A stretch of DNA of 64,000 nt, taken from Hoylesella nanceiensis DSM 19126 = JCM 15639 (lineage in GTDB: Bacteria; Bacteroidota; Bacteroidia; Bacteroidales; Bacteroidaceae). Where the stretch lies: NCBI RefSeq assembly GCF_000379965.1, contig NZ_KB904327.1, positions 124,001 through 188,000 of the forward strand, given 5' to 3'. Positions 1-64,000 of this stretch are shown here, piece by piece. The notes below the pieces were generated by a model. That model saw only the letters and a list, made by a program, of their open reading frames with translations. It was not told the DNA's origin and did no database searches. Made by a program: the position numbers and the translations under genes. Position 1 is the first letter of the stretch. Every line of letters starts with the position of its first letter.

Positions 1-171
1 GTGGCTCATCATGATAAGGGCACCACCGTCATTTAATACCTTTTTAAGTGTAGGAAGTGCACCACGAATTCTTGTTTCATCTGTAACATGTCCTTCTTTA
101 TCAAGAGGTACGTTGAAATCTACACGCACAATTGCTTTTTTACCAGCAAAGTTGAAATCATTGATCTTCAT
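1..171 (-). CDS. pgk: Phosphoglycerate kinase, N-terminal part (cut by window start)
   Basis: The reverse strand reads from an ATG at 171 into the window edge. The 57 visible residues begin [20 protein letters not shown] and include VDFNVPLD and the [11 protein letters not shown] segment, which are the substrate-binding N-terminus of phosphoglycerate kinase, the ATP-forming step of glycolysis. The rest of the gene lies outside the window. A TAnnTTTG box sits upstream at 216-223. The identification rests on these family-typical motifs only, but they are distinctive. Confidence 0.93.
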
Positions 172-215
172 TGTTTATATTTTTTATTTATTTGATAATA
201 CTAAAATTGAATACG

Positions 216-223
216 CAAATATA
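216..223 (-). promoter_or_regulatory. Likely -7 box of pgk promoter
   Basis: On the minus strand this reads TATATTTG, matching the Bacteroidetes primary sigma factor -7 consensus TAnnTTTG. It lies about 45 bases upstream of the pgk start. No convincing -33 TTTG was seen, so the call rests on the -7 match and position. Confidence 0.5.
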
Positions 224-328
224 GCAAAAAAAACTGAGAAAGAGGTCCTTTCACATATTATTTTGCTGTTTTTTGTCTTCTGTTGGCGTAAAAGAAAAAT
301 ATCTTCTGTATTATAACTCTGTTCCTAT

Positions 329-997
329 TTATTTTGAAGATGAATTTTCAGAATAAATAGTAGTGTCTTTAATGCCAGCTTCTTGCAATGCTTCTTTGCG
401 TTCAATACATGTTCCGCATACGCCACAATGGAGTTCTTCACCCTTATAACAGCTCCAAGTTTCTGCAAAATCGATGTTTAATTCCTTACCAATTTTTGCA
501 ATATCTCCTTTCGTAATGTGAGTGTAAGGTGCTTCAATAGAGACATTAACAAATGTACCTGCTTGTGCAGCTTGATCCATTGCTTTAATAAATTCATTTC
601 TACAATCAGGATAAATGGTGTGATCTCCACCATGGTTGGCAATGAATACCTTTTTTAACCCGTTGCTTTCAGCTATTCCTATGGCAATAGAAAGCATAAT
701 ACCATTTCTAAAAGGTACAACCGTTGATTTCATATTGTCGCTTGCGTAGTGACCTTCAGGTATCTTTTCGGCACCTTCTAACAAGCTGCTTTTAAAATAC
801 TGATGCATGAAATCTAAATCGATAGTAATGTGTTGAATACCTAAACGCTCGCAATGCATCTTTGCAAAGGGTATCTCTTTGTTGTTATGATTACTGCCAT
901 AGTTAAACGAAATACCCAAAGCTATCTCGTCTTTCTTATCATAGAGTAGAGTGATGGAATCCATTCCACCACTTACTATAATAATCGAATCCTTCAT
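329..997 (-). CDS. queC: 7-cyano-7-deazaguanine synthase QueC
   Basis: QueC converts 7-carboxy-7-deazaguanine to preQ0 with ATP and ammonia in the queuosine tRNA-modification pathway. The 222-residue protein has the PP-loop SGGMDS at residues 9-14. A C-terminal zinc-binding cysteine set sits at about 183, 191, 194 and 197 in the pattern C-x7-CGVCGTC. Length fits the family. It lies 17 bases downstream of radA on the same strand and is probably cotranscribed with it. No other queuosine gene is visible nearby. The start ATG is immediately followed by the PP-loop strand, so no alternative start is likely. Confidence 0.95.
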   Translation of the reverse strand: MKDSIIIVSGGMDSITLLYDKKDEIALGISFNYGSNHNNKEIPFAKMHCERLGIQHITIDLDFMHQYFKSSLLEGAEKIPEGHYASDNMKSTVVPFRNGIMLSIAIGIAESNGLKKVFIANHGGDHTIYPDCRNEFIKAMDQAAQAGTFVNVSIEAPYTHITKGDIAKIGKELNIDFAETWSCYKGEELHCGVCGTCIERKEALQEAGIKDTTIYSENSSSK

Positions 998-1014
998 ATT
1001 GATATATAAGTAAG

Positions 1015-2424
1015 TTATCCAAATAATATTCTTAAAGCCTCTTCTACTTTCTTTACAGGGTGAAGTTGTATGGAATATTTCTTCACATCGAACCCTTGTA
1101 GGTTGTTTTGAGGTATAATCATGTGGGTAAAGCCAAGTTTTTCAGCTTCAGAAATGCGTTGCTCTATTCTACTAACAGTACGCACTTCACCGCTAAGTCC
1201 AACTTCTCCAGCCATACACCAACCCACATCTATAGGTGTATCTACATTACTTGACAACACTGCAACTATGACACTAAGGTCCATTGCCAAATCGGTTACA
1301 CGCAAACCACCAGCAATATTGAGGAAAACGTCTTTCTGCATGAGTTTAAATCCTACTCGCTTTTCGAGTACAGCCAATAGCATATTGAGTCTACGTTGCT
1401 CAAAACCTGTTGCAGAACGCTGTGGAGTTCCATAAGCAGCAGTAGACACTAACGCTTGAGTTTCAAGCATTAAAGGTCGTGCTCCCTCTATTGCACAACT
1501 GATTGCGACGCCAGATAAGCCACTAAGGTCTTGCGATAAAAGTAGCTCTGATGGGTTTTCTACTTGGCGAAGTCCTGTATCTCGCATTTCATAAATGCCC
1601 AATTCAGAAGTACTTCCGAATCTATTTTTAGTAGCTCTAAGTATTCTATATACGTGATGTTGGTCGCCTTCGAACATAATAACCGTATCAACTATATGCT
1701 CAAGTACCTTTGGACCAGCGAAAGTTCCTTCTTTATTGATGTGTCCAATGAGAAGAACTGGTGTGTTTGTTGTCTTTGCAAAGCGTAGAAGTTGTGACGA
1801 ACATTCTCTCACTTGTGTGATACTTCCTGGGCTACTTTCTACTTGTTCTGTAGAAATAGTTTGGATAGAGTCTATAATGATCAATTCAGGTTGAATGTCA
1901 ATGATCTGCTCAAAGATAGTCTCTAATGACGTTTCACATAATATAATAAGGTTATCATGGTCGATAGAAGTATCCTTTAAGCCTTTAGATAAACGTTCGG
2001 CACGCATCTTTAGTTGATATGCACTCTCTTCACCGCTTACATATAACACTTTAAGATGCGACAAAGATAAAAGTGTTTGCATTGTGAGCGTACTCTTTCC
2101 AATACCTGGCTCTCCGCCAAGTAGGGTGATCGAACCTCTAACAAGTCCACCTCCAAGAACACGATTTAGCTCTCCGTCGTTCATATTAATGCGTGGAGCT
2201 TCGGTTCCCGATATTTCATTTAAGCGCAAAGGCTTATTGTCTTGATTTGCAAGATGATGTGGGTTACTTGCTATTGTGGTTCTACTTGTGGTTTTCTTGC
2301 TATTACTTCCGAGTCTAAACTCTTTGAAAGTGTTCCATTCTCCACATGAAGGACACTTGCCAATCCACTTTGCTGAGTCGAAACCACAATTCGAACAAAC
2401 ATAAGCAATTTTATCTTTTGCCAT
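1015..2424 (-). CDS. radA: DNA repair protein RadA (Sms)
   Basis: RadA is a RecA-like branch-migration ATPase and helicase used in recombination and repair. The 469-residue protein has the N-terminal four-cysteine zinc finger (C10, C13, C24, C27). Walker A is GEPGIGKST at about 104-112, and the RadA-specific KNRFG motif is at 266-270. The C-terminal half matches the Lon-like domain of the family. Length is normal. The gene is divergent from the lipoprotein at 2597 and has its own TAnnTTTG box at 2514-2521. queC follows closely. Confidence 0.97.
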   Translation of the reverse strand: MAKDKIAYVCSNCGFDSAKWIGKCPSCGEWNTFKEFRLGSNSKKTTSRTTIASNPHHLANQDNKPLRLNEISGTEAPRINMNDGELNRVLGGGLVRGSITLLGGEPGIGKSTLTMQTLLSLSHLKVLYVSGEESAYQLKMRAERLSKGLKDTSIDHDNLIILCETSLETIFEQIIDIQPELIIIDSIQTISTEQVESSPGSITQVRECSSQLLRFAKTTNTPVLLIGHINKEGTFAGPKVLEHIVDTVIMFEGDQHHVYRILRATKNRFGSTSELGIYEMRDTGLRQVENPSELLLSQDLSGLSGVAISCAIEGARPLMLETQALVSTAAYGTPQRSATGFEQRRLNMLLAVLEKRVGFKLMQKDVFLNIAGGLRVTDLAMDLSVIVAVLSSNVDTPIDVGWCMAGEVGLSGEVRTVSRIEQRISEAEKLGFTHMIIPQNNLQGFDVKKYSIQLHPVKKVEEALRILFG

Positions 2425-2513
2425 CTAATTGTTTCTTATATTTTGTTGTTGTCAATTGTCTTTGTTTTGCACTAGATATGCTATATAAATAATGTTACAT
2501 ACGAAGTGCTAGA

Positions 2514-2521
2514 CAAAAGTA
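2514..2521 (-). promoter_or_regulatory. Likely -7 box of radA-queC promoter
   Basis: The minus strand reads TACTTTTG, a match to TAnnTTTG, about 90 bases upstream of radA. It stands back to back with the plus-strand box at 2553-2560, so both divergent genes are served from a 172-base intergenic region. Confidence 0.55.
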
Positions 2522-2552
2522 GTAATAATTTCTTAGTTAGGAAAATAATTAT

Positions 2553-2560
2553 TACTTTTG
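2553..2560 (+). promoter_or_regulatory. Likely -7 box for lipoprotein gene at 2597
   Basis: TACTTTTG matches TAnnTTTG and lies 36 bases before the ATG at 2597. Confidence 0.55.
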
Positions 2561-2596
2561 CAATACTGTGTTATAGTATGAAATGAATACAATTAT

Positions 2597-3508
2597 ATGA
2601 AAAATATTACCATCTTATTGTTTGCTTTTGTTGTTTTCTTAGGAGGATGTGCAAACAATAGCTCACGAGAACAAGAAAAACAAGAGAAAGAAAAGCAAAG
2701 AAAATTAGACTCTTTGGCGCTAAAGATAGCTGTAACTCCAACGTTAGACTGTCTACCTTTATTCATAGCGAAAGAGAGAGAGATGTTCTCTTCAAAAGAA
2801 CTTGATGTTCGTTTGAAGAGATTTAAGGCAGATATGGATTGTGATACTGCTTTTGTTTCTGGGTCAGTTGATGGTATGTTCTCGGATCTTGCACGCACAA
2901 TGCGTATCGAAAGCAAAGGTTTACCCGTTGAATATTTATCTGTAACCAATAAATCGTGGAAGTTAATTGCCAATAGAATTGCTCGTTTAAAGCACACTTA
3001 TCAATTTAATGATAAGATGATTGCAATAACTCGTTATTCTGCAATCGACTATTTAACAACCAAAGTGTTCGAGAGTGTGAAGTTAAAAGACCCCTTCTAC
3101 CGAATTCAAGTGAATGATGTTGCGATACGATTAAAGATGTTAACCAATAATGAATTGGATGCTGCATGGCTCCCAGAGCCACAAGCTGCGGTGGCATTGC
3201 ATAGCAAGAACAATCAATTAAGCGATAGTAGAGACCTTAAAGTTTCGTTAGGTGTTTTGGCATTTAGAAAGAAATGCTTCTCAAATGAGCATAAAAAACA
3301 ACAAATAAAGGCTTTAGCAGAGATTTATAATGCTGCTTGCGATTCGATAAATAAGAATGGATTATCTGCTTATTCTGCAATTATAAAGAAGTATTGTAAC
3401 CAATCTGAAGACGTAGCAGCAAGCATAAAATACGACAAATATCAACACATTACTCCTGTAAGTAATGAGTCTAAAGCTCTAATGCAAAAGTATTTAGGTA
3501 ACAATTGA
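2597..3508 (+). CDS. Lipoprotein resembling an ABC transporter substrate-binding protein
   Basis: The 303-residue protein starts with a lipoprotein signal, lipobox FLGGC with Cys18, followed by a charged linker rich in Glu, Lys and Gln. The mature part (LKIAVTPTLDCLPLFIAKE at about 42-60, then a VDGMFSDLART segment) resembles NitT/TauT/Thi5-type periplasmic binding proteins. These bind small solutes for ABC importers. No permease or ATPase is adjacent, so the ligand and any partner are unknown. The next gene, a TPR protein, starts 28 bases downstream and may be cotranscribed. The fold assignment is moderately sure; the transport role is inference. Confidence 0.72.
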   Translation: MKNITILLFAFVVFLGGCANNSSREQEKQEKEKQRKLDSLALKIAVTPTLDCLPLFIAKEREMFSSKELDVRLKRFKADMDCDTAFVSGSVDGMFSDLARTMRIESKGLPVEYLSVTNKSWKLIANRIARLKHTYQFNDKMIAITRYSAIDYLTTKVFESVKLKDPFYRIQVNDVAIRLKMLTNNELDAAWLPEPQAAVALHSKNNQLSDSRDLKVSLGVLAFRKKCFSNEHKKQQIKALAEIYNAACDSINKNGLSAYSAIIKKYCNQSEDVAASIKYDKYQHITPVSNESKALMQKYLGNN

Positions 3509-3536
3509 TAGGATATATAAATAAGAACTTATTATT

Positions 3537-5738
3537 GTGATACAATCGAAAACATTAAATGAGGTAAAACACCTTATTATTAAAGATAAAAATATTAGTA
3601 AAGCAATTGCTCTTCTTCATCAATATCTTTCAAAGAATGAGTGTTTCTCTCAGTTGGAGAGAGTCGAAGAAATAAAGAAAGAATATAATTTGATGAAGGA
3701 ATACATGCTAAAAGGCTATGTAGACCAGCAACGCAACCAACTTTATTCCTCTCTTTTACAAAGGTTATACGTCATCACCATGAATGCATCTATTGATGTA
3801 TTCAAAGATAAAAATCTAACTCCTGTAACTAAAGAACCCTCTTTAGGTGAGGATATTTTTACTTTTGAAGAGATAGAAAAGACGCTAACACAGTTTGTAC
3901 AAGATGTTACAATGCTGTCGTTAGAGTTAGATTCGAACAAAGAAACCAAACAAAAGCAAATTTATTCAGACCATTATAACTATCTATCACGATTGTTTAA
4001 TGTCATTGTTGTATCTCATCAATGGAGCGAATCTTTTGCCCTTTCATTCCAAAGTCTATTGCTTTCTCCGACGATAGAGACATCTGATGTTCAGCAAATC
4101 GTATCTGCAATAACGTTAGGAGCTATGCAAGTGTTTGATATCAATAAGTTCAAAACGCTTGTAACGCTATATTTAAATGCAGAAGATGAAGAGGTTAAGC
4201 AACGTGCATTGGTTGGATTTGCTTTTACTTTGCCATCGTTAGAAGACGAATTATACCCCGAAGTGAAAGAGATTGTAGATGAGGTAATTGCTAAAAAAGG
4301 TGCTAAGGAACTGTATGAATTGCAACTTCAAGTGTTCTATTGTAAGAATACTGATGCAGATAATGAAGAACTTCAGAAGAATATTCTACCCAATATCATG
4401 GAAAATGAGCATTTTTCTTTGAACTCTTCAGATATCATCGACTTGGAAAAAGATAACCTTAAAGACATCTTGGGGCAACATTCTAGCGAACAAGACATTG
4501 AAAAGTTAGAAGCAAGTATAGATAAAATGAAAGATATGCAGAAGGCAGGTGCCGATATTTATTTTGGTGGTTTTGCTCGAATGAAAAGCTTTTCTTTCTT
4601 TTATAGATTAAGTAATTGGTTCACTCCCTTTAGCTTTAATCACCCAGAGGTAGCGTCTTTGGTAGATAAAATAGGAGAGAGTAAGTTTATAAAAGAATTG
4701 ATGAACAACGGACCTTTCTGCAATTCGGATAAATATTCCTTTGCTTTGTCTTTGTCGCAGGTCATCACTTCCTTACCAGCAAACATGAAAGAGATGTTTG
4801 AAAACAGCGGAATGTTGCCCGATAATATGATTGTAGGTGATTTAAATTCACCTTCTTACATTCGTCGAACCTATCTGCAAGATTTGTATAGGTTTTTCCG
4901 TTTGTCTACATTTAAAAATGTATTCTTCAACCCCTTCAATTATAGTCGCACAGAAAAGCAATCCTTTTTCTTTGTAAACTCATTGCTTTTAGACACTAAT
5001 TTGAATGCTTTTGCACCTGAATTAGTGCGCTTTTTGATGAAGAAGAAAATGTATAACGAAATACCCGACATTCTTTCTGCTTATGAAAACGGAACGGATA
5101 GGGGATTAAAGCACCTTGCAGCGTTGTATTATTTGCAAAAAGGAAGTTATATTTCGGCCAAAGTTTACTACGAAATGCTCTATACTGAAGATACAAACGA
5201 TCTAAAAGCGTTGCAAGGATTAGCACAAAGTGAACTGTATCTTGAACACCATAAAAAGGCGATTGAATATTATTCGATATTACTTCAACATGCTCCCGAA
5301 AAGTTCTCTTATCAGTTTAATAAGGCAATAGCTCTTCTTAATGAAGGCGAACTCAATGAAGGTATGAATATACTCTTTAAGTTAGATCTTGAAAAAGCTG
5401 ATAACTTGGATATTAAGCGTGCAATTGCTTGGGGTTATTTGTTGCAGAAACGTGCAGAAGATTCGATCAAAATGTATCGTAGTTTGTTTGAATCTAACAA
5501 CCAAATGGTTTCGGATTATTTAAACATGTCTTATGCTTTATGGGCAAATAGCGAAGTGGAAGAATCGGTGAAGATGTTTAAGCAATATATCGAATCGTTG
5601 AAGTTGGAAAAAGAAGAGGCTCGCATAAAATTGCAAAAAGATTTTGCTAACGATAGAATATTCTTTAAAACCTATCTTTATAGCGACGCCGAATGTAATA
5701 TTATGCTTGATTTAATCTTCGAAGAATCTGCAAATTAA
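3537..5738 (+). CDS. Large TPR-repeat protein of unknown function
   Basis: The protein has 733 residues, no evident signal peptide and no membrane segment. The C-terminal part, about residues 515-710, shows tetratricopeptide-like helical repeats (runs such as ALYYLQKGSYISAKVYYEML and KAIEYYSILLQHAPE), which usually mediate protein-protein contacts. The N-terminal 500 residues are helical-looking and unrecognised. The start is a GTG at 3537; no in-frame ATG fits closer to the upstream gene. It ends 28 bases before a terminator hairpin. It probably forms a two-gene unit with the preceding lipoprotein gene. Confidence 0.8.
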   Translation: MIQSKTLNEVKHLIIKDKNISKAIALLHQYLSKNECFSQLERVEEIKKEYNLMKEYMLKGYVDQQRNQLYSSLLQRLYVITMNASIDVFKDKNLTPVTKEPSLGEDIFTFEEIEKTLTQFVQDVTMLSLELDSNKETKQKQIYSDHYNYLSRLFNVIVVSHQWSESFALSFQSLLLSPTIETSDVQQIVSAITLGAMQVFDINKFKTLVTLYLNAEDEEVKQRALVGFAFTLPSLEDELYPEVKEIVDEVIAKKGAKELYELQLQVFYCKNTDADNEELQKNILPNIMENEHFSLNSSDIIDLEKDNLKDILGQHSSEQDIEKLEASIDKMKDMQKAGADIYFGGFARMKSFSFFYRLSNWFTPFSFNHPEVASLVDKIGESKFIKELMNNGPFCNSDKYSFALSLSQVITSLPANMKEMFENSGMLPDNMIVGDLNSPSYIRRTYLQDLYRFFRLSTFKNVFFNPFNYSRTEKQSFFFVNSLLLDTNLNAFAPELVRFLMKKKMYNEIPDILSAYENGTDRGLKHLAALYYLQKGSYISAKVYYEMLYTEDTNDLKALQGLAQSELYLEHHKKAIEYYSILLQHAPEKFSYQFNKAIALLNEGELNEGMNILFKLDLEKADNLDIKRAIAWGYLLQKRAEDSIKMYRSLFESNNQMVSDYLNMSYALWANSEVEESVKMFKQYIESLKLEKEEARIKLQKDFANDRIFFKTYLYSDAECNIMLDLIFEESAN

Positions 5739-5765
5739 TGACTTTACACTCATTCAATAATAATG

Positions 5766-5793
5766 AAACATCTCCATTTGGGGATGTTTTTTT
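5766..5793 (+). terminator. Rho-independent terminator after TPR gene
   Basis: AAACATCTCC pairs with GGGGATGTTT across a four-base ATTT loop, and a run of T follows. Confidence 0.85.
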
Positions 5794-5860
5794 ATGCCGT
5801 AAAGGATACAAACAACGCTAAAAAAATACATAAAAGCAGTGCTATAACAAAATATTGAAG

Positions 5861-5868
5861 TATCTTTG
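5861..5868 (+). promoter_or_regulatory. Likely -7 box of GH3-family gene
   Basis: TATCTTTG matches TAnnTTTG and lies 26 bases before the ATG at 5895, downstream of the terminator at 5766-5793. Confidence 0.6.
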
Positions 5869-5894
5869 TAATTTAAAAATATAGTAATAGAACA

Positions 5895-7421
5895 ATGAAT
5901 TTAACTAGCATTGTAGGTAAAGCTTTTAAAAGTCGTCAGAAAGAATTGCTCCTTCATCAGCAAGGTGCAGTGGCTTTACAGCATAATGTGTTGCGAAATA
6001 TACTTCAACAAGGACAAAATACAGAGTATGGAAGACGTCATAATCTTTCAAATGTAAATACTTATCAACAATTTGCTCAATCAGTTCCTCTAAATACTTA
6101 CGAAGATTTAAAAGGCGATATTGATAGAATGCGTCAGGGAGAGAAAGATATTCTTTGGTCTGGAACAGTGCAATGGTATGCTAAATCATCGGGAACAACC
6201 AACGATAAAAGTAAGTTTATTCCTGTTTCAAAGGCAGGTTTAAAGAATATTCATTATAAAGGTGGTTCAGATAGCGTTTCTCTTTATTTAGAAAACGTGC
6301 CTAACAGCAGAATGTTTGATGGTAAAGGACTTATTCTTGGCGGTAGTCATAGTCCTAATTACAATGTAAAAAATAGCTTAGTTGGTGACTTAAGTGCTAT
6401 CTTAATTGAGAATATTAATCCTTTAGTTAATTTTGTTCGTGTTCCAAAGAAACAAACAGCATTGCTAAGTGATTTTGAGGTGAAACGTAAATTGATTGCT
6501 CTTGAAACATTAGGAAAGAATATTACGAATATTTCGGGAGTACCTTCGTGGATGCTTTCTGTATTGGTAGAAGTACTAGAGCAGTCGAAGAAAACCACAA
6601 TCGACGAGGTTTGGCCAAATATAGAGGTATTTTTTCATGGTGGAATTGCCTTTACTCCTTATCGGAAGCAATACGAACAGATTATTAAAAGTCCCAATAT
6701 GCATTATATGGAAACATACAATGCAAGTGAAGGATTCTTCGGAATACAAAACGATTTGAGCGATTCTTCAATGCTCTTAATGTGCGACTATGATGTGTTC
6801 TATGAGTTTATACCAATGAGTGAGTTCTATAATGAACGCCCAACTGTGGTTCCTTTAGAAGGAGTAGAGGTGGGAGTGAATTATGCAATGGTTATAACAA
6901 CATCGTGTGGTCTATGGCGTTACATCATAGGTGATACTATTTCATTTACATCAATCAATCCTTATAAATTCAAAATCACTGGTAGAACAAAATCGTTTAT
7001 CAATGCTTTTGGAGAGGAATTGATTATTGATAATGCAGAAAAGGGCTTGGCTTATGCTTGTAAGGCAACAAATGCAGAGGTAAAAGAATATACGGCTGCT
7101 CCTGTTTATATGGATGAAAATGCTCATTGTAGACATCAGTGGTTGATAGAATTTAGTAGATTCCCTGATGATATTTCATGTTTTACACAGCTTTTGGATA
7201 AACACTTACAAGAGATCAATAGCGATTATGAGGCGAAACGCTTTAATGATATAACCCTACAACACCTTGAAGTGGTGGTAGCACGTGAGAACTTGTTTCA
7301 CGATTGGCTTAAGAGTAAAGGCAAGTTAGGTGGTCAACATAAAGTGCCTCGCTTGAGTAATGAACGTAAAATAATGGAAGAGTTATTGCAATATAATTAC
7401 AATAGCGAAGTAAAAGATTAA
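5895..7421 (+). CDS. GH3-family acyl-adenylating/amidosynthetase-like protein
   Basis: The 508-residue cytosolic protein belongs to the GH3 superfamily, which activates carboxylic acids as acyl-adenylates and, in plants, conjugates them to amino acids. The ATP-binding motif YAKSSGTTNDKSKF is at about 95-108. The region ETYNASEGFFGIQ and the WRYIIGDTISF segment are the further nucleotide-binding motifs of the family. The length is typical of bacterial members, whose substrate is not established. It has its own promoter box. The Ig-like lipoprotein gene follows 50 bases downstream, so cotranscription is possible. No partner gene points to a substrate. Confidence 0.88.
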   Translation: MNLTSIVGKAFKSRQKELLLHQQGAVALQHNVLRNILQQGQNTEYGRRHNLSNVNTYQQFAQSVPLNTYEDLKGDIDRMRQGEKDILWSGTVQWYAKSSGTTNDKSKFIPVSKAGLKNIHYKGGSDSVSLYLENVPNSRMFDGKGLILGGSHSPNYNVKNSLVGDLSAILIENINPLVNFVRVPKKQTALLSDFEVKRKLIALETLGKNITNISGVPSWMLSVLVEVLEQSKKTTIDEVWPNIEVFFHGGIAFTPYRKQYEQIIKSPNMHYMETYNASEGFFGIQNDLSDSSMLLMCDYDVFYEFIPMSEFYNERPTVVPLEGVEVGVNYAMVITTSCGLWRYIIGDTISFTSINPYKFKITGRTKSFINAFGEELIIDNAEKGLAYACKATNAEVKEYTAAPVYMDENAHCRHQWLIEFSRFPDDISCFTQLLDKHLQEINSDYEAKRFNDITLQHLEVVVARENLFHDWLKSKGKLGGQHKVPRLSNERKIMEELLQYNYNSEVKD

Positions 7422-7471
7422 TACTTTTCTGTAATTATTTGAATAATAATATATTAAATAAATATATATTG

Positions 7472-9475
7472 ATGGATAAGAAGAGTGATAATAGGATAAC
7501 AAGGCGGTCGCTTTATGGTTTAATGGCTGTGCTTTGTTGTGTCATTTACTCATGTGCTAAGATGGGACAGCCTGACGGTGGGTGGTATGATGAAACCCCT
7601 CCACGAGTTATTAAGGCTATTCCTGAAGATAAAGGAACAAACGTAAATGAAAAAAGAATTACTATATTCTTTGATGAATTCATAAAATTAGATAACCCAA
7701 GTGAGAAAGTTGTTATCTCACCTCCACAATTAGAGGCTCCTGATATCAAGGGAGTTGGAAAGCGTATTGATATAAAATTACGTGATTCTCTAAAACAAAA
7801 TACTACTTATACCATCGACTTTAGTGATGCAATATCAGACAATACCGAAGGAAATCCATTGGGAAACTATACTTATAGCTTCTCTACTGGAGATAAAATC
7901 GATACTCTTGAGGTGAGCGGTTGTGTGTTAGACGCTGAAAATTTGGAGCCAATAAAAGGTATTTTAGTTGGTTTATACTCTGATACAACCAATGTTGCGT
8001 TTACCAAGAAAGCGATGTTGCGTGTGTCGAGAACCGATAGTAGAGGTCGTTTTGTCATCAAAGGTGTTGCAAGTGGAACCTATCGTATTTATGCTTTGCA
8101 AGATGCTGATGCCAATTATTATTTCAATCAAAAAAGCGAACGCATTGCCTTTACAAGCGAACTCATAACTCCTTCGTTTCAAGGAGATATTCGTCAAGAT
8201 ACCATTTGGGCAGATTCGCTTCGTATAAAGAATATTATTCAAAAGCCTTATACTCGCTTTTTGCCTGATAACATTGTGCTAAAAGCCTTTACAGAGCAAA
8301 ATACTGATCGTTATTTCTTAAAAAGTGAGCGTAAAGAACCAGAGGCTTTCTCATTGTTTTTCAGTTCTGGAAGTAAGGATTTACCACAAATTAGAGGCTT
8401 AAACTTTAATAGTAAAGATGCTTTCTTAATCGAAACATCTGCTAAAAGAGATTCGCTTACTTATTGGATAAAGGATACTGCCTTGGTAAATAATGATAGT
8501 TTGGAAGTGGAAATAAAGTTCTTGGCAACAGATAGTACTGGAGCTTTGAAAGAGAAGTTAGATACTTTACCGCTTGTTCCACGCCTTTCTTATGTTAAAC
8601 GCTTGAAACTTCAAGAACAAGCACACGAAACTTGGAAGAAGAAACAAGAGAAGTTGAAGAAGAAAGGGGAGCCTTTCGATTCGATTACGCCTAAAGAAAA
8701 GCTTCGAATAGAAATTAACCCATCGGGTCAAATGGCTCCTGATAGGAATATTCTATTATCGTTTAAAAATCCAATAGTAAAACTTGATACATCTAAAGTG
8801 CATCTATTTGTAAAGCATGATAGTCTTTGGTATCAGGCAAAATATAGGTTGTCGCCTCAGATTATTACTCCTCCTGATTCTACTTATGCTGCTATTGCAT
8901 CTCCTGCAAATCGCTTTTATGAGTTGAAAGCAGAGTGGAAGCCTGGTGCAGAGTATAGTCTTGAGTTAGATTCTATGGCTTTTGTAGACCTTTATGGATC
9001 GGTTTCAGGAAAAGAAAAACAAGGATTTAGAATCAAAGCATTAGACGAATATTCTACTATCTTATTCACTTTAAGTGGAGTAGATAATGAGAATGTTGTA
9101 TTGCAGTTATTGAATAACTCTGATAAGGTGGTGAAACAAATTGAAACTAGCAAGTCTACTGCCGAGATGTTCTATGTTGAACCAAGTACATATTATGTGA
9201 GAGCGTTTATTGATAGAAACAAAAATGGACTTTGGGATACTGGCGATTATGCACGAAATGAGCAGCCCGAAGAGGTTTATTACTATCCTGAAAAGGTAGA
9301 ATGTAAGGCCAAATGGGACGTAACTGTATCTTGGAATCTGAAAGGTAAGCCACTGAATGCTCAGAAACCAGGTGAAATTACCAAACAAAAGGCTGACAAT
9401 AAAAAAACAATTCGACATAGAAATCAAGAAAGAGCACGTGAAAAGGGACTAGAATATTTGCCTAATTCATTGTAG
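7472..9475 (+). CDS. Ig-like-domain lipoprotein
   Basis: I start this at the ATG at 7472 rather than an upstream in-frame TTG at 7439, because it gives a normal lipoprotein signal (RRSLYGLMAVLCCVIYSC, lipobox Cys28). The 667-residue product has an SbsA-type Ig-like domain (Big_5) at about residues 40-140, with PPRVIKAIPEDKGTNV at its start. A carboxypeptidase-like or prealbumin-like beta domain follows at about 145-220. The remainder is beta-rich. Such proteins are common in Bacteroidetes envelopes, but their function is not established. The DUF3108 gene starts 28 bases downstream and the two are probably one operon. Confidence 0.82.
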   Translation: MDKKSDNRITRRSLYGLMAVLCCVIYSCAKMGQPDGGWYDETPPRVIKAIPEDKGTNVNEKRITIFFDEFIKLDNPSEKVVISPPQLEAPDIKGVGKRIDIKLRDSLKQNTTYTIDFSDAISDNTEGNPLGNYTYSFSTGDKIDTLEVSGCVLDAENLEPIKGILVGLYSDTTNVAFTKKAMLRVSRTDSRGRFVIKGVASGTYRIYALQDADANYYFNQKSERIAFTSELITPSFQGDIRQDTIWADSLRIKNIIQKPYTRFLPDNIVLKAFTEQNTDRYFLKSERKEPEAFSLFFSSGSKDLPQIRGLNFNSKDAFLIETSAKRDSLTYWIKDTALVNNDSLEVEIKFLATDSTGALKEKLDTLPLVPRLSYVKRLKLQEQAHETWKKKQEKLKKKGEPFDSITPKEKLRIEINPSGQMAPDRNILLSFKNPIVKLDTSKVHLFVKHDSLWYQAKYRLSPQIITPPDSTYAAIASPANRFYELKAEWKPGAEYSLELDSMAFVDLYGSVSGKEKQGFRIKALDEYSTILFTLSGVDNENVVLQLLNNSDKVVKQIETSKSTAEMFYVEPSTYYVRAFIDRNKNGLWDTGDYARNEQPEEVYYYPEKVECKAKWDVTVSWNLKGKPLNAQKPGEITKQKADNKKTIRHRNQERAREKGLEYLPNSL

Positions 9476-9503
9476 TTTTATACTTTTGCTGAGGAAAGAA
9501 AAG

Positions 9504-10319
9504 ATGAAAAGATTTAGTTCATTTATAGCTATTGCAATATTGTTTCTTTGTGTTTATCTGCCCGCTCATGCACAATGTAGTTTTAAAAACACAGCATTTA
9601 AAAGCGGAGAGTTCCTTAGTTACAATATGTATTATAACTGGCAGTTCGTTTGGGTGAAGGCTGGAACAGCCTCAATGTCATTAGTTCAGAGCAATTATAA
9701 AGGTACTCCTGCTTATAGAGCTGCGCTATTGACAAGCGGAAACGAACGAGCTGATCGCTATTTTGTTCTTCGTGATACCATTCTTTGCTATAGTTCATTA
9801 GGCTTAGAGCCTTTATATTTTAGAAAAGGATCACGACATGACAAGCAATATACAGTAGACGAGGTGTTCTATTCGTATGCAAATAATAAGCCAACACTTA
9901 AACAGCACCGTCAAAGAAGAGATGGAGAGCATGAGTGGAAGACTACAACTTTCAATGAATGTGTATATGATATGTTGAACATTGTGTTGAGAGCACGTTC
10001 TTTTAATCCTGAAGGTTGGAAGTCGGGAAATACTATTTCATTCACAATTGCAGACGGACGACATATCCAAAAGGCTCTTCTTAGATACAATGGAAAGAAA
10101 GTTATCAAAGCAGATAACGGTAAAAAGTATCGCTGTTTAGAGCTTTCTTACTTAGAACAAGAAGAAAAGAAGAATAAAGAGATTATTCGTTTCTTTGTAA
10201 CCGACGATTCAAATCACGTTCCAATACGTCTAGATATGTTCCTAAAGTTTGGAAGTGCTAAGGCATTTTTAGTGGGAATGAAAGGTATAAAGAATGCTAT
10301 CGCATCAGAAGTACAATAA
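9504..10319 (+). CDS. DUF3108-family secreted protein
   Basis: I choose the ATG at 9504, with a purine-rich GAGGAAAG before it, over an in-frame TTG at 9486. The 271-residue product has a signal peptide ending near PAHAQ. The mature protein matches DUF3108: FKSGEFLSYNMYYNW and VWVKAGTASM near the start and a beta-rich remainder ending in IRLDMFLKFGSAKAFLVG. DUF3108 proteins are periplasmic or outer-membrane-associated and uncharacterised. It sits between the Ig-like lipoprotein and galE on the same strand, which suggests an envelope role but does not prove it. Confidence 0.85.
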   Translation: MKRFSSFIAIAILFLCVYLPAHAQCSFKNTAFKSGEFLSYNMYYNWQFVWVKAGTASMSLVQSNYKGTPAYRAALLTSGNERADRYFVLRDTILCYSSLGLEPLYFRKGSRHDKQYTVDEVFYSYANNKPTLKQHRQRRDGEHEWKTTTFNECVYDMLNIVLRARSFNPEGWKSGNTISFTIADGRHIQKALLRYNGKKVIKADNGKKYRCLELSYLEQEEKKNKEIIRFFVTDDSNHVPIRLDMFLKFGSAKAFLVGMKGIKNAIASEVQ

Positions 10320-10359
10320 AAATTCAAAATAACGAAATAACAATATAAAATAAACGAAC

Positions 10360-11397
10360 ATGAAACAAACAATTCTAGTAACTGGTGGTACTGGCTTTAT
10401 TGGTTCACATACAACTGTAGAACTACAACAAGCTGGTTATGATGTTGTTATTGTTGATAATCTATCTAACTCAAAAGTAGAGGTTCTCGACGGTATAGAA
10501 AAGATTACTGGTATTCGTCCTGCATTTGAAGAGATCGACTTAAAGGACTATGCTGCAGTTGAAAATATTTTTAAGAAGTATCCTAATATTGAGGGAATTA
10601 TTCACTTTGCTGCAAGTAAGGCAGTGGGAGAGAGTGTTGAAAAGCCCCTTATGTATTATCGTAATAATATCGATTCGCTTATTAACTTACTTGAATTGAT
10701 GCCTAAATACAATGTAAAAGGAATTATCTTCAGTTCTTCTTGTACAGTATATGGACAGCCATCAAAAGAACATTTGCCTGTAACTGAGGAAGCACCAATA
10801 CAAAAAGCGATGTCTCCTTATGGCAATACAAAGCAAATAAACGAAGAGATTATATATGATTACATCCATAGTGGCGCCAATATTAAGAGTATTATTCTAC
10901 GCTATTTCAATCCTATTGGAGCGCACCCATCAGCACATATCGGTGAACTTCCAAACGGAGTGCCAATGAACCTTATTCCTTTTGTAACTCAAACAGCTAT
11001 CGGAATCAGAAAAGAATTGAAGGTATTTGGTAATGATTATGATACAGAAGATGGAACATGTATTAGAGATTTTATTTATGTTGTAGACCTTGCAAAGGCT
11101 CATGTTAAAGCTATGGAACGTGTGTTAGAGCAAGACAGCGATGCAATAGAATACTTCAATATCGGTACAGGTAAAGGTATTTCAGTTCTTGAAGTACTAA
11201 ATACTTTTGAAGAAGTAACAGGAGTGAAAGTAAATTACAGCTTTGCACCACGTCGAGAAGGCGATATTGAGAAGGTTTGGGGTAATGTAGACCATGCTAA
11301 TAAAGTGTTAGGTTGGAAGGCAGATACACCACTTAGAGAAGTATTGGCATCGGCTTGGAAGTGGCAATTAAAGCTTCGTGAAGACGGAATATCATAA
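10360..11397 (+). CDS. galE: UDP-glucose 4-epimerase
   Basis: GalE interconverts UDP-glucose and UDP-galactose with bound NAD, feeding galactose use and surface polysaccharide synthesis. The 345-residue short-chain dehydrogenase-type protein has the NAD motif GGTGFIGSH at 9-17, SSSCTVYG at about 125-132, and the catalytic pair Tyr154/Lys158 in YGNTK. Length matches the family. It lies 40 bases after the DUF3108 gene on the same strand. No separate promoter box was recognised. Confidence 0.96.
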   Translation: MKQTILVTGGTGFIGSHTTVELQQAGYDVVIVDNLSNSKVEVLDGIEKITGIRPAFEEIDLKDYAAVENIFKKYPNIEGIIHFAASKAVGESVEKPLMYYRNNIDSLINLLELMPKYNVKGIIFSSSCTVYGQPSKEHLPVTEEAPIQKAMSPYGNTKQINEEIIYDYIHSGANIKSIILRYFNPIGAHPSAHIGELPNGVPMNLIPFVTQTAIGIRKELKVFGNDYDTEDGTCIRDFIYVVDLAKAHVKAMERVLEQDSDAIEYFNIGTGKGISVLEVLNTFEEVTGVKVNYSFAPRREGDIEKVWGNVDHANKVLGWKADTPLREVLASAWKWQLKLREDGIS

Positions 11398-11514
11398 TAT
11401 TTGGTTATAGAAAGACATCTTCTTAGAGGTAATATCACTGCTTTTAAATTGTTAAATGCTATTAAACTTATGGCAAATAATGATTTAGAGTGGTAGTATA
11501 TAGTTTTTTCTATG

Positions 11515-11522
11515 TACCTTTG
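11515..11522 (+). promoter_or_regulatory. Likely -7 box of rpsP promoter
   Basis: TACCTTTG matches TAnnTTTG and lies 57 bases before the rpsP ATG, leaving a short leader that contains the hairpin at 11528-11546. Confidence 0.6.
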
Positions 11523-11527
11523 TACCC

Positions 11528-11546
11528 GCTGTCACGTGTTGACAGC
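11528..11546 (+). promoter_or_regulatory. Hairpin in rpsP leader
   Basis: GCTGTC pairs perfectly with GACAGC across a seven-base loop ACGTGTT. It lies immediately at or after the expected transcription start of rpsP. It has no T-run and is not a terminator. A role in mRNA stability or autogenous control is possible but not shown. Confidence 0.45.
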
Positions 11547-11579
11547 ATTAATACAAACATATTAAATAAATAAAATTAA

Positions 11580-12110
11580 ATGGCAACAAAAATCAGATTA
11601 CAGCGCGGTGGTCGTAAAAGCTATGCTTTTTACAGCATTATTATCGCCGATGCAAGAGCTCCACGTGATGGAAAATTTACTGAAAAGATTGGTACTTACA
11701 ACCCTAACACCAATCCTGCAACTATCGATTTGAACTTCGAACGTGCATTATATTGGGTAGAAGCTGGTGCACAACCAACTGATACAGCACGTAACATCCT
11801 TAGCAACGAAGGTGTTTACTTAATGAAACACTTACGTGGTGGTGTTAAGAAGGGTGCTTTCGATGAAGCAACTTGTCAAGTTAAGTTCGAAGCTTGGAAG
11901 CAAAATAAGGAAAGCAACACACAAACAATTCGTGATGCAGAAGCTAAAGCTAAGAAAGAATTAGTTGCAAAGAACCTAGAAGCAGAAAAGAAAATCAATG
12001 AAGCTATCGCTAAAAAGGTAGCTGATAAGAAAACTGCTGCTGAGGCTGCAAATGTAGTTGAAGAACCTGTTGTAGAAGAAATAGCAACAGAAGAAGCAGC
12101 TGCAGAATAA
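11580..12110 (+). CDS. rpsP: 30S ribosomal protein S16 with long C-terminal tail
   Basis: The first 80 or so residues ([20 protein letters not shown] and the [11 protein letters not shown] segment) are the conserved S16 core of the small ribosomal subunit. The remaining 95 or so residues are a charged, Ala/Lys/Glu-rich tail, including AKAKKEL and VVEEPVVEE runs. This makes 176 residues against about 80-90 in Escherichia coli. Such tails are usual in Bacteroidetes S16. The gene stands alone between its own promoter box and a strong terminator. Confidence 0.97.
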
Positions 12111-12141
12111 GAGAAAGATAAAATTTCTTGATTAAATACGA

Positions 12142-12186
12142 AGACTTTAAGGATTATAATTTGATTATTTCCTTAAAGTCTTTTTT
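12142..12186 (+). terminator. Rho-independent terminator after rpsP
   Basis: A perfect 12-base stem AGACTTTAAGGA / TCCTTAAAGTCT is followed by six T. Confidence 0.92.
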
Positions 12187-12236
12187 CGTTTTAGATAATA
12201 TCTTTATTTTAAGTAGTTCTGAAATAAGGATCTTAT

Positions 12237-12659
12237 TTATTTCTTTTCCCTTAAAATTTTGTTTAGTTCAGTATATATTTCTTCTTCCTTCTCATAAGGA
12301 ATGATATTGAAATAGCTGTTTCCGTTAAGCATTACAGATAGGTTCGATTTTTGTTTGTCATAGAAAATATAAACAGGAATATGAAGAACTTCAGCAAAAG
12401 CAAGCTCATATCCCACGCCTAATGATGGGCAAGTACACTCTGCAATCACCAAGTCACTATTCTTCAACCAATCAGTATCTTGCTTATAAATCTTATAATC
12501 ATTAGTCTTTCCTTGTGCTTTTAAGCTAATATCTGCCATTCCAATATCTTCGGTTAGAACGATATCTGTTTTGTTGATGTATGCAATAATTCTTTGATAA
12601 AGGTTTGCATCAACTCTTCCACCACTTATTGAGCCTGCAAAATAAATTCGTTTATCCAT
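12237..12659 (-). CDS. DNPH1/Rcl-like 2'-deoxynucleoside 5'-monophosphate N-glycosidase
   Basis: The 140-residue protein resembles the nucleoside 2-deoxyribosyltransferase fold and most closely the DNPH1 (Rcl) group, which cleaves the glycosidic bond of deoxynucleoside monophosphates. Visible matches are YFAGSISGGR at 6-15, the acidic Asp61 in KQDTDWL, and PSLGVGYELA with Glu85 at the position of the catalytic nucleophile. Length is like animal Rcl. The role would be nucleotide pool cleaning or salvage. It has its own TAnnTTTG box at 12685-12692 and no linked genes. A true transferase activity cannot be excluded from sequence alone. Confidence 0.8.
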   Translation of the reverse strand: MDKRIYFAGSISGGRVDANLYQRIIAYINKTDIVLTEDIGMADISLKAQGKTNDYKIYKQDTDWLKNSDLVIAECTCPSLGVGYELAFAEVLHIPVYIFYDKQKSNLSVMLNGNSYFNIIPYEKEEEIYTELNKILREKK

Positions 12660-12684
12660 CTTGTTTTATTATAAATGATCATCA

Positions 12685-12692
12685 CAAATATA
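12685..12692 (-). promoter_or_regulatory. Likely -7 box of DNPH1-like gene
   Basis: The minus strand reads TATATTTG, a match to TAnnTTTG, 26 bases upstream of the start at 12659. Confidence 0.55.
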
Positions 12693-12757
12693 GTATAAAG
12701 GAATGAAATAAGCACAGGTGAATCATAATACTTATGGTATCACAGTATAAGAGAATA

Positions 12758-12807
12758 GCTTTTACCTTCTAATCTCATTGCTTTTATCGCCTAATAGTTG
12801 TGCTTTT
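12758..12807 (+). repeat. 22-bp-phased GCTTTT repeat, copy at 12758
   Basis: GCTTTT occurs at 12758, 12780 and 12802, exactly 22 bases apart. The spacers are alike (a CTAATnnnATT-like core). The same period and hexamer recur in three other intergenic places in the window (21562-21620, 34504-34553, 52298-52334). Confidence 0.7.
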
Positions 12808-12973
12808 ATATCATAATAACAATGTAAAATAATAGGGGACAGATTGTGAGTGTAAAGATACGATGATTTATTTATAATATAGGTGGAAAAGTCTTGATAG
12901 AAAGTGGGACTTAGATTCTATGAGAATTGGTAAATGCTAAGGACTTAAAGTGATGATAGGAGAGGAGGAAAAG

Positions 12974-13015
12974 AAAAGAGTTCTCTGCTATTTAGTTGTT
13001 GCAGAGAACTCTTTT
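12974..13015. terminator. Bidirectional terminator hairpin
   Basis: AAAAGAGTTCTCTGC pairs with GCAGAGAACTCTTTT across a 12-base loop. It lies downstream of the clostripain-family gene on the minus strand, where the following sequence is T-rich. It would also stop plus-strand transcripts. Confidence 0.85.
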
Positions 13016-13066
13016 GTAGCTTTATGTTATACGAATTAGAATTGCTTTCTTGTTCGTTTTACTTTT

Positions 13067-14266
13067 TTAGTGGGTAGCTTTCCACCAACTAGTAGTTCTT
13101 TTAGTTGTCTTTGCAGAATATTCTTTCGACTCACTTGGGTCACTAATGGTAATTCCCGAGAACGAAGTGATATTGATATATTCCGAATTAAGCTGCCCCA
13201 TAGCGGTGTATATTCTGCTAGTTGAAGCATAATAAGGAGTAACTTGGCTCATAACATTATTGAAACGATTCTTTAAATTCGTGTCAGAGCAAAGGCGGTC
13301 TACATAACTCTTCATGTCATAAAATATCGTTCCGCTATATCCATCTAGCTTTTGTATGTGAGTAGTGTCGGTAACATTGAAAGTAAATTGTTGGTTTATC
13401 TCTTTCATAATATTAGCCATCTCTTCAGTCTTTTCGCAGTTTGTCACACCAATAGCACCGCAATTGTATTGTGGAGCCTGATAGTTTGAGTAGAAATCGT
13501 GGAAGATATTTGTAATGGTTTGGTAATTGGGGTTGAGCGAAGATAATTCTTTCCACATCTTATGATAAGGCATTCCGTATGCCATAATTTCGCTAGTGCA
13601 ACCAATGAGGTATGATGTTGCATTGCGCAACTCGTATGCAGTTTCTATATTCGACATGTAACAATCGTCGAACATGATATATTGCATCTTTATACCCGTT
13701 GCTTTTATGCTGTTAGCAAGTGTGCTTATGTTAGTTTGGTATTCTGGAGTAGTTCCGCCAAAGAAACGAGTTCTCGAGCGAGTTGTTGGTTCTGCAGGAA
13801 GCCAACCCACACCATGTGAGCCAATAATCATTGAATATTTTGAAGCAGGAGCAGATCTAACAACATCTTTTAGTATTGCTGTTAATCCTTGTTCGGTTGT
13901 ATATGAAGTACTGTTTTGTGGAGTATATTGTTTTAATATATTCTTTATAAATAGTCCATTGTGATACTTTAGTTCATACATTGTGCCGTATTTGGGGGCT
14001 AAAGAATCGATAAAAATCACTAAACGACTATTTTTCAATCCTCCTTCTTCAGCGATAGCACTCTTAATGTCTTCAATATTTTGAATAAAGTTGTCGTGTA
14101 AGCTGTTTGCAGTATTGGTGGCACTTGCTGTCCAGGGCATATAAACAAAAATTGTTTTGCCTTCTTTCTTCACCATTTCATCTTCTGTATTGTCGTTGCA
14201 AGCAACCAAAGATAAGGCAAGAAAGATTGCAAATATACCTTTATATGTATTTTTAATTATGTTCAT
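13067..14266 (-). CDS. Clostripain-family (peptidase C11) lipoprotein
   Basis: The 399-residue protein has a lipoprotein signal with lipobox LVAC and Cys23, so it is membrane-anchored. It carries the C11 cysteine-protease dyad: His151 in IIGSHGVGW and Cys202 in MFDDCYMSNIE. Clostripain-type enzymes cleave after basic residues and are often self-processed. The C-terminal SITISDPSE-like segment and final WWKATH match Bacteroides members of the family. It stands alone between terminator hairpins on both sides. Secretion to the surface is inferred, and the target is unknown. Confidence 0.88.
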   Translation of the reverse strand: MNIIKNTYKGIFAIFLALSLVACNDNTEDEMVKKEGKTIFVYMPWTASATNTANSLHDNFIQNIEDIKSAIAEEGGLKNSRLVIFIDSLAPKYGTMYELKYHNGLFIKNILKQYTPQNSTSYTTEQGLTAILKDVVRSAPASKYSMIIGSHGVGWLPAEPTTRSRTRFFGGTTPEYQTNISTLANSIKATGIKMQYIMFDDCYMSNIETAYELRNATSYLIGCTSEIMAYGMPYHKMWKELSSLNPNYQTITNIFHDFYSNYQAPQYNCGAIGVTNCEKTEEMANIMKEINQQFTFNVTDTTHIQKLDGYSGTIFYDMKSYVDRLCSDTNLKNRFNNVMSQVTPYYASTSRIYTAMGQLNSEYINITSFSGITISDPSESKEYSAKTTKRTTSWWKATH

Positions 14267-14321
14267 AAATAAAGTTTATTAGTGTTGTTATCCGAAATAC
14301 TTAGTATCAATAAACGACAGA

Positions 14322-14354
14322 GCATATTAAAATGCCTGTCGTTTACTGGTTTGA
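14322..14354 (-). terminator. Hairpin downstream of valS
   Basis: AAACGACAG pairs with CTGTCGTTT, with an inner GCAT/ATGC extension. It lies 63 bases past the valS stop on the minus strand. The T-tract after it is weak, so termination is likely rather than certain. Confidence 0.6.
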
Positions 14355-14416
14355 TGAGAGTTTTATAGGTTCTTGATGTCGTTGCTATACACAGACAGCA
14401 AACATCATCTTTATTC

Positions 14417-17056
14417 TTATTTTTGTTTTAGTTCTGCAATAGATTGCTTAAGAGCCGCAATCTTTTCTTCAGAGTCTTTTGCTTTTTTCTGTTCTAGTTC
14501 AACTACAGCAGCAGGAGCATTAGCTACGAACTTTTCGTTAGATAGCTTCTTTTGAATGCCTGCAAGGAATCCTTCTAAATGCTTAAGTTGAGCTTCTTGT
14601 TTTGCAAGTTCAGCCTTATGGTCAACCATGTCGCCAACAGGAATAGCAAATTCGTCTGTTCCAATCATAAATAATGCACAATTAGCAGCCTTCTCTTGAA
14701 CTTCAACAATATTGTTGAGGTTAGCCATTTTCTTAATAACAGAATTGTAGTTAGCATATCTGTTTTGAGAAATGGTGTGTAACTCTAGCTCTACTTTAGG
14801 AGAGATGTTCTTTTGATTACGTACCGCTCTAATGTTGGTTACAATGAGTTTAACGTTTTCAATCTCGTCAATTAGATGGCTATCTTCTGTAGAGAATGCG
14901 TCAAGAGTAAGCTTTTCGCACATAATTGATTGTCCTTCTTCTCTTGTGTAGATGTGCTGCCATAGCTCTTCTGTAATGAAAGGCATAAATGGATGTAACA
15001 TCTTTAGAAGTGTTTCGAAGAACTGTAGGGTTGCTTCAAAAGTCTTCTTGTCGATAGGAGAGCCGTAACTTGGCTTAATCATTTCAAGGTACCAGCTTGA
15101 GAACTCGTCCCAGAATAGTTTATAAACAACCATTAAGGCTTCAGATATTCTATATTTAGAGAAGAGATCGTTAAGCTCTTGGTTTGCTTGACGAAGCTTA
15201 GCCTCGAACCATTTCACTGCAATTGCATTGGTTGCAGGTTGTTCTTCTTTAGAAGTAGACCAGCCTTTGATGAGTCGGAACGCATTCCATATCTTGTTAT
15301 TGAAATTTCTTCCTTGTTCACAAAGAGTCTCATCGAAAAGAATATCGTTACCAGCTGGAGCAGATAACATCATTCCCATGCGCACACCATCAGCACCATA
15401 TTGTTCAATAAGATCAAGAGGATCGGGTGAGTTGCCAAGACTCTTACTCATCTTTCTACCCAACTTGTCTCGAACAATACCTGTAAAGTAAACGCTCTTA
15501 AATGGCATTTCGTGCTTATATTCATATCCAGCCATGATCATTCTGGCAACCCAGAAGAAGATAATGTCTGGTCCTGTAACAAGAACACTTGTTGGATAAT
15601 AGTATTTTATTTCTGCATTATCAGGGTCGTTGATACCATTAAATACTGAAATAGGCCATAACCAAGATGAGAACCAGGTATCAAGGCAGTCTTCGTCTTG
15701 TGAAAGTTGACTTTCAGTTAATGTGGTGTTGTATTTGCTTTCTATTTGTTTTAGTGCATCTTCAACAGACTCTGCTACAACAAATTGACGCTTTCCTTTT
15801 ATCTCAAAGTAGTAAGCTGGTATGCGATGTCCCCACCAAAGCTGACGAGAGATACACCAGTCTTTGATGTTTTCGAGCCAATGGCGGTAAGTGTTCTTAT
15901 ATTTCTGTGGATAAAACTGAATGTCATCGTCCATAACAGGGGGCAATGCCATGTCTGCAAAGTGCTGCATTGAAAGGAACCATTGTGTAGATAATTTTGG
16001 TTCAATGGGCACATTTGTTCTTTCAGAGCAACCAACCTTATTAGTATAGTCCTCAATTTTCTCCATTAAACCCGCATCTGTTAGGTCTTGAGCGATTTGC
16101 TTTCTAACGTCCATTCTATCTTGTCCAACGTACATTCCTGCAGCTTTAGAGATGGTTCCGTTGTCATTAAAGATATCAATGGTATCGAGATGGTGTTTAA
16201 TGCCTAAGTTATAGTCATTAATATCGTGTGCAGGTGTAACCTTCAAGCAACCTGTTCCGAATTCAATATCAACATAATCGTCTTCAATTACAGGTATTTC
16301 ACGATTTACAAGAGGCACAATTACATGCTTACCTTTAAGCCATGTGTTCTTAGGGTCATTAGGATTGATACACATTGCGGTGTCACCCATAATTGTTTCA
16401 GGGCGAGTTGTAGCCACAATTGCATATTTACCAGGTTCTTCAACAACCATATATTTAAGGTAATATAGTTTAGATTTCTCTTCTTTGTATATCACCTCTT
16501 CGTCGCTTAGTGCAGTTTGTGCCTTTGGATCCCAATTCACCATGCGCACACCACGATAGATTAGACCTTTATTATACAAGTCACAGAAAACCTTAATGAC
16601 ACTCTTTGAGCGTTCATCATCCATGGTAAAGGCTGTTCTATCCCAATCACAACTTGCGCCAAGTTTACGCAATTGTTTTAGAATAATGCCTCCGTGCTCT
16701 TTAGTCCAATCCCAAGCGTGACCCAAGAACTCGTCTCTTGTGATGTCAGTCTTCTTTATTCCTTGTTGAGCAAGTCTGTTTACGACTTTAGCTTCAGTAG
16801 CAATAGAGGCGTGGTCTGTACCTGGAACCCAGCAAGCATTCTTGCCTTCCATTCTCGCTCTACGCACAAGAATGTCTTGAATAGTGTTGTTAAGCATATG
16901 ACCCATATGCAAAACACCAGTAACATTGGGTGGAGGTATAACAACAGTGTAAGGTTCTCTGCTGTCAGGTTTACTTGAGAAAAGCTTATTATCAAGCCAA
17001 TATTGATACCATTTCGATTCAACTTCTTTCGAATCGTATTTACTTGCTAATTCCAT
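14417..17056 (-). CDS. valS: Valyl-tRNA synthetase
   Basis: ValS charges tRNA-Val with valine and edits threonine. I start at the ATG at 17056 ([13 protein letters not shown]), which aligns with the family N-terminus; the open frame continues 35 codons upstream but those residues look non-coding. The product has 879 residues. The class I signature is [13 protein letters not shown] at 41-53, and [10 protein letters not shown] is the KMSKS loop. The last 65 or so residues form the coiled-coil arm typical of ValS. A TAnnTTTG box is at 17098-17105, divergent from mazG. Confidence 0.97.
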
Positions 17057-17097
17057 ATATGTTGTTCTATGATTTCGTTCTAATATAAAAAACATTG

Positions 17098-17105
17098 CAA
17101 AATTA
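17098..17105 (-). promoter_or_regulatory. Likely -7 box of valS promoter
   Basis: The minus strand reads TAATTTTG, 42 bases upstream of the chosen valS ATG. This supports the shorter valS start, because the longer frame would begin upstream of the promoter. Confidence 0.55.
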
Positions 17106-17127
17106 CTATTTTTAAGTGGAAAATGAT

Positions 17128-17135
17128 TACTTTTG
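17128..17135 (+). promoter_or_regulatory. Likely -7 box of mazG promoter
   Basis: TACTTTTG matches TAnnTTTG and lies 20 bases before the mazG ATG, back to back with the valS promoter. Confidence 0.55.
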
Positions 17136-17155
17136 TCTAAAATAATACTATAAGT

Positions 17156-17959
17156 ATGCATACAAGAGAGGAAAAACTAGAAGCTTTTGGACGTTTGTTA
17201 GATGTTTTAGATGAACTTAGAGAGAAGTGTCCATGGGATAAAAAGCAGACAAATAGTACGTTACGCACCAATACAATCGAGGAAGTATACGAGCTATGTG
17301 ATGCACTTTTGAACGACGATTCTCCTAACATCTGCAAAGAATTAGGCGATGTTTTACTGCATGTTTTATTCTATTCTGTTATTGCCAACGAAAAGAAACA
17401 ATTTGATATTGCTGACGTTTGTAATAAAGAAGTAGAGAAATTAAAATTCCGTCATCCTCATATTTATGGAGAACCAGATCCTTCTAAGAGTGTAGAAAGT
17501 ATTCTTCAAGCATGGGAACAGATAAAATTGAAAGAAAAAGATGGCAATAAAACTGTCTTATCTGGTGTCCCTTCTTCTCTTCCAAGTTTAATAAAAGCTT
17601 ATAGAATACAAGACAAAGCAAGAAATGTAGGCTTTGATTGGGAGCAAAAAGAAGATGCTTGGGATAAGGTTTATGAAGAGTTAGAGGAGCTAAAGCTTGA
17701 GTTAAGCAAAGAAGATAAAGAGAAATCTACAAGCGAATTTGGTGACTTTTTCTTTAGTATGATTAATGTTGCAAGGCTGTATGGTATCAATCCAGATGAT
17801 GCTTTAGAGCAAAGTAATCGCAAGTTTATACGCCGTTTTAATTATATTGAGCAAAATGCCAAAGTGAAAGGAGTTGCTTTAAAAGATATGACTCTATCTG
17901 ATATGGATGCACTTTGGAATGAAGCGAAATTTAAAGAGAGAAATGGTGAATTAAAATAA
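17156..17959 (+). CDS. mazG: Nucleoside triphosphate pyrophosphohydrolase MazG
   Basis: MazG hydrolyses NTPs to NMP and pyrophosphate and clears abnormal nucleotides. The 267-residue protein has two tandem MazG domains, like the E. coli enzyme. The first (about 15-115) includes [20 protein letters not shown] and [14 protein letters not shown] with the metal-binding EExxE/ExxD pattern. The second (about 160-250) includes [10 protein letters not shown] and [15 protein letters not shown] lipoprotein gene follows 24 bases later and rnz after that, probably in one transcript. Confidence 0.95.
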
Positions 17960-17983
17960 CAAGACATTATATAATTAATAGAC

Positions 17984-18568
17984 ATGAAACAGTTGAAGTT
18001 TATACCCCTAGTTGGAATCTTACTATTTTCGTTTTTTGCAGTATTTTCTTGCAAAGAAAAGGCTAAAAACTTGTCTTTAAACGAAACAGACTCAATCGAT
18101 AATGGTCTAGAAGCCGATTCAACACTCTACGGAATATGTGGAGAAGGAACAGGAATGCATAACTTGCAGCTTATAACCGACTCGGGAGACTCTATCGACT
18201 GTATGTTGATGGACGATTGTGAGCAAGCTAATATAGGCTTAAGAGGCGGATTGTTAGTTGGTGACAGAATGGCCGTTATCGGTCGAAATGTAGACGGAGA
18301 GTTTCAAGCTACAGAGGTATTGAACCTAACAACGTTGTTAGGACGATGGAATAGCATAGACAAAGACTTTGAAATAGAAGAGGGAGGAGCTATTCAAACC
18401 TATCAACCTGTAGAAAAGAATGATTGGAAAGTTTGGAAAATATTTAACGGAAAGCTTCTTTTAGGACGTGATTCTTTCCAAGTAAATACACTTGGTCCCG
18501 ATTCACTTGTCTTGGAAAATAAGGATGGAATCTTTGTATATAAACGCAAAGAGAATAAAAAACGATAA
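17984..18568 (+). CDS. Lipoprotein, lipocalin-like C-terminal part
   Basis: The 194-residue protein has a lipoprotein signal ending in VFSC with Cys23. The mature part has two beta-rich stretches: LYGICGEGTGMHNLQLITDS with VGDRMAVIG, and after LLGRWNSIDKD a segment that resembles the lipocalin-like proteins of Bacteroides. The function is unknown. It lies between mazG and rnz with 24-base and 5-base gaps, so translation is probably coupled to rnz. Confidence 0.7.
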   Translation: MKQLKFIPLVGILLFSFFAVFSCKEKAKNLSLNETDSIDNGLEADSTLYGICGEGTGMHNLQLITDSGDSIDCMLMDDCEQANIGLRGGLLVGDRMAVIGRNVDGEFQATEVLNLTTLLGRWNSIDKDFEIEEGGAIQTYQPVEKNDWKVWKIFNGKLLLGRDSFQVNTLGPDSLVLENKDGIFVYKRKENKKR

Positions 18569-18573
18569 TTAGT

Positions 18574-19491
18574 TTGGAAACATTTAATGTCCATATCTTA
18601 GGCTGTGGAAGTGCATTACCAACGCTTCTACATAGTGCTTCTTGTCAAGTTGTAGAGATAAGAGGAAAGTTTTTTATGGTTGATTGTGGCGAATGTGCTC
18701 AAATACAACTCAGAAAATCGCATGTCAATTTTATGAAAATTGGCGCCATTCTCATTTCTCATTTGCATGGAGACCATTGCTTTGGACTTATAGGATTAAT
18801 CTCAACATTCGGTATGTTGGGACGAACAGCACCTTTATATATATACGCTCCCAAAGAGTATGAAAACCTTTTTAAAGCCCAAATGAATTTCTTTTGCAAA
18901 GGATTAACCTTTGACGTGGTCTTTAATGGGGTAGATACAACAGCAAATGCCGTGATATATGATGATAGAAGTCTTACAATTGAGTCGATACCTTTAGATC
19001 ATCGAATCAGTTGTTGTGGTTTTCTTTTTAAAGAAAAGCAGACCATGGCACATATAAAACGAGATATGATAGATTTTTATAACATTCCTCATTATAAGAT
19101 AAATGCTATCAAACAGGGAGAAGATTGGGTTACTGAAGATGGAGAAGTAGTTCCAAATGCTCGCTTAACCTTTCCTGCTGATCCTGCAAGGTCGTATGCT
19201 TACTGCAGTGATACAAAGTATTTACCCGAATTGCACAAGATGATTAAGGATGTAACTTTGCTTTATCACGAAAGTACTTATGCCAATGAGCATGCCGATT
19301 ATGGAGAAAAATATTTCCATAGTACAGCAGAACAGGCTGCAATGGTGGCAAGAGATGCTAATGCCAAACAGCTTCTTTTAGGTCATTATAGCTCACGTTA
19401 TACCAACGAAACAATCCTTTTAGATGAGGCAAAGAAAGTGTTTCCCAACTCAATCTTGTCTAATGAGGGTATGATTGTAAGTATTAAATAA
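18574..19491 (+). CDS. rnz: Ribonuclease Z
   Basis: RNase Z is the zinc metallo-beta-lactamase-fold endonuclease that trims tRNA 3' ends. The 305-residue protein has the metal motif SHLHGDH with ligands at 63, 65, 67 and 68, the phosphodiesterase-type YCSDT segment, YHESTY, and a final GHYSSRY. Length is normal. The start is a TTG at 18574, five bases after the previous stop; MxTFNVHILGCGSALP aligns with the family start and no closer ATG exists. Confidence 0.94.
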   Translation: METFNVHILGCGSALPTLLHSASCQVVEIRGKFFMVDCGECAQIQLRKSHVNFMKIGAILISHLHGDHCFGLIGLISTFGMLGRTAPLYIYAPKEYENLFKAQMNFFCKGLTFDVVFNGVDTTANAVIYDDRSLTIESIPLDHRISCCGFLFKEKQTMAHIKRDMIDFYNIPHYKINAIKQGEDWVTEDGEVVPNARLTFPADPARSYAYCSDTKYLPELHKMIKDVTLLYHESTYANEHADYGEKYFHSTAEQAAMVARDANAKQLLLGHYSSRYTNETILLDEAKKVFPNSILSNEGMIVSIK

Positions 19492-19546
19492 TTTAAAAAT
19501 TTTACGATAAAGTAAAGTTCTATTTCTAATTATTGAAGAAATAATG

Positions 19547-19554
19547 TACTTTTG
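19547..19554 (+). promoter_or_regulatory. Likely -7 box for orphan sorting-domain gene
   Basis: TACTTTTG matches TAnnTTTG. It lies 100 bases before the ATG at 19654, leaving a fairly long untranslated leader. Confidence 0.5.
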
Positions 19555-19653
19555 TGAAAAGTATGATAAGGCTTTGAGAAATATAATTATTTCTATTGTG
19601 CTTATTGTCGATGTAAATTAGAATATAAATAGCAACTTAAAAATTCTAGAGAT

Positions 19654-19962
19654 ATGATGAAAAAGATATGCTTATTATTGTTTTTAGTTCTCGGGGCCAT
19701 GCCAATGACTTCTAGAGCAGCTATATCTTTTAATGTAGAGTCTCTCGAACAAGATAACACTGCACCATCTATTGCAATGGTAGAGAATACATTGCATGTT
19801 GTAGGAGCAAACGGACAGACGCTTCAAATATATAATGTTGCAGGTCTATGTGTAATGAATTTTAGGGTAGAAGGAATGGATAAACGTTTTGATTTACCAC
19901 TTCCTAAAGGCGTTTACATCGTTAAAATCGGAAAATTTGTTCGTAAAATATCTGTAAGATAG
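19654..19962 (+). CDS. Small secreted protein consisting of a T9SS-type sorting domain
   Basis: The 102-residue product has a signal peptide (ending near TSRAA) and then almost nothing but a type A C-terminal sorting domain: NGQTLQIYNVAGLCV at about 54-68, then KRFDLPLPKGVYIVKIG and terminal KISVR. In type IX secretion this domain is the C-terminal tail of a larger cargo; here only about 25 residues precede it. It may be a decoy, a minimal cargo, or a remnant. The L,D-transpeptidase gene starts 18 bases later. The domain call is fairly sure and the role is unknown. Confidence 0.72.
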   Translation: MMKKICLLLFLVLGAMPMTSRAAISFNVESLEQDNTAPSIAMVENTLHVVGANGQTLQIYNVAGLCVMNFRVEGMDKRFDLPLPKGVYIVKIGKFVRKISVR

Positions 19963-19979
19963 ATATCCCTTTTCTAGCG

Positions 19980-21533
19980 TTGAAATCATTAGTACATTTT
20001 TTTTTGTGTGTTTATGTTGCTGTTGCTCTTGTTGGTTGTAACAGTAATACTCAAGATAAGGTTCTTTTAAGTATTGAGAATGACTTTAAAGAACTATCTT
20101 CTTCTAAATATAAGATCAGTAAATTACGAGTTAAAAGCTCAATTAAAGAATTGGCAAATGCCGATAGAGATACACTTGCTGCCGATTATTTAACCCGTAA
20201 GTATTATAAAAATAACAACGAATATCTTTGGATTTCCAAAGAAGGAATAACCCCATCTTCAGCTTTACTCATCGATTCTTTAGAAGCATTAGCATCTATT
20301 GGCTTCTCACCTCGTAAGTTTATTAGTAAAGAAATTAAGAAAGATATCGAGAAAATTCAGACTCTTTCGATAGAAGAAGGAGAGAGTATCAGTAAGATTT
20401 TAGCTCGAATTGAATATCGTTTAACAAAGGCTCTCTTTAGATATGCTATTGGAGAGCGATTTGGTTACGTTACTCCAAGCTACATCTTGAATCGACTTGA
20501 TACTGCAGAAACAAAGAATGGAGCAAGGCGTTATCAACGACTTTATGACATACATACCGAAACTGTTGATACAAACTTTGTGCACCAACTTGTTTCTTCT
20601 GTTGCAAGCGATTCGCTACAACAATTCTTACATCATCTAAAAAGCGAGCGTCCACTTTATAGAAACTTTCAATCTCTTTTGAAAAATGCTTCTGCAAAAA
20701 GTTCAAAAATGAAGGTTTTAGTAAATATGGAACGCAGTAGATGGCGACAAAATGATTTTCCAGAATTGCATAAGAAATATGTATTGGTAAATGTTCCTTC
20801 ATTTTATTTGAAGGCAGTTGACGAAGATAGCATTCTTACAATGCGTGTTGCGTGTGGAGCTTTGTCAACAAAAACACCGCTATTAAATAGTTCAATAGAG
20901 CGAATGGACGTTAATCCGCAATGGGTTATGCCACTAAGTATCGTTAAGAAGCAGGTTATTTCTCAATTAGGAAATAGATATTATTTCGATTCGCATCGCT
21001 ATTTTATTCGCAGTGCAACAACGGGAAAAGAGATAGATGTTGCACAAGTAACTCCAGAAATGCTGTTAAGTGGAGCCTATAAGGTGGTGCAACGAGGTGG
21101 TAAAGGAAATGCATTGGGTCGTATTGTATTTCGATTCCCCAATAATTTCTCAGTTTATCTTCATGATACATCATCGAGAGAGGCTTTTAGTAGATTTGAT
21201 AGAGATGTGTCGCATGGCTGTATTCGTGTAGAAAAGCCTTTAGAATTGGCGATATTCCTTTTGCAAGATAAAGAAGAAACACTGATTGATAAGCTAAGAT
21301 ATTCAACAACTGTTGATATTCAAATGCAATCAACAGGCAACGAGAAAGACAACTCTGCGACCAAGATAGACAGAAAACGACTCATCAACTCAAAGTCGTT
21401 AAAGCCTTCTGTTCCTTTATTTATAACCTATTACACACTTTATCCAGATGAAAATGGAGTGATGCAAGATTATCCTGACGTATACGGTTATGATAAAGCA
21501 ATTGCTAGTTATCTTTTAAACTATATCGACTAA
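19980..21533 (+). CDS. L,D-transpeptidase (YcbB-type) lipoprotein
   Basis: L,D-transpeptidases make 3-3 crosslinks in peptidoglycan or attach proteins to it. The 517-residue protein begins at TTG 19980, which gives a proper lipoprotein signal (VALVGC, Cys20). The catalytic YkuD motif is SHGCIRVEKP at 411-420 with Cys414. The preceding HDTSSREAF segment (histidine plus loop) is also present. The long N-terminal region, about 60-270, corresponds to the scaffold and peptidoglycan-binding parts of the YcbB group. It follows the small sorting-domain gene closely. Confidence 0.88.
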   Translation: MKSLVHFFLCVYVAVALVGCNSNTQDKVLLSIENDFKELSSSKYKISKLRVKSSIKELANADRDTLAADYLTRKYYKNNNEYLWISKEGITPSSALLIDSLEALASIGFSPRKFISKEIKKDIEKIQTLSIEEGESISKILARIEYRLTKALFRYAIGERFGYVTPSYILNRLDTAETKNGARRYQRLYDIHTETVDTNFVHQLVSSVASDSLQQFLHHLKSERPLYRNFQSLLKNASAKSSKMKVLVNMERSRWRQNDFPELHKKYVLVNVPSFYLKAVDEDSILTMRVACGALSTKTPLLNSSIERMDVNPQWVMPLSIVKKQVISQLGNRYYFDSHRYFIRSATTGKEIDVAQVTPEMLLSGAYKVVQRGGKGNALGRIVFRFPNNFSVYLHDTSSREAFSRFDRDVSHGCIRVEKPLELAIFLLQDKEETLIDKLRYSTTVDIQMQSTGNEKDNSATKIDRKRLINSKSLKPSVPLFITYYTLYPDENGVMQDYPDVYGYDKAIASYLLNYID

Positions 21534-21561
21534 GGTTGTAATTGCATTCTTTTTGCTATAT

Positions 21562-21620
21562 AAAAGCAATGTTTTTGCAAGGTAAGAGTAGTGCTTTTAC
21601 CACTTAATTGTAATGCTTTT
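21562..21620 (+). repeat. 22-bp-phased GCTTTT repeat, copy at 21562
   Basis: AAAAGC at 21562 is followed by AAT and then GTTTTT at 21571, GCTTTT at 21593 and GCTTTT at 21615, each 22 bases apart. The start is therefore a palindromic AAAAGCAATG(C)TTTT centre, from which phased units run to the right. Confidence 0.72.
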
Positions 21621-21686
21621 GCAATCAATATGTAAAGAACAATAAAAACGAGGAGATAGTTCTCAAATATTATTAGGATTTCAATT

Positions 21687-22424
21687 ATGCAACGATATTT
21701 TATTTCTTTCGCTTACGATGGCACCAATTATCATGGTTGGCAGATACAACCTAATGGCAATACTGTGCAAGAAGAACTACAAAAAGCACTTTCCTTGATC
21801 TTGCGTTGTGATATAAATGTGGTGGGAGCAGGGCGTACAGACACTGGTGTTCATGCACGTTCGATGATAGCTCACTTTGATATTTCTACCGAATTTGCCT
21901 TTGATGCAGAAATGTTAAGCGGTAAACTAAATCGTTTATTGCCCCCTGATATCGTTGTATTTTCAATCAACCCCGTTGCAGAAGACATGCACGCACGCTT
22001 TAGTGCAACGTGGAGAACCTATCATTATTATGTACATAAAGGCAAAGACCCATTTGTAAGAAACTATTCTTATAGCTATTATCGAGATTTAGACTTTGCT
22101 TTAATGAACGAAGCGGCAAGTTATCTCCTTGAAATAGAAGACTTTGAAGCTTTTTGTAAGAGTCATTCTGATGCTAAAACAACATTGTGTAATGTTACAG
22201 AAGCACAGTGGATTCAAGATGATGCGACTCATTGGCACTTTGTAATTAAGGCCAATCGTTTCTTAAGAAATATGGTTCGAGCAGTTGTTGGTACCTTGGT
22301 TGAAGTGGGACAACATAAGATTACGGTCGAAGAATTTAAGAATATTGTTGATCAAAGAAAACGAGCTGGGGTAGGAGAGAGTATGCCTGCTCATGCATTA
22401 TTTTTAGAAAAGGTAGAATATTAA
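21687..22424 (+). CDS. truA: tRNA pseudouridine synthase A
   Basis: TruA makes pseudouridine at positions 38-40 of the tRNA anticodon stem. The 245-residue protein has the catalytic motif GAGRTDTGVHA with Asp52. SFAYDGTNYHGWQ is at the start, and RFLRNMVRAVVGTLVEVG is near the end. Length is normal. The transporter gene that follows starts one base after its stop, so they are surely cotranscribed. Confidence 0.97.
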   Translation: MQRYFISFAYDGTNYHGWQIQPNGNTVQEELQKALSLILRCDINVVGAGRTDTGVHARSMIAHFDISTEFAFDAEMLSGKLNRLLPPDIVVFSINPVAEDMHARFSATWRTYHYYVHKGKDPFVRNYSYSYYRDLDFALMNEAASYLLEIEDFEAFCKSHSDAKTTLCNVTEAQWIQDDATHWHFVIKANRFLRNMVRAVVGTLVEVGQHKITVEEFKNIVDQRKRAGVGESMPAHALFLEKVEY

Positions 22425-22425
22425 T

Positions 22426-23343
22426 ATGTGGTTATTAGGTGCATTCATATCTGCTGCATTCTTAGGAGTGTATGATGTGTTTAAAAAGAAGGCATTAAGC
22501 GATAATGCTGTTATTCCTGTTCTGTTGTTAAACACTATCTTCTCTTCGCTTATTTTTATTCCTTTCATTCTGCTTTCTGCCTTTACCAACGTGTTAGACG
22601 ATAGTCTTTTCTACGTTCCCACTATTGGCTTTGAGCAACATAAGTATGTTTTTCTTAAAAGTATCATCGTTCTTTCGTCTTGGGTGTTTGGCTATTTCTC
22701 TATGAAACACCTGCCCCTTACTATAGTTGGACCTATTAATGCCACACGACCAGTGTTGGTTTTGCTTGGAGCAATATTTGTTTATGGAGAGCATTTGAAT
22801 CTTTATCAATGGATAGGAGTGAGCTTAGCCATCTGTTCTTTTATCTTTTTAAGTAGAACAGGACATAAAGAAGGAATCAATTTTAAGCATGACAAATGGA
22901 TATATTTCCTTGTTTTAGCTGCTATATTGGGAGCTATTAGTGGATTATACGATAAGTATCTCATGGCACCAGTTAGCTCAGGAGGATTGGGTTTCGATAA
23001 AATGGTGGTGCAAAGTTGGTTCAATATTTACCAAATGATGTGGATGTCGTTGGTGTTTTTATTTCTTTGGTATCCTTTTAGGCACAAGGTTGCACCCTTT
23101 AAGTGGAACTATTATATAATAGGAATAAGCATCTTTCTTTGTCTTGCCGACTTTGTTTATTTCTATTCGTTAAGTCTTGAGGGTGCAATGATATCGATAA
23201 TGTCGATGGTTCGTAGAGGAAGTGTTATCGTAAGTTTTGCCTTTGGTGCGTTTATTCTACGAGAAAAGAATCTAAAAGGAAAACTCTTCGACTTACTATT
23301 TATCATCATCGGAATGATATTTTTGTATCTTGGAACGAAATAA
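22426..23343 (+). CDS. EamA-family (drug/metabolite) transporter
   Basis: The 305-residue membrane protein has about ten predicted transmembrane helices in two EamA-like halves (about 1-135 and 150-303). PINATRPVLVLLGAIFVYGEHL is the typical conserved end of the first half and SMVRRGSVIVSFAFGAFILREKN that of the second. The family exports or imports small metabolites; the substrate cannot be read from the sequence. It follows truA with a one-base gap. Confidence 0.88.
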   Translation: MWLLGAFISAAFLGVYDVFKKKALSDNAVIPVLLLNTIFSSLIFIPFILLSAFTNVLDDSLFYVPTIGFEQHKYVFLKSIIVLSSWVFGYFSMKHLPLTIVGPINATRPVLVLLGAIFVYGEHLNLYQWIGVSLAICSFIFLSRTGHKEGINFKHDKWIYFLVLAAILGAISGLYDKYLMAPVSSGGLGFDKMVVQSWFNIYQMMWMSLVFLFLWYPFRHKVAPFKWNYYIIGISIFLCLADFVYFYSLSLEGAMISIMSMVRRGSVIVSFAFGAFILREKNLKGKLFDLLFIIIGMIFLYLGTK

Positions 23344-23424
23344 GACATACACTTTCATTTTATAAATAACTTGCTTTATGTTTATAAACATATTGTATAT
23401 TTTGTATGTGACAAATTATTTTTG

Positions 23425-23432
23425 TAATTTTG
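23425..23432 (+). promoter_or_regulatory. Likely -7 box of serS promoter
   Basis: TAATTTTG matches TAnnTTTG and a TTTG at 23401-23404 stands 20 bases upstream, the expected -33/-7 spacing for Bacteroidetes. A second, overlapping candidate TATTTTTG is at 23417-23424. Confidence 0.65.
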
Positions 23433-23469
23433 CCTATAGATTGAATTTCATTTAACAAACAATATAATT

Positions 23470-24759
23470 ATGCTTACATTAAAACTCATCACAGAGGAGA
23501 CTGAACGCGTAATAAAAGGCTTAGAGAAAAAGCACTTTGAAAGTGCTCGTGAAGCCATAGAAAACGTTATCGGTATAGATAAAAAGAGAAAAGAAGCTCA
23601 ACAAAAGCTTGATAAGAATAAACAAGAAGCAAATACTATATCGAAGCAAGTGGGCCTTCTTATGAAAGAAGGAAAGAAAGAAGAAGCAGAAGAAATAAAG
23701 TCTAAAGTTGCTAGTCTTAAAGTTCTTGACAAGCAATTGCAAGAAGAAATGGAATCTGCCGAAAACGAATTGACAGAGCTTTTATGCTCTATTCCAAACA
23801 TTGCAAATGAAGATGTACCCGAAGGATGTGATGCTTCAGACAATGTTGTTGTTGTAGAAGGCGGAGAAAAACCTAACCTTCCTGAAGATGCATTATGTCA
23901 TTGGGATCTTGCAAAGAAATATAATTTAATTGATTTTGACCTTGGAGTAAAGGTAACTGGTGCAGGTTTTCCTTTCTATATTGGTAAGATGGCACGCCTA
24001 CAACGTGCTCTTGAGGCTTTCTTTCTTGAAGAAGCACGAAAGAGTGGTTATCTAGAAGTGCAACCACCATACGTAGTTAATCAAGCAAGTGGATACGGAA
24101 CAGGTCAGTTGCCCGATAAAGAAGGTCAAATGTATCATGCTCAATTAGATAATTTATATCTTATTCCAACAGCTGAAGTACCTGTAACTAATATCTTTAG
24201 AGATGTTATTCTAGACGAAAAGGATTTACCTATTAAGCGTTGTGCTTATTCTGCTTGCTTTAGAAGAGAGGCTGGTTCGTATGGAAAAGATGTACGTGGA
24301 CTAAACCGTTTACATCAATTTGATAAGGTAGAGATTGTTCGTATTGACAAACCAGAACACTCTTATGATTCATTAAAAGAAATGTTGGCTCACGTTGAAG
24401 GACTATGTAAGAAGCTAGAGCTGCCTTACCGCATCTTAAAACTATGTGGTGGAGATATGAGTTTCACTTCTGCTATCTGCTTCGACTTTGAAGTTTGGAG
24501 TGCAGCACAACAACGTTGGCTTGAAGTTTCATCAGTATCTAATTTTGAAAGCTATCAGGCTAATCGCTTAAAGTGTCGCTATCGTCATGCTGAAGATAAG
24601 AAGATCGAACTTTGCCACACTCTAAATGGTTCTGCACTTGCACTTCCTCGTATTGTTGCAGCAATCTTAGAGAACAACCAAACATCTGAAGGTATCAGAG
24701 TTCCAAAGGTTCTTGTGCCTTATTGTGGATTTGAAATGATTGATGATAATAACTTCTAA
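23470..24759 (+). CDS. serS: Seryl-tRNA synthetase
   Basis: SerS charges tRNA-Ser. The 429-residue class II synthetase has the N-terminal coiled-coil arm at about 28-105, rich in Lys, Glu and Gln. The catalytic core carries motif 2 (CFRREAGSYGKDVRGLNR) and motif 3 (NGSALALPRIVAAILEN). Length is normal. It is a single-gene unit between its own promoter and the terminator at 24783-24817. Confidence 0.98.
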   Translation: MLTLKLITEETERVIKGLEKKHFESAREAIENVIGIDKKRKEAQQKLDKNKQEANTISKQVGLLMKEGKKEEAEEIKSKVASLKVLDKQLQEEMESAENELTELLCSIPNIANEDVPEGCDASDNVVVVEGGEKPNLPEDALCHWDLAKKYNLIDFDLGVKVTGAGFPFYIGKMARLQRALEAFFLEEARKSGYLEVQPPYVVNQASGYGTGQLPDKEGQMYHAQLDNLYLIPTAEVPVTNIFRDVILDEKDLPIKRCAYSACFRREAGSYGKDVRGLNRLHQFDKVEIVRIDKPEHSYDSLKEMLAHVEGLCKKLELPYRILKLCGGDMSFTSAICFDFEVWSAAQQRWLEVSSVSNFESYQANRLKCRYRHAEDKKIELCHTLNGSALALPRIVAAILENNQTSEGIRVPKVLVPYCGFEMIDDNNF

Positions 24760-24782
24760 AGAGTTTAGAAACTAGATAAAAG

Positions 24783-24817
24783 AGAGTAGATGTTCTATTG
24801 AATATCTACTCTTTTTG
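24783..24817 (+). terminator. Rho-independent terminator after serS
   Basis: AGAGTAGAT pairs with ATCTACTCT across a 12-base loop and is followed by five T. Confidence 0.9.
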
Positions 24818-25016
24818 TTTATATGTGCTAGTGAAGGAGGTGCTTTAGATAATAAAACCATAATGTTTTATTTTTAATACTATTCTTTCTCATTCCTAAT
24901 AATGTAGAAATATTCGATAATGGCATCTCTATTATGACTTCACAACATTGGTATCATTCCTCATGATACGTCTCTTCTGTTTAGATACGGGCTGAAATAA
25001 AGTGGGAGAGAATGGC

Positions 25017-25056
25017 AAAAAAATATCCGTTATCCCTTTTTTGAGATAACGGATAT
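25017..25056 (-). terminator. Rho-independent terminator downstream of mltG
   Basis: A perfect 12-base stem ATATCCGTTATC / GATAACGGATAT has a ten-base loop. On the minus strand it is followed by seven T. It lies 90 bases after the mltG stop. Confidence 0.88.
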
Positions 25057-25145
25057 ATTATATTCTGCTTTAAATAGCGATAAGTTCTATTTCGGTTCTA
25101 CTCATATTGTTGTGTTTGAAATGATGAGTAGTGCTGTAAACATCA

Positions 25146-26192
25146 TTATTTTATACCTCTCTTGTTAAGAGCATTGGTATATTTTGCGGCATTTTGAAGA
25201 TGCTCTTCGTATGTTTCTGCAAAGTTATGAGTTCCACTAAAGTCCTCTTTTGCGCACATATAAATATAGTTATGATGTACAAGATTAAGTACTGCATCGA
25301 TACCTTCAATCGAAGGAATACGTATTGGACCTGGAGGAAGTCCTGTATTTCTATAAGTATTGTAAGGACTTTCAATTGCAAGGTGATTGTTATAAATTCG
25401 CTTTAACTCGAATTTCTTCCATGCAAACTTAATAGTTGGGTCAGCTTGTAGAGGCATTCCGTTAGGATATTGCGCAGTGCGCATAGTTAAACGCTTATAG
25501 TACATTCCTGCAACCATAGGCTTTTCTTTTGTATTTGCAGTTTCTTCCTCAACAATACTTGCAAGAATGATCACTTCATTAGGAGTGAGATTTAGTTTCT
25601 TTGCCTTTTGTTTTCTGGTCTCATTCCAAAATGTTTTACTTTCAGAATCCATTCTTTCTAAGAACTTTTCAGCCGAAACATTCCAGTAAACATCGTATGT
25701 GTTAGGGATGAAAATACAAGCGATGGTTGTTGTGTCGTATCCAAATTTACGGCATAATGCCTCATTCTTTAGAGCATTGATAATCTCTGTGCTATCTATC
25801 ATCAAATGTTTAGAAAGTTCAGCAGAAAGCTTTTCTACTGTTCTAACAGATGGAATAACAAGAGAAACAGGTGATTGTTGACCATTTTTGATGTCTCTAA
25901 AGATTTTAAAAATCATGCTACTAGGTTTGATTTGGTAGCGTCCTGTTCGAATGTTTTTATCGTACGATGAGTGTCTGATAAGAGTTTTAAGACCTGCCAT
26001 ACCATGTTCTGTAGCTATTGGCTTAAGCTTTTGGTAAACAGAGTCTACGTTATCATCCTTGTCAATATAAACATATTCTACTTTATCTTTTGCACTAAAG
26101 GCAGAGAAAAAGTAATAATATGTAAGTCCAATAAGTACCAATGCGCATGCAATAGCAGCCCATCTAAATTTTTTACTCTTTTTGTTTTCCAT
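25146..26192 (-). CDS. mltG: Endolytic transglycosylase MltG
   Basis: MltG is the inner-membrane enzyme that cuts nascent glycan strands and helps set their length. The 348-residue protein has one N-terminal membrane helix (about 11-30), a LysM-like region, and the YceG catalytic domain. The motif ILASIVEEETA at about 209-219 contains the catalytic glutamate cluster, followed by MPLQADPTIKFA. Length is normal. The gene is divergent from the HAD phosphatase and has its own promoter box. Confidence 0.95.
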   Translation of the reverse strand: MENKKSKKFRWAAIACALVLIGLTYYYFFSAFSAKDKVEYVYIDKDDNVDSVYQKLKPIATEHGMAGLKTLIRHSSYDKNIRTGRYQIKPSSMIFKIFRDIKNGQQSPVSLVIPSVRTVEKLSAELSKHLMIDSTEIINALKNEALCRKFGYDTTTIACIFIPNTYDVYWNVSAEKFLERMDSESKTFWNETRKQKAKKLNLTPNEVIILASIVEEETANTKEKPMVAGMYYKRLTMRTAQYPNGMPLQADPTIKFAWKKFELKRIYNNHLAIESPYNTYRNTGLPPGPIRIPSIEGIDAVLNLVHHNYIYMCAKEDFSGTHNFAETYEEHLQNAAKYTNALNKRGIK

Positions 26193-26214
26193 TTTTATGT
26201 AAAATAAATTGCTG

Positions 26215-26222
26215 CAAAGGTA
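26215..26222 (-). promoter_or_regulatory. Likely -7 box of mltG promoter
   Basis: The minus strand reads TACCTTTG, 23 bases upstream of the mltG ATG. Confidence 0.6.
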
Positions 26223-26264
26223 ACAAAAAGATTAGAAATAAAGGTTTGATTTTATGTTTTTTAC

Positions 26265-26272
26265 TACCTTTG
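26265..26272 (+). promoter_or_regulatory. Likely -7 box of HAD phosphatase gene
   Basis: TACCTTTG matches TAnnTTTG, 37 bases before the ATG at 26310. A TTTG lies at 26245-26248, a little closer than the usual spacing. Confidence 0.6.
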
Positions 26273-26309
26273 CATCGTTTTCAGAAGAATACAATTTAAT
26301 AACGAATAT

Positions 26310-26951
26310 ATGAAATACGATACTTATATTTTTGACCTTGATGGAACTCTTTTGAGCACATTAGAGGATTTAAAGAATAGTTGTAACTTTGCCTTATCAT
26401 CATTTGGGTTTCCTGAAAGGACGTTAGAAGAGGTGCGACAATTTGTTGGAAATGGTGTTGAATTATTGATGAAACGTGCAGTTCCTAATAATACTGATAA
26501 CGAATTGTTTACAAAAGTGTTTGAAACTTTTAAGGAACACTATCTTATTCACAATTTAGATACTACAAAGCCTTATGATGGTATCCTTGAAATGCTCGAT
26601 GAATTGAATCGTGCAGGTAAGAATATAGCGGTGGTAAGTAATAAGTTTTATGAAGCAACTGTTGAGCTTTGCCGTCATTTCTTTGGTGATAGAGTGAGGG
26701 TTACAATAGGCGAACGTGCTGATATTAGAAAGAAACCTGCTCCTGATACGGTTGATGAAGCATTTAAGCTACTTGGGGTTTCACGAGAGAATGCAGTATA
26801 TATAGGTGATAGTGATGTTGATTTAGCAACCGCAAGAAACTCTAATTTGCCTTGTATCTCTGTTCTTTGGGGATTTAGAGATAAAGATTTTTTGATTGAA
26901 CATGGTGGAAATACATTTGTAACAGAACCATCTCAAATTCTTGATATTTGA
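26310..26951 (+). CDS. HAD-family phosphatase, phosphoglycolate phosphatase-like
   Basis: The 213-residue cytosolic protein has the HAD motifs in order: DLDGT with Asp9 and Asp11 as nucleophile and acid, VVSNK as motif II, KKPAPD with the lysine of motif III, and YIGDSDVDLATA as motif IV. A helical cap lies at about 18-85. This is the Gph/PGMB-like subclass, which includes phosphoglycolate phosphatases and sugar-phosphate mutases. The true substrate cannot be told. The DUF421 gene follows 15 bases downstream. Confidence 0.88.
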   Translation: MKYDTYIFDLDGTLLSTLEDLKNSCNFALSSFGFPERTLEEVRQFVGNGVELLMKRAVPNNTDNELFTKVFETFKEHYLIHNLDTTKPYDGILEMLDELNRAGKNIAVVSNKFYEATVELCRHFFGDRVRVTIGERADIRKKPAPDTVDEAFKLLGVSRENAVYIGDSDVDLATARNSNLPCISVLWGFRDKDFLIEHGGNTFVTEPSQILDI

Positions 26952-26966
26952 TAAATTGCCAACGAT

Positions 26967-27611
26967 ATGAATTATTTAGATATTACATTTAAATTGGTGT
27001 TAGGTTTACTTGCATTAATAACTGTCATCAATTTAACCGGTAAAGGCAACCTAGCTCCAACCACAGCGATGGAACAAATACAGAATTATGTATTGGGTGG
27101 AATCATCGGTGGTGTGATATATAGTAAGGATTTGCATGTTTTTCAATTTGGAATTGTATTAACAATATGGTTTTTATTAGTGTTTGGTTTACGACGCTTT
27201 AAATCGAAAAACCATTTTCTACAACGCATATTAGATGGTACTCCACGAGTATTAATTGTGAATGGAAATGTAGATGTTGCTGCATGTAACGCAGCAAAGA
27301 TTACTGCTCAAGAGCTAACTTTTAAGCTAAGAATGCATAATGTATTTAATATTACACATGTAAAGCGAGCTGTGTTAGAGCAAAATGGGCAGTTGTTGGT
27401 GGTGCTTTCGGGTGAAGAAAATCCACGATACCCACTTATTACCGATGGAACTATTCAGAAAAACATTCTTGCTGCCATTGATAAAGATGAGGATTGGCTA
27501 ATGGAAAAATTGACAGAACAAGGTTATTCAAGTTCTTCGGAGATATTCCTTGCAGATTATTTAAGTGGAAATGTGGTGATAACTCCTTATCGTTCAGCAG
27601 AGAAAGGATAA
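26967..27611 (+). CDS. DUF421 (YetF-like) membrane protein
   Basis: The 214-residue protein has three N-terminal membrane segments (about 8-25, 42-55, 58-76) and a soluble C-terminal DUF421 domain. TPRVLIVNGNVD opens it, and it then includes LRMHNVFNITHVKRAVLEQNG. Family members are widespread and poorly characterised. The gene is 15 bases after the HAD phosphatase and before a terminator, so the two form a short operon. Confidence 0.87.
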   Translation: MNYLDITFKLVLGLLALITVINLTGKGNLAPTTAMEQIQNYVLGGIIGGVIYSKDLHVFQFGIVLTIWFLLVFGLRRFKSKNHFLQRILDGTPRVLIVNGNVDVAACNAAKITAQELTFKLRMHNVFNITHVKRAVLEQNGQLLVVLSGEENPRYPLITDGTIQKNILAAIDKDEDWLMEKLTEQGYSSSSEIFLADYLSGNVVITPYRSAEKG

Positions 27612-27659
27612 GCATCTTAGATGATTTTTGAAAGCGAATGTCGGATTATAGACAATAGA

Positions 27660-27696
27660 AATAGAGTGGTTTAAATGAAAAACCATTCTATTTTTG
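27660..27696 (+). terminator. Rho-independent terminator after DUF421 gene
   Basis: AATAGAGTGGTTT pairs with AAACCATTCTATT (one G-T pair) across a seven-base loop, followed by T-rich sequence. Confidence 0.87.
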
Positions 27697-27769
27697 TTTT
27701 ATCTCAACGAAAATGCATTATAATATGTAATGAGTTTGTTATTTTTTCGATATACTAAAAGGATTTTAT

Positions 27770-27777
27770 TATCTTTG
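27770..27777 (+). promoter_or_regulatory. Likely -7 box upstream of ftsE-like gene
   Basis: TATCTTTG matches TAnnTTTG. It lies 134 bases before the ATG at 27911, giving a long leader in which no clear structure was recognised. Confidence 0.5.
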
Positions 27778-27910
27778 CATATCTAGTAAAGTCTTTCTAA
27801 AAGGAATTGCAAGAACAATAGAGAAATGCTTGTAATGACTTGTAAGATCAGCCTAGAAAAAGAAGGAAGAAAATAAATATCTCAACATTTAAATGCTATT
27901 AAAATAGAGT

Positions 27911-28618
27911 ATGCTTATAAATTATAAAGGAATAAATATATATCAAGACGATAAGTTGGTTCTTGGTAATGTAGACTTTCATATAGAACAGAGCGAATTT
28001 GTTTATCTTATAGGTAAGGTTGGCTCTGGAAAAAGTTCATTATTAAAGACTATTTATTGTGAACTAGATATCGATTCTGATGATGAAGAGGCGGTTGCTG
28101 ATGTCTTAGGACGTGATTTAAAGAAGATAAAAAGAAAAGAAATAGCAGGTTTAAGAAGAGACTTTGGTATTATTTTCCAAGACTTTCAATTACTTCACGA
28201 CTTGACTGTTTATCGTAATTTGCACTTTGTTTTAAAAGCAACAGGCTGGAAAAACAAGAAAGAAATAGACGAACGCATTGATGAAGTGTTGACTGATGTG
28301 GGCTTGTTAGATAAGAAAAACAAGATGCCTCATGAGCTTTCTGGAGGTGAACAACAACGTATTGCTATTGCAAGAGCATTGCTTAATAAACCTAAAGTGA
28401 TTATTGCAGACGAGCCAACAGGTAACCTTGACACAGGCACTGCATTGGATATTGTGGCTCTGTTGAAAGAGATTACAAAGAAAGGAACGGCAGTCATCAT
28501 GTCAACTCACAACATGTTGATCCTTCAAAAATACCCAGGTATCGTGTATCGATGCGAAGATGGAGTACTAGCAGATGTAACTTCTGAATATACAAAAGAA
28601 GGAACTAAGGAAGAATAA
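27911..28618 (+). CDS. ftsE: FtsE-like ABC transporter ATP-binding protein
   Basis: FtsE pairs with membrane protein FtsX and controls peptidoglycan hydrolases at the septum. The 235-residue ATPase has Walker [10 protein letters not shown] at 35-43, the Q-loop in IIFQDFQLL, the signature [15 protein letters not shown], and Walker B with [12 protein letters not shown]. It matches the FtsE/LolD/MacB subclass. No ftsX is next to it; lysC follows 36 bases on. The FtsE naming is the best guess within that subclass. Confidence 0.85.
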
Positions 28619-28653
28619 TTCGATTTATAGGTAGATATTAAAACGTATTTAGA

Positions 28654-29973
28654 ATGAAGGTAATGAAGTTTGGTGGTACCTCTGTTGGTTCACCAGAACG
28701 TATAAGAGAAGTTTGTAGCATTATAACAGCAAGTGGTGAACCCACATTTGTTGTTCTTTCTGCAATGTCTGGCACTACTAATTCATTGGTAGAGATTGCC
28801 GATTATCTTTATAAAAAGAACCCAGAAGGGGCGAATGAGGTAATTAATCATCTTGAAAAGAAATATGATAAGGTTGTAGATGAATTATATTCAACCGATA
28901 AGACAAAAAGAGATATAAAAGAATTTTTAGGTAAAGAGTTCGTATTCCTTCGTTCTTTTACAAAAGAATTATTTACAAGTTTCGAAGAAAAGACTATTGT
29001 TGCTCAAGGAGAAATAATGAGTACCACAATGGTTGAGGCCTATTTGCAAGAGCAAGGAATTAAAGCTATATTGCTACCTGCCCTTGATTTCATGAGAACA
29101 GACAAGAACTCAGAACCTAATCTACATGAGATTACTGGCTTGTTGTCTAAGATCATGGAAGAAAATACAGGTTATCAGATATATCTAACACAAGGATTTA
29201 TTTGCCGAAATGCTTATGGTGAGATTGATAATCTTCAACGTGGAGGATCGGATTACACTGCATCTTTAATTGGAGCAGCTATTAACTCAGAGGAAGTTCA
29301 GATATGGACAGACATCGACGGCTTGCATAATAACGACCCACGAGTAGTTGAAAAGACTGAAGCTGTTCGTCAATTACATTTTGAAGAAGCTGCAGAATTA
29401 GCTTATTTTGGTGCTAAAATCTTGCATCCAACATGTATTCAGCCTGCTAAATACGCTAATATTCCTGTTCGATTGAAATATACAATGGACCCAGATGCAG
29501 AGGGAACAATTATCAATGGTATAAAGACACAGGGAAAAATAAAGGCTATTGCAGCGAAAGATAACATCACAGCCATCAAGATTAAATCGAGTAGAATGCT
29601 CTTTTCTGCAGGCTTTTTGCGCAAAGTATTTGAGATATTCGAAAGCTATCACACTCCAATCGATATGATTGCAACAAGCGAAGTGAGTGTATCTATGAGC
29701 ATAGAAGACAAATCTCACTTAGCAGATATCTTGTCAGAGCTAAAGAAATACGGTACAGTTACTACCGAAAGCGAGATGAGTATTGTTTGTGTTGTTGGTG
29801 ACTTAGATTGGAACAATACAGGATTTGTGGCAAAAGTTACTGCGGCTTTGAAAGATATTCCTGTGAGAATGATATCTTATGGAGGATCAAACTATAATGT
29901 TTCATTCCTCATTAAGCAAAGTGATAAGAAAGAAGCATTGCAAAGTTTGAGTACAGCTCTATTTTATTCATAA
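28654..29973 (+). CDS. lysC: Aspartate kinase
   Basis: Aspartate kinase phosphorylates aspartate as the first step to lysine, threonine and methionine. The 439-residue protein has the N-terminal amino-acid kinase motif MKFGGTSVG, a central LQRGGSDYTASL and DIDGLHNNDPR segment, and C-terminal regulatory ACT domains from about 300 on. It is a monofunctional LysC-type enzyme with no fused homoserine dehydrogenase. No leader peptide or lysine riboswitch was seen upstream. It follows ftsE on the same strand. Confidence 0.95.
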   Translation: MKVMKFGGTSVGSPERIREVCSIITASGEPTFVVLSAMSGTTNSLVEIADYLYKKNPEGANEVINHLEKKYDKVVDELYSTDKTKRDIKEFLGKEFVFLRSFTKELFTSFEEKTIVAQGEIMSTTMVEAYLQEQGIKAILLPALDFMRTDKNSEPNLHEITGLLSKIMEENTGYQIYLTQGFICRNAYGEIDNLQRGGSDYTASLIGAAINSEEVQIWTDIDGLHNNDPRVVEKTEAVRQLHFEEAAELAYFGAKILHPTCIQPAKYANIPVRLKYTMDPDAEGTIINGIKTQGKIKAIAAKDNITAIKIKSSRMLFSAGFLRKVFEIFESYHTPIDMIATSEVSVSMSIEDKSHLADILSELKKYGTVTTESEMSIVCVVGDLDWNNTGFVAKVTAALKDIPVRMISYGGSNYNVSFLIKQSDKKEALQSLSTALFYS

Positions 29974-30018
29974 TACAAAAACATATAATTAGTTTCGTCT
30001 TCTCTTTATTGATATTAG

Positions 30019-31197
30019 ATGATGGATGTAACACAGTTAGTAGATATCGATATTTTTACACTTGTTTTGTGTGGCGTTATTTTAGTAATAACGTTGATAT
30101 CGATTTTTCTTAATCCTCTATTTAGGCTTAAAACGAAAGCCTTTTCCTCTGAAGAAAAACAAGAGTCAGAGAGCGAAGAGATAGACAATCCTATTTCAAT
30201 TGTATTGCCTATTCGTGAGAATAATACAGAGTTAAGAGCTTTAATCCCAGCAATACTATCACAAGAATATACTTCTGAATTTCAATTAATTATCGTAATT
30301 GATAAAGGTGATCATGAAACAAAGGATATTCTTGAACAATATGAAAATGATAAGCGTCTTTATGTCACTTTTGTTCCTACTACATCACGTTATATGAGTA
30401 GACAAAAGATGGCTATAACGCTTGGAGTTAAGGCTGCAAAATATCAGCATGTCTTGCTTATTGGTGCTAATACTCTAATAGAAAAGAATAGTTGGCTTCA
30501 GGCAATAGGGTATAGCTTTAAAAAAGACAGCAATCTTTTTGTAGTGCCAGGAACCTACGAAGAGTCTACAAATTCATTCTATCAGTTTGCTCATCTTCAT
30601 ACTCTTTCTTATTTGTTGAATGGTTATTTGAAAGGACGCTTCGACAGAATCAATAGCAATATTGTTGGATTTAAGAAAGATGAGTTTATTGAACAAGATG
30701 GTTTTAGAGGGGGACTAGAGCATGTAAGAGGTGAATATGAGTTCATTGTAAATAAGTATAGCCAGCAAGGTGACTGCGTTCTTCAGTTTAATTGTGATGA
30801 GTGGACTTGTGAAAAGGCGCCTTCTAAGGCAGACTGGATGGATAAAGAGCTGACTTATATGCATACGAAAAGGTATTTAAAGCAATCTCGTAAATATAAA
30901 TTTGTTTACTTCTTAGATACCTTCTTTTACCATTTTAACTATGTTCTTCAACTCTTATTAGGCGCTTGGAGCATTTATTCTCAAAATTGGTTCTTACTCA
31001 TTTGCGTTGCATTTTGTTGGCTCTTGACTTTTATCGTGAGAGGAATAATTGCGAAACGAGCAATGAATTTCTTTAGAGTAGATATTCCTTTTATACTGTT
31101 AGGCTGGTTAGAATTACGAAATCAATATCACAAATTGTGGTACACCATCAAGTATAAACGTTCTGATAAGACTGAATTTACGAGTCATAAAATATGA
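30019..31197 (+). CDS. Membrane-bound family 2 glycosyltransferase
   Basis: The 392-residue protein has an N-terminal membrane helix (about 13-33), a GT-A catalytic domain (ISIVLPIRENNTELRALIPAI near 59-79, then LIIVIDKGDHETKDIL), and two to three C-terminal membrane helices (about 295-350). This architecture belongs to processive or membrane-anchored GT2 enzymes. The acceptor and sugar are unknown. Its stop overlaps the start of the next gene in an ATGA, so the two are translationally coupled. Confidence 0.82.
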   Translation: MMDVTQLVDIDIFTLVLCGVILVITLISIFLNPLFRLKTKAFSSEEKQESESEEIDNPISIVLPIRENNTELRALIPAILSQEYTSEFQLIIVIDKGDHETKDILEQYENDKRLYVTFVPTTSRYMSRQKMAITLGVKAAKYQHVLLIGANTLIEKNSWLQAIGYSFKKDSNLFVVPGTYEESTNSFYQFAHLHTLSYLLNGYLKGRFDRINSNIVGFKKDEFIEQDGFRGGLEHVRGEYEFIVNKYSQQGDCVLQFNCDEWTCEKAPSKADWMDKELTYMHTKRYLKQSRKYKFVYFLDTFFYHFNYVLQLLLGAWSIYSQNWFLLICVAFCWLLTFIVRGIIAKRAMNFFRVDIPFILLGWLELRNQYHKLWYTIKYKRSDKTEFTSHKI

Positions 31198-32027
31198 GAA
31201 TTCACCTTTATGCATCTGCACTTTTAGAGAAAGATGATTATAAAAGTAAATTTATAAACATTCTTCAGCACTATCTTTCTTTATCTCCTGATGTTGTTTT
31301 AACAGCAGAGAATCCAGATATTGTGCATGTTTTTGATGGTAAAGATAAGCGTAATATAACTTATTCTGCCAAGCTTTATAATATGGAAATACCCGTATTA
31401 TTATCGCCTTTAAATTCCTTTTTGCCATGGAATAACCATCGTAAAAAGGCGAAGAAAGGTGTATTGAAGCCTAAAAAGTATCCTATTGTAAAGTTTGTTA
31501 CAGCCTTTCATGCGTCAGGACAATTAGAATATAACCAGTTAACAACTCTTGCAGATGGAAAGAATACTCGATTAATTGAAAATTCTGTTATTACAAACAG
31601 TATCACCGACGAGCTTATGGCTCAGCAATTTGTTGAGTATTATAAAGAAATATTGGTTATTCACGACCAATTCATAAAAGAGAAGATCAACCAAAAGGTA
31701 AGTAAACTTATCACATCAGACGTAGATGTAAATGGAAGCATGAAGAAGTTATGTTCTATGTTTTTATATATAGAATATCTTTATCGCCGACACAATATTC
31801 CATTTAGTATTCTTCAAGAACTTTCTACCATAATGTTCGAGGCAGAATACAATGAAGATAAGTTTGCAGAATATTTAGAAACACTGAAGATAACGAACTT
31901 TGTTGCGTCGTTAGAATCTGTCCTTTTTTCTCGTTCTTTATTGACAGAAGGATTTATGCCCATTGCTTTTAAAGAGGGAAAGCTGGCAGATAAAATAGAA
32001 AATTTAATAACAAACTACAGTAAATAG
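31194..32027 (+). CDS. Unknown protein coupled to glycosyltransferase
   Basis: I do not recognise this 277-residue protein. The first 110 or so residues (MRIHLYASALLEKDDYKSKF, then NPDIVHVFDGKD and IPVLLSPLNSFLPWN) have the alternating beta/alpha look of the N-terminal half of a GT4/GT-B glycosyltransferase. The rest is helical and carries no GT-B donor motif. There is no signal peptide or membrane helix. It overlaps the preceding GT2 gene by four bases and ends seven bases before fbp. A partner role in the same glycan pathway is plausible inference. Confidence 0.6.
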   Translation: MRIHLYASALLEKDDYKSKFINILQHYLSLSPDVVLTAENPDIVHVFDGKDKRNITYSAKLYNMEIPVLLSPLNSFLPWNNHRKKAKKGVLKPKKYPIVKFVTAFHASGQLEYNQLTTLADGKNTRLIENSVITNSITDELMAQQFVEYYKEILVIHDQFIKEKINQKVSKLITSDVDVNGSMKKLCSMFLYIEYLYRRHNIPFSILQELSTIMFEAEYNEDKFAEYLETLKITNFVASLESVLFSRSLLTEGFMPIAFKEGKLADKIENLITNYSK

Positions 32028-32034
32028 AAACGTT

Positions 32035-34026
32035 ATGAAATATAAGAATATAGTAAAGAACTTGAGATACTTAGAACTTTTATCTCATTCTTTCCCCACA
32101 ATAGCCGAAGCAAGTACCGAAATCATTAACTTGCAGGCAATATTAAACCTTCCAAAGGGTACAGAACACTTCCTTGCAGACATTCATGGAGAGCACGAAG
32201 CGTTTCAACATATATTGAAAAATGCCTCAGGAAATATTAAAAGAAAGGTGAATGAACTTTTCGGAAACACCCTTAGAGATAGCGAAAAGAAAGATCTTTG
32301 CACGCTTATTTATTACCCTGAAGAGAAATTAGAGTTAGTAAAGCTTGAAGAAAAGGACCTTAAAGACTGGTATCATATCACTCTTCACCGTCTAGTTGCT
32401 GTGTGTAGAGAGGTCTCGAGCAAGTATACACGCTCTAAAGTGCGCAAGTCGTTACCCAAAGACTTTAGCTATATCATTCAAGAGTTGTTGCATGAACGCA
32501 CAGAAGATGCCGATAAAGCAGCTTATGTCAATGTAATTATCGATACAATCATTACAACAGGTAGAGCAGATGACTTTATTGTGGCTTTGGCTAATGTCAT
32601 TCAGCGATTGATTATCGACCAATTGCACTTGTTAGGTGATATCTATGATAGAGGACCTGGAGCACATATTATTATGGACACCCTTGTAAATTATCACCGA
32701 TGGGATATTCAATGGGGGAATCATGATATGTTATGGATGGGTGCTTGTGCAGGAAATAAAGCGTGTATCTGTAATGTTATTCGTTTATCGTTACGCTATG
32801 CCAACTTAATTACATTGGAAGAGGGATATGGAATCAATTTAGTTCCGTTAGCAACCTTTGCAATGGAAACTTATGGAGATGATCCTTGTCTTGAATTTAT
32901 TCCAAAGTTATCAGGTGGAGCGAAAGATATTGATGAGAAAACTCATCGTTTAGCTGCAATGATGCACAAAGCAATTGCCATTATTCAGTTTAAAGAAGAA
33001 GCAGCTATCATTGAAAGACATTCAGAGTGGAAGATGAGTGATAGAGCATTATTTAATAATATCGACTATAAGAAGGGTGAGATAACAATCGATGGAGTGG
33101 CTTATCCATTGAAGAGTAACATGTTTCCAACAATAGATCCCAAGCATCCTAATAAGCTAACAGAGGAAGAAGAGCTATTAATGAATAAGTTGGTGCATTC
33201 TTTCCTCATCAGTGAAAAGCTTCAAAAGCATATTCGTTTGTTGCTTCAACATGGTAGTATGTATGCTGTTTACAACAATAATTTATTGTTCCATGCATCA
33301 CTTCCCTTGAATGATGATGGCTCTTTAAAAGAGGTAGAGGTACTTCCTGGTCAGTATTATAAAGGAAAAGAGCTGATGGAAACAATTGAAATGCTTGTTC
33401 GTACAGCCTTCCAAGCTGATGCAGATGCAGAAGAAAAGACCAATGCTACCGACTATTTCTTATATTTATGGTGTGGACCTAATAGTCCATTATTCGATAA
33501 ATCTAAGATGGCAACATTCGAAAGATATTTCATTGAAGATAAAAAAACACATAAAGAAGAGAAGGGAAACTATTTCAAATTGCGTGAATCGGAAGAGATT
33601 ATCGACCAAATCTTGGCAGAGTTTGACGTAGAAGGTGAGAATGCTCACATCATAAATGGTCATGTTCCTGTTCATGTTGCCAATGGAGAGAATCCTATTA
33701 AGGCAAATGGTAAGTTGATGGTGATAGATGGAGGCTTCTCACAAGCATATCATAAAGAAACGGGTATTGCTGGTTATACCTTGGTTTATCATAGTAGAAG
33801 TTTTGCCCTTGTTCAACACGAGCCATTCTCTAGTGCGCAAGATGCAATTGAAAGAGGACTTGACATTAAGAGTACTACACAGATTGTAGAAACTATTTCG
33901 CATCGAATATTAGTGGCAGACACCGATAAAGGCAAAGAATTGAATAAGCAAATTGCTGATTTAAAAGAACTTCTCTATGCATATAGTCATGGATTATTGA
34001 AAGAGAAAGATAGCAATAAGATATAA
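32035..34026 (+). CDS. fbp: Fructose-1,6-bisphosphatase, class III
   Basis: This is the gluconeogenic phosphatase of the class III type found in Firmicutes and Bacteroidetes. The 663-residue protein is a metallophosphoesterase with the motifs ADIHGEHEAF (Asp49, His51), LLGDIYDRGPGAH, WGNHDMLWMG, and later NGHVPVH and DGGFSQAYH. Length is normal for the class. It is the last gene of the run and is followed by the terminator at 34063-34107. It is unlike the class I enzyme of E. coli. Confidence 0.95.
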   Translation: MKYKNIVKNLRYLELLSHSFPTIAEASTEIINLQAILNLPKGTEHFLADIHGEHEAFQHILKNASGNIKRKVNELFGNTLRDSEKKDLCTLIYYPEEKLELVKLEEKDLKDWYHITLHRLVAVCREVSSKYTRSKVRKSLPKDFSYIIQELLHERTEDADKAAYVNVIIDTIITTGRADDFIVALANVIQRLIIDQLHLLGDIYDRGPGAHIIMDTLVNYHRWDIQWGNHDMLWMGACAGNKACICNVIRLSLRYANLITLEEGYGINLVPLATFAMETYGDDPCLEFIPKLSGGAKDIDEKTHRLAAMMHKAIAIIQFKEEAAIIERHSEWKMSDRALFNNIDYKKGEITIDGVAYPLKSNMFPTIDPKHPNKLTEEEELLMNKLVHSFLISEKLQKHIRLLLQHGSMYAVYNNNLLFHASLPLNDDGSLKEVEVLPGQYYKGKELMETIEMLVRTAFQADADAEEKTNATDYFLYLWCGPNSPLFDKSKMATFERYFIEDKKTHKEEKGNYFKLRESEEIIDQILAEFDVEGENAHIINGHVPVHVANGENPIKANGKLMVIDGGFSQAYHKETGIAGYTLVYHSRSFALVQHEPFSSAQDAIERGLDIKSTTQIVETISHRILVADTDKGKELNKQIADLKELLYAYSHGLLKEKDSNKI

Positions 34027-34062
34027 AATCATTTATTAAAGTGATAGCATCTTTTATAAGTT

Positions 34063-34107
34063 CCTTATTAGTAATGCTGAAATAACGCTTACTAATAAGG
34101 ATTTTTT
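34063..34107 (+). terminator. Rho-independent terminator after fbp
   Basis: A perfect 12-base stem CCTTATTAGTAA / TTACTAATAAGG is followed by A and six T. Confidence 0.92.
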
Positions 34108-34235
34108 ATATCCTATAGAAAGGCAAATAGTCTTACTTTCCCTTTTTGCAAGATAAAATATTTTTGACTATAACTAAGAATTAAGAGTATGTATGATGAG
34201 AAAAGTTGCTTAGAAGGTTTCTTTTTTAGGTAAAA

Positions 34236-34316
34236 TAGAAATAGGAGAGTAACAACTCTCCTATATGAATGTAGGCGGACGGCTTGAAGTTATCGCGCGC
34301 TACTGTCGACTTCCTA
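34236..34316 (-). ncRNA. Candidate small RNA gene, about 75-80 nt
   Basis: On the minus strand a TAnnTTTG box (TACCTTTG, 34322-34329) is followed within about 70 bases by a perfect terminator hairpin (AGGAGAGT, loop TGTT, ACTCTCCT at 34243-34262) and a T-rich tract. The stretch between is distinctly GC-rich (it includes GTAGCGCGCG) in very AT-rich surroundings. It can fold: GTAGG at the 5' side can pair with CCTAC, and GAAGT with ACTTC inside it. There is no open reading frame. I do not recognise an RNA family, and its target is unknown. Confidence 0.6.
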
Positions 34317-34321
34317 CAATG

Positions 34322-34329
34322 CAAAGGTA
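34322..34329 (-). promoter_or_regulatory. -7 box of candidate small RNA
   Basis: The minus strand reads TACCTTTG, placing the transcription start near 34316. No protein-coding gene follows in this direction before the terminator. Confidence 0.6.
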
Positions 34330-34503
34330 CATAGTAAAATTGAAATTTAATATATTGTATTCCCTTTTATTTCACTTAATTCAATTGTTTCGTGCTAACT
34401 GATAAATGATAATAAATCTTTTATAAGTTATTTATTATCAGTTTGTTATGATATTCATATCTTCTTGTTCTGAATAATATTGACTTTCCGTGGTATTTGT
34501 ATA

Positions 34504-34553
34504 TGTTTTGCCATGCAATAGCATTGCTTTTACAACCTAATATCATTGCTTTT
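34504..34553 (+). repeat. 22-bp-phased GCTTTT repeat, copy at 34504
   Basis: TGTTTT at 34504, GCTTTT at 34526 and GCTTTT at 34548 are exactly 22 bases apart. CATT precedes the last two hexamers, and CCTAATAT fills the spacer as in the copy at 12758. Confidence 0.7.
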
Positions 34554-34770
34554 GTTGAGGATAAAAGTAATGAGACGAAAGAGAAGAGAGTGCTCTTGAG
34601 AAAAGGAGAGAAAGAATGTGAAGGTTGTAGGACAAAAGATAGGTATTTTATAAGAAAGTATTTGTATAGAATAGAGCTGCCCCTTGTTTATAGAAATAAA
34701 CGAATAGGATAGAAATAGAAAACGAAAAGAATAGTAAAGAGTCGGTATTTGATGAGAATGATTTATAAAA

Positions 34771-34807
34771 AATAAGTCAACTCCATTTATTTTTGAGTTG
34801 ACTTATT
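34771..34807 (-). terminator. Terminator overlapping the end of the Pif1-like gene
   Basis: A perfect 13-base stem AATAAGTCAACTC / GAGTTGACTTATT overlaps the last codons and stop at 34787. On the minus strand it is followed by a T-rich tract. Confidence 0.85.
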
Positions 34808-36541
34808 CAATTTTTCAATTCTTTTTCTTGGTTCTGGATAATCAGGGCATAACTTAAGTGCCTTCTCGTAATTCTTTATTGCCGCTTCAAAAAAGTGTTC
34901 TTTTTCACATTCCCTGCCCATCATTGTATATTCAACTGCAAGCTCTTTTAAAAAACGATTGTGCTGATTTAGCTCGTCTTTTATACGTTTATTCTCTCTT
35001 TTAAGTTTGCTTATTTCGCTCAACTTATATTGAATAAATCGCTTTTGAAGAGGCTTTTCGATATCATAACGTTGGTGAATGGCAATGAAAAAGTGCGAAA
35101 GAGCCTCTTTCATATCTCCTTTATTAAAAGCAAGAATCGCTTGTTGGTATTCTCTATCTGCCTTACTTTCTTCCAACACCTGCTTAATCAAATCTTGATT
35201 GTTGTATCTTTGAGCAAATTGGACAATCTCAGAGCGAATAAAGACGTCTTCCTTTCTGATAGGGTATTTTAGACTTATGCCTTCGAGCGAGGTACATCTG
35301 CTTAGGGCAACGTATGTTTGTCCACCTGCAAAGACACCACCTGTTAAGTCGATATTTACATTGTTGAATGTAAGTCCCTGACTTTTATGAATGGTAATTG
35401 CCCATGCCAGTTTTAAAGGGTATTGTTGGTAAATGCCAATTTCTTGCTCTTCTATCTTTTGTTCTTTTTCGTTGTACGAATAAATAATATTACTCCAAAT
35501 CTCTTGTTCTACATTTACTTCTTCACCTTTTTCGGTGCGAACAACAATAATGGTAGGCTCTTCCTTACTGAATGATACGATAGTTCCAAGAGTTCCATTT
35601 ACCCATCGTTTTTCTTTGTCATTCTTAATAAATAGCACCTGAGCACCAACCTTTAGATAAAGTTCTATCGGAGTGGGGAGATTACTTTCAGGAAAGTCAC
35701 CCTCAATATGTCCATATAGAGTGATAGGTTTACCAGGTAGGCGAGAGAGTTCTTGCTCATTGATATGGTCTACGGTGTCTCTTTTGCCTGAAAGGGTTAT
35801 GGCAAGTTTATTCTTATCATTGGCAATAACCTTTCCTACTTGTTGATTTAAAGTAGACAGCTGGTCGATTGATACGCTTGTTGTTCTGATGCTATCGAGA
35901 ATATTAATGAAAGTGGGATCGGTTTGGCGGTAAACCTTTTGCAATTCAATAGACACCAATTTCATTTCTTTAAAGACAAGAGCATCGAAAAAGAAAGTAG
36001 ATGGATAATATGGTTTTAAGAGTTGACGTTCATCTTCTTTTAAAACAGGTTCTAGTTGGTACATATCTCCAACTAAAAGTAATTGCTTTCCTCCAAATGG
36101 TTGATAGATATTGCGAGAATAAACACGTAAAACCTTATCGATGAAGTCGATAATATCAGCTCTAACCATTGAAATTTCATCGATAATAATCAATTCAACT
36201 TCTCTTAAAATCTTTCGTTTCTCACCGTTATATTTGAGTGTGTCTTTTAGCTTCCGTTGCGTATAACGAGTGTCATTGGGGAGGAGTGGGTGGAAAGGAA
36301 GTTTGAAGAAACTATGTAAAGTGCTTCCACCTGCATTAATTGCAGCTATGCCTGTTGGAGCAAGAACAATATATTTCTTTTTTGTTGTTTGAGCAATATA
36401 ACGCAGAAAGGTGCTCTTTCCTGTGCCTGCCTTTCCTGTTAAGAATAGTGTTTGATGCGTGTTTTGAATAATCCTGATAGCATCTTGCATCTCAGGATTA
36501 TTCAAATCGACATTCAATTTATTTTTCTTAGAGTTGTTCAA
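34787..36541 (-). CDS. Pif1-like SF1 helicase with C-terminal TPR-like tail
   Basis: The 584-residue ATPase has Walker A GKAGTGKST at 36-44, Walker B LIIIDEISMV, the Pif1-type APTGIAAINAGGSTLHSFF segment, GDMYQLEPV, and a C-terminal IHKSQGLTF and YVALSRC pair, which are motifs V and VI. The last 130 or so residues look like coiled coil and tetratricopeptide helices (FEAAIKNYEKALKLCPDYPEP). Pif1 helicases unwind DNA at forks and G-quadruplexes. The start overlaps the end of the penicillin-binding protein gene by 14 bases. Confidence 0.9.
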   Translation of the reverse strand: MNNSKKNKLNVDLNNPEMQDAIRIIQNTHQTLFLTGKAGTGKSTFLRYIAQTTKKKYIVLAPTGIAAINAGGSTLHSFFKLPFHPLLPNDTRYTQRKLKDTLKYNGEKRKILREVELIIIDEISMVRADIIDFIDKVLRVYSRNIYQPFGGKQLLLVGDMYQLEPVLKEDERQLLKPYYPSTFFFDALVFKEMKLVSIELQKVYRQTDPTFINILDSIRTTSVSIDQLSTLNQQVGKVIANDKNKLAITLSGKRDTVDHINEQELSRLPGKPITLYGHIEGDFPESNLPTPIELYLKVGAQVLFIKNDKEKRWVNGTLGTIVSFSKEEPTIIVVRTEKGEEVNVEQEIWSNIIYSYNEKEQKIEEQEIGIYQQYPLKLAWAITIHKSQGLTFNNVNIDLTGGVFAGGQTYVALSRCTSLEGISLKYPIRKEDVFIRSEIVQFAQRYNNQDLIKQVLEESKADREYQQAILAFNKGDMKEALSHFFIAIHQRYDIEKPLQKRFIQYKLSEISKLKRENKRIKDELNQHNRFLKELAVEYTMMGRECEKEHFFEAAIKNYEKALKLCPDYPEPRKRIEKLNKSTQK

Positions 36542-39038
36542 AATTTACAACTTGTTCTTTATTCTTTTTGTTTTGTTTATCGCTACGTTGGTTTTGGTCT
36601 TTCTCGTTGGTAGGTGTTGATTCGTGTTTTGCTCCTTCGTTAGGAACTATTCGAATGTTACCATCTTCGTCGAGAATGATTTCTTCGTGAGAGATACTTG
36701 CACTATCTGTTTCTGTTGTATCTCTTCTTGAAGATGAATAGTAGCTTTGGCAATTATACATACTGCTTGTAATATCGTCGCCTTTAGGCTTACCAAACTG
36801 TCCATGATATTTCTTAAAGGCGCTATCGCCAAACACTGATTGTAAGAAATAACCACATATTGGTAGCGCTGTACGTGCTCCTTGTCCTAAAGCACCTGTT
36901 CTAAAGTGGATACTTCTATATTCTCCACCAACCCAAGCACCGCAAACAAGTTTAGGACTAACACACATAAACCATGCATCTGAGTGGTTGTTTGAAGTTC
37001 CTGTCTTTCCTCCAAAGTCGGTATCTCTATAGTTTCCTACATAAGCCCATAAGCTTTGAGATGTTCCACCTGGTTCTCTCATACCGCCCATTAATAGTTG
37101 TTGCATAAAGAAGGCGCTCTTATAAGAGATTACTTGTGTGTCACTTGTAGGAGCAGCATATACCTCATGGCCGTCTTTATCTAGGATTCTTGTAACCAAT
37201 ATTGGGTCGTGATGCTTTCCATCGTCCGCAATTACGCTATAAGCATTGGTCAGTTCAAGTAGGTTGATATCGCTAGAGCCAAGTGCAAGAGATGGAGTAG
37301 GGTCTAAAGGACTTTTGATACCCATCTTTTGAGCAGTTTCGATAACACGTTGAATACCCATTTCTTGTCCCAAACGGACAGCAACAGAGTTGATACTTCT
37401 TGCAAAAGCACCCTTTAAAGGAATAGAGTCTCCGCTAAAACGTCCATTTGCATTAGATGGAGTCCAAGTTACTTCTTCGCCTTTTTTCTTATCAAATACC
37501 TTCATAGAGATAAACTCGTCTCTTCGTTTGTCACAAGGAGTTAGACCTTGATTCATTGCTTCTGTATAAACAAAGAGTTTGAAAGTAGAACCAGGTTGAC
37601 GCATTGCTGTCACCTTGTCGTATTTCCATGAGTTGAAATCGATATCTCCAACCCATGCTTTTACTTCACCTGTTTGAGGCTCCATTGCTACGAATGCACA
37701 GTGCATGAAGTGTACCATGTAGCGAATAGAGTCCATTGTAGATATTTCTTTCTCAATAGTTCCCTTATCATAGTCGAATAACTTAACCGTATGAGGCTTG
37801 TTGAGATAATATGAAATGGAATCGGGATTGTTGGGGAACTTAGCCAATAAGTATTTATAGTATGGCTGTTTTTGGGCGATGTTCTCGATGAAATTAGGAA
37901 TCTTGTTACCATTCTCGTCAATCCATGGATCGTTATTTCCCCAGTGGTTGTTGAAGTTTCGTTGCACTTGTCGCATTTGCTTGCGTGCAGCATCTTCTGC
38001 ATATTTCTGCATACGAGAATCGATTGTGGTATAGATTTTTAAACCACTACTATATAGATCGATTCCGTTTTCATCACACCAAGCCTTTAGATGGTCGGCA
38101 ACGGCTTCTCTAAAGTATTGTGCTTGTCCATCATAGTTTTTCTCAACCTTTACATCTAGTTTGATAGGAATTTGAGTTAATGAATCGTATTCAGCCTTTG
38201 TAATGTCGTTATGCTGGTGCATTCTCCATAAAACTGTATTTCTTCTCTTTAAACTATTCTCTGGATTAGTGATAGGGTTGTATGATGTTGTGGCTTTCAA
38301 CATACCAACCAATACTGCAGATTGCTCAATGGTGAGATCTTTTGGGGTTGTGTTGAAGTAGGTTTTACTTGCAGTTTTTATACCATAAGAGTTAGCTCCG
38401 AAGTCTACAGTGTTTGCATACATCGTAAGAATTTCTTCTTTATCGTATACCATTTCAAGCTTAGTGGCAATGATCCACTCTTTACTTTTCATGATAAGCA
38501 TACGAATTCCAGGGATACCTCCTAATAAACCAGTAGAATAGTTGGTACGGACACGGAACATATTTTTAGCCAACTGCTGTGTGATTGTTGATGCACCACG
38601 AGCGTCATGGCGGAAAATTGCATCTTTTGCAGCTGCAAATAATCCTGGAATATCAATACCAAAGTGATGATAGAAACGCTCATCTTCTGTGTCAATAAGT
38701 GTTTTCCAGAAGATAGGATTAACATCGCTATATTTCACAGGGGTTCTATTCTCATTGAAGTATTTACCAATGAGAACACCATCTGCGCTATAAATTTCTG
38801 ATGCTTCGGATGTAGTTGGCTTTTTGATTTCACTGAATCCAGGTGATTTACCAAATAACCATAAGAAGTTTATGTCTACAGCAATGAGATAAATAGCTAT
38901 GAATACGAAAAAAGAGGCAATACCTGATAGTGCTTTGATGTACCATGCTCTACCTACAAAAAGCTTCTTGTACCATGTGAAAAAGGCTTTTGTCTTTTGC
39001 ACTAATAAACTAAATATCTTTTTTATTTTATCAATCAT
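36528..39038 (-). CDS. Class A penicillin-binding protein (PBP1A)
   Basis: This is a bifunctional peptidoglycan synthase. The 836-residue protein has one N-terminal membrane helix (about 33-58). The GT51 transglycosylase domain includes the catalytic Glu118 in DTEDERFYHHFG and STITQQLAKN. The transpeptidase domain has S484TFK, S548-I-N550 and K678TGT. The C-terminal 90 or so residues are a low-complexity acidic and Lys/Gln-rich tail. It follows miaA by 44 bases, and a possible internal promoter box lies at 39060-39067. Confidence 0.95.
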   Translation of the reverse strand: MIDKIKKIFSLLVQKTKAFFTWYKKLFVGRAWYIKALSGIASFFVFIAIYLIAVDINFLWLFGKSPGFSEIKKPTTSEASEIYSADGVLIGKYFNENRTPVKYSDVNPIFWKTLIDTEDERFYHHFGIDIPGLFAAAKDAIFRHDARGASTITQQLAKNMFRVRTNYSTGLLGGIPGIRMLIMKSKEWIIATKLEMVYDKEEILTMYANTVDFGANSYGIKTASKTYFNTTPKDLTIEQSAVLVGMLKATTSYNPITNPENSLKRRNTVLWRMHQHNDITKAEYDSLTQIPIKLDVKVEKNYDGQAQYFREAVADHLKAWCDENGIDLYSSGLKIYTTIDSRMQKYAEDAARKQMRQVQRNFNNHWGNNDPWIDENGNKIPNFIENIAQKQPYYKYLLAKFPNNPDSISYYLNKPHTVKLFDYDKGTIEKEISTMDSIRYMVHFMHCAFVAMEPQTGEVKAWVGDIDFNSWKYDKVTAMRQPGSTFKLFVYTEAMNQGLTPCDKRRDEFISMKVFDKKKGEEVTWTPSNANGRFSGDSIPLKGAFARSINSVAVRLGQEMGIQRVIETAQKMGIKSPLDPTPSLALGSSDINLLELTNAYSVIADDGKHHDPILVTRILDKDGHEVYAAPTSDTQVISYKSAFFMQQLLMGGMREPGGTSQSLWAYVGNYRDTDFGGKTGTSNNHSDAWFMCVSPKLVCGAWVGGEYRSIHFRTGALGQGARTALPICGYFLQSVFGDSAFKKYHGQFGKPKGDDITSSMYNCQSYYSSSRRDTTETDSASISHEEIILDEDGNIRIVPNEGAKHESTPTNEKDQNQRSDKQNKKNKEQVVNFEQL

Positions 39039-39059
39039 CTCTCTAATTATTTGTTATTA

Positions 39060-39067
39060 CAAAAATA
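39060..39067 (-). promoter_or_regulatory. Possible -7 box of PBP1A gene
   Basis: The minus strand reads TATTTTTG between miaA and the PBP gene, 21 bases before the start. AT-rich sequence makes chance matches likely. Confidence 0.4.
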
Positions 39068-39082
39068 CAAAATACATTGTAA

Positions 39083-39985
39083 CTATAAAACACTGTCTAT
39101 GTATTTTATAATTTCTTTAGTATTGAAAGGCGAGAACCATTTAATGTCTTGATCTCTTTTGAACCAAGTCATCTGTTTTCGCATGTATTGTCTTGTATTG
39201 GATTGGATTCTACGAATGGCTTCTGCGTAATCTATTTGGTTATCTAAATACTCAAAAAATTCTTTATAACCAACTGTGTTTAATGATGTTAGATGTTTAA
39301 AGGGATAAACACTTTTTACTTCTTCTAATAAGCCATTTTCTGTCATGGTTAATACACGAGCATTAATACGCTCATACATCTCTTCTCTTGGAAGTGTTAG
39401 ACCAATTTTGATGATTTCGAAGGGACGTTCTTTAACAGAATTCTTTCTGAAAGAAGTGTAAGTTTTACCTGTTTGTAAGCATACTTCAAGTGCATGTATA
39501 ACTCGACGATAATTCTTCTTGTCTACAATGTCATAATGAACAGGGTCTAGTTCTTTTAACTCTGCAAGTAAAGGCTCTAGTCCTTCTTGTTCAAAGCGAT
39601 TCTTTAGTAGTTCCCTTATCTCATTATTAATAGTAGGAATATCATCTATTCCTTTACATACAGCATCGATGTACATCATACTTCCACCTGAAAGGAGAAG
39701 TGCGTCGTGTGTTTTAAATTCGTTATTGATTATTTTAAGTGCCTCTTCTTCATAAATGGCGGCACTATAATAGTCGTGTATACTATTGGAACCAACAAAA
39801 TAATGTTGAACATCTTGTTGTTCTTCACTTGTTGGAGCTGCTGTACCTATAGGCAATTCTCTAAAAATCTGTCGAGAATCGGCATTGATAATAGGCGAAT
39901 TAAGATGCTTTGCTAATTCTAAGCTACATTGTGTTTTGCCAACAGATGTTGGTCCCAATAGAACAAAAAGCTTATGCTTTTTCAT
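39083..39985 (-). CDS. miaA: tRNA dimethylallyltransferase
   Basis: MiaA adds a dimethylallyl group to A37 of tRNAs that read codons starting with U. The 300-residue protein has the P-loop GPTSVGKT at 11-18. NADSRQIFRELPIGTAAP is present, the GGSMMYIDAV segment follows, and RQYMRKQMTWFKRD lies near the C-terminus. Length is normal. It overlaps lpxA by four bases, so translation is coupled. Confidence 0.96.
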   Translation of the reverse strand: MKKHKLFVLLGPTSVGKTQCSLELAKHLNSPIINADSRQIFRELPIGTAAPTSEEQQDVQHYFVGSNSIHDYYSAAIYEEEALKIINNEFKTHDALLLSGGSMMYIDAVCKGIDDIPTINNEIRELLKNRFEQEGLEPLLAELKELDPVHYDIVDKKNYRRVIHALEVCLQTGKTYTSFRKNSVKERPFEIIKIGLTLPREEMYERINARVLTMTENGLLEEVKSVYPFKHLTSLNTVGYKEFFEYLDNQIDYAEAIRRIQSNTRQYMRKQMTWFKRDQDIKWFSPFNTKEIIKYIDSVL

Positions 39986-40752
39986 ACGATGATTCCACGT
40001 TGAGAAGACTCTACGAAATCAATAATGTATTGAATCTCTTTAGTAATCTGAAGATTTTTCTTGATTTCAAGAATTCCTTCTTCTTTAATTCCTTTTGAAT
40101 ATAACAAGCGATAAGCATCGTGAATGAGTGTAATTAGCTCATTGCTAAAGCCTCTTCTGCGTAAACCAACAATGTTAATTCCTGCATAGCGTGTAGGTTC
40201 TTTGCCTGCAATAATAAATGGAGGAATGTCTTTAGAGAAACGGCAACCACCTTGTATCATTACATAACCTCCAATCTTGCAAAACTGATGGCATAAAACT
40301 GAAGCGCTGATGATGGCATTATCTTCTACAATAACTTCTCCTGCGAACTTTGTTGAGTTACCAACAATGATGTTTGAGCCGATAATACAGTCGTGAGCGA
40401 TGTGCATACTCTCCATAAGTAGGTTGTTGCTTCCTACTTTTGTGGTTCCTGTTGAAGCGGTTCCACGAGATATTGTTACGTTTTCACGAATACTATTGTT
40501 ATCGCCTACTTCGCAAAGAGTATCTTCCCCAGCATATTTAAGGTCTTGAGGTTTGGTTGAAATGCTTGCTCCAGGGAAGAATTCATTGTTGCTTCCAATT
40601 CTTGCACCTCTGCTTATTGTGACGCTATTTTGTAGGTTATTGTTATCGCCAATAACGGTATTGTCGTCAATGAAGCAAAAAGGACCAATTATATTATTAT
40701 CTCCAATCTTTGCATTGGGATGTACATAAGCTAAGGGACTGATGTTATTCAT
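39982..40752 (-). CDS. lpxA: UDP-N-acetylglucosamine acyltransferase LpxA
   Basis: LpxA transfers a 3-hydroxyacyl chain to UDP-GlcNAc, the first step of lipid A synthesis. The 256-residue protein is a left-handed beta-helix of hexapeptide repeats (runs such as IGDNNIIGPF), with the catalytic histidine at His120 in MHIAHDC. A helical C-terminal domain follows from about 190. It lies 20 bases after lpxC-fabZ in the lipid A gene cluster. Confidence 0.97.
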   Translation of the reverse strand: MNNISPLAYVHPNAKIGDNNIIGPFCFIDDNTVIGDNNNLQNSVTISRGARIGSNNEFFPGASISTKPQDLKYAGEDTLCEVGDNNSIRENVTISRGTASTGTTKVGSNNLLMESMHIAHDCIIGSNIIVGNSTKFAGEVIVEDNAIISASVLCHQFCKIGGYVMIQGGCRFSKDIPPFIIAGKEPTRYAGINIVGLRRRGFSNELITLIHDAYRLLYSKGIKEEGILEIKKNLQITKEIQYIIDFVESSQRGIIV

Positions 40753-40772
40753 ATTAAAAAGAACTTATTGAG

Positions 40773-42164
40773 TTATTTGTTTTTTATAATGCTTGCTGTG
40801 AAAGTTGCTTCTGATACAACTTTGTCTCCAACAAACATATAACCTTTCATTGAACTGATTCCATGACGAACAGGGTGGAGTAGTTCTACTTTAAATAATA
40901 AGGTATCTCCTGGAACGACCTTTTGACGGAACTTAACATCGTTGATGCTTAAGAAATATGTAGACCATCTTTCTGGTTCTTCTACTTGGTTTAATACAAG
41001 AAGACCTCCACATTGTGCCATAGCTTCAATTTGAAGAACGCCTGGCATTACTGGTTCTGTAGGGAAGTGTCCTACAAAGAAAGGTTCGTTACTTGTGACA
41101 TTCTTAACTCCAACAATACTTGTTGCACCCATTGCGATAATCTTATCAATGAGTTGCATTGGATAACGGTGAGGAAGAAGTTCTCTAATTCGGTTGTTAT
41201 CCATTATTGGTTCTTCGTTGGGATCATAGATAGGAGCTTGCACTTCATGCTTTCTTATCTCTTTTCTGATAAGACGTGCAAACTTATTATTGATAGTATG
41301 ACCAGGACGTGTTGCAACAATTCGACCTTTAAGAGGTTTTCCAATTAAAGCAACGTCACCGATAATATCAAGTAGTTTGTGTCGAGTACATTCATTATCC
41401 CATTGTAAAGGTTTGTTTTGAATGTAGCCAATCTTGTTAGCATCCATTCTTTGAACCTTCAATACGTCTGCAAGCTTATCTAATTGTTCTTGCTCTAACA
41501 AACGTTCATATATGACAATAGCATTATCAAGGTCGCCTCCTTTGATTAAGTTTGCATCTAAAAGTGGGATAATATCTCTTACAAACACGAATGTTCGTGC
41601 TGGAGCAATTTCCTTTTCATAATTTGCTATATTGTCTAAAGTGGCGAATTGACTGCTAATAAACTTAGAATCAAAAGAGCACATTGCAGTAATACTGAAC
41701 TCTTCATCAGGTAAAATGGTTATGCAACTACCTGTTTCTTCGTCTTTTACTTCAATCTTATGTCTGATGATATAATAATCTTTAGGAGCATTTTGCTCTA
41801 CCAATCCTATGCTTTTAATTCTTTCTACATAGATAGTTGCAGAGCCATCAAGGATTGGAAACTCGGGTCCATTCACCTGAATTAAACAGTTGTCAACTCC
41901 AAGAGCATATAATGCAGATAGTCCATGTTCAATAGTTGACACACGAACATCTCCAACAGCAACCACTGTTCCTCTAGTTGTATCTACAACTTTTTCTGCA
42001 ACAGCATCGATAATAGGTTGGCCTTCAAGGTCAATTCGTTGAATTTTATAACCTGTATTCTCTGGAGCTGGATTGAAAGTAACAGTAAGATTAAGACCTG
42101 TGTGTAAGCCTTTTCCACAAAGAGAGAAGCTTCCTTTGAGAGTCTTTTGTTTTGTTGTTTCCAT
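40773..42164 (-). CDS. lpxC-fabZ: Fused LpxC deacetylase / FabZ dehydratase
   Basis: The 463-residue protein joins two enzymes. Residues 1 to about 300 are LpxC, the zinc UDP-3-O-acyl-GlcNAc deacetylase that commits lipid A synthesis, with STIEHGLSAL (Glu79, His80) and HKLLDIIGD. Residues of about 320-463 are FabZ, the 3-hydroxyacyl-ACP dehydratase, with LPHRYPMQLID and the catalytic His366 and Glu380 in GHFPTEPVMPG and QIEAMAQ. The fusion is typical of Bacteroidetes. It couples lipid A and fatty acid flux, which compete for the same hydroxyacyl-ACP. Confidence 0.97.
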   Translation of the reverse strand: METTKQKTLKGSFSLCGKGLHTGLNLTVTFNPAPENTGYKIQRIDLEGQPIIDAVAEKVVDTTRGTVVAVGDVRVSTIEHGLSALYALGVDNCLIQVNGPEFPILDGSATIYVERIKSIGLVEQNAPKDYYIIRHKIEVKDEETGSCITILPDEEFSITAMCSFDSKFISSQFATLDNIANYEKEIAPARTFVFVRDIIPLLDANLIKGGDLDNAIVIYERLLEQEQLDKLADVLKVQRMDANKIGYIQNKPLQWDNECTRHKLLDIIGDVALIGKPLKGRIVATRPGHTINNKFARLIRKEIRKHEVQAPIYDPNEEPIMDNNRIRELLPHRYPMQLIDKIIAMGATSIVGVKNVTSNEPFFVGHFPTEPVMPGVLQIEAMAQCGGLLVLNQVEEPERWSTYFLSINDVKFRQKVVPGDTLLFKVELLHPVRHGISSMKGYMFVGDKVVSEATFTASIIKNK

Positions 42165-42182
42165 TATATTTATTCTTTTATT

Positions 42183-43220
42183 TTATTGTTGTTTGTTTTT
42201 CAACTCTTCAACCTCTTTCTTTAAAGCATTGAGTTGCGAATAAATCTCGGGTAAGCGTTGGAATATCGCTTGTGATTTGAAGTATGCTCTTTGTGGCATA
42301 GGAGGTGTTCCGATGAGTTGTTGATTATCTGCTAGACTTCCTGGAACGCCTGATTGAGCTCCTAAAAAGACTTTATTACCAATCTTTATGTGTCCTGCAA
42401 CTCCAACTTGACCACCGAACATACACCATTCTCCAACAGATGTGCTACCAGCAATACCTACTTGAGCAGACATTACGGTGTTCTTTCCTATATCAGTGTT
42501 ATGAGCTATCTGTACTAAGTTATCGAGTTTTACTCCTTTGCGAATATAAGTACTTCCCATAGTAGAACGGTCTACACATGAATTGGCACCGATTTCGACG
42601 TCGTCTTCAATGGTAACTATTCCTATTTGGGGGATTTTATCATATCCATTTTCAGAAGGGGCGAAACCAAATCCGTCTGCACCTATAACGCTTCCTGAAT
42701 GTATAATGATATTATTTCCTAATTTACATTCTTGGTATATTGTTACATTTGGATAGATAATACAGTTGTTTCCAATAGAAGTATTATCCAAGATAACAGC
42801 GTGGGGATACACTTGTGTGTTGTCTCCAATGGTTACTCCTTCGCCAATAAAAGCAAAAGGACCGATATATACATCTTTTCCAATCGTTGCAGAAGATGCT
42901 ATTGAAGCTGTAGAATCAATACCTTTCTTTTGAGGTTTTGATGCACTATATATCTGAAGTAGTTTTGCAACTGCCTCATAAGCATTCTTTACTCTAATCA
43001 AAGTGGTTGATATTGGCTTGTCTAAGACTACATATTCGTCTAAAAGAACAATGCTTGATTGAGTAGTATATATATAATGTACATATTTTGGATTTGATAT
43101 AAACGAGATAGCACCTTGCTTTCCTTCCTCTATTTTTGCAAAGGAATTAATGGTTGCATTCTCATTTCCTTCAATTCTTCCATTGATAACTTGAGCAATT
43201 TGCTTTGCTGTAAATTCCAT
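42183..43220 (-). CDS. lpxD: UDP-3-O-acylglucosamine N-acyltransferase LpxD
   Basis: LpxD adds the N-linked acyl chain in lipid A synthesis. The 345-residue protein has an N-terminal uridine-binding domain (1 to about 100), a hexapeptide-repeat beta-helix (about 101-305), and catalytic His240 in LVQIAHNT. A short helical C-terminus follows. It is the first gene of the lpxD-lpxC/fabZ-lpxA-miaA run and has a TAnnTTTG box at 43250-43257. Confidence 0.97.
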
Positions 43221-43249
43221 TTCCTTATTTTTGCGTATATTTAGATTTG

Positions 43250-43257
43250 CAAATATA
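43250..43257 (-). promoter_or_regulatory. Likely -7 box of lpxD operon
   Basis: The minus strand reads TATATTTG, 30 bases upstream of lpxD, between it and the HD hydrolase gene. Confidence 0.6.
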
Positions 43258-43268
43258 GCAAAAAAAAC

Positions 43269-44492
43269 TTAGATCCGTTGATGGCATAAGTAATATTTGC
43301 AAATTTTTTTAGATAGGAGTTCTACATTAAATAATTCAGAAGCTTGAGTAATATCTTTATAACTTCCGTCCTTATATAATATATCTATTTGGTCATCATT
43401 CATGCTATACATATCTTTTTGAATGGTGCTGTAATTGATGAAATAATGACTTTCTTCCTTGCTTAGTTGATATTTCTCTCTTATTTTCTTTTCGATATCT
43501 TCCAACTGCATACTATCAATAGGTTCATCGTAAACCTTAACTTTGAAAGTTTCTCTGTTAATGAGGTCTTTAGATAATATCGAGAGAACCTTATCTGAAT
43601 GTCCTTGCCATACTTTTATTGCACTCCAAATATCAGAATCATCTAGTTGTTTATACCAGAAAATAGTTTCTTCTTTTTTATTATTAATCCAATCTTTGTC
43701 GATGTTGTTGCTAATAAAATAATGTAGGGCAGGAGATGCGAAGAGATTCTCACCATTTAGTTGGAGCGTTTTTGCTCGTTTTAGGATATTGATTAATATT
43801 TTCTCGCAGGCAACAGCCGTCTTATGTAAGTACACTTGCCAATACATCAAACGGCGTGAGGTTAAATAATTCTCTATAGAATAGATACCTTTTGCCTGAA
43901 CCATCAATCTATCCTCACGAACATCTAGCATCTTTATAATTCTATCAGAAGCTATTTTTCCTTCTGCAACGCCTGTAAAGAAACTATCTCTACATAGATA
44001 ATCAAGTCTATCCATATCTAGTTGGCTACTTATAAGTTGATGAAGAAAAGCTTTAGGGTATTTATCTTCAAAGATATTTATAGCCAAAGTTAGTCTGCCT
44101 CCCAAGTCCTTATTCATCTCTTTCATTAAGAAAAGCGAGATTTCTTCGTGTGAGATGCCTTGTATAAGCGTGTTTTCAAGGACATGAGAGAATGGCCCAT
44201 GACCGATATCATGTAATAAGATGGCTGCTTGAACTGCTTCGGCTTCACTGTCAAAGATGAATACTCCCTTCTGAGACAGTGACAATATAGCCTCGCTCAT
44301 CAAATGAAAAGCGCCTAAAGAATGTTGAAAGCGAGTGTGTTGAGCACCTGGATAAACCATTGATGCTAAGCCTAATTGCTTTATTCTAGATAGTCGCTGT
44401 ATCGTTGGATGATTAACAATATCCATTAATAAACCACCAGGTATTTTTATAAAGCCAAATACCGGGTCGTTAATAATTTTTGTTTCAGACAT
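43269..44492 (-). CDS. HD-domain phosphohydrolase
   Basis: The 407-residue protein has an HD metal-binding domain like dNTP triphosphohydrolases and SAMHD1. His57 is in HTRFQHSLG, and His94/Asp95 in LLHDIGHGPFSHVLE. Later DMDRLDYLCRDSFFTGVAEG supplies the second aspartate. It probably hydrolyses a nucleotide. The start follows pyrF by one base, so they are cotranscribed. The exact substrate is not readable. Confidence 0.88.
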   Translation of the reverse strand: MSETKIINDPVFGFIKIPGGLLMDIVNHPTIQRLSRIKQLGLASMVYPGAQHTRFQHSLGAFHLMSEAILSLSQKGVFIFDSEAEAVQAAILLHDIGHGPFSHVLENTLIQGISHEEISLFLMKEMNKDLGGRLTLAINIFEDKYPKAFLHQLISSQLDMDRLDYLCRDSFFTGVAEGKIASDRIIKMLDVREDRLMVQAKGIYSIENYLTSRRLMYWQVYLHKTAVACEKILINILKRAKTLQLNGENLFASPALHYFISNNIDKDWINNKKEETIFWYKQLDDSDIWSAIKVWQGHSDKVLSILSKDLINRETFKVKVYDEPIDSMQLEDIEKKIREKYQLSKEESHYFINYSTIQKDMYSMNDDQIDILYKDGSYKDITQASELFNVELLSKKICKYYLCHQRI

Positions 44493-44493
44493 C

Positions 44494-45318
44494 TTATAAT
44501 ACCTTCTTTAGCTCTTCCGCCATTTCTTCGTGCAATTCTTTTGCCTTTTGTCCTGCAACAGTTGCAAAATCTTCATCTGCTGATGCGAAGATAATTCCAC
44601 GAGAACTATTCACAAGTAGTCCACATTCTTTAGTGATGCCATATTTGCAAACCTCTTGTAAACTACCTCCTTGAGCACCTACACCAGGAACAAGTAGGAA
44701 GTTATCAGGTGCAAGTTCTCTTATCTTTGAGAACATAGAGCCTTGAGTAGCTCCCACAACAAACATCAAGTTTTCTTTGTTTCCCCATTCTTGAGTCTTG
44801 CTTAAGATGTGTTGGAATACTTGCTTTCCGTTTTTATCTTCTATGAATTGGAAATCGTGTGAGCCCTTATTGCTTGTAAGTGCAAGAACGATAGTCCATT
44901 TGTTTTCATAATCTAAGAAAGGTTGAACACTGTCTTCTCCCATATATGGCGCAACAGTTATAGCGTCAACATCATACTCTTCGAAGAAAGTTTTAGCATA
45001 CATCTTAGCTGTATTACCAATATCCCCACGCTTTGCGTCAGCGATAATAAATACTTCAGGGTAGTTCTCCTTTATATATCTAACGATTTTATCAAAAGTG
45101 ATAAGTCCTTTTATACCCAAACATTCAAAGAAAGCGATATTGGGTTTGTAAGCAACAGAGTAGGGAGCTGTTGTATCAACAATTTGTTTTAGGAATTCAA
45201 AGATAGGGTCTTCTAATTCAAGAAGATGCTTAGGAATCTTGTTTATATCTGGATCTAATCCAACACAAAGGAAACTTTTCTTTGTAAAAATCTGATTGAT
45301 AAGTTCTTTTCTATTCAT
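44494..45318 (-). CDS. pyrF: Orotidine 5'-phosphate decarboxylase (type 2)
   Basis: PyrF makes UMP from OMP, the last step of pyrimidine synthesis. I start at the ATG at 45318 ([16 protein letters not shown]), which matches the family; the frame extends 17 codons further upstream without support. The 274-residue TIM barrel has [12 protein letters not shown] and the active-site [16 protein letters not shown]. The length fits the PyrF type 2 group. The HD hydrolase gene follows by one base. Confidence 0.95.
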
Positions 45319-45385
45319 GATTCTTTTATTATAATATGGTATATGAAAAATGGTGGAGTGACAATACACTCACACCATCAATTTA

Positions 45386-46495
45386 TTATAATTCTGCTTC
45401 TTTTAATTTTTCTGTATTTTCAGCAACAATTAAAGCGTCAATCATTGCTTGGATATCTCCACCAATAAACCCTTGAAGGTCGTGAGTTGTATATCCAATG
45501 CGATGGTCGGTAACTCTTCCTTGCGGATAGTTGTATGTTCTAATCTTAGCAGATCTATCACCTGTCGATACTAGCGACTTTCTTCTACTTGCGATATCGT
45601 CAACATATTTCTGATGTTCTCTGTCATATATAAATGTACGAAGACGTGATAATGCTCGTTCTTTATTCTTTGGTTGGTCTCTAGTCTCAGTACATTCGAT
45701 AAGAATTTCTTCAACTTCTCCTGTGTTAGGATTCTTCCAAGGATAACGAAGACGAACACCCGATTCCACTTTGTTCACATTCTGTCCACCAGCACCAGAA
45801 CTACGGAAGGTATCCCACTTGATATCTCCTTCGTTAATGTTTACCTCAAACTTGTCAGCTTCAGGTAGAACTGCAACTGTTGCTGCAGAAGTATGCATTC
45901 TTCCTTGTGTTTCTGTTGCAGGAACTCGTTGTACACGATGCACTCCCGATTCGTATTTTAATATACCATATACGTTTGCTCCAGTTACAGAGAAGGCAAT
46001 TTCTTTAAATCCGCCCATTGTTCCTTCCGACTCATTTGTTATAGAAATACCCCAACCCATAGAGTCACAATATTTCTTATACATTTGAAATAGGTCGCCA
46101 GCAAATAGAGCTGCCTCGTCACCTCCAGTGCCAGCTCTAATCTCTACCTCAACATTTTTTGCGTCTTCAGGATCTTTTGGAACAAGAGCGATTTTAATTT
46201 CTTCTTCTAATTTAGGAAGAAGAGGCTCGTTTGCTTGTAATTCTTCACGAGCAATCTCACGCATATCCTGATCAGTTTCATTTGCCAAAATATCCTTTGC
46301 CTCTTTAATAACATTAAGACATGCAACATATTTCTTTCTTGCTTCCATTATATCGCCTAAGTCTTTATATTCTTTTGTTAGGCGAACATATCTATTTTGG
46401 TCGGCAATTACTGCAGGGTCTGTTATAAGAGTTGAAACTTCTTCAAATCTACTTTCTAATCCTTCTAATTTGCTAAGTAAGCTATTTTCTGCCAT
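45386..46495 (-). CDS. prfA: Peptide chain release factor 1
   Basis: RF1 ends translation at UAA and UAG. The 369-residue protein has the anticodon-like PAT tripeptide at 192-194 and the catalytic GGQ at 236-238 in GAGGQNVNK. RF1 rather than RF2 is indicated by PAT in place of SPF. Length is normal. It starts two bases after purM stops and precedes pyrF on the same strand. Confidence 0.97.
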   Translation of the reverse strand: MAENSLLSKLEGLESRFEEVSTLITDPAVIADQNRYVRLTKEYKDLGDIMEARKKYVACLNVIKEAKDILANETDQDMREIAREELQANEPLLPKLEEEIKIALVPKDPEDAKNVEVEIRAGTGGDEAALFAGDLFQMYKKYCDSMGWGISITNESEGTMGGFKEIAFSVTGANVYGILKYESGVHRVQRVPATETQGRMHTSAATVAVLPEADKFEVNINEGDIKWDTFRSSGAGGQNVNKVESGVRLRYPWKNPNTGEVEEILIECTETRDQPKNKERALSRLRTFIYDREHQKYVDDIASRRKSLVSTGDRSAKIRTYNYPQGRVTDHRIGYTTHDLQGFIGGDIQAMIDALIVAENTEKLKEAEL

Positions 46496-46497
46496 AA

Positions 46498-47664
46498 TTA
46501 ATAATTAAAAACACCGAACTCTGATTTAATTGTGAGCGAAGGTTTGTTATCTTCTTCAACATGTCCAATAACTTGTGCGTCGATGTTAAATGATTTACTT
46601 ATTTGTATAATATCTTCTGCATCTTCAGGGCTTACATATATTTCCATTCTATGGCCCATATTGAAGACTTGGTACATTTCTTTCCAATCAGTGTTGCTTT
46701 CCTCTTTTATTATTCTAAATAGCGGGGGGACAGCAAACATATTATTTTTTATAATTCTACAATTATCATTGATGAAATGAAGAACCTTGGTCTGTGCTCC
46801 ACCTGTGCAGTGAATCATTCCGTGTATCTTATTTCTTTTTGCATCTAAGATCTTTCTAATAACAGGAGCATAAGTACGAGTAGGAGACAAAACCAATTGT
46901 CCTGCGTCAATTCCTAAACCTTCTATTTGCTCTGTTAGAGTCTTAGTACCGCTATAAACCAATTCTTGTGGAATTGAGTTGTCGAAGCTTTCAGGGTATT
47001 TAGTTGCTAAATATTTAGAGAAAACATCGTGGCGAGCGCTTGTTAAGCCGTTACTACCCATACCCCCATTATAAGATTTCTCATAAGTAGCTTGACCTGA
47101 AGATGATAATCCAACGATAACATCACCTGGTTGTATCTTGCTATTGTCGATAACATCAGACTTTTTCATTCTGCAAGCAACTGTAGAGTCTACAATGATA
47201 GTTCTAACAAGGTCGCCAACGTCTGCTGTTTCTCCTCCTGTTGGGTAGATTCCTACACCCATTTCACGCATATCTGCAAGAAGTTCATCTGTTCCATTGA
47301 TAATTGCAGAAATTACTTCACCAGGGATAAGCATCTTGTTGCGTCCGATAGTACTTGATACAAGTATATTGTCAACGGCACCAACGCATAAAAGGTCGTC
47401 TGTATTCATCACGATTGCATCTTGTGCAATACCTTTCCATACATTGATGTCGCCTGTTTCTTTCCAATACATATAAGCTAAAGAACTCTTTGTTCCTGCG
47501 CCATCGGCATGCATAATATTACAGTATTCATCGTCTCCTCCGAGAATATCGGGGATTATTTTGCAAAAAGCTTTTGGAAAAATGCCTTTATCTATGTTCT
47601 TTATAGCGTTGTGTACATCTTCTTTTGCTGCAGACACACCACGTAAGTTATAGCGATTATCCAT
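46498..47664 (-). CDS. purM: Phosphoribosylformylglycinamidine cyclo-ligase
   Basis: PurM closes the imidazole ring to make AIR in purine synthesis. The 388-residue protein is of the longer Bacteroidetes form. It has HADGAGTKSSLAYMY, MNTDDLLCVGA, PTGGETADVGDLVRTIIVD and GLSSSGQATYEKSYNGGMGSNG in the family order. It lies just upstream of prfA on the minus strand and 51 bases after aroE. Confidence 0.94.
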   Translation of the reverse strand: MDNRYNLRGVSAAKEDVHNAIKNIDKGIFPKAFCKIIPDILGGDDEYCNIMHADGAGTKSSLAYMYWKETGDINVWKGIAQDAIVMNTDDLLCVGAVDNILVSSTIGRNKMLIPGEVISAIINGTDELLADMREMGVGIYPTGGETADVGDLVRTIIVDSTVACRMKKSDVIDNSKIQPGDVIVGLSSSGQATYEKSYNGGMGSNGLTSARHDVFSKYLATKYPESFDNSIPQELVYSGTKTLTEQIEGLGIDAGQLVLSPTRTYAPVIRKILDAKRNKIHGMIHCTGGAQTKVLHFINDNCRIIKNNMFAVPPLFRIIKEESNTDWKEMYQVFNMGHRMEIYVSPEDAEDIIQISKSFNIDAQVIGHVEEDNKPSLTIKSEFGVFNY

Positions 47665-47715
47665 GTCTTATTTGTTATTTATCTTATATGTTTATATAAT
47701 ATTGAAATGTCATTC

Positions 47716-48459
47716 TTATTTTCCGTGCCAATATTCCCAGCTAACAAAAGCTTGAAGTAGAAGCATTTCCAACCCATTTTTTACGGTAGCACCTTGCGAT
47801 GCGCCCTTTTTCATAAATGTTGTTTCGTTTGGATTATATATTAAGTCGTATAATAAATGAGAACTATCCATAGCCTCATAGGGAAGTTCGGGAAAAGAAT
47901 CAGAGTTGGGGTACATTCCAAGTGGAGTGCAATTTACAATCACCTTATATTCTTTAATGATGTCTTCAGTAACTTCGCTGTAGGTGATAGCATTTATTTG
48001 AGGTGTTCTACTTACAAAAAGGACTTCTAGTCCTAATGATTTTAAACCAAATGCAATGGCTTTTGCAGATCCACCTGTTCCCAAAATAAGAGCCTTTTTG
48101 TGTATTCGCTCTAGTAAAGGTTCAATACTTTGGGTAAAGCCAACAACGTCGCTATTAAATCCTTTCAGTATGGTTTTACTTCCTTGGTGCGTTATTTTAA
48201 CTACATTCACAGCTCCTATTGTAGTTGCTTCAGGAGTTACTTCATCAAGATAGGGGATAATTTGCTCTTTGTAAGGAATGGTAACGTTCAAACCTTTCAA
48301 GTCTGGATTCGACGCAATGATTTCAAATATATCTTCGATGTTTGATATTTCATAGTTGACATACACCGCATCAATATTCTCATTTTTAAACTTTTCATTG
48401 AAATAATTCAACGAAAACGAATGTCCGAGCTTTAATCCTATTAATCCATACTGTTCCAT
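47716..48459 (-). CDS. aroE: Shikimate dehydrogenase
   Basis: AroE reduces 3-dehydroshikimate with NADPH in chorismate synthesis. The 247-residue protein has the substrate-binding GLKLGHSFSLNYFN at the start, LNVTIPYKE (catalytic lysine), GFNSDVVGF and the NADP-binding ILGTGGSAKAIAF. It ends with LEMLLLQAF. It lies 10 bases after menG. Confidence 0.95.
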   Translation of the reverse strand: MEQYGLIGLKLGHSFSLNYFNEKFKNENIDAVYVNYEISNIEDIFEIIASNPDLKGLNVTIPYKEQIIPYLDEVTPEATTIGAVNVVKITHQGSKTILKGFNSDVVGFTQSIEPLLERIHKKALILGTGGSAKAIAFGLKSLGLEVLFVSRTPQINAITYSEVTEDIIKEYKVIVNCTPLGMYPNSDSFPELPYEAMDSSHLLYDLIYNPNETTFMKKGASQGATVKNGLEMLLLQAFVSWEYWHGK

Positions 48460-48469
48460 ACCCGTTGTA

Positions 48470-49204
48470 TTATTTAGTTGCTAAATACATTGTACAAACG
48501 CCAAAGGTTAAGCGTTCAAACTTAACTTCGGTAAAACCAATGTTCTGCAATATCTCTTGCATCTTCTCTCCTTGGGGGAAAGCCTCAATAGATGCGGTTA
48601 GATATTCATACGCATTTCGGTCTTTTGATATTAATCTTCCACATAGAGGAAGTATTGTATGAGAGTACACCTTAAATATCTGCTTCATAGGGAAGGAGAT
48701 AGGAGAGGTTAACTCGATGACACAAAGATGGCCACCGGGTTTTAATACTCTGTGCATTTCTTTTAAACCTTGTTCTAAGTTTGAGAAGTTTCTTATTCCA
48801 AAGGCTGCAGTTACAGCGTCAAAAGAATAATCCGCAAAACTCAAATTCATACAATCTTCTCTAGCAAAAGATATTATTTTATTTAGTTTTGCTTGTAAAA
48901 CTTTTCGTTTACCTATTTCCATCATTCCCTCAGAGATATCTACTCCGATGAGAGTTGTAGGCTGAAGAGTTTGTGCTGCCTGTATTGCAAAGTCGCCAGT
49001 ACCTGTTGCAATGTCGAGGATTGATGCAGGGTTATGTTTAGCGAGCTCTTTAATAGCTCTCTTTCTCCATAATCTATCAATCTCTAATGACAAGCTATGG
49101 TTAAGGCTGTCATAAGTGGGAGCAATGTTATCAAACATTTGCTCCACTTGTTTGCCTTTATCTTCGTCACCTTTATAAGGTTTAATGTTCTCTTGTTTGT
49201 ACAT
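48470..49204 (-). CDS. menG: Demethylmenaquinone methyltransferase
   Basis: This SAM-dependent enzyme, also named UbiE, makes menaquinone from demethylmenaquinone. I start at the ATG at 49204 ([12 protein letters not shown]); a TTG eight codons upstream would push into purC. The 244-residue protein has the SAM motif [11 protein letters not shown] and [16 protein letters not shown] with AAFGIRNF and HRVLKPGG. Menaquinone use fits an anaerobic Bacteroidales. It starts just past the end of purC, overlapping it by a few bases. Confidence 0.94.
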
Positions 49205-49211
49205 TAAATGC

Positions 49212-50162
49212 TTATTTTCTAGTTGCAAGATAGTTGTTAATGTTATCTTGAATACGTTTGTTTATATCCTCTGAATCTGTGGGCTTTACAAACTTATTGC
49301 CTGTAATATGTTCGTATAGTTCAATGTATCTTTCGCTAACACTGTTAATGTATTCGTCTGTCATTTCTGGCATAACTTGTCCAGGTTCATTCATAAAGTT
49401 ATGACTAATGAGCCATTGACGTACAAACTCTTTTGATAATTGGCGTTGTGGTTCACCTTTAGCTAGCTTTTCTTCATAACCTTCTGCATAGAAATAGCGA
49501 CTGCTATCAGGTGTATGAATTTCGTCGATGAGATAAACTTTACCATCTCTCTTACCAAATTCGTATTTAGTGTCAACGAGAATGAGACCGTGTTTTGCAG
49601 CTATTTCTTGACCACGAGCAAAGATCTTGCGTGTGTAGTCTTCCATAATAGCATAATCTTCAGCAGAAACAAGACCTTGTGCAATGATCTCTTCCTTTGA
49701 AATATTTAAGTCGTGGCCTTCGTCTGCTTTTGTTGTTGGAGTGATGATAGGCTCTGGGAAACGCTCATTTTCTTTCATTCCGTCAGGTAGTTGAATACCG
49801 CATATCTCACGAACTCCATTCTTATAATCTCTCCAAGCACTACCAGTTAAAATCGAACGGATAATCATTTCAACTTTAAAACCTTCGCATTTTAAACCAA
49901 CTGTAACCATTGGGTCGGGTGTTGCCAATTTCCAGTTAGGACAAATGTCGGTTGTTGAATCTAGAAATTGTGCTGCAATTTGATTTAATACTTGTCCTTT
50001 AAATGGAATACCTTTTGGTAAAACCACGTCAAAGGCAGAAATTCTATCTGTAGCAACCATCACGATTAAGTCGTCGTTGATATTGTAAACGTCTCTTACT
50101 TTGCCATGATAAACACTCTTTTGACCATCAAAGTTGAAATTGGTGCTTGTTAATGCTTTCAT
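49212..50162 (-). CDS. purC: SAICAR synthetase
   Basis: PurC joins aspartate to CAIR in purine synthesis. The 316-residue protein is of the longer type (E. coli has 237 residues). It has [39 protein letters not shown] and DTKYEFG with [10 protein letters not shown]. It lies between phoH (21-base gap) and menG on the minus strand. Confidence 0.96.
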
Positions 50163-50183
50163 AATTAATTCTTTGTTTTGAAG

Positions 50184-51173
50184 TTAATTTATTGGGGTTT
50201 CTTTCTTTTTGTCTTTAGAGTTTGCTTCAGTCTTATTGGATTTGTCGAATACTTCGTATGCTTTCACGATTTTGGTTACAAGCTTGTTTCTCACAATGTC
50301 TTTCTTGTCAAAATGTACAAACGAAATATCTTCGGTGGCTGATAGTATTTTTAAAGCTTCTTTTAACCCGCTTTTATGCCCATTGGGCAAGTCTATTTGG
50401 GTTATATCTCCAGTTATAATCATTTTAGTATTCCAGCCCATACGAGTTAAAAACATTCTCATTTGAGCAGGAGTGGTATTTTGTGCCTCATCTAATATCA
50501 CGATAGCATCGTTCAAGGTACGTCCTCTCATGAATGCCAAAGGTGCTATTTGAATGACATTCTTTTCAATCATGTCTTGCAGTTTAGCAGAAGGAATCAT
50601 ATCTTCTAATGAGTCATAGAGTGGTTGAAGATAGGGATCGATTTTGTCTTTCATATCTCCTGGTAAGAAACCTAGCTTTTCTCCTGCTTCAACGGCAGGT
50701 CTACTAAGAATAATTTTTCTTACCATTTTCTCTTTTAAAGCCTTTACTGCAAGTGCAATACTTAAGTAAGTCTTTCCAGAACCTGCTGGTCCTATAGCGA
50801 AAATCATATCATTTTTGTTGAAAGAGTCAATTAGTTGTTGTTGATTCTTTGATTTCGCTTTGATAGGATTTCCAGATATATTATAAGCTAAAACACCTTT
50901 TATTTCATCTTTACGAGTGGTTCTACCTTTAATAATATCAAGTATGTCTTCCTCGGCAATGTTGTTGTATTTTGATATATGGCTACACATTTTATCAATT
51001 TGTAATTCTAGTTTAGCCATCTCTTCTTCATCGCCTATAATCTTAATGATATTGTCTCTGGCAACAATACGCAACTTGGGATAAAGTGACTTGATTATTT
51101 GAAGGTTACCATTGTTGGCACCATATAACATCAAAGGGTCGATGTCGCTTAATATGATATGCTTTTCTGTCAA
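50184..51173 (-). CDS. phoH: PhoH-family ATPase
   Basis: The 329-residue cytosolic protein is a PhoH-like ATPase with a KH-like N-terminal part and Walker A GPAGSGKT at 128-135. LAFMRGRTLNDAIVILDEAQNTTPAQM contains Walker B. Such proteins are linked to RNA metabolism, but their role is not well set. It is the first gene of the minus-strand block and has its own box at 51214-51221. Confidence 0.93.
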   Translation of the reverse strand: MTEKHIILSDIDPLMLYGANNGNLQIIKSLYPKLRIVARDNIIKIIGDEEEMAKLELQIDKMCSHISKYNNIAEEDILDIIKGRTTRKDEIKGVLAYNISGNPIKAKSKNQQQLIDSFNKNDMIFAIGPAGSGKTYLSIALAVKALKEKMVRKIILSRPAVEAGEKLGFLPGDMKDKIDPYLQPLYDSLEDMIPSAKLQDMIEKNVIQIAPLAFMRGRTLNDAIVILDEAQNTTPAQMRMFLTRMGWNTKMIITGDITQIDLPNGHKSGLKEALKILSATEDISFVHFDKKDIVRNKLVTKIVKAYEVFDKSNKTEANSKDKKKETPIN

Positions 51174-51213
51174 TGTTTTGTTGTGATTTAGCTACTATAT
51201 TAATAATGTGATG

Positions 51214-51221
51214 CAAACTTA
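51214..51221 (-). promoter_or_regulatory. Likely -7 box of phoH operon
   Basis: The minus strand reads TAAGTTTG, 41 bases upstream of phoH. Confidence 0.55.
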
Positions 51222-51316
51222 CATAAAAAGTTTGATATATTGATTGCTTAGTGTAAAAACTTTAATAAAAATAAGTTAGTGTAGCCTTATTATTCTTTTT
51301 CTCTCTAGAAATTTAC

Positions 51317-51324
51317 TAACTTTG
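51317..51324 (+). promoter_or_regulatory. Likely -7 box of DUF5715 gene
   Basis: TAACTTTG matches TAnnTTTG, 29 bases before the ATG at 51353. Confidence 0.6.
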
Positions 51325-51352
51325 CAGTAGACGAATAAAAAATAAGAAGACA

Positions 51353-52156
51353 ATGTCGAAGAAAAGATATATACAAGGCTTTCTAATGGTAGTTGTATTA
51401 TTAGCTATTGTTAAGTGTGTTTTCCCAGGAATAGCTTCTAATAAAGATACTCTTGCAAAAGAATTACTTGCTGAAACTGATACGGTTACTGCAAAGTCTG
51501 ATTCTGTTGCTACGCAAACACGAGTGAACGAAAGCAATATATCGCTCTTAACATCAAAGTTTTTTAATGCAGACGGCTCTGAAGTTAAACACAGAATATA
51601 CAGTGTTCCTAGTTATAAAGATGCTTTCCCCGACCAAAATGACGTGCAACTTCTTTCCGCACAGAAGTATGGTGTGCCTCCAGTTACTAACAGAGAAGAG
51701 GCTGAAACACGTAAGTCTGAATTGGTTTATGTAGGTAGTAATCCTTATTTTTATGTAGAAACACTTAAACAAAGTATTCCTTATCTCGTGCCAAGGGCAT
51801 CAATCTTGTTACAAGATATTGGTAGAACATTCTTCGATAGTTTAACCGTTAAAGGTATTCCTTTGCATAAAATTATTGTAACCAGCGTAATGCGAAGCAA
51901 AGATGATGTTACAAAATTGAGAGGACACAATAGAAACGCCACAGTAAATAGTTGTCACTTGTATGGGACAACTTTCGATATTTGTTATAATAGATATCAA
52001 ACTGTTGAGGCTCCCGATGGTGTTCAACGTCGCAAAGTGCGTAATGATACTTTGAAATGGGTATTGAGTGAGGTGTTGAATGATATGCGTTTAAGTAAGC
52101 GTTGTCATATAAAATACGAGGTTCATCAAGGTTGTTTCCATATAACAGTAAACTAA
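51353..52156 (+). CDS. DUF5715 protein with M15-peptidase-like residues
   Basis: The 267-residue protein has an N-terminal membrane segment or uncleaved signal (about 8-27). The C-terminal half, 165-267, carries the pattern of M15 D-Ala-D-Ala carboxypeptidase and VanX-type zinc enzymes: SCHLYGTTFD with His202 and Asp209, then YEVHQGCFH with Glu256 and His263. The family is named DUF5715 in Bacteroidetes. A periplasmic peptidoglycan peptidase is the likely role, by inference. It is divergent from phoH and followed by a terminator. Confidence 0.78.
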   Translation: MSKKRYIQGFLMVVVLLAIVKCVFPGIASNKDTLAKELLAETDTVTAKSDSVATQTRVNESNISLLTSKFFNADGSEVKHRIYSVPSYKDAFPDQNDVQLLSAQKYGVPPVTNREEAETRKSELVYVGSNPYFYVETLKQSIPYLVPRASILLQDIGRTFFDSLTVKGIPLHKIIVTSVMRSKDDVTKLRGHNRNATVNSCHLYGTTFDICYNRYQTVEAPDGVQRRKVRNDTLKWVLSEVLNDMRLSKRCHIKYEVHQGCFHITVN

Positions 52157-52231
52157 ATGATAATGAGATAATTATTAATTTTAGTTCAATTAATAGTGAA
52201 ATAGAAAAATAAACGAATTTATATAGGAAAT

Positions 52232-52270
52232 AAAGGCGGATTGGAATGGTTCTAATCTGCCTTTATTTGT
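52232..52270 (+). terminator. Rho-independent terminator after DUF5715 gene
   Basis: AAAGGCGGATT pairs with AATCTGCCTTT (one G-T pair) across an 11-base loop, with T-rich sequence after it. Confidence 0.85.
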
Positions 52271-52297
52271 TATTGTAGTGTTATCAGATTGTAAAAT

Positions 52298-52334
52298 AAA
52301 AGCATTCTTCTTATATGGTAAAAGCATTGCTTTT
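52298..52334 (+). repeat. 22-bp-phased AAAAGC/GCTTTT repeat, copy at 52298
   Basis: AAAAGC at 52298 and 52320 are 22 bases apart. The second is half of a perfect palindrome AAAAGCATTGCTTTT at 52320-52334. This is the same element as at 21562 read from the other side of its palindromic centre. Confidence 0.7.
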
Positions 52335-52500
52335 GAGGTGTAACTAATCAAGGAAAATGAAGAAATATCGAAAGATATGCAAACTAATTGGTAATGAGGT
52401 AGAAACGAGGCAATTTGCATAAAACTGCTCTATTTGTAAAAGGCAGGAAAGTGCGGATTTAAGCAGAAGTTCAGTTACTAAATCATTACCAAGATTTGAA

Positions 52501-52530
52501 GTAGGTAACTAAATGCAGATGTAGGTAACT
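52501..52530 (+). repeat. Direct repeats upstream of first recombinase
   Basis: GTAGGTAACT occurs at 52501 and 52521, 20 bases apart. GGTAACT occurs again at 52603, and the inverted form AGTTAC at 52473. Such arrays resemble arm-type binding sites of tyrosine integrases, which is inference. Confidence 0.5.
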
Positions 52531-52590
52531 GAAATTGTTTCTCTCGTGTGTTTGTTGCTTTGGTCGGCAGTTTTCTGCATAAGTGAGGAA

Positions 52591-52630
52591 CGCTTTAATT
52601 TGGGTAACTTTGCCCATAAAAATTAAAGCG
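52591..52630 (+). promoter_or_regulatory. Recombinase promoter inside an inverted repeat
   Basis: CGCTTTAATT at 52591-52600 is perfectly inverted as AATTAAAGCG at 52621-52630. Between them lies the -7 box TAACTTTG (52605-52612), and GGG/CCC flank that. The ATG follows at 52632. The arrangement fits an operator that covers the promoter or an mRNA hairpin at the start codon. Confidence 0.6.
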
Positions 52631-52631
52631 T

Positions 52632-53861
52632 ATGAAAACAGAAAAGATGAAGGTGTTGCTCTACCTCAAAAAGAGCGGAAAGGATAAGCAGGGTAAAGCT
52701 CCCATTATGGGACGTATCACACTTGGAAGGAGTATAGTACAGTTTAGTTGCAAGCTATCTTGTGATATAGATTTGTGGAGTCCTCGTGAAAGTAGAATGA
52801 GGGGCAAGAGCCGTGAGGCGGTGGAAGTGAACGGAAAGCTGGATAGTTTAGTACTTTCCATTCAGTCCGCTTATCAAACATTGCTGTCCAAAGGACAGGC
52901 ATTTACTGCCACGGACATCAAGGAGCAGTTTCAAGGGAGCGTACAATCTCGGTGTATGCTTATAGAACGCCTTGATAGGCTTATCAGGGAGAAAGAAGAA
53001 CACGTTGGAATAGATATTAAGAAAGATACGCTATCTAATTATCACTCTACACGAAGCAATCTTTGCACATTCATCGAAGAGAAATATAAGGTAGAGGATT
53101 TAGCTTTCTCACAACTATCTGAAAACTTTATTTATGATTTTAGAGATTTTTTCTTGGGGACATTAGGTTTTCAAGAGAGCAGTTTCTATGGTGCAGCTTC
53201 CCAAATAAAAACCGTATGTAGGTTGGCATACCGTGAGGGATTGGCTGACACCTTGTTGTTTGCTAATGCAAAAATAGTAAGAGGAGATAAGAAGCTACCC
53301 AAAGCTCTTGATAGGTGTTCGCTTGACAAACTAATGAAGATACAGTTTGAAGAGTTAGAGGAGGAAATGGAAACCGCAAGGGACTTGTTTGTCTTTGCTT
53401 GCCATACGGGTGCAGCCTATTGCGATTTGATGGAGTTAAGCAGATTGCATCTTGTCCGTGATGATGAGGGAAGTCTTTGGCTGAAGTTCAACAGGCAGAA
53501 GACAGGCGTACTTTGCCGTATCAAGTTGTTGCCCGAAGCCATCAGGATAATAGAGAAGTACAAGAGCGATGAAAGGGAAAGCCTATTGCCACAGATGAAA
53601 TATGCCACCTATCAATCGTATCTTAAAGCATTGCGCCTAAGAATCGGCATAGCCTTTCCCTTTACCACGCATACGGCAAGACATACCTTTGCCACGCTCA
53701 TCACACTTGAGCAGGGAGTGCCGATAGAAACGGTGAGCAAGATGTTGGGGCATAGCAACGTGAGTATGACCGAACGGTACGCAAAGGTTACACCACAGAA
53801 ACTGTTTTTGGAGTTTGAGCGTTTCCTTTCTTTCACGGAGGATATGCAGATGAGTATTTAG
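52632..53861 (+). CDS. Tyrosine recombinase (Bacteroidetes IntDOT-like), first
   Basis: The 409-residue protein has an N-terminal arm-binding and SAM-like core-binding region (about 1-220) and a C-terminal catalytic domain. Visible catalytic residues are His347-x-x-Arg350 in HTARHTF, His374 in GHSN and the nucleophile Tyr383. The first arginine of the usual set is replaced: TGAAYCDLMEL in place of TGLRxxE, as in IntDOT of Bacteroides conjugative elements. It probably excises and inserts the element it lies in. A second, different recombinase follows 25 bases later. Confidence 0.9.
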   Translation: MKTEKMKVLLYLKKSGKDKQGKAPIMGRITLGRSIVQFSCKLSCDIDLWSPRESRMRGKSREAVEVNGKLDSLVLSIQSAYQTLLSKGQAFTATDIKEQFQGSVQSRCMLIERLDRLIREKEEHVGIDIKKDTLSNYHSTRSNLCTFIEEKYKVEDLAFSQLSENFIYDFRDFFLGTLGFQESSFYGAASQIKTVCRLAYREGLADTLLFANAKIVRGDKKLPKALDRCSLDKLMKIQFEELEEEMETARDLFVFACHTGAAYCDLMELSRLHLVRDDEGSLWLKFNRQKTGVLCRIKLLPEAIRIIEKYKSDERESLLPQMKYATYQSYLKALRLRIGIAFPFTTHTARHTFATLITLEQGVPIETVSKMLGHSNVSMTERYAKVTPQKLFLEFERFLSFTEDMQMSI

Positions 53862-53886
53862 CAATAGTAGTATTAAAACTAAAATC

Positions 53887-55206
53887 ATGATTAGAAGTAC
53901 ATTCAAGACACTGTTTTATATCAACAGACAAAAGACCAAAGCAAATGGTCTGACCTCCATACTCTGCCGTATCACGATAGATGGCAAGAACTCTGTCATT
54001 ACTACAAACGAAGAATGTAAGCCTGCGGAGTGGAATGCCAAGCAAGGAATAACTACAGATAAGAAAACAAACCTTCGCCTGCAAGCATTCAGAGAACAAG
54101 TAGAAAAGACCTATCAGGAACTGCTCCTAAAAGACGGAGTGGTAAGTGCTGAACTGCTTAAAAACAGATTGCAAGGCATAGCAACTTCTCCCACCACTTT
54201 GTTGGAGCTAAGCAATACAGAACTACAATCGGTAAAGGAAGGTGTGGGCAAGTCTAAGGCAGAAGGTACATACACTAACCTTTGCTATGCTAACAGGATG
54301 CTGTGCGAGTTTATAAAGGACTTAGGTAGTACGGATATAGAAATCCGAAGTATAACGGAGGAACTGTTTGAAGAATACCGCTTCTTTCTTAAAAAGAAAG
54401 GGTTGAAAGGTTCTTCTATCAACAATTATCTTTGTTGGCTGAGCCGTTTGATGTTCCGTGCGGTAAGCCAGCGCATCATTCGTTATAATCCATTTGAGCA
54501 TGCAGAATATGAAAAGGTGGAAAAGGCTATCCGCTTTCTTAGTAAGAGTGATGTGAAAAAACTGATGGCTATGAAGATATGTGATAGTGATGCCGAGCTT
54601 GCCAGACAGATGTTTATCTTCTCCTGCTTCACAGGTTTAGCCATTACGGATATGGAACACTTGACGTTTGGGCATATCAAGAGCGCAGCGGACGGACAGA
54701 TGTATATAAGAAAGGAACGTCAGAAAACAAAAGTAGAATTTATAGTGCCGTTACATCCCATAGCCAAGACGATTATTGAGCAGCAAAGGCAACTAAAAGC
54801 GGTGAAAGAAGAAGGCAATAACACGGATATGGATAATCGCCTTATCTTTCAGCCCTGTTGCAGCAGAAGTGTGTTAGCAGCGAAGCTAAGCATCGTAGGC
54901 AAGGCTTGTGGTATCAAGCAACGCCTGTCCTATCACATGGGAAGACATACCTTCGGAACGATGTGTCTAAGTGCAGGTATTCCCATAGAAAGCATCGCCA
55001 AGATGATGGGACACACATCAATTGCAAGTACACAGATTTATGCACAGGTAACGGACTGCAAGATTTCCGAGGACATGGACAAACTCATCGCCAAACATCA
55101 GGAAAAGAACAAAGAAAACGATACAATGGAAACGGAAGCGATTACCATAGGGGCAATGACGATTGTCAACGCAAGCAGAAACAAAAGCATGGAGGAAACG
55201 GCATGA
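53887..55206 (+). CDS. Tyrosine recombinase (Bacteroidetes IntDOT-like), second
   Basis: The 439-residue protein is only distantly similar to the first recombinase. It starts with IRSTFKTLFYINRQKTKANG, an arm-binding domain, and the catalytic set is His349-x-x-Arg352 in HMGRHTF, His376 in GHTS and Tyr385. The first arginine is again missing (CFTGLAITDMEHL). About 50 extra residues follow the tyrosine. Its stop overlaps the ATG of the small RhuM-like gene. Tandem recombinases like this occur at the ends of Bacteroidetes mobile elements. Confidence 0.9.
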   Translation: MIRSTFKTLFYINRQKTKANGLTSILCRITIDGKNSVITTNEECKPAEWNAKQGITTDKKTNLRLQAFREQVEKTYQELLLKDGVVSAELLKNRLQGIATSPTTLLELSNTELQSVKEGVGKSKAEGTYTNLCYANRMLCEFIKDLGSTDIEIRSITEELFEEYRFFLKKKGLKGSSINNYLCWLSRLMFRAVSQRIIRYNPFEHAEYEKVEKAIRFLSKSDVKKLMAMKICDSDAELARQMFIFSCFTGLAITDMEHLTFGHIKSAADGQMYIRKERQKTKVEFIVPLHPIAKTIIEQQRQLKAVKEEGNNTDMDNRLIFQPCCSRSVLAAKLSIVGKACGIKQRLSYHMGRHTFGTMCLSAGIPIESIAKMMGHTSIASTQIYAQVTDCKISEDMDKLIAKHQEKNKENDTMETEAITIGAMTIVNASRNKSMEETA

Positions 55207-55628
55207 ATACGGAAGATGGAATAAAGACCAAGGCTGAAATCCGTCTGGACACGGGGCGCAGCTACTTCGAGTGGGGAAATGGTATGCAGGTTATCCGCAG
55301 GGGAAAAGGCGAAGTAGCCATGACCGAGGGCGAGCTTGCAAGGTTCTTCGGAGTTACATGGAGAAAAGTCAATGGCAGACTTCGGACGATAACCGAAGAA
55401 TCCGTCCTGCATCCAGAAGAAAGGGGCGCAGACGAAAGGAAAATAGTCACGGATAAGGAGGTAAGGGGCTACGCACCGCTCTACCCATTACCTACAATTA
55501 TCGCCCTTTCCTTCTTGCTTGACAGCGTAGAAGTCCATCTGTTCAGAAAGCATGTGTGCAGTGAGTTGATGCGTCCAAGGAACTCTGTCATTCCTATCAT
55601 CATATATGACAGGGGTGTCAATAGCTGA
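55203..55628 (+). CDS. Small RhuM-like DNA-binding protein, copy 1
   Basis: The 141-residue protein starts at an ATG that overlaps the recombinase stop, preceded by a clear GGAGG ribosome site. Residues 39-62 (MTEGELARFFGVTWRKVNGRLRTI) look like a helix-turn-helix. Residues of about 92-120 (PLYPLPTIIALSFLLDSVEVHLFRK) resemble the YNLDxIIAVGYRVNSxxxxxFR block of RhuM-type virulence proteins. A close paralogue follows at 55864. A role as a regulator of recombination is possible, but the family is not characterised. Confidence 0.65.
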   Translation: MNTEDGIKTKAEIRLDTGRSYFEWGNGMQVIRRGKGEVAMTEGELARFFGVTWRKVNGRLRTITEESVLHPEERGADERKIVTDKEVRGYAPLYPLPTIIALSFLLDSVEVHLFRKHVCSELMRPRNSVIPIIIYDRGVNS

Positions 55629-55637
55629 ATATGTACC

Positions 55638-55763
55638 AATCCTTTTTCTTTCACTGTTATCTTACTACATCACTACAATACAAGATAATACGGTGAAAGA
55701 GAAAGGATTACGTTGTAGTTGGTAGATGACTATATGTGCACCTACGGTATGACTACATACTAC
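55638..55763 (+). repeat. Hairpin plus ACTAC motif array, copy 1
   Basis: AATCCTTTTTCTTTCAC (55638-55654) pairs with 55693-55709 with one wobble. Inside lie two ACTAC (55664, 55672). Beyond are GTAGT at 55715 and two more ACTAC at 55752 and 55759. The same layout follows the second RhuM-like gene. The paired, evenly spaced motifs look like protein-binding sites. It sits between the two paralogous genes. Confidence 0.6.
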
Positions 55764-55863
55764 CGATCCATGAACGGAAAGGATATGTTTTTTAGCCGTG
55801 GAATGCGGTCAGAGAGGTTTATGAACCTTCAGATATTTCAATCTATAAAATGGAGGAAACGGC

Positions 55864-56286
55864 ATGAATACAAAAAACAAATCACAGATAGAAGTAAAAT
55901 CCATTCAATACAAAGAGCGCAGTTATTATGAATGGGGCAGCAATATGCAAATAGTCCGCAAAGGAAATGGAGAAATTGCCATGACTGAGGGCGAACTTGC
56001 GAGGTTCTTCGGTGTAACGTGGAGGAAACTCAATAATAGACTTCAAGAGATAATTCACAATCCCAACCTGTACCCTGATGAAAGGAGTGCAGGTGAGAGG
56101 GTAATAGTCAGAGATAACGAGTTGGTAGGCTATGTACCGCTTTACCCCCTCCCAATCATCATTGCCTTGTCCTTTCAGTTGGATAGCACAGAAGCCCATT
56201 TCTTCAGAAAGTATATCATCCATGAGCTACAACGACCGTCCGCAACCATAACACCGATATTCCTTTTTGGAAGTACACACCATTAA
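55864..56286 (+). CDS. Small RhuM-like DNA-binding protein, copy 2
   Basis: The 140-residue protein is clearly a paralogue of copy 1: MTEGELARFFGVTWRK is identical in both, and YVPLYPLPIIIALSFQLDS is nearly so. The N-terminus is shifted by a few residues and the C-terminus differs. The 22 bases around its start (55850-55871) are identical to those at copy 1 (55189-55210), including the GGAGG, 661 bases apart. This shows a tandem duplication that began within the last codons of the recombinase gene. Confidence 0.65.
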   Translation: MNTKNKSQIEVKSIQYKERSYYEWGSNMQIVRKGNGEIAMTEGELARFFGVTWRKLNNRLQEIIHNPNLYPDERSAGERVIVRDNELVGYVPLYPLPIIIALSFQLDSTEAHFFRKYIIHELQRPSATITPIFLFGSTHH

Positions 56287-56295
56287 ATTATCTCT

Positions 56296-56420
56296 ATCCT
56301 TTTCTTTCACCGATATTATCCTACTACATAACTACAAAAGGGATAAAACAGTGAAAGAAAAAGGATTATGTTGTATTTGGTAGTTGTTTATATGTACTAC
56401 TACGATATGACTACATACTA
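56296..56420 (+). repeat. Hairpin plus ACTAC motif array, copy 2
   Basis: ATCCTTTTCTTTCAC (56296-56310) pairs with GTGAAAGAAAAAGGAT (56351-56366). ACTAC motifs lie inside and beyond it, and a GTAGT-containing stretch follows. It is alignable with copy 1 along its whole length with small indels, to at least 56470. Confidence 0.6.
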
Positions 56421-56818
56421 CCTATCCATGAACGGAAAGGAAACGCTTTCTTTAATAGTGGAATAAAGTCAAAACTATGGTATACCCCTCGGGCATGAAG
56501 AGAAAGAAACTGAACTTATCAAGTTTGCCGATAACTTTGAAGTACGGTGGAATGCAAGGCAAAATAGCTGAGTCCACTTTTAAAAGTCAAAGAACTCGAT
56601 TTTTAAGTTCGCAACCCACCGATTATCAGTAGGAGATTTTTGGAGAAATCATTTTTTTAAGTGGACGCATAACCTTGATAATAGTGAACGAATCAGAGAA
56701 ATTTATTTAGATAATAGGCATGCCATATTTGTTTTGAAGTTGGGAGTATCTTCTTTACTGGGCAGATGACGTTTAAGTAATAAAAATATTTATTAGGAAT
56801 TATTCGTGCGTCATAGCG

Positions 56819-56826
56819 TATCTTTG
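56819..56826 (+). promoter_or_regulatory. -7 box 1 of metal resistance operon
   Basis: TATCTTTG matches TAnnTTTG, 42 bases before the ATG at 56868. Confidence 0.55.
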
Positions 56827-56850
56827 CAACTAAGTTCAAAAGTTATTTCG

Positions 56851-56858
56851 TATCTTTG
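56851..56858 (+). promoter_or_regulatory. -7 box 2 of metal resistance operon
   Basis: A second TATCTTTG, preceded like the first by CG, lies 32 bases on. It would start transcription only a few bases before the ATG at 56868. Confidence 0.5.
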
Positions 56859-56867
56859 TTGCCAAAT

Positions 56868-57245
56868 ATGAAATTGATAGCATACATACTGAGCATTTAC
56901 GTCTTTTTGTTGGCAGTGATTCCCTGTCAATGCAAGGAAGTTGTGTATGCACAAATTCAACATACAGAATCTGTGGCAGAATTCCATTCTGTCAACAATT
57001 ACGAGAGCGGCATGCAGAAGTTTGATGCTGGTACGTGCTCACCTTTCTGTGTAAATGCCAGAGTGCATGCTTTCACCTTATATGTAACTAACGATTCTTT
57101 CCAACTATCCAAATTTGCGGCTATTGTAACAAATCCGCAAATAGTGCATTATGAGGCTGTTCTTCTGCAGGCGTATACTGCGGGCGTATGGCGTCCACCT
57201 ATAGCTTTGATGTTTTATCCTTGTTCTTTTTTGATAAAATATTAA
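56868..57245 (+). CDS. Small secreted protein, DUF6660-like, of metal efflux operon
   Basis: I start at the ATG at 56868; the TTG upstream lies within a promoter box. The 125-residue protein has a signal peptide (MKLIAYILSIYVFLLAVIPC) and two more cysteines in CSPFCV, as in DUF6660-type proteins that stand before CzcA-family genes in Bacteroidetes. The cysteine- and histidine-rich middle of the family is thin here. It lies 13 bases before czcA. A periplasmic metal-related role is inference from position. Confidence 0.6.
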   Translation: MKLIAYILSIYVFLLAVIPCQCKEVVYAQIQHTESVAEFHSVNNYESGMQKFDAGTCSPFCVNARVHAFTLYVTNDSFQLSKFAAIVTNPQIVHYEAVLLQAYTAGVWRPPIALMFYPCSFLIKY

Positions 57246-57258
57246 TAGCTAATCCATC

Positions 57259-60200
57259 ATGTTTGAAAAAATCATCAATTTTTCCATACAGAACAAATTG
57301 GTGATTGGTATCATGACATTGCTTCTTATAGTATGGGGAGCCGTGTCACTGGGCCAATTGCCATTTGATTCCACACCTGATATTACCAACAATCAGGTAC
57401 AAGTCATCACTCAAGCTCCCACGCTTGGCGCAGAGGAGGTTGAGCAGTACGTAACCACGCCACTTGAAATGGCTTTTGCCAACATTCCCGACATTGTGGA
57501 GCGTAGAAGTATCAGTCGCAGCGGATTGAGCGTTGTGACGCTCGTATTTCGCGACAATGTGGACATTTACTGGGCGCGTCAGCAGGTGAGCCAACAGCTG
57601 AAGGAGGCAGAGGAGGAGATTCCACGCAGAGCAGGCAAGGTGAGCTTGGCTCCTATCTCCACTGGACTCGGCGAGATTTACCAATACACCATTCATCCAG
57701 AGAAAGGATATGAGAAAAAATTCTCTCTATCAGACATCCGTACCGTACAAGACTGGATTGTACGAAAGCAGTTTGCTGGTACCGAAGGTGTGGCCGAGGT
57801 GAACGGATGGGGCGGCTATGTAAAGCAATATGAAGTAGCCATTAATCCTGACCGTCTTGCCTCATTCGGTCTCACGGTGGTCGATCTTTATAAAGCCATA
57901 GAAGGTAACAATGAGAATACGGGTGGCAGTTATATAGAACAAGGCAACAATCAGTATTTTATCCGTGGTATCGGACTGGCGCGCACGTTGGATGATATCC
58001 GGCAAATTCCCGTAAAGACTGTCAATAGTATTCCTGTGCTTGTGAGTGATGTAGCAGAAGTGCGATATGGTTCGGCCATGCGTTATGGAGCTGTAACACG
58101 CAATGGTGAAGGCGAAGTGGTGAGTGGTATCACACTGATGCTCAAGGGAGAGAACTTCCAACAAGTCATCAAAAACGTAAAGGAACGCATGAACCAAGTG
58201 CAGAAGAGCTTGCCCAAAGGCTTGGTCATTGAACCGTTCATAGACCGCACGCAGTTGGTAGACCGCGTGACGTTCACTATCACCGAGAACTTGGTACTGG
58301 GTTTACTTATTGTGATATTTGTACTCATGCTATTTTTGGGCAATATCCGAGCAGGATTAGTGGCAGCATCGGTCATTCCGCTTGCCATGCTCTTTGCTTT
58401 CGGTATGATGAAGGCTTTCGGTGTGGGAGGCAACTTGATGAGTCTTGGTGCGCTCGACTTTGGAATTATTGTCGATGGTGCAGTCATCATCGTGGAGTGT
58501 ATCACCACCTATATAGTCTCTTATGGCAAGAGTATCAATAAAAGTGTACTTTCGCAGGACGATATGGATCATGTGGTAAGCATGGGTGCCAACAAAATAC
58601 GTAAGAGTGCAGCATTTGGTGAAATTATTATCATGACAGTCTACGTGCCCCTCTTCACATTGGTAGGCATCGAAGGAAAAATGTTCAGACCGATGGCAAT
58701 GACAGTATTCTTTGCCGTTCTCGGAGCGTTTATTCTATCGCTCACGTATGTTCCTGCTGCCAGTGCATTGTTTCTATCACGAAAAACGGAGCATGGAAAG
58801 AATTTCTCTGATCGTATGATGCATCGTATCAGTGAGGTTTATTTGCCATTACTACGCGTCAGTCTTAAGCACAGCAAAGTCATCGTGGCAACAGGTATTG
58901 CCCTACTCGCCGTAGCCTTATTTATCTTCTTGCGTATGGGCGGCGAGTTTATTCCCAATTTAGAAGAAGGTGACCTCTGCGCCGAAGTAAGCATGAAACA
59001 GGGCACGAGTCTGTCGAGGATGATAGCCAAAACCACAGAGGCAGAGAAAATACTGAAGAAGCGTTTCCCCGAGGTGAAACAGGTGGTGACGCGCATCGGT
59101 AGTTCAGAAATTCCCACCGACCCCATGCCTATGGAGCGTGGCGACATGATGATACAACTCAAGCCCAAGAGTGAATGGACGAGTGCTAAAACGCAGGCAG
59201 AACTTTCTGAAAAGATGGAAGAGGCAATGAGTGAGGTAGAGGGATTGCGCGCGGAAATGTCGCAACCCATACAGATGCGTACCAACGAGCTCATTACGGG
59301 TGTAAAGCAAGATGTTGCCATCAACATCTATGGCAACAACATCGACTCGCTGGCAAACATTGCTAAGCGTGTGGCAGAGAAAATAGAAAATGTGGAGGGT
59401 GTCGGGACGCCTATCATGGAGCGTGTATCGGGACTGCCACAGTTACAAGTCATCTACGATCGTAGTCGCCTATCGGCTTATGGAATATCCATCAAGGAAG
59501 CGAATAGCATACTGGAATCAGCTTTCGCTGGAATAACGGCAGGCAGTATTTTCGAGGAAGACAAGAAGTTCGACATCGTGTTGCGCTTGGACGAGAAGAT
59601 GCGCAACAAGATTGAAACCTTACAGAACCTACTACTCACTGTGCCAAGCGGAGGAACCGTACCTTTGTCGCAAGTGGCAGAGATAAAATATGTAAGTACA
59701 CCATCGCAGATTACCCACGACGAGGGGCAACGACGCATCTACGTGGGCTTCAACGTGCGAGGCAGAGATGTGGAGACAACCATTGCCGATATAGAGAAAA
59801 AGTTGAACATTGAATTGCAGTTGCCAACAGGCTATCATTATACCTACGGCGGACAGTTTAAGAATCTCAAGGAGGCAAAGGCACGTCTTTTGGTTGCTGC
59901 ACCAGCTGCATTAATCATCATTCTCTTCCTCCTATTCTTCACACTGCGCAGCATGCGTGAGATATTGATTGTGTTCACCGAAATTCCGCTTGCAGCCATC
60001 GGTGGTATCCTCGCCCTATGGTTGCGCGGCATACCTTTCAGCATCTCTGCTGGTGTTGGCTTTATTGCCCTGTTCGGCGTTGTGGTGCTTAACGGTATTG
60101 TGCTCATCAACCAGCTCGACGAGTTCAAGCGTAAGGGTATCACCGACATCAATCGCTGTATCATCAACGGCTGTATGGAACGTCTGCGCCCCGTGCTGAT

Positions 60201-60372
60201 GACAGCACTCGTGGCTTCGCTCGGCTTCCTACCCATGGCCATCTCGACAGGCGACGGTGCTGAGGTGCAGCGACCTCTTGCCACGGTAGTCATCGGTGGT
60301 CTGCTCATTGCCACCATTCTCACGCTTGTGGTGTTGCCCTCTATGTACAAAATCTTTTCAAAGACAAAATAG
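57259..60372 (+). CDS. czcA: CzcA/CusA-family heavy-metal efflux RND pump
   Basis: This inner-membrane proton-driven pump exports divalent or monovalent metal ions through CzcB and CzcC. The 1037-residue protein has 12 membrane segments in two halves (first at about 14-30, then about 337-530 and 860-1030). The motif LGALDFGIIVDGAVI in the fourth helix has Asp400 and Asp406 at the positions needed for proton coupling in CzcA. The DFD-type motif favours the Zn/Co/Cd group; metal choice is not certain. It is noticeably GC-richer than the genes before 52000. It is followed two bases later by czcC. Confidence 0.94.
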   Translation: MFEKIINFSIQNKLVIGIMTLLLIVWGAVSLGQLPFDSTPDITNNQVQVITQAPTLGAEEVEQYVTTPLEMAFANIPDIVERRSISRSGLSVVTLVFRDNVDIYWARQQVSQQLKEAEEEIPRRAGKVSLAPISTGLGEIYQYTIHPEKGYEKKFSLSDIRTVQDWIVRKQFAGTEGVAEVNGWGGYVKQYEVAINPDRLASFGLTVVDLYKAIEGNNENTGGSYIEQGNNQYFIRGIGLARTLDDIRQIPVKTVNSIPVLVSDVAEVRYGSAMRYGAVTRNGEGEVVSGITLMLKGENFQQVIKNVKERMNQVQKSLPKGLVIEPFIDRTQLVDRVTFTITENLVLGLLIVIFVLMLFLGNIRAGLVAASVIPLAMLFAFGMMKAFGVGGNLMSLGALDFGIIVDGAVIIVECITTYIVSYGKSINKSVLSQDDMDHVVSMGANKIRKSAAFGEIIIMTVYVPLFTLVGIEGKMFRPMAMTVFFAVLGAFILSLTYVPAASALFLSRKTEHGKNFSDRMMHRISEVYLPLLRVSLKHSKVIVATGIALLAVALFIFLRMGGEFIPNLEEGDLCAEVSMKQGTSLSRMIAKTTEAEKILKKRFPEVKQVVTRIGSSEIPTDPMPMERGDMMIQLKPKSEWTSAKTQAELSEKMEEAMSEVEGLRAEMSQPIQMRTNELITGVKQDVAINIYGNNIDSLANIAKRVAEKIENVEGVGTPIMERVSGLPQLQVIYDRSRLSAYGISIKEANSILESAFAGITAGSIFEEDKKFDIVLRLDEKMRNKIETLQNLLLTVPSGGTVPLSQVAEIKYVSTPSQITHDEGQRRIYVGFNVRGRDVETTIADIEKKLNIELQLPTGYHYTYGGQFKNLKEAKARLLVAAPAALIIILFLLFFTLRSMREILIVFTEIPLAAIGGILALWLRGIPFSISAGVGFIALFGVVVLNGIVLINQLDEFKRKGITDINRCIINGCMERLRPVLMTALVASLGFLPMAISTGDGAEVQRPLATVVIGGLLIATILTLVVLPSMYKIFSKTK

Positions 60373-60374
60373 AT

Positions 60375-61598
60375 ATGAAGAAACAATATATCATTTTCAG
60401 CCTATTCCTCTTTCTTCCCATCTTAGTATCGGCACAAAGCCGACAGATGACGTTGCAAGAGGTGTTGGCAATGGCTGCCGAGCGTAGCCTAACATTGCAG
60501 AACTCACGTATGGAGGTGGATAAGACCCGTATCCTTCAAGGTACTGCTTTTCATCTGGATGCCACATCCGTGTCGCTCTCTCAGGACCCCACCAGTGGCG
60601 GAAGTCCCGACAATGCCATCACGGTGAGTCAGTCGTTTGCTTTACCCAGTGTTTATTCTGCCAGACGCTCATTGCTCAAGTCCGAAACCAGCGCTGCCCA
60701 AAGTCGATTGGCGGTGAGCGAGAATGAGCTGCGACGAGAGGTGAGCTTGGCTTTCTACGACTTGCTCTACGCACAGGACGTGTTACACATTTATGCCCGT
60801 CAAGACAGTATCTATAAAAATTTCAACCGTGTGGCAGAGGCTAAACTCGGAGCTGGAGAGACTGGACGATTAGAGCAGATAAATGCAATCCGACTGAAAC
60901 AGGAGAACGATATCAAAAATGACATTGCGCAGCGCGACTTTCTCACTGCCCAATTACAGTTGATGAAGTGGCTCAACAGCGATACGCTGGTAATACCTCT
61001 TGCCACAGCGACTAATGAACTCATATTTGCCGACCATTCCATTGCAGACGTTCCCCTCCTCGCCTTAGCGAAGAGTCAAGAAGAAGTTGCCAACCGACAA
61101 CTGAAATTGGAGAAACGCAACGGACTGCCCACATTCTCTGTAGGAGCCAGCGTGCAGACCGTCATCAAGGGATTCAATCCCTACAACATTGACCGCAGCG
61201 CGTATGGTGGTGGCAACTTCATGGGCTTCTCCGTGGGAGTGAACATCCCCTTAGCATTCGGTGCACAAAAGGCGCGGGTGAAGGCGACTCGCAAGGAAGT
61301 GGAGATGGCACAACTCAACGTGCGCAATCAGGAGTACGTGCTCCGCAAAAGCTACGATGCAGCCTATAACAACTATGTGTCGGCATACAAAGCCTACAAC
61401 TATTATCAAAAAATAGGAGTGCCCCAAGCTCGCGAGATGGAACGAATCTCTAAAGTGAGTTATGAATATGGACAGATAGGTTATGTGGAGTTAATGCAAA
61501 ACCTACAGAGTGCATTGGAGGTTTGGAAAGACTTTGCTGATGCTACTCGCCAATATTATAAAGCTATTGTTGAACTGAATTATCTTCAAGGAAAATGA
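60375..61598 (+). CDS. czcC: CzcC-like outer-membrane efflux protein
   Basis: The 407-residue protein is a TolC-family channel for the RND pump. It has a signal peptide ending in LVSAQ, two halves of long helices (such as SENELRREVSLAFYDLLYAQD), and beta-strand hairpins for the outer-membrane barrel. It lies two bases after czcA and overlaps czcB by four bases, so the three are made together. Confidence 0.9.
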   Translation: MKKQYIIFSLFLFLPILVSAQSRQMTLQEVLAMAAERSLTLQNSRMEVDKTRILQGTAFHLDATSVSLSQDPTSGGSPDNAITVSQSFALPSVYSARRSLLKSETSAAQSRLAVSENELRREVSLAFYDLLYAQDVLHIYARQDSIYKNFNRVAEAKLGAGETGRLEQINAIRLKQENDIKNDIAQRDFLTAQLQLMKWLNSDTLVIPLATATNELIFADHSIADVPLLALAKSQEEVANRQLKLEKRNGLPTFSVGASVQTVIKGFNPYNIDRSAYGGGNFMGFSVGVNIPLAFGAQKARVKATRKEVEMAQLNVRNQEYVLRKSYDAAYNNYVSAYKAYNYYQKIGVPQAREMERISKVSYEYGQIGYVELMQNLQSALEVWKDFADATRQYYKAIVELNYLQGK

Positions 61599-62494
61599 GA
61601 AAAATAGGATTTTATCTACTGATACTGCTTGCCATGGTTATGGTGATAAGCTGTGGTAACGATAAGAAAAGTGACAAGGAAGAGAATGCTGCTTCCGAGA
61701 AAGTGGAAACAGAAGAAGGTGAAGAGGAGGCTGATGCTGATCCAGCACCCGACTTAAGTAAAACTGTTAATGTTGTGCGTGTGACTGGAACATTGGCACT
61801 TGATCCACAAAACAAAGCAGAGGTTTCTCCCATTGCAAGTGGGGTGGTGCGGCGCATTACAACTAGGGAAGGTATTAGAGTGCGCCGCGGTCAAGTGGTG
61901 GCTTATATAGAAAATACACAAATAGTCGAACTGCAACGCCAGTATCTCACGGCTGTAAATGAGCTTTCTGCAGCCAAAACAGAACTTGCCCGACAGCAGG
62001 CGCTGATGAAACAAGATGCAGGTGTGCTGAAAACTTTGCAACAGGCTGAGTCGACCTATGCTATTGCTAATGCGCAAGTAGTAGGTATTGGACGTCAGTT
62101 GAGTCAGCTCGGCGTGAATCCGCCTTCAATATCAGCAGGCAAGCTCACCACTCTCATTCCTGTCACATCTCCCATCAGTGGTATTGTTGGGAAGATAAAA
62201 ATCAGTATGGGCAGCTTCGTGGACATCTCCACTTCGCTCATGACGGTGGTCAACAACGTAAACCTGCATTGCGACCTGAAAATGTTTGAGAAAGATTTGC
62301 CCAAGGTGCGCATCGGTCAGATGGTGAAGCTGACGCTCACCAATGCCCCCGAGGTGACCTTCTGCGCCAAGATCTACGACATAAACTCCGTCTTCGACAA
62401 CGATTCCAAGTCGGTCACGGTGCATGCCCGTATCATTGACCACCCCGCTACCAAGCTATTGCCCGATATGTTTATCAATGGTGTGATAGAATGA
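61595..62494 (+). CDS. czcB: CzcB-like periplasmic adaptor, short C-terminus
   Basis: The 299-residue lipoprotein (lipobox ISC, Cys20) links CzcA to CzcC. After an acidic linker (about 28-52), it has a lipoyl domain (VSPIASGVVRRITTREG and RVRRGQVVAYI), a helical hairpin (about 108-170), the second lipoyl half and a beta-barrel (MTVVNNVNLHCDLKMFEKD to the end). It stops at LPDMFINGVIE, where relatives usually continue for about 80 residues as the membrane-proximal domain. The stop overlaps the next ATG. Confidence 0.85.
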   Translation: MRKIGFYLLILLAMVMVISCGNDKKSDKEENAASEKVETEEGEEEADADPAPDLSKTVNVVRVTGTLALDPQNKAEVSPIASGVVRRITTREGIRVRRGQVVAYIENTQIVELQRQYLTAVNELSAAKTELARQQALMKQDAGVLKTLQQAESTYAIANAQVVGIGRQLSQLGVNPPSISAGKLTTLIPVTSPISGIVGKIKISMGSFVDISTSLMTVVNNVNLHCDLKMFEKDLPKVRIGQMVKLTLTNAPEVTFCAKIYDINSVFDNDSKSVTVHARIIDHPATKLLPDMFINGVIE

Positions 62495-62676
62495 AACAGG
62501 TTATTATGATGTTTCTTCTCATGGTCAGTACTCTCTTGTCAGTAGAGGCACAGATTATGAGCATATATTGGCTCTATCCTAAGATTTTTACAGAGAAACG
62601 CAATCGCAAAGATGTATTCGTAGCCCCTTTATACGATGAGAAGAACATTGGTGCGACTGCGCAAATTATCTTTTAA
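62491..62676 (+). CDS. 61-residue ORF with signal peptide, possible remnant
   Basis: The ORF starts in an ATGA overlap with czcB. The first 21 residues are a signal peptide (MKQVIMMFLLMVSTLLSVEAQ). The last residues (NIGATAQIIF) end in an aromatic, as outer-membrane barrel proteins do. The 40-residue mature part is too short for a barrel. It may be the two ends of an outer-membrane gene joined by an internal deletion, or a true small protein. Translation is likely from the overlap; function is unknown. Confidence 0.45.
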   Translation: MKQVIMMFLLMVSTLLSVEAQIMSIYWLYPKIFTEKRNRKDVFVAPLYDEKNIGATAQIIF

Positions 62677-62721
62677 ATCAGATGTAGGGAATCTTTGCAA
62701 AAAAGTAGAAGTTGTGAAATT

Positions 62722-64000
62722 ATGGAAAAGGAAAATAGAAACAAACTTATAAGGATAATCTCTGCTAGTGTACTCTTAGCAGGATCGGTATTGGTAGAAC
62801 GGACAATGAACCTGCTGATATGGCAACTATTGCTTGTCTATCTTGTGCCTTACTTGGTTGTGGGCTACGACGTGCTAACGGAAGCTGCCGAGGACATTGC
62901 ACATGGCAAGGGCATGGACGAAGACTTCCTCATGGCTATAGCTACATTAGGTGCCCTTTGCATCGGTTTTATGCCGGGGGCAGAACCACAGTTCACTGAA
63001 GCGGTGTTTGTGATGCTCTTCTTTCAAGTGGGCGAACTCTTTGAAAGTTTTGCCGAGGGTAGAAGTCGTAAGAGTATCTCTCAGCTGATGGACATCCGTC
63101 CCGACATCGCCCATGTAAAGCGTGGTGAAGAGCTGGTGGACGTGAATCCTGAAGAGGTGAAGGTGGGCGACATCGTTGTAATTCGACCAGGAGAGAAAGT
63201 ACCGATGGACGGTATCGTTATCGATGGTGCATCAAGTCTGAATACAGTTGCATTGACAGGCGAGAGCGTACCGCGTACCATTCGTCCTGCCGATGAAATC
63301 ATGTCAGGATGTATAAATCTCAATGGTGTGGTGACAGCAAAAGTAACCAAGGCATTTGGCGAGAGCACGGCGGCAAAGGTGCTCAACCTCGTGGAAAATG
63401 CCACAGAAAATAAGTCGAAGAACGAAAACTTCATCACCAAGTTTGCCAAAATATACACGCCCATAGTAGTTGTACTTGCCTTGTTGGTGGCAGTTATACC
63501 ACCGTTGCTCGTCAATGAGCAGTTGTGGAGCGTGTGGATCTATCGCGCTCTCACATTCCTTGTAGTGTCATGCCCTTGTGCTCTCGTTATCTCCGTGCCT
63601 CTCACTTTCTTTGGAGGCATCGGTGGAGCATCGCGAAAGGGTGTGCTCATTAAGGGCTCTAACTATATGGAGACATTGGCAAAGGTGCGCACGATTGCCT
63701 TTGACAAGACTGGCACCATGACACACGGTGTGTTTGACGTTACTGCTATTCATCCCGAAAATATTGCCCCCAATGAATTATTGCACTTAGCTGCTCATGC
63801 GGAACGATATTCCACGCACCCCATTGCCCTCAGCATTCGCAAGGCTTTTCCTGACAAAAACGACGGCTGCGATGTAAAGGACATAGTGGAGACGGCTGGA
63901 CAGGGCGTGATGGCTCGTATAAATGGCAAGTCGGTAAGTGTGGGTAATACGAATTTGATGAAGAGCGTGGGCGCAAAGTGGCAACCCTGTGAAAAAGTGG
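62722..64000 (+). CDS. Zinc/cadmium-type P1B ATPase, N-terminal part (cut by window end)
   Basis: The frame is open from the ATG at 62722 to the window end, with 426 residues visible. It starts directly with membrane helices, without an N-terminal metal-binding domain. Motifs in order are TGES at 179-182 (actuator), CPC at 284-286 in the metal-transporting helix and the phosphorylated DKTGT at 328-332, then AERYSTHPIA of the nucleotide domain. These fit the Zn/Cd/Pb-exporting ZntA/CadA group. It exports metal from the cytosol to the periplasm, where CzcCBA could take it on. It follows 45 bases after the 61-residue ORF. Confidence 0.93.
   Translation, partial: MEKENRNKLIRIISASVLLAGSVLVERTMNLLIWQLLLVYLVPYLVVGYDVLTEAAEDIAHGKGMDEDFLMAIATLGALCIGFMPGAEPQFTEAVFVMLFFQVGELFESFAEGRSRKSISQLMDIRPDIAHVKRGEELVDVNPEEVKVGDIVVIRPGEKVPMDGIVIDGASSLNTVALTGESVPRTIRPADEIMSGCINLNGVVTAKVTKAFGESTAAKVLNLVENATENKSKNENFITKFAKIYTPIVVVLALLVAVIPPLLVNEQLWSVWIYRALTFLVVSCPCALVISVPLTFFGGIGGASRKGVLIKGSNYMETLAKVRTIAFDKTGTMTHGVFDVTAIHPENIAPNELLHLAAHAERYSTHPIALSIRKAFPDKNDGCDVKDIVETAGQGVMARINGKSVSVGNTNLMKSVGAKWQPCEKV

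Follow-up and report, generated by a model that had tools for sequence, protein, structure and literature searches.

The window analyzed here, a 64,000-nucleotide stretch of the Hoylesella nanceiensis DSM 19126 genome (contig NZ_KB904327.1), contains, judging from its sequence, the left-hand portion of an ∼18.9-kb integrative and mobilizable element (IME). In order, the element carries tyrosine integrases 1 and 2 (the latter termed int2), two units that each contain a small gene, transporter cargo, an HTH_17 gene, a VapE-like rep gene, a Toprim/CHC2 primase gene, a NikA-like gene, and a MobA-type relaxase gene. Its features are as follows, with coordinates above 64000 continuing the window numbering into the flanking genome.

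52284..52339, no strand: 22-bp-periodic intergenic repeat array (best lag 22) with palindrome AAAAGCATTGCTTTT, the element insertion site
52333..52343, + strand: attL core TTGAGGTGTAA; homology between loci begins about here
52632..53861, + strand: tyrosine integrase 1 (409 aa; PF00589 1.4e-15, PF13102, PF17293)
53887..55206, + strand: tyrosine integrase 2, int2 (439 aa; PF00589 9.8e-19, PF13102, PF17293)
55203..55628, + strand: small protein gene copy 1 (141 aa), overlapping the int2 stop in ATGA
55638..55709, no strand: hairpin 1 with ACTACATCACTAC in its loop (DNA fold z −7.34)
55713..55763, no strand: remainder of array 1, TGTAGT and then ACTAC at 55752 and 55759
55864..56286, + strand: small protein gene copy 2 (140 aa)
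About 56296..56366, no strand: hairpin 2 with ACTACATAACTAC in its loop (DNA fold z −5.54)
56373..56421, no strand: remainder of array 2, GTAGT at 56380 and ACTAC at 56396, 56399, 56410, and 56417
57259..62494, + strand: cargo, RND transporter, TolC-like, and HlyD-like genes (named by eye)
62695..64000, + strand: cargo, P-type-ATPase-like gene (named by eye), extending past the window end
65089-65385, − strand, outside the window: HTH_17 gene
66119-67402, outside the window: VapE-like rep
67389-67476, outside the window: putative iterons
67615-68601, outside the window: primase with CHC2 and Toprim domains (PF13155 1e-14)
69467-69898, outside the window: NikA-like gene
69882-70946, outside the window: relaxase (PF03432 1.7e-25)
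71178-71188, outside the window: attR TTGGTTGGTAA

The left end of the element starts at GTAACTAATC (52340), and homology between Prevotella loci begins at or near G[TC]AACTAAT at this same window position. The right end adjoins the same kind of flanking repeat as the left end; this 22-bp repeat gave 214+186 genome matches with at most one mismatch, compared to 0+4 for a reversed control. Both ends fit, in reverse, the 11-bp att sequence of the MTnPi elements, TTNNNNNG[TC]AA, in which MTnPi3 has pyrimidines for TT. Among 19 left ends (the window and its relatives), TT was present in 10, two pyrimidines in 14, and neither in 5, the G[TC]AA portion being satisfied by construction in this tally. 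By eye, GGTAAC/GTTACC motifs, and not ACTAC, recur at both element ends.

MTnPi1, MTnPi2, and MTnPi3 of Prevotella intermedia are mobilizable transposons that carry a tandem pair of integrases together with primase and relaxase genes and for which excision has been shown (Naito et al., PMC4755523), and their 11-bp att sequences read TTACNNNNNAA / TTGCNNNNNAA (PMC5704250). The window element resembles them in its two tandem tyrosine integrases, relaxase, primase, and exchangeable cargo (PMC4755523), as well as in an 11-bp att that, reversed in the window, reads TTGAGGTGTAA and TTGGTTGGTAA (PMC5704250). In contrast, the available portions of these accounts, which allow comparison by description, make no mention of the small gene, the hairpin/ACTAC site, the rep iterons, or the 22-bp target arrays. 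We filed the element as a presumptive member of the MTnPi1/2/3-type IMEs.

Two units behind the integrase genes

A unit of ∼660 bp is present twice behind int2, each copy consisting of a small gene, a hairpin, and ACTAC motifs. An earlier note on this DNA had described a tandem unit of about 661 bases with identical 22-base starts, and our analysis confirmed it: unit-to-unit repeats are spaced 661, 658, or 656 bases apart and include an identical 22-nucleotide start (55189-55210 = 55850-55871), 300 nucleotides at 70% identity (55249-55548 vs. 55910-56209), and 108 nucleotides at 85% identity (55684-55791 vs. 56342-56449). In copy 1, the 22-mer covers the ATGA at which the int2 stop and the small-gene start overlap. 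The two small proteins are 54-60% identical, depending on the part aligned.

DNA folding yielded a hairpin in each unit that none of 200 shuffles equaled, with an ACTAC-N3-ACTAC pair unpaired in each loop. Both stems exceed the 15-17 bp previously given, with 26 bp paired in copy 1, and the ACTAC spacings of 7-8 bases described before do occur but belong to a wider set of start-to-start values, namely 3, 7, 8, or 11. Unit 1 contains five ACTAC/GTAGT sites (55664-55763) and unit 2 contains seven (56323-56421). Across 81 kb (the window and the next 17 kb), groups of four such sites within 110 bp are confined to three places, namely both units and one gap between rep and primase beyond the window; nine overlapping groups were observed vs. 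a mean of 0.5 and a maximum of 4 in 60 mononucleotide shuffles. The rep–primase gap consists of four motifs, 41 nucleotides with 10 G/C (44.5% GC in the element as a whole, a descriptive comparison with no statistic), and one more motif. Its hairpins are not significant (z −0.3 and −1.5); therefore, its structure differs from that of the sites behind the small genes.

Trees placed copies 1 and 2 in separate clades. By topology, copy 1 groups with loci L063/L091, L019, and L092/L093/L207, and L009-L011 and L209 fall with copy 2. The window's int2 groups with L010, L019, and L209 in a tree that omits int2 of L009, L011, and L063; the L010 and L209 elements are carriers of copy-2-type units. The L207 protein is 96% identical to copy 1, and int2 of the L207 element is only 71% identical to that of the window. 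Between copies 1 and 2, dS is 2.4 (near saturation), dN 0.34, and pN/pS 0.38. The pN/pS was 0.29 for copy 2 vs. L009, 0.38 for copy 1 vs. L063, and 0.72 for copy 1 vs. L093, a nearly identical sequence with few changes. The separate clades and near-saturated dS thus indicate that two long-separated versions were brought together. A fresh tandem duplication was rejected on the basis of the clades and the L207 identities; the tandem duplication proposed in the earlier note stands as two side-by-side units, but not as a recent event, as comparison identifies the units as diverged lineages. Apart from the window, two units were seen at L019, where the second copy is frameshifted and partly copy-1-like, and at L063, where the second copy is incomplete and a transposase-like frame then follows. 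The doubling probably arose through recombination at the junction of int2 and the small gene, which is conserved.

The small gene and its neighbors

The window small proteins had no Pfam match at E ≤ 1, and the small protein had no meaningful NCBIfam match. Their former description as RhuM-like is faint: one remote relative (L109) matched RhuM PF13310 at 1.7e-5 over 34 residues, scoring 24.7 bits against a cut-off of 33.7, but the window proteins themselves did not match. PHROGs returned a weak match for 1 of 23 small-protein members, relatives of copy 2 were absent among the viral contigs searched, and the best PDB sequence-profile hits, winged-helix-type regulators, were not significant (E 0.063). 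A conserved MTE-EL--FF-VTW segment could be a helix-turn-helix.

A profile search with the small protein matched 109 of 399 genomes at E ≤ 1e-3, mostly remotely, and 30 loci (L090-L119) were fetched from it as a survey. In 24 of these, a recombinase frame ends at most 120 nucleotides upstream on the same strand. The relatives thus lie behind recombinases in most but not all of the survey. The six remaining loci are the window's own second copy, where copy 1 intervenes (L090), a contig start (L100), a truncated locus (L106), a locus where the recombinase is present and the frames overlap (L113), and two where the small frame was not picked (L111 and L119). Moreover, the small gene starts with ATGA in 15/15 hand-picked loci; at the exception, L064, it begins about 65 nucleotides behind int2. 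That the small gene goes with recombinases was therefore borne out and, given the recombinases upstream in the survey, the small protein appears to accompany tyrosine recombinases regularly in this bacterial family; it may have an accessory role in recombination. A counter-example to coupling with tandem integrases is the P. nigrescens sequence NZ_CP072340.1: there, the small gene ("hypothetical protein") neighbors a single, opposite-strand integrase and precedes ars cargo and the genes for VapE, toprim, and relaxase.

An array lies behind 16 of the 17 close small genes in the survey (L090-L105 of L090-L106), and therefore small gene and site travel together. Comparison also revealed small genes without the array: the 10 remote homologues that directly follow a recombinase (L107-L110, L112, and L114-L118) all have 0-1 ACTAC/GTAGT in the 260 nucleotides downstream, an outcome that the earlier note had listed as refuting its proposal. 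L113, with its overlapping frames, has two in the same span. Terminator-like hairpins were seen by eye downstream of several remote homologues. The next listed frame behind the small gene runs on the opposite strand at 10 of the 11 loci within L009-L020 that have DNA in this position (L019 excepted), which argues against a promoter operator, the window itself having its next frame on the same strand.

Arrays beside rep genes

A pattern derived from the hairpin loop occurred, with at most one mismatch, at 40 places in 22 of 399 genomes, compared to 12 for a reversed control, and 30 loci (L120-L149) were fetched. At 13 of the 30, neither the small protein nor these integrases were found within 1.5 kb (E ≤ 1e-3), and at 7 of those 13 (L120, L122, L123, L126, L127, L140, and L142) the hairpin lies between the rep and primase genes. 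L128 has a similar site in its rep–primase gap; at L135, an element left end is fused to the hairpin; and L124, L129, L130, and L143 have no such site and are probably chance matches. Six of these IMEs (L150, L151, L153, L154, L156, and L157) encode two integrases 49-59% identical to those of the window and have the hairpin/ACTAC site in the rep–primase gap, and tblastn at E ≤ 1e-4 did not find the small protein in their 13.8-19.5 kb each; rep and primase frames are broken in L154. The L152 stretch has rep and primase without an integrase. At L155, L204, and L205, with 56-60% identity in rep and 36-39% in primase, the integrases are dissimilar (22-34% over matched parts), 9-10 ACTAC/GTAGT lie behind rep, and no small protein was found; L155 shares its relaxase with the window element (53%). 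A repeat array is directly behind rep in 13/13 gaps, 8 of which were found via the motif.

The first search with rep as bait matched 76 of 251 genomes, and 46 loci were examined, 30 given by the search and 16 hand-picked from a longer list. Motifs behind rep numbered 4-9 at 13/13 loci with a rep of at least 59% identity, vs. 0.7-0.8 expected, and 0-2 at 31/31 loci with a rep of at most 37%, the count for one of the latter (L182) covering only 79 nucleotides; many loci are close relatives, so these counts and those of the second search are not independent. Of the two loci between these ranges, L190 (58%) has a stretch with many N that is unreadable, and L188 (51%) has one ACTAC, with TTACTGC/GCAGTAA instead. 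The second search used the 51% rep as bait and gave 30 loci among the 40 matches listed, some common to the first search. All 30 have motifs within 360 nucleotides behind rep, counted without a shuffle control: ACTAC (4-11) in 26, ACTGC (6-7) in L210-L212, and both in L221. The reps of L213 and L236 are 91-92% identical to the ACTGC-type rep of L206, yet ACTAC lies behind them. A motif change with only 8% rep change, as in L213, weakens the notion that rep identity alone sets the motif; either few residues change specificity or another factor reads the motif. We assigned the array to the rep/primase pair because the rep-bait loci carry the motifs and because L204, L205, and L155 keep them despite dissimilar integrases. 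On these comparisons, either Rep or primase may be the protein that reads the motif.

Possible roles of the arrays

We favor, with a probability of about 0.6, the reading that the ACTAC arrays are iteron sites (origin, copy-control, or priming) of a replication module, one of them relocated to a position behind the integrase operon and present twice in this element. The integrase operon would end in a small, possibly DNA-binding accessory protein, and directly behind its gene would lie a cis-acting site of the replication module, with a long hairpin, ACTAC iterons in the loop, and more ACTAC/GTAGT beside it. Recognition of these iterons in the excised circle would fall to the VapE-like Rep, perhaps aided by the Toprim primase. 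The rep–primase gap would hold the main site, and the site behind the integrase operon would be a displaced second one, serving as a second origin, a copy-control/handcuffing locus, or a single-strand priming site; R6K, in which distant origins are joined by looping, offers a parallel. Small gene and site would have been doubled when two diverged versions were placed adjacent to each other, probably at the junction noted above.

Two known systems offer comparisons. In the pri-rep-ori of PICIs, iterons lie immediately 3′ of the replication gene and two iteron sets flank an AT-rich stretch, according to the available part of that account, and here too iterons are directly 3′ of rep (PMC6092414). 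Unlike PICIs, which are satellites induced and packaged by phages, the present element, which we do not place among them, is an IME with a relaxase and with its primase downstream of rep, and its second, hairpin-bearing iteron site is kilobases away, behind the integrase operon. SGI1 is itself an IME that replicates after excision and has oriV iterons directly behind rep; the likeness extends to the HTH_17 gene, whereas the Rep is of another type and a displaced second site is not described for SGI1 in the accessible text (PMC7433901).

As a tentative and less probable arrangement, the origin could be in two parts, one being the Rep iterons that follow rep and the other a hairpin-bearing origin or priming site moved downstream of the integrase operon. 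Integrase expression would then be physically coupled to replication or second-strand synthesis, and doubling of the unit would tune copy control or strand priming. It is similarly doubtful that the site acts in single-strand initiation, whereby, after single-strand transfer, the hairpin loop would expose ACTAC and the Toprim primase would start the second strand. The strong DNA hairpin with its unpaired ACTAC pair and the encoded CHC2/Toprim primase are consistent with this, as are the partial retention of the stem in class II sites despite a different 5′ arm and the mostly reversed orientation of the motif in the class I rep–primase gap. However, the gap of the window element has no significant hairpin, and the class II site at L123 folds with a z of only −2.8.

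The proposal of the earlier note, that the small protein binds the adjoining ACTAC array as a directionality factor, repressor, or element regulator, now appears improbable. Retention of gene and array in both units, the arrays behind nearly all close small genes, and the candidate helix-turn-helix favor it, but comparison uncovered the array without a detectable small protein in the rep–primase gaps of class II IMEs and at L155, L204, and L205, remote small proteins do without the array, and a third cluster lies beside rep in the same element. Still less likely is a role of the array as an accessory site of the recombination complex or as an operator for another element protein. One site does abut the integrase operon, and excision of NBU1 requires the NBU1 primase and cis sites; against this, arrays persist with dissimilar integrases, GGTAAC/GTTACC rather than ACTAC recur (by eye) at the element ends, and the next frame is usually on the other strand.

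Several further candidates were discarded: an arm-type integrase site, because the array is kept with dissimilar integrases; oriT, because relaxases differ among carriers (class II, L204, and L205, L155 being the exception); an integron attC-like cassette of gene and hairpin units, because the hairpin adjoins rep without a gene unit; an RNA element, with no Rfam match at E ≤ 1; a loop-to-TGTAGT pseudoknot, not universal since L014-type sites have no TGTAGT; and an intrinsic terminator, the near-family hairpin having by eye no trailing T run.

In the open-licence literature, we found no account of the replication of VapE-bearing Bacteroid* mobilizable elements and, regarding iterons of Bacteroides IMEs, nothing on these elements. 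If the arrays are indeed iteron sites, a widespread family of Bacteroidales mobilizable elements would replicate via its own VapE-Rep/Toprim-primase module, with short iterons that can be recognized by eye, and the hairpin would be a ready target for testing the way in which these elements are copied prior to or following transfer. The reading would also separate two neighbors, a widely distributed integrase partner protein and a replication site.

Additional and disrupted copies of element modules

A second integrase/small-gene/hairpin module is found elsewhere in the window's own genome (L021 3695-7117, G000:C1), where it is decayed and its genes are broken. In another related locus, L135, the left end of the element is fused straight to the hairpin, and the integrases and the small gene are absent. 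At a third locus, L011, the DNA to the left of the element (1-320) resembles by eye the right end of another element copy, and a four-unit 22-bp array lies between this putative right end and the L011 element. L011 may hold two elements in tandem.

Sites behind the replication gene

The sites that follow rep read ACTGC in L210-L212 and ACTAC in L213 and L236, the reps of these loci being 91-100% identical to that of L206. It is as if the motif sites had been switched together.

Short arrays in the genome and at the element left ends

The palindrome AAAAGCATTNCTTTT has 400 near-matches in the window's genome (≤1 mismatch, both strands), versus 4 for the reversed control, and these are frequently spaced 22 bp apart. 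Within the window, repeats of this type lie at:

4954-4990, AAAAGCATTNCTTTT-type repeats
21561-21624, AAAAGCATTNCTTTT-type repeats
34517-34553, AAAAGCATTNCTTTT-type repeats
52298-52334, AAAAGCATTNCTTTT-type repeats

A short intergenic array adjoins every left end that was chosen by sequence pattern and had sufficient flank (n = 19: window 52284-52339, L009-L012, L014, L015, L017, L018, L020, L021, L063-L065, L067-L070 and L074). The best period was 22 bp at 17 of these left ends and 23 bp at the other 2; as background, the best lag was 22 or 23 in 227 of 3843 random 100-mers. The array sequence varies from species to species. A passage of the review PMC5704250 describes the insertion target only as AT-rich. 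Because the array linker is, by eye, similar to the att core, these fast-changing 22/23-bp arrays look like the target into which the elements insert.
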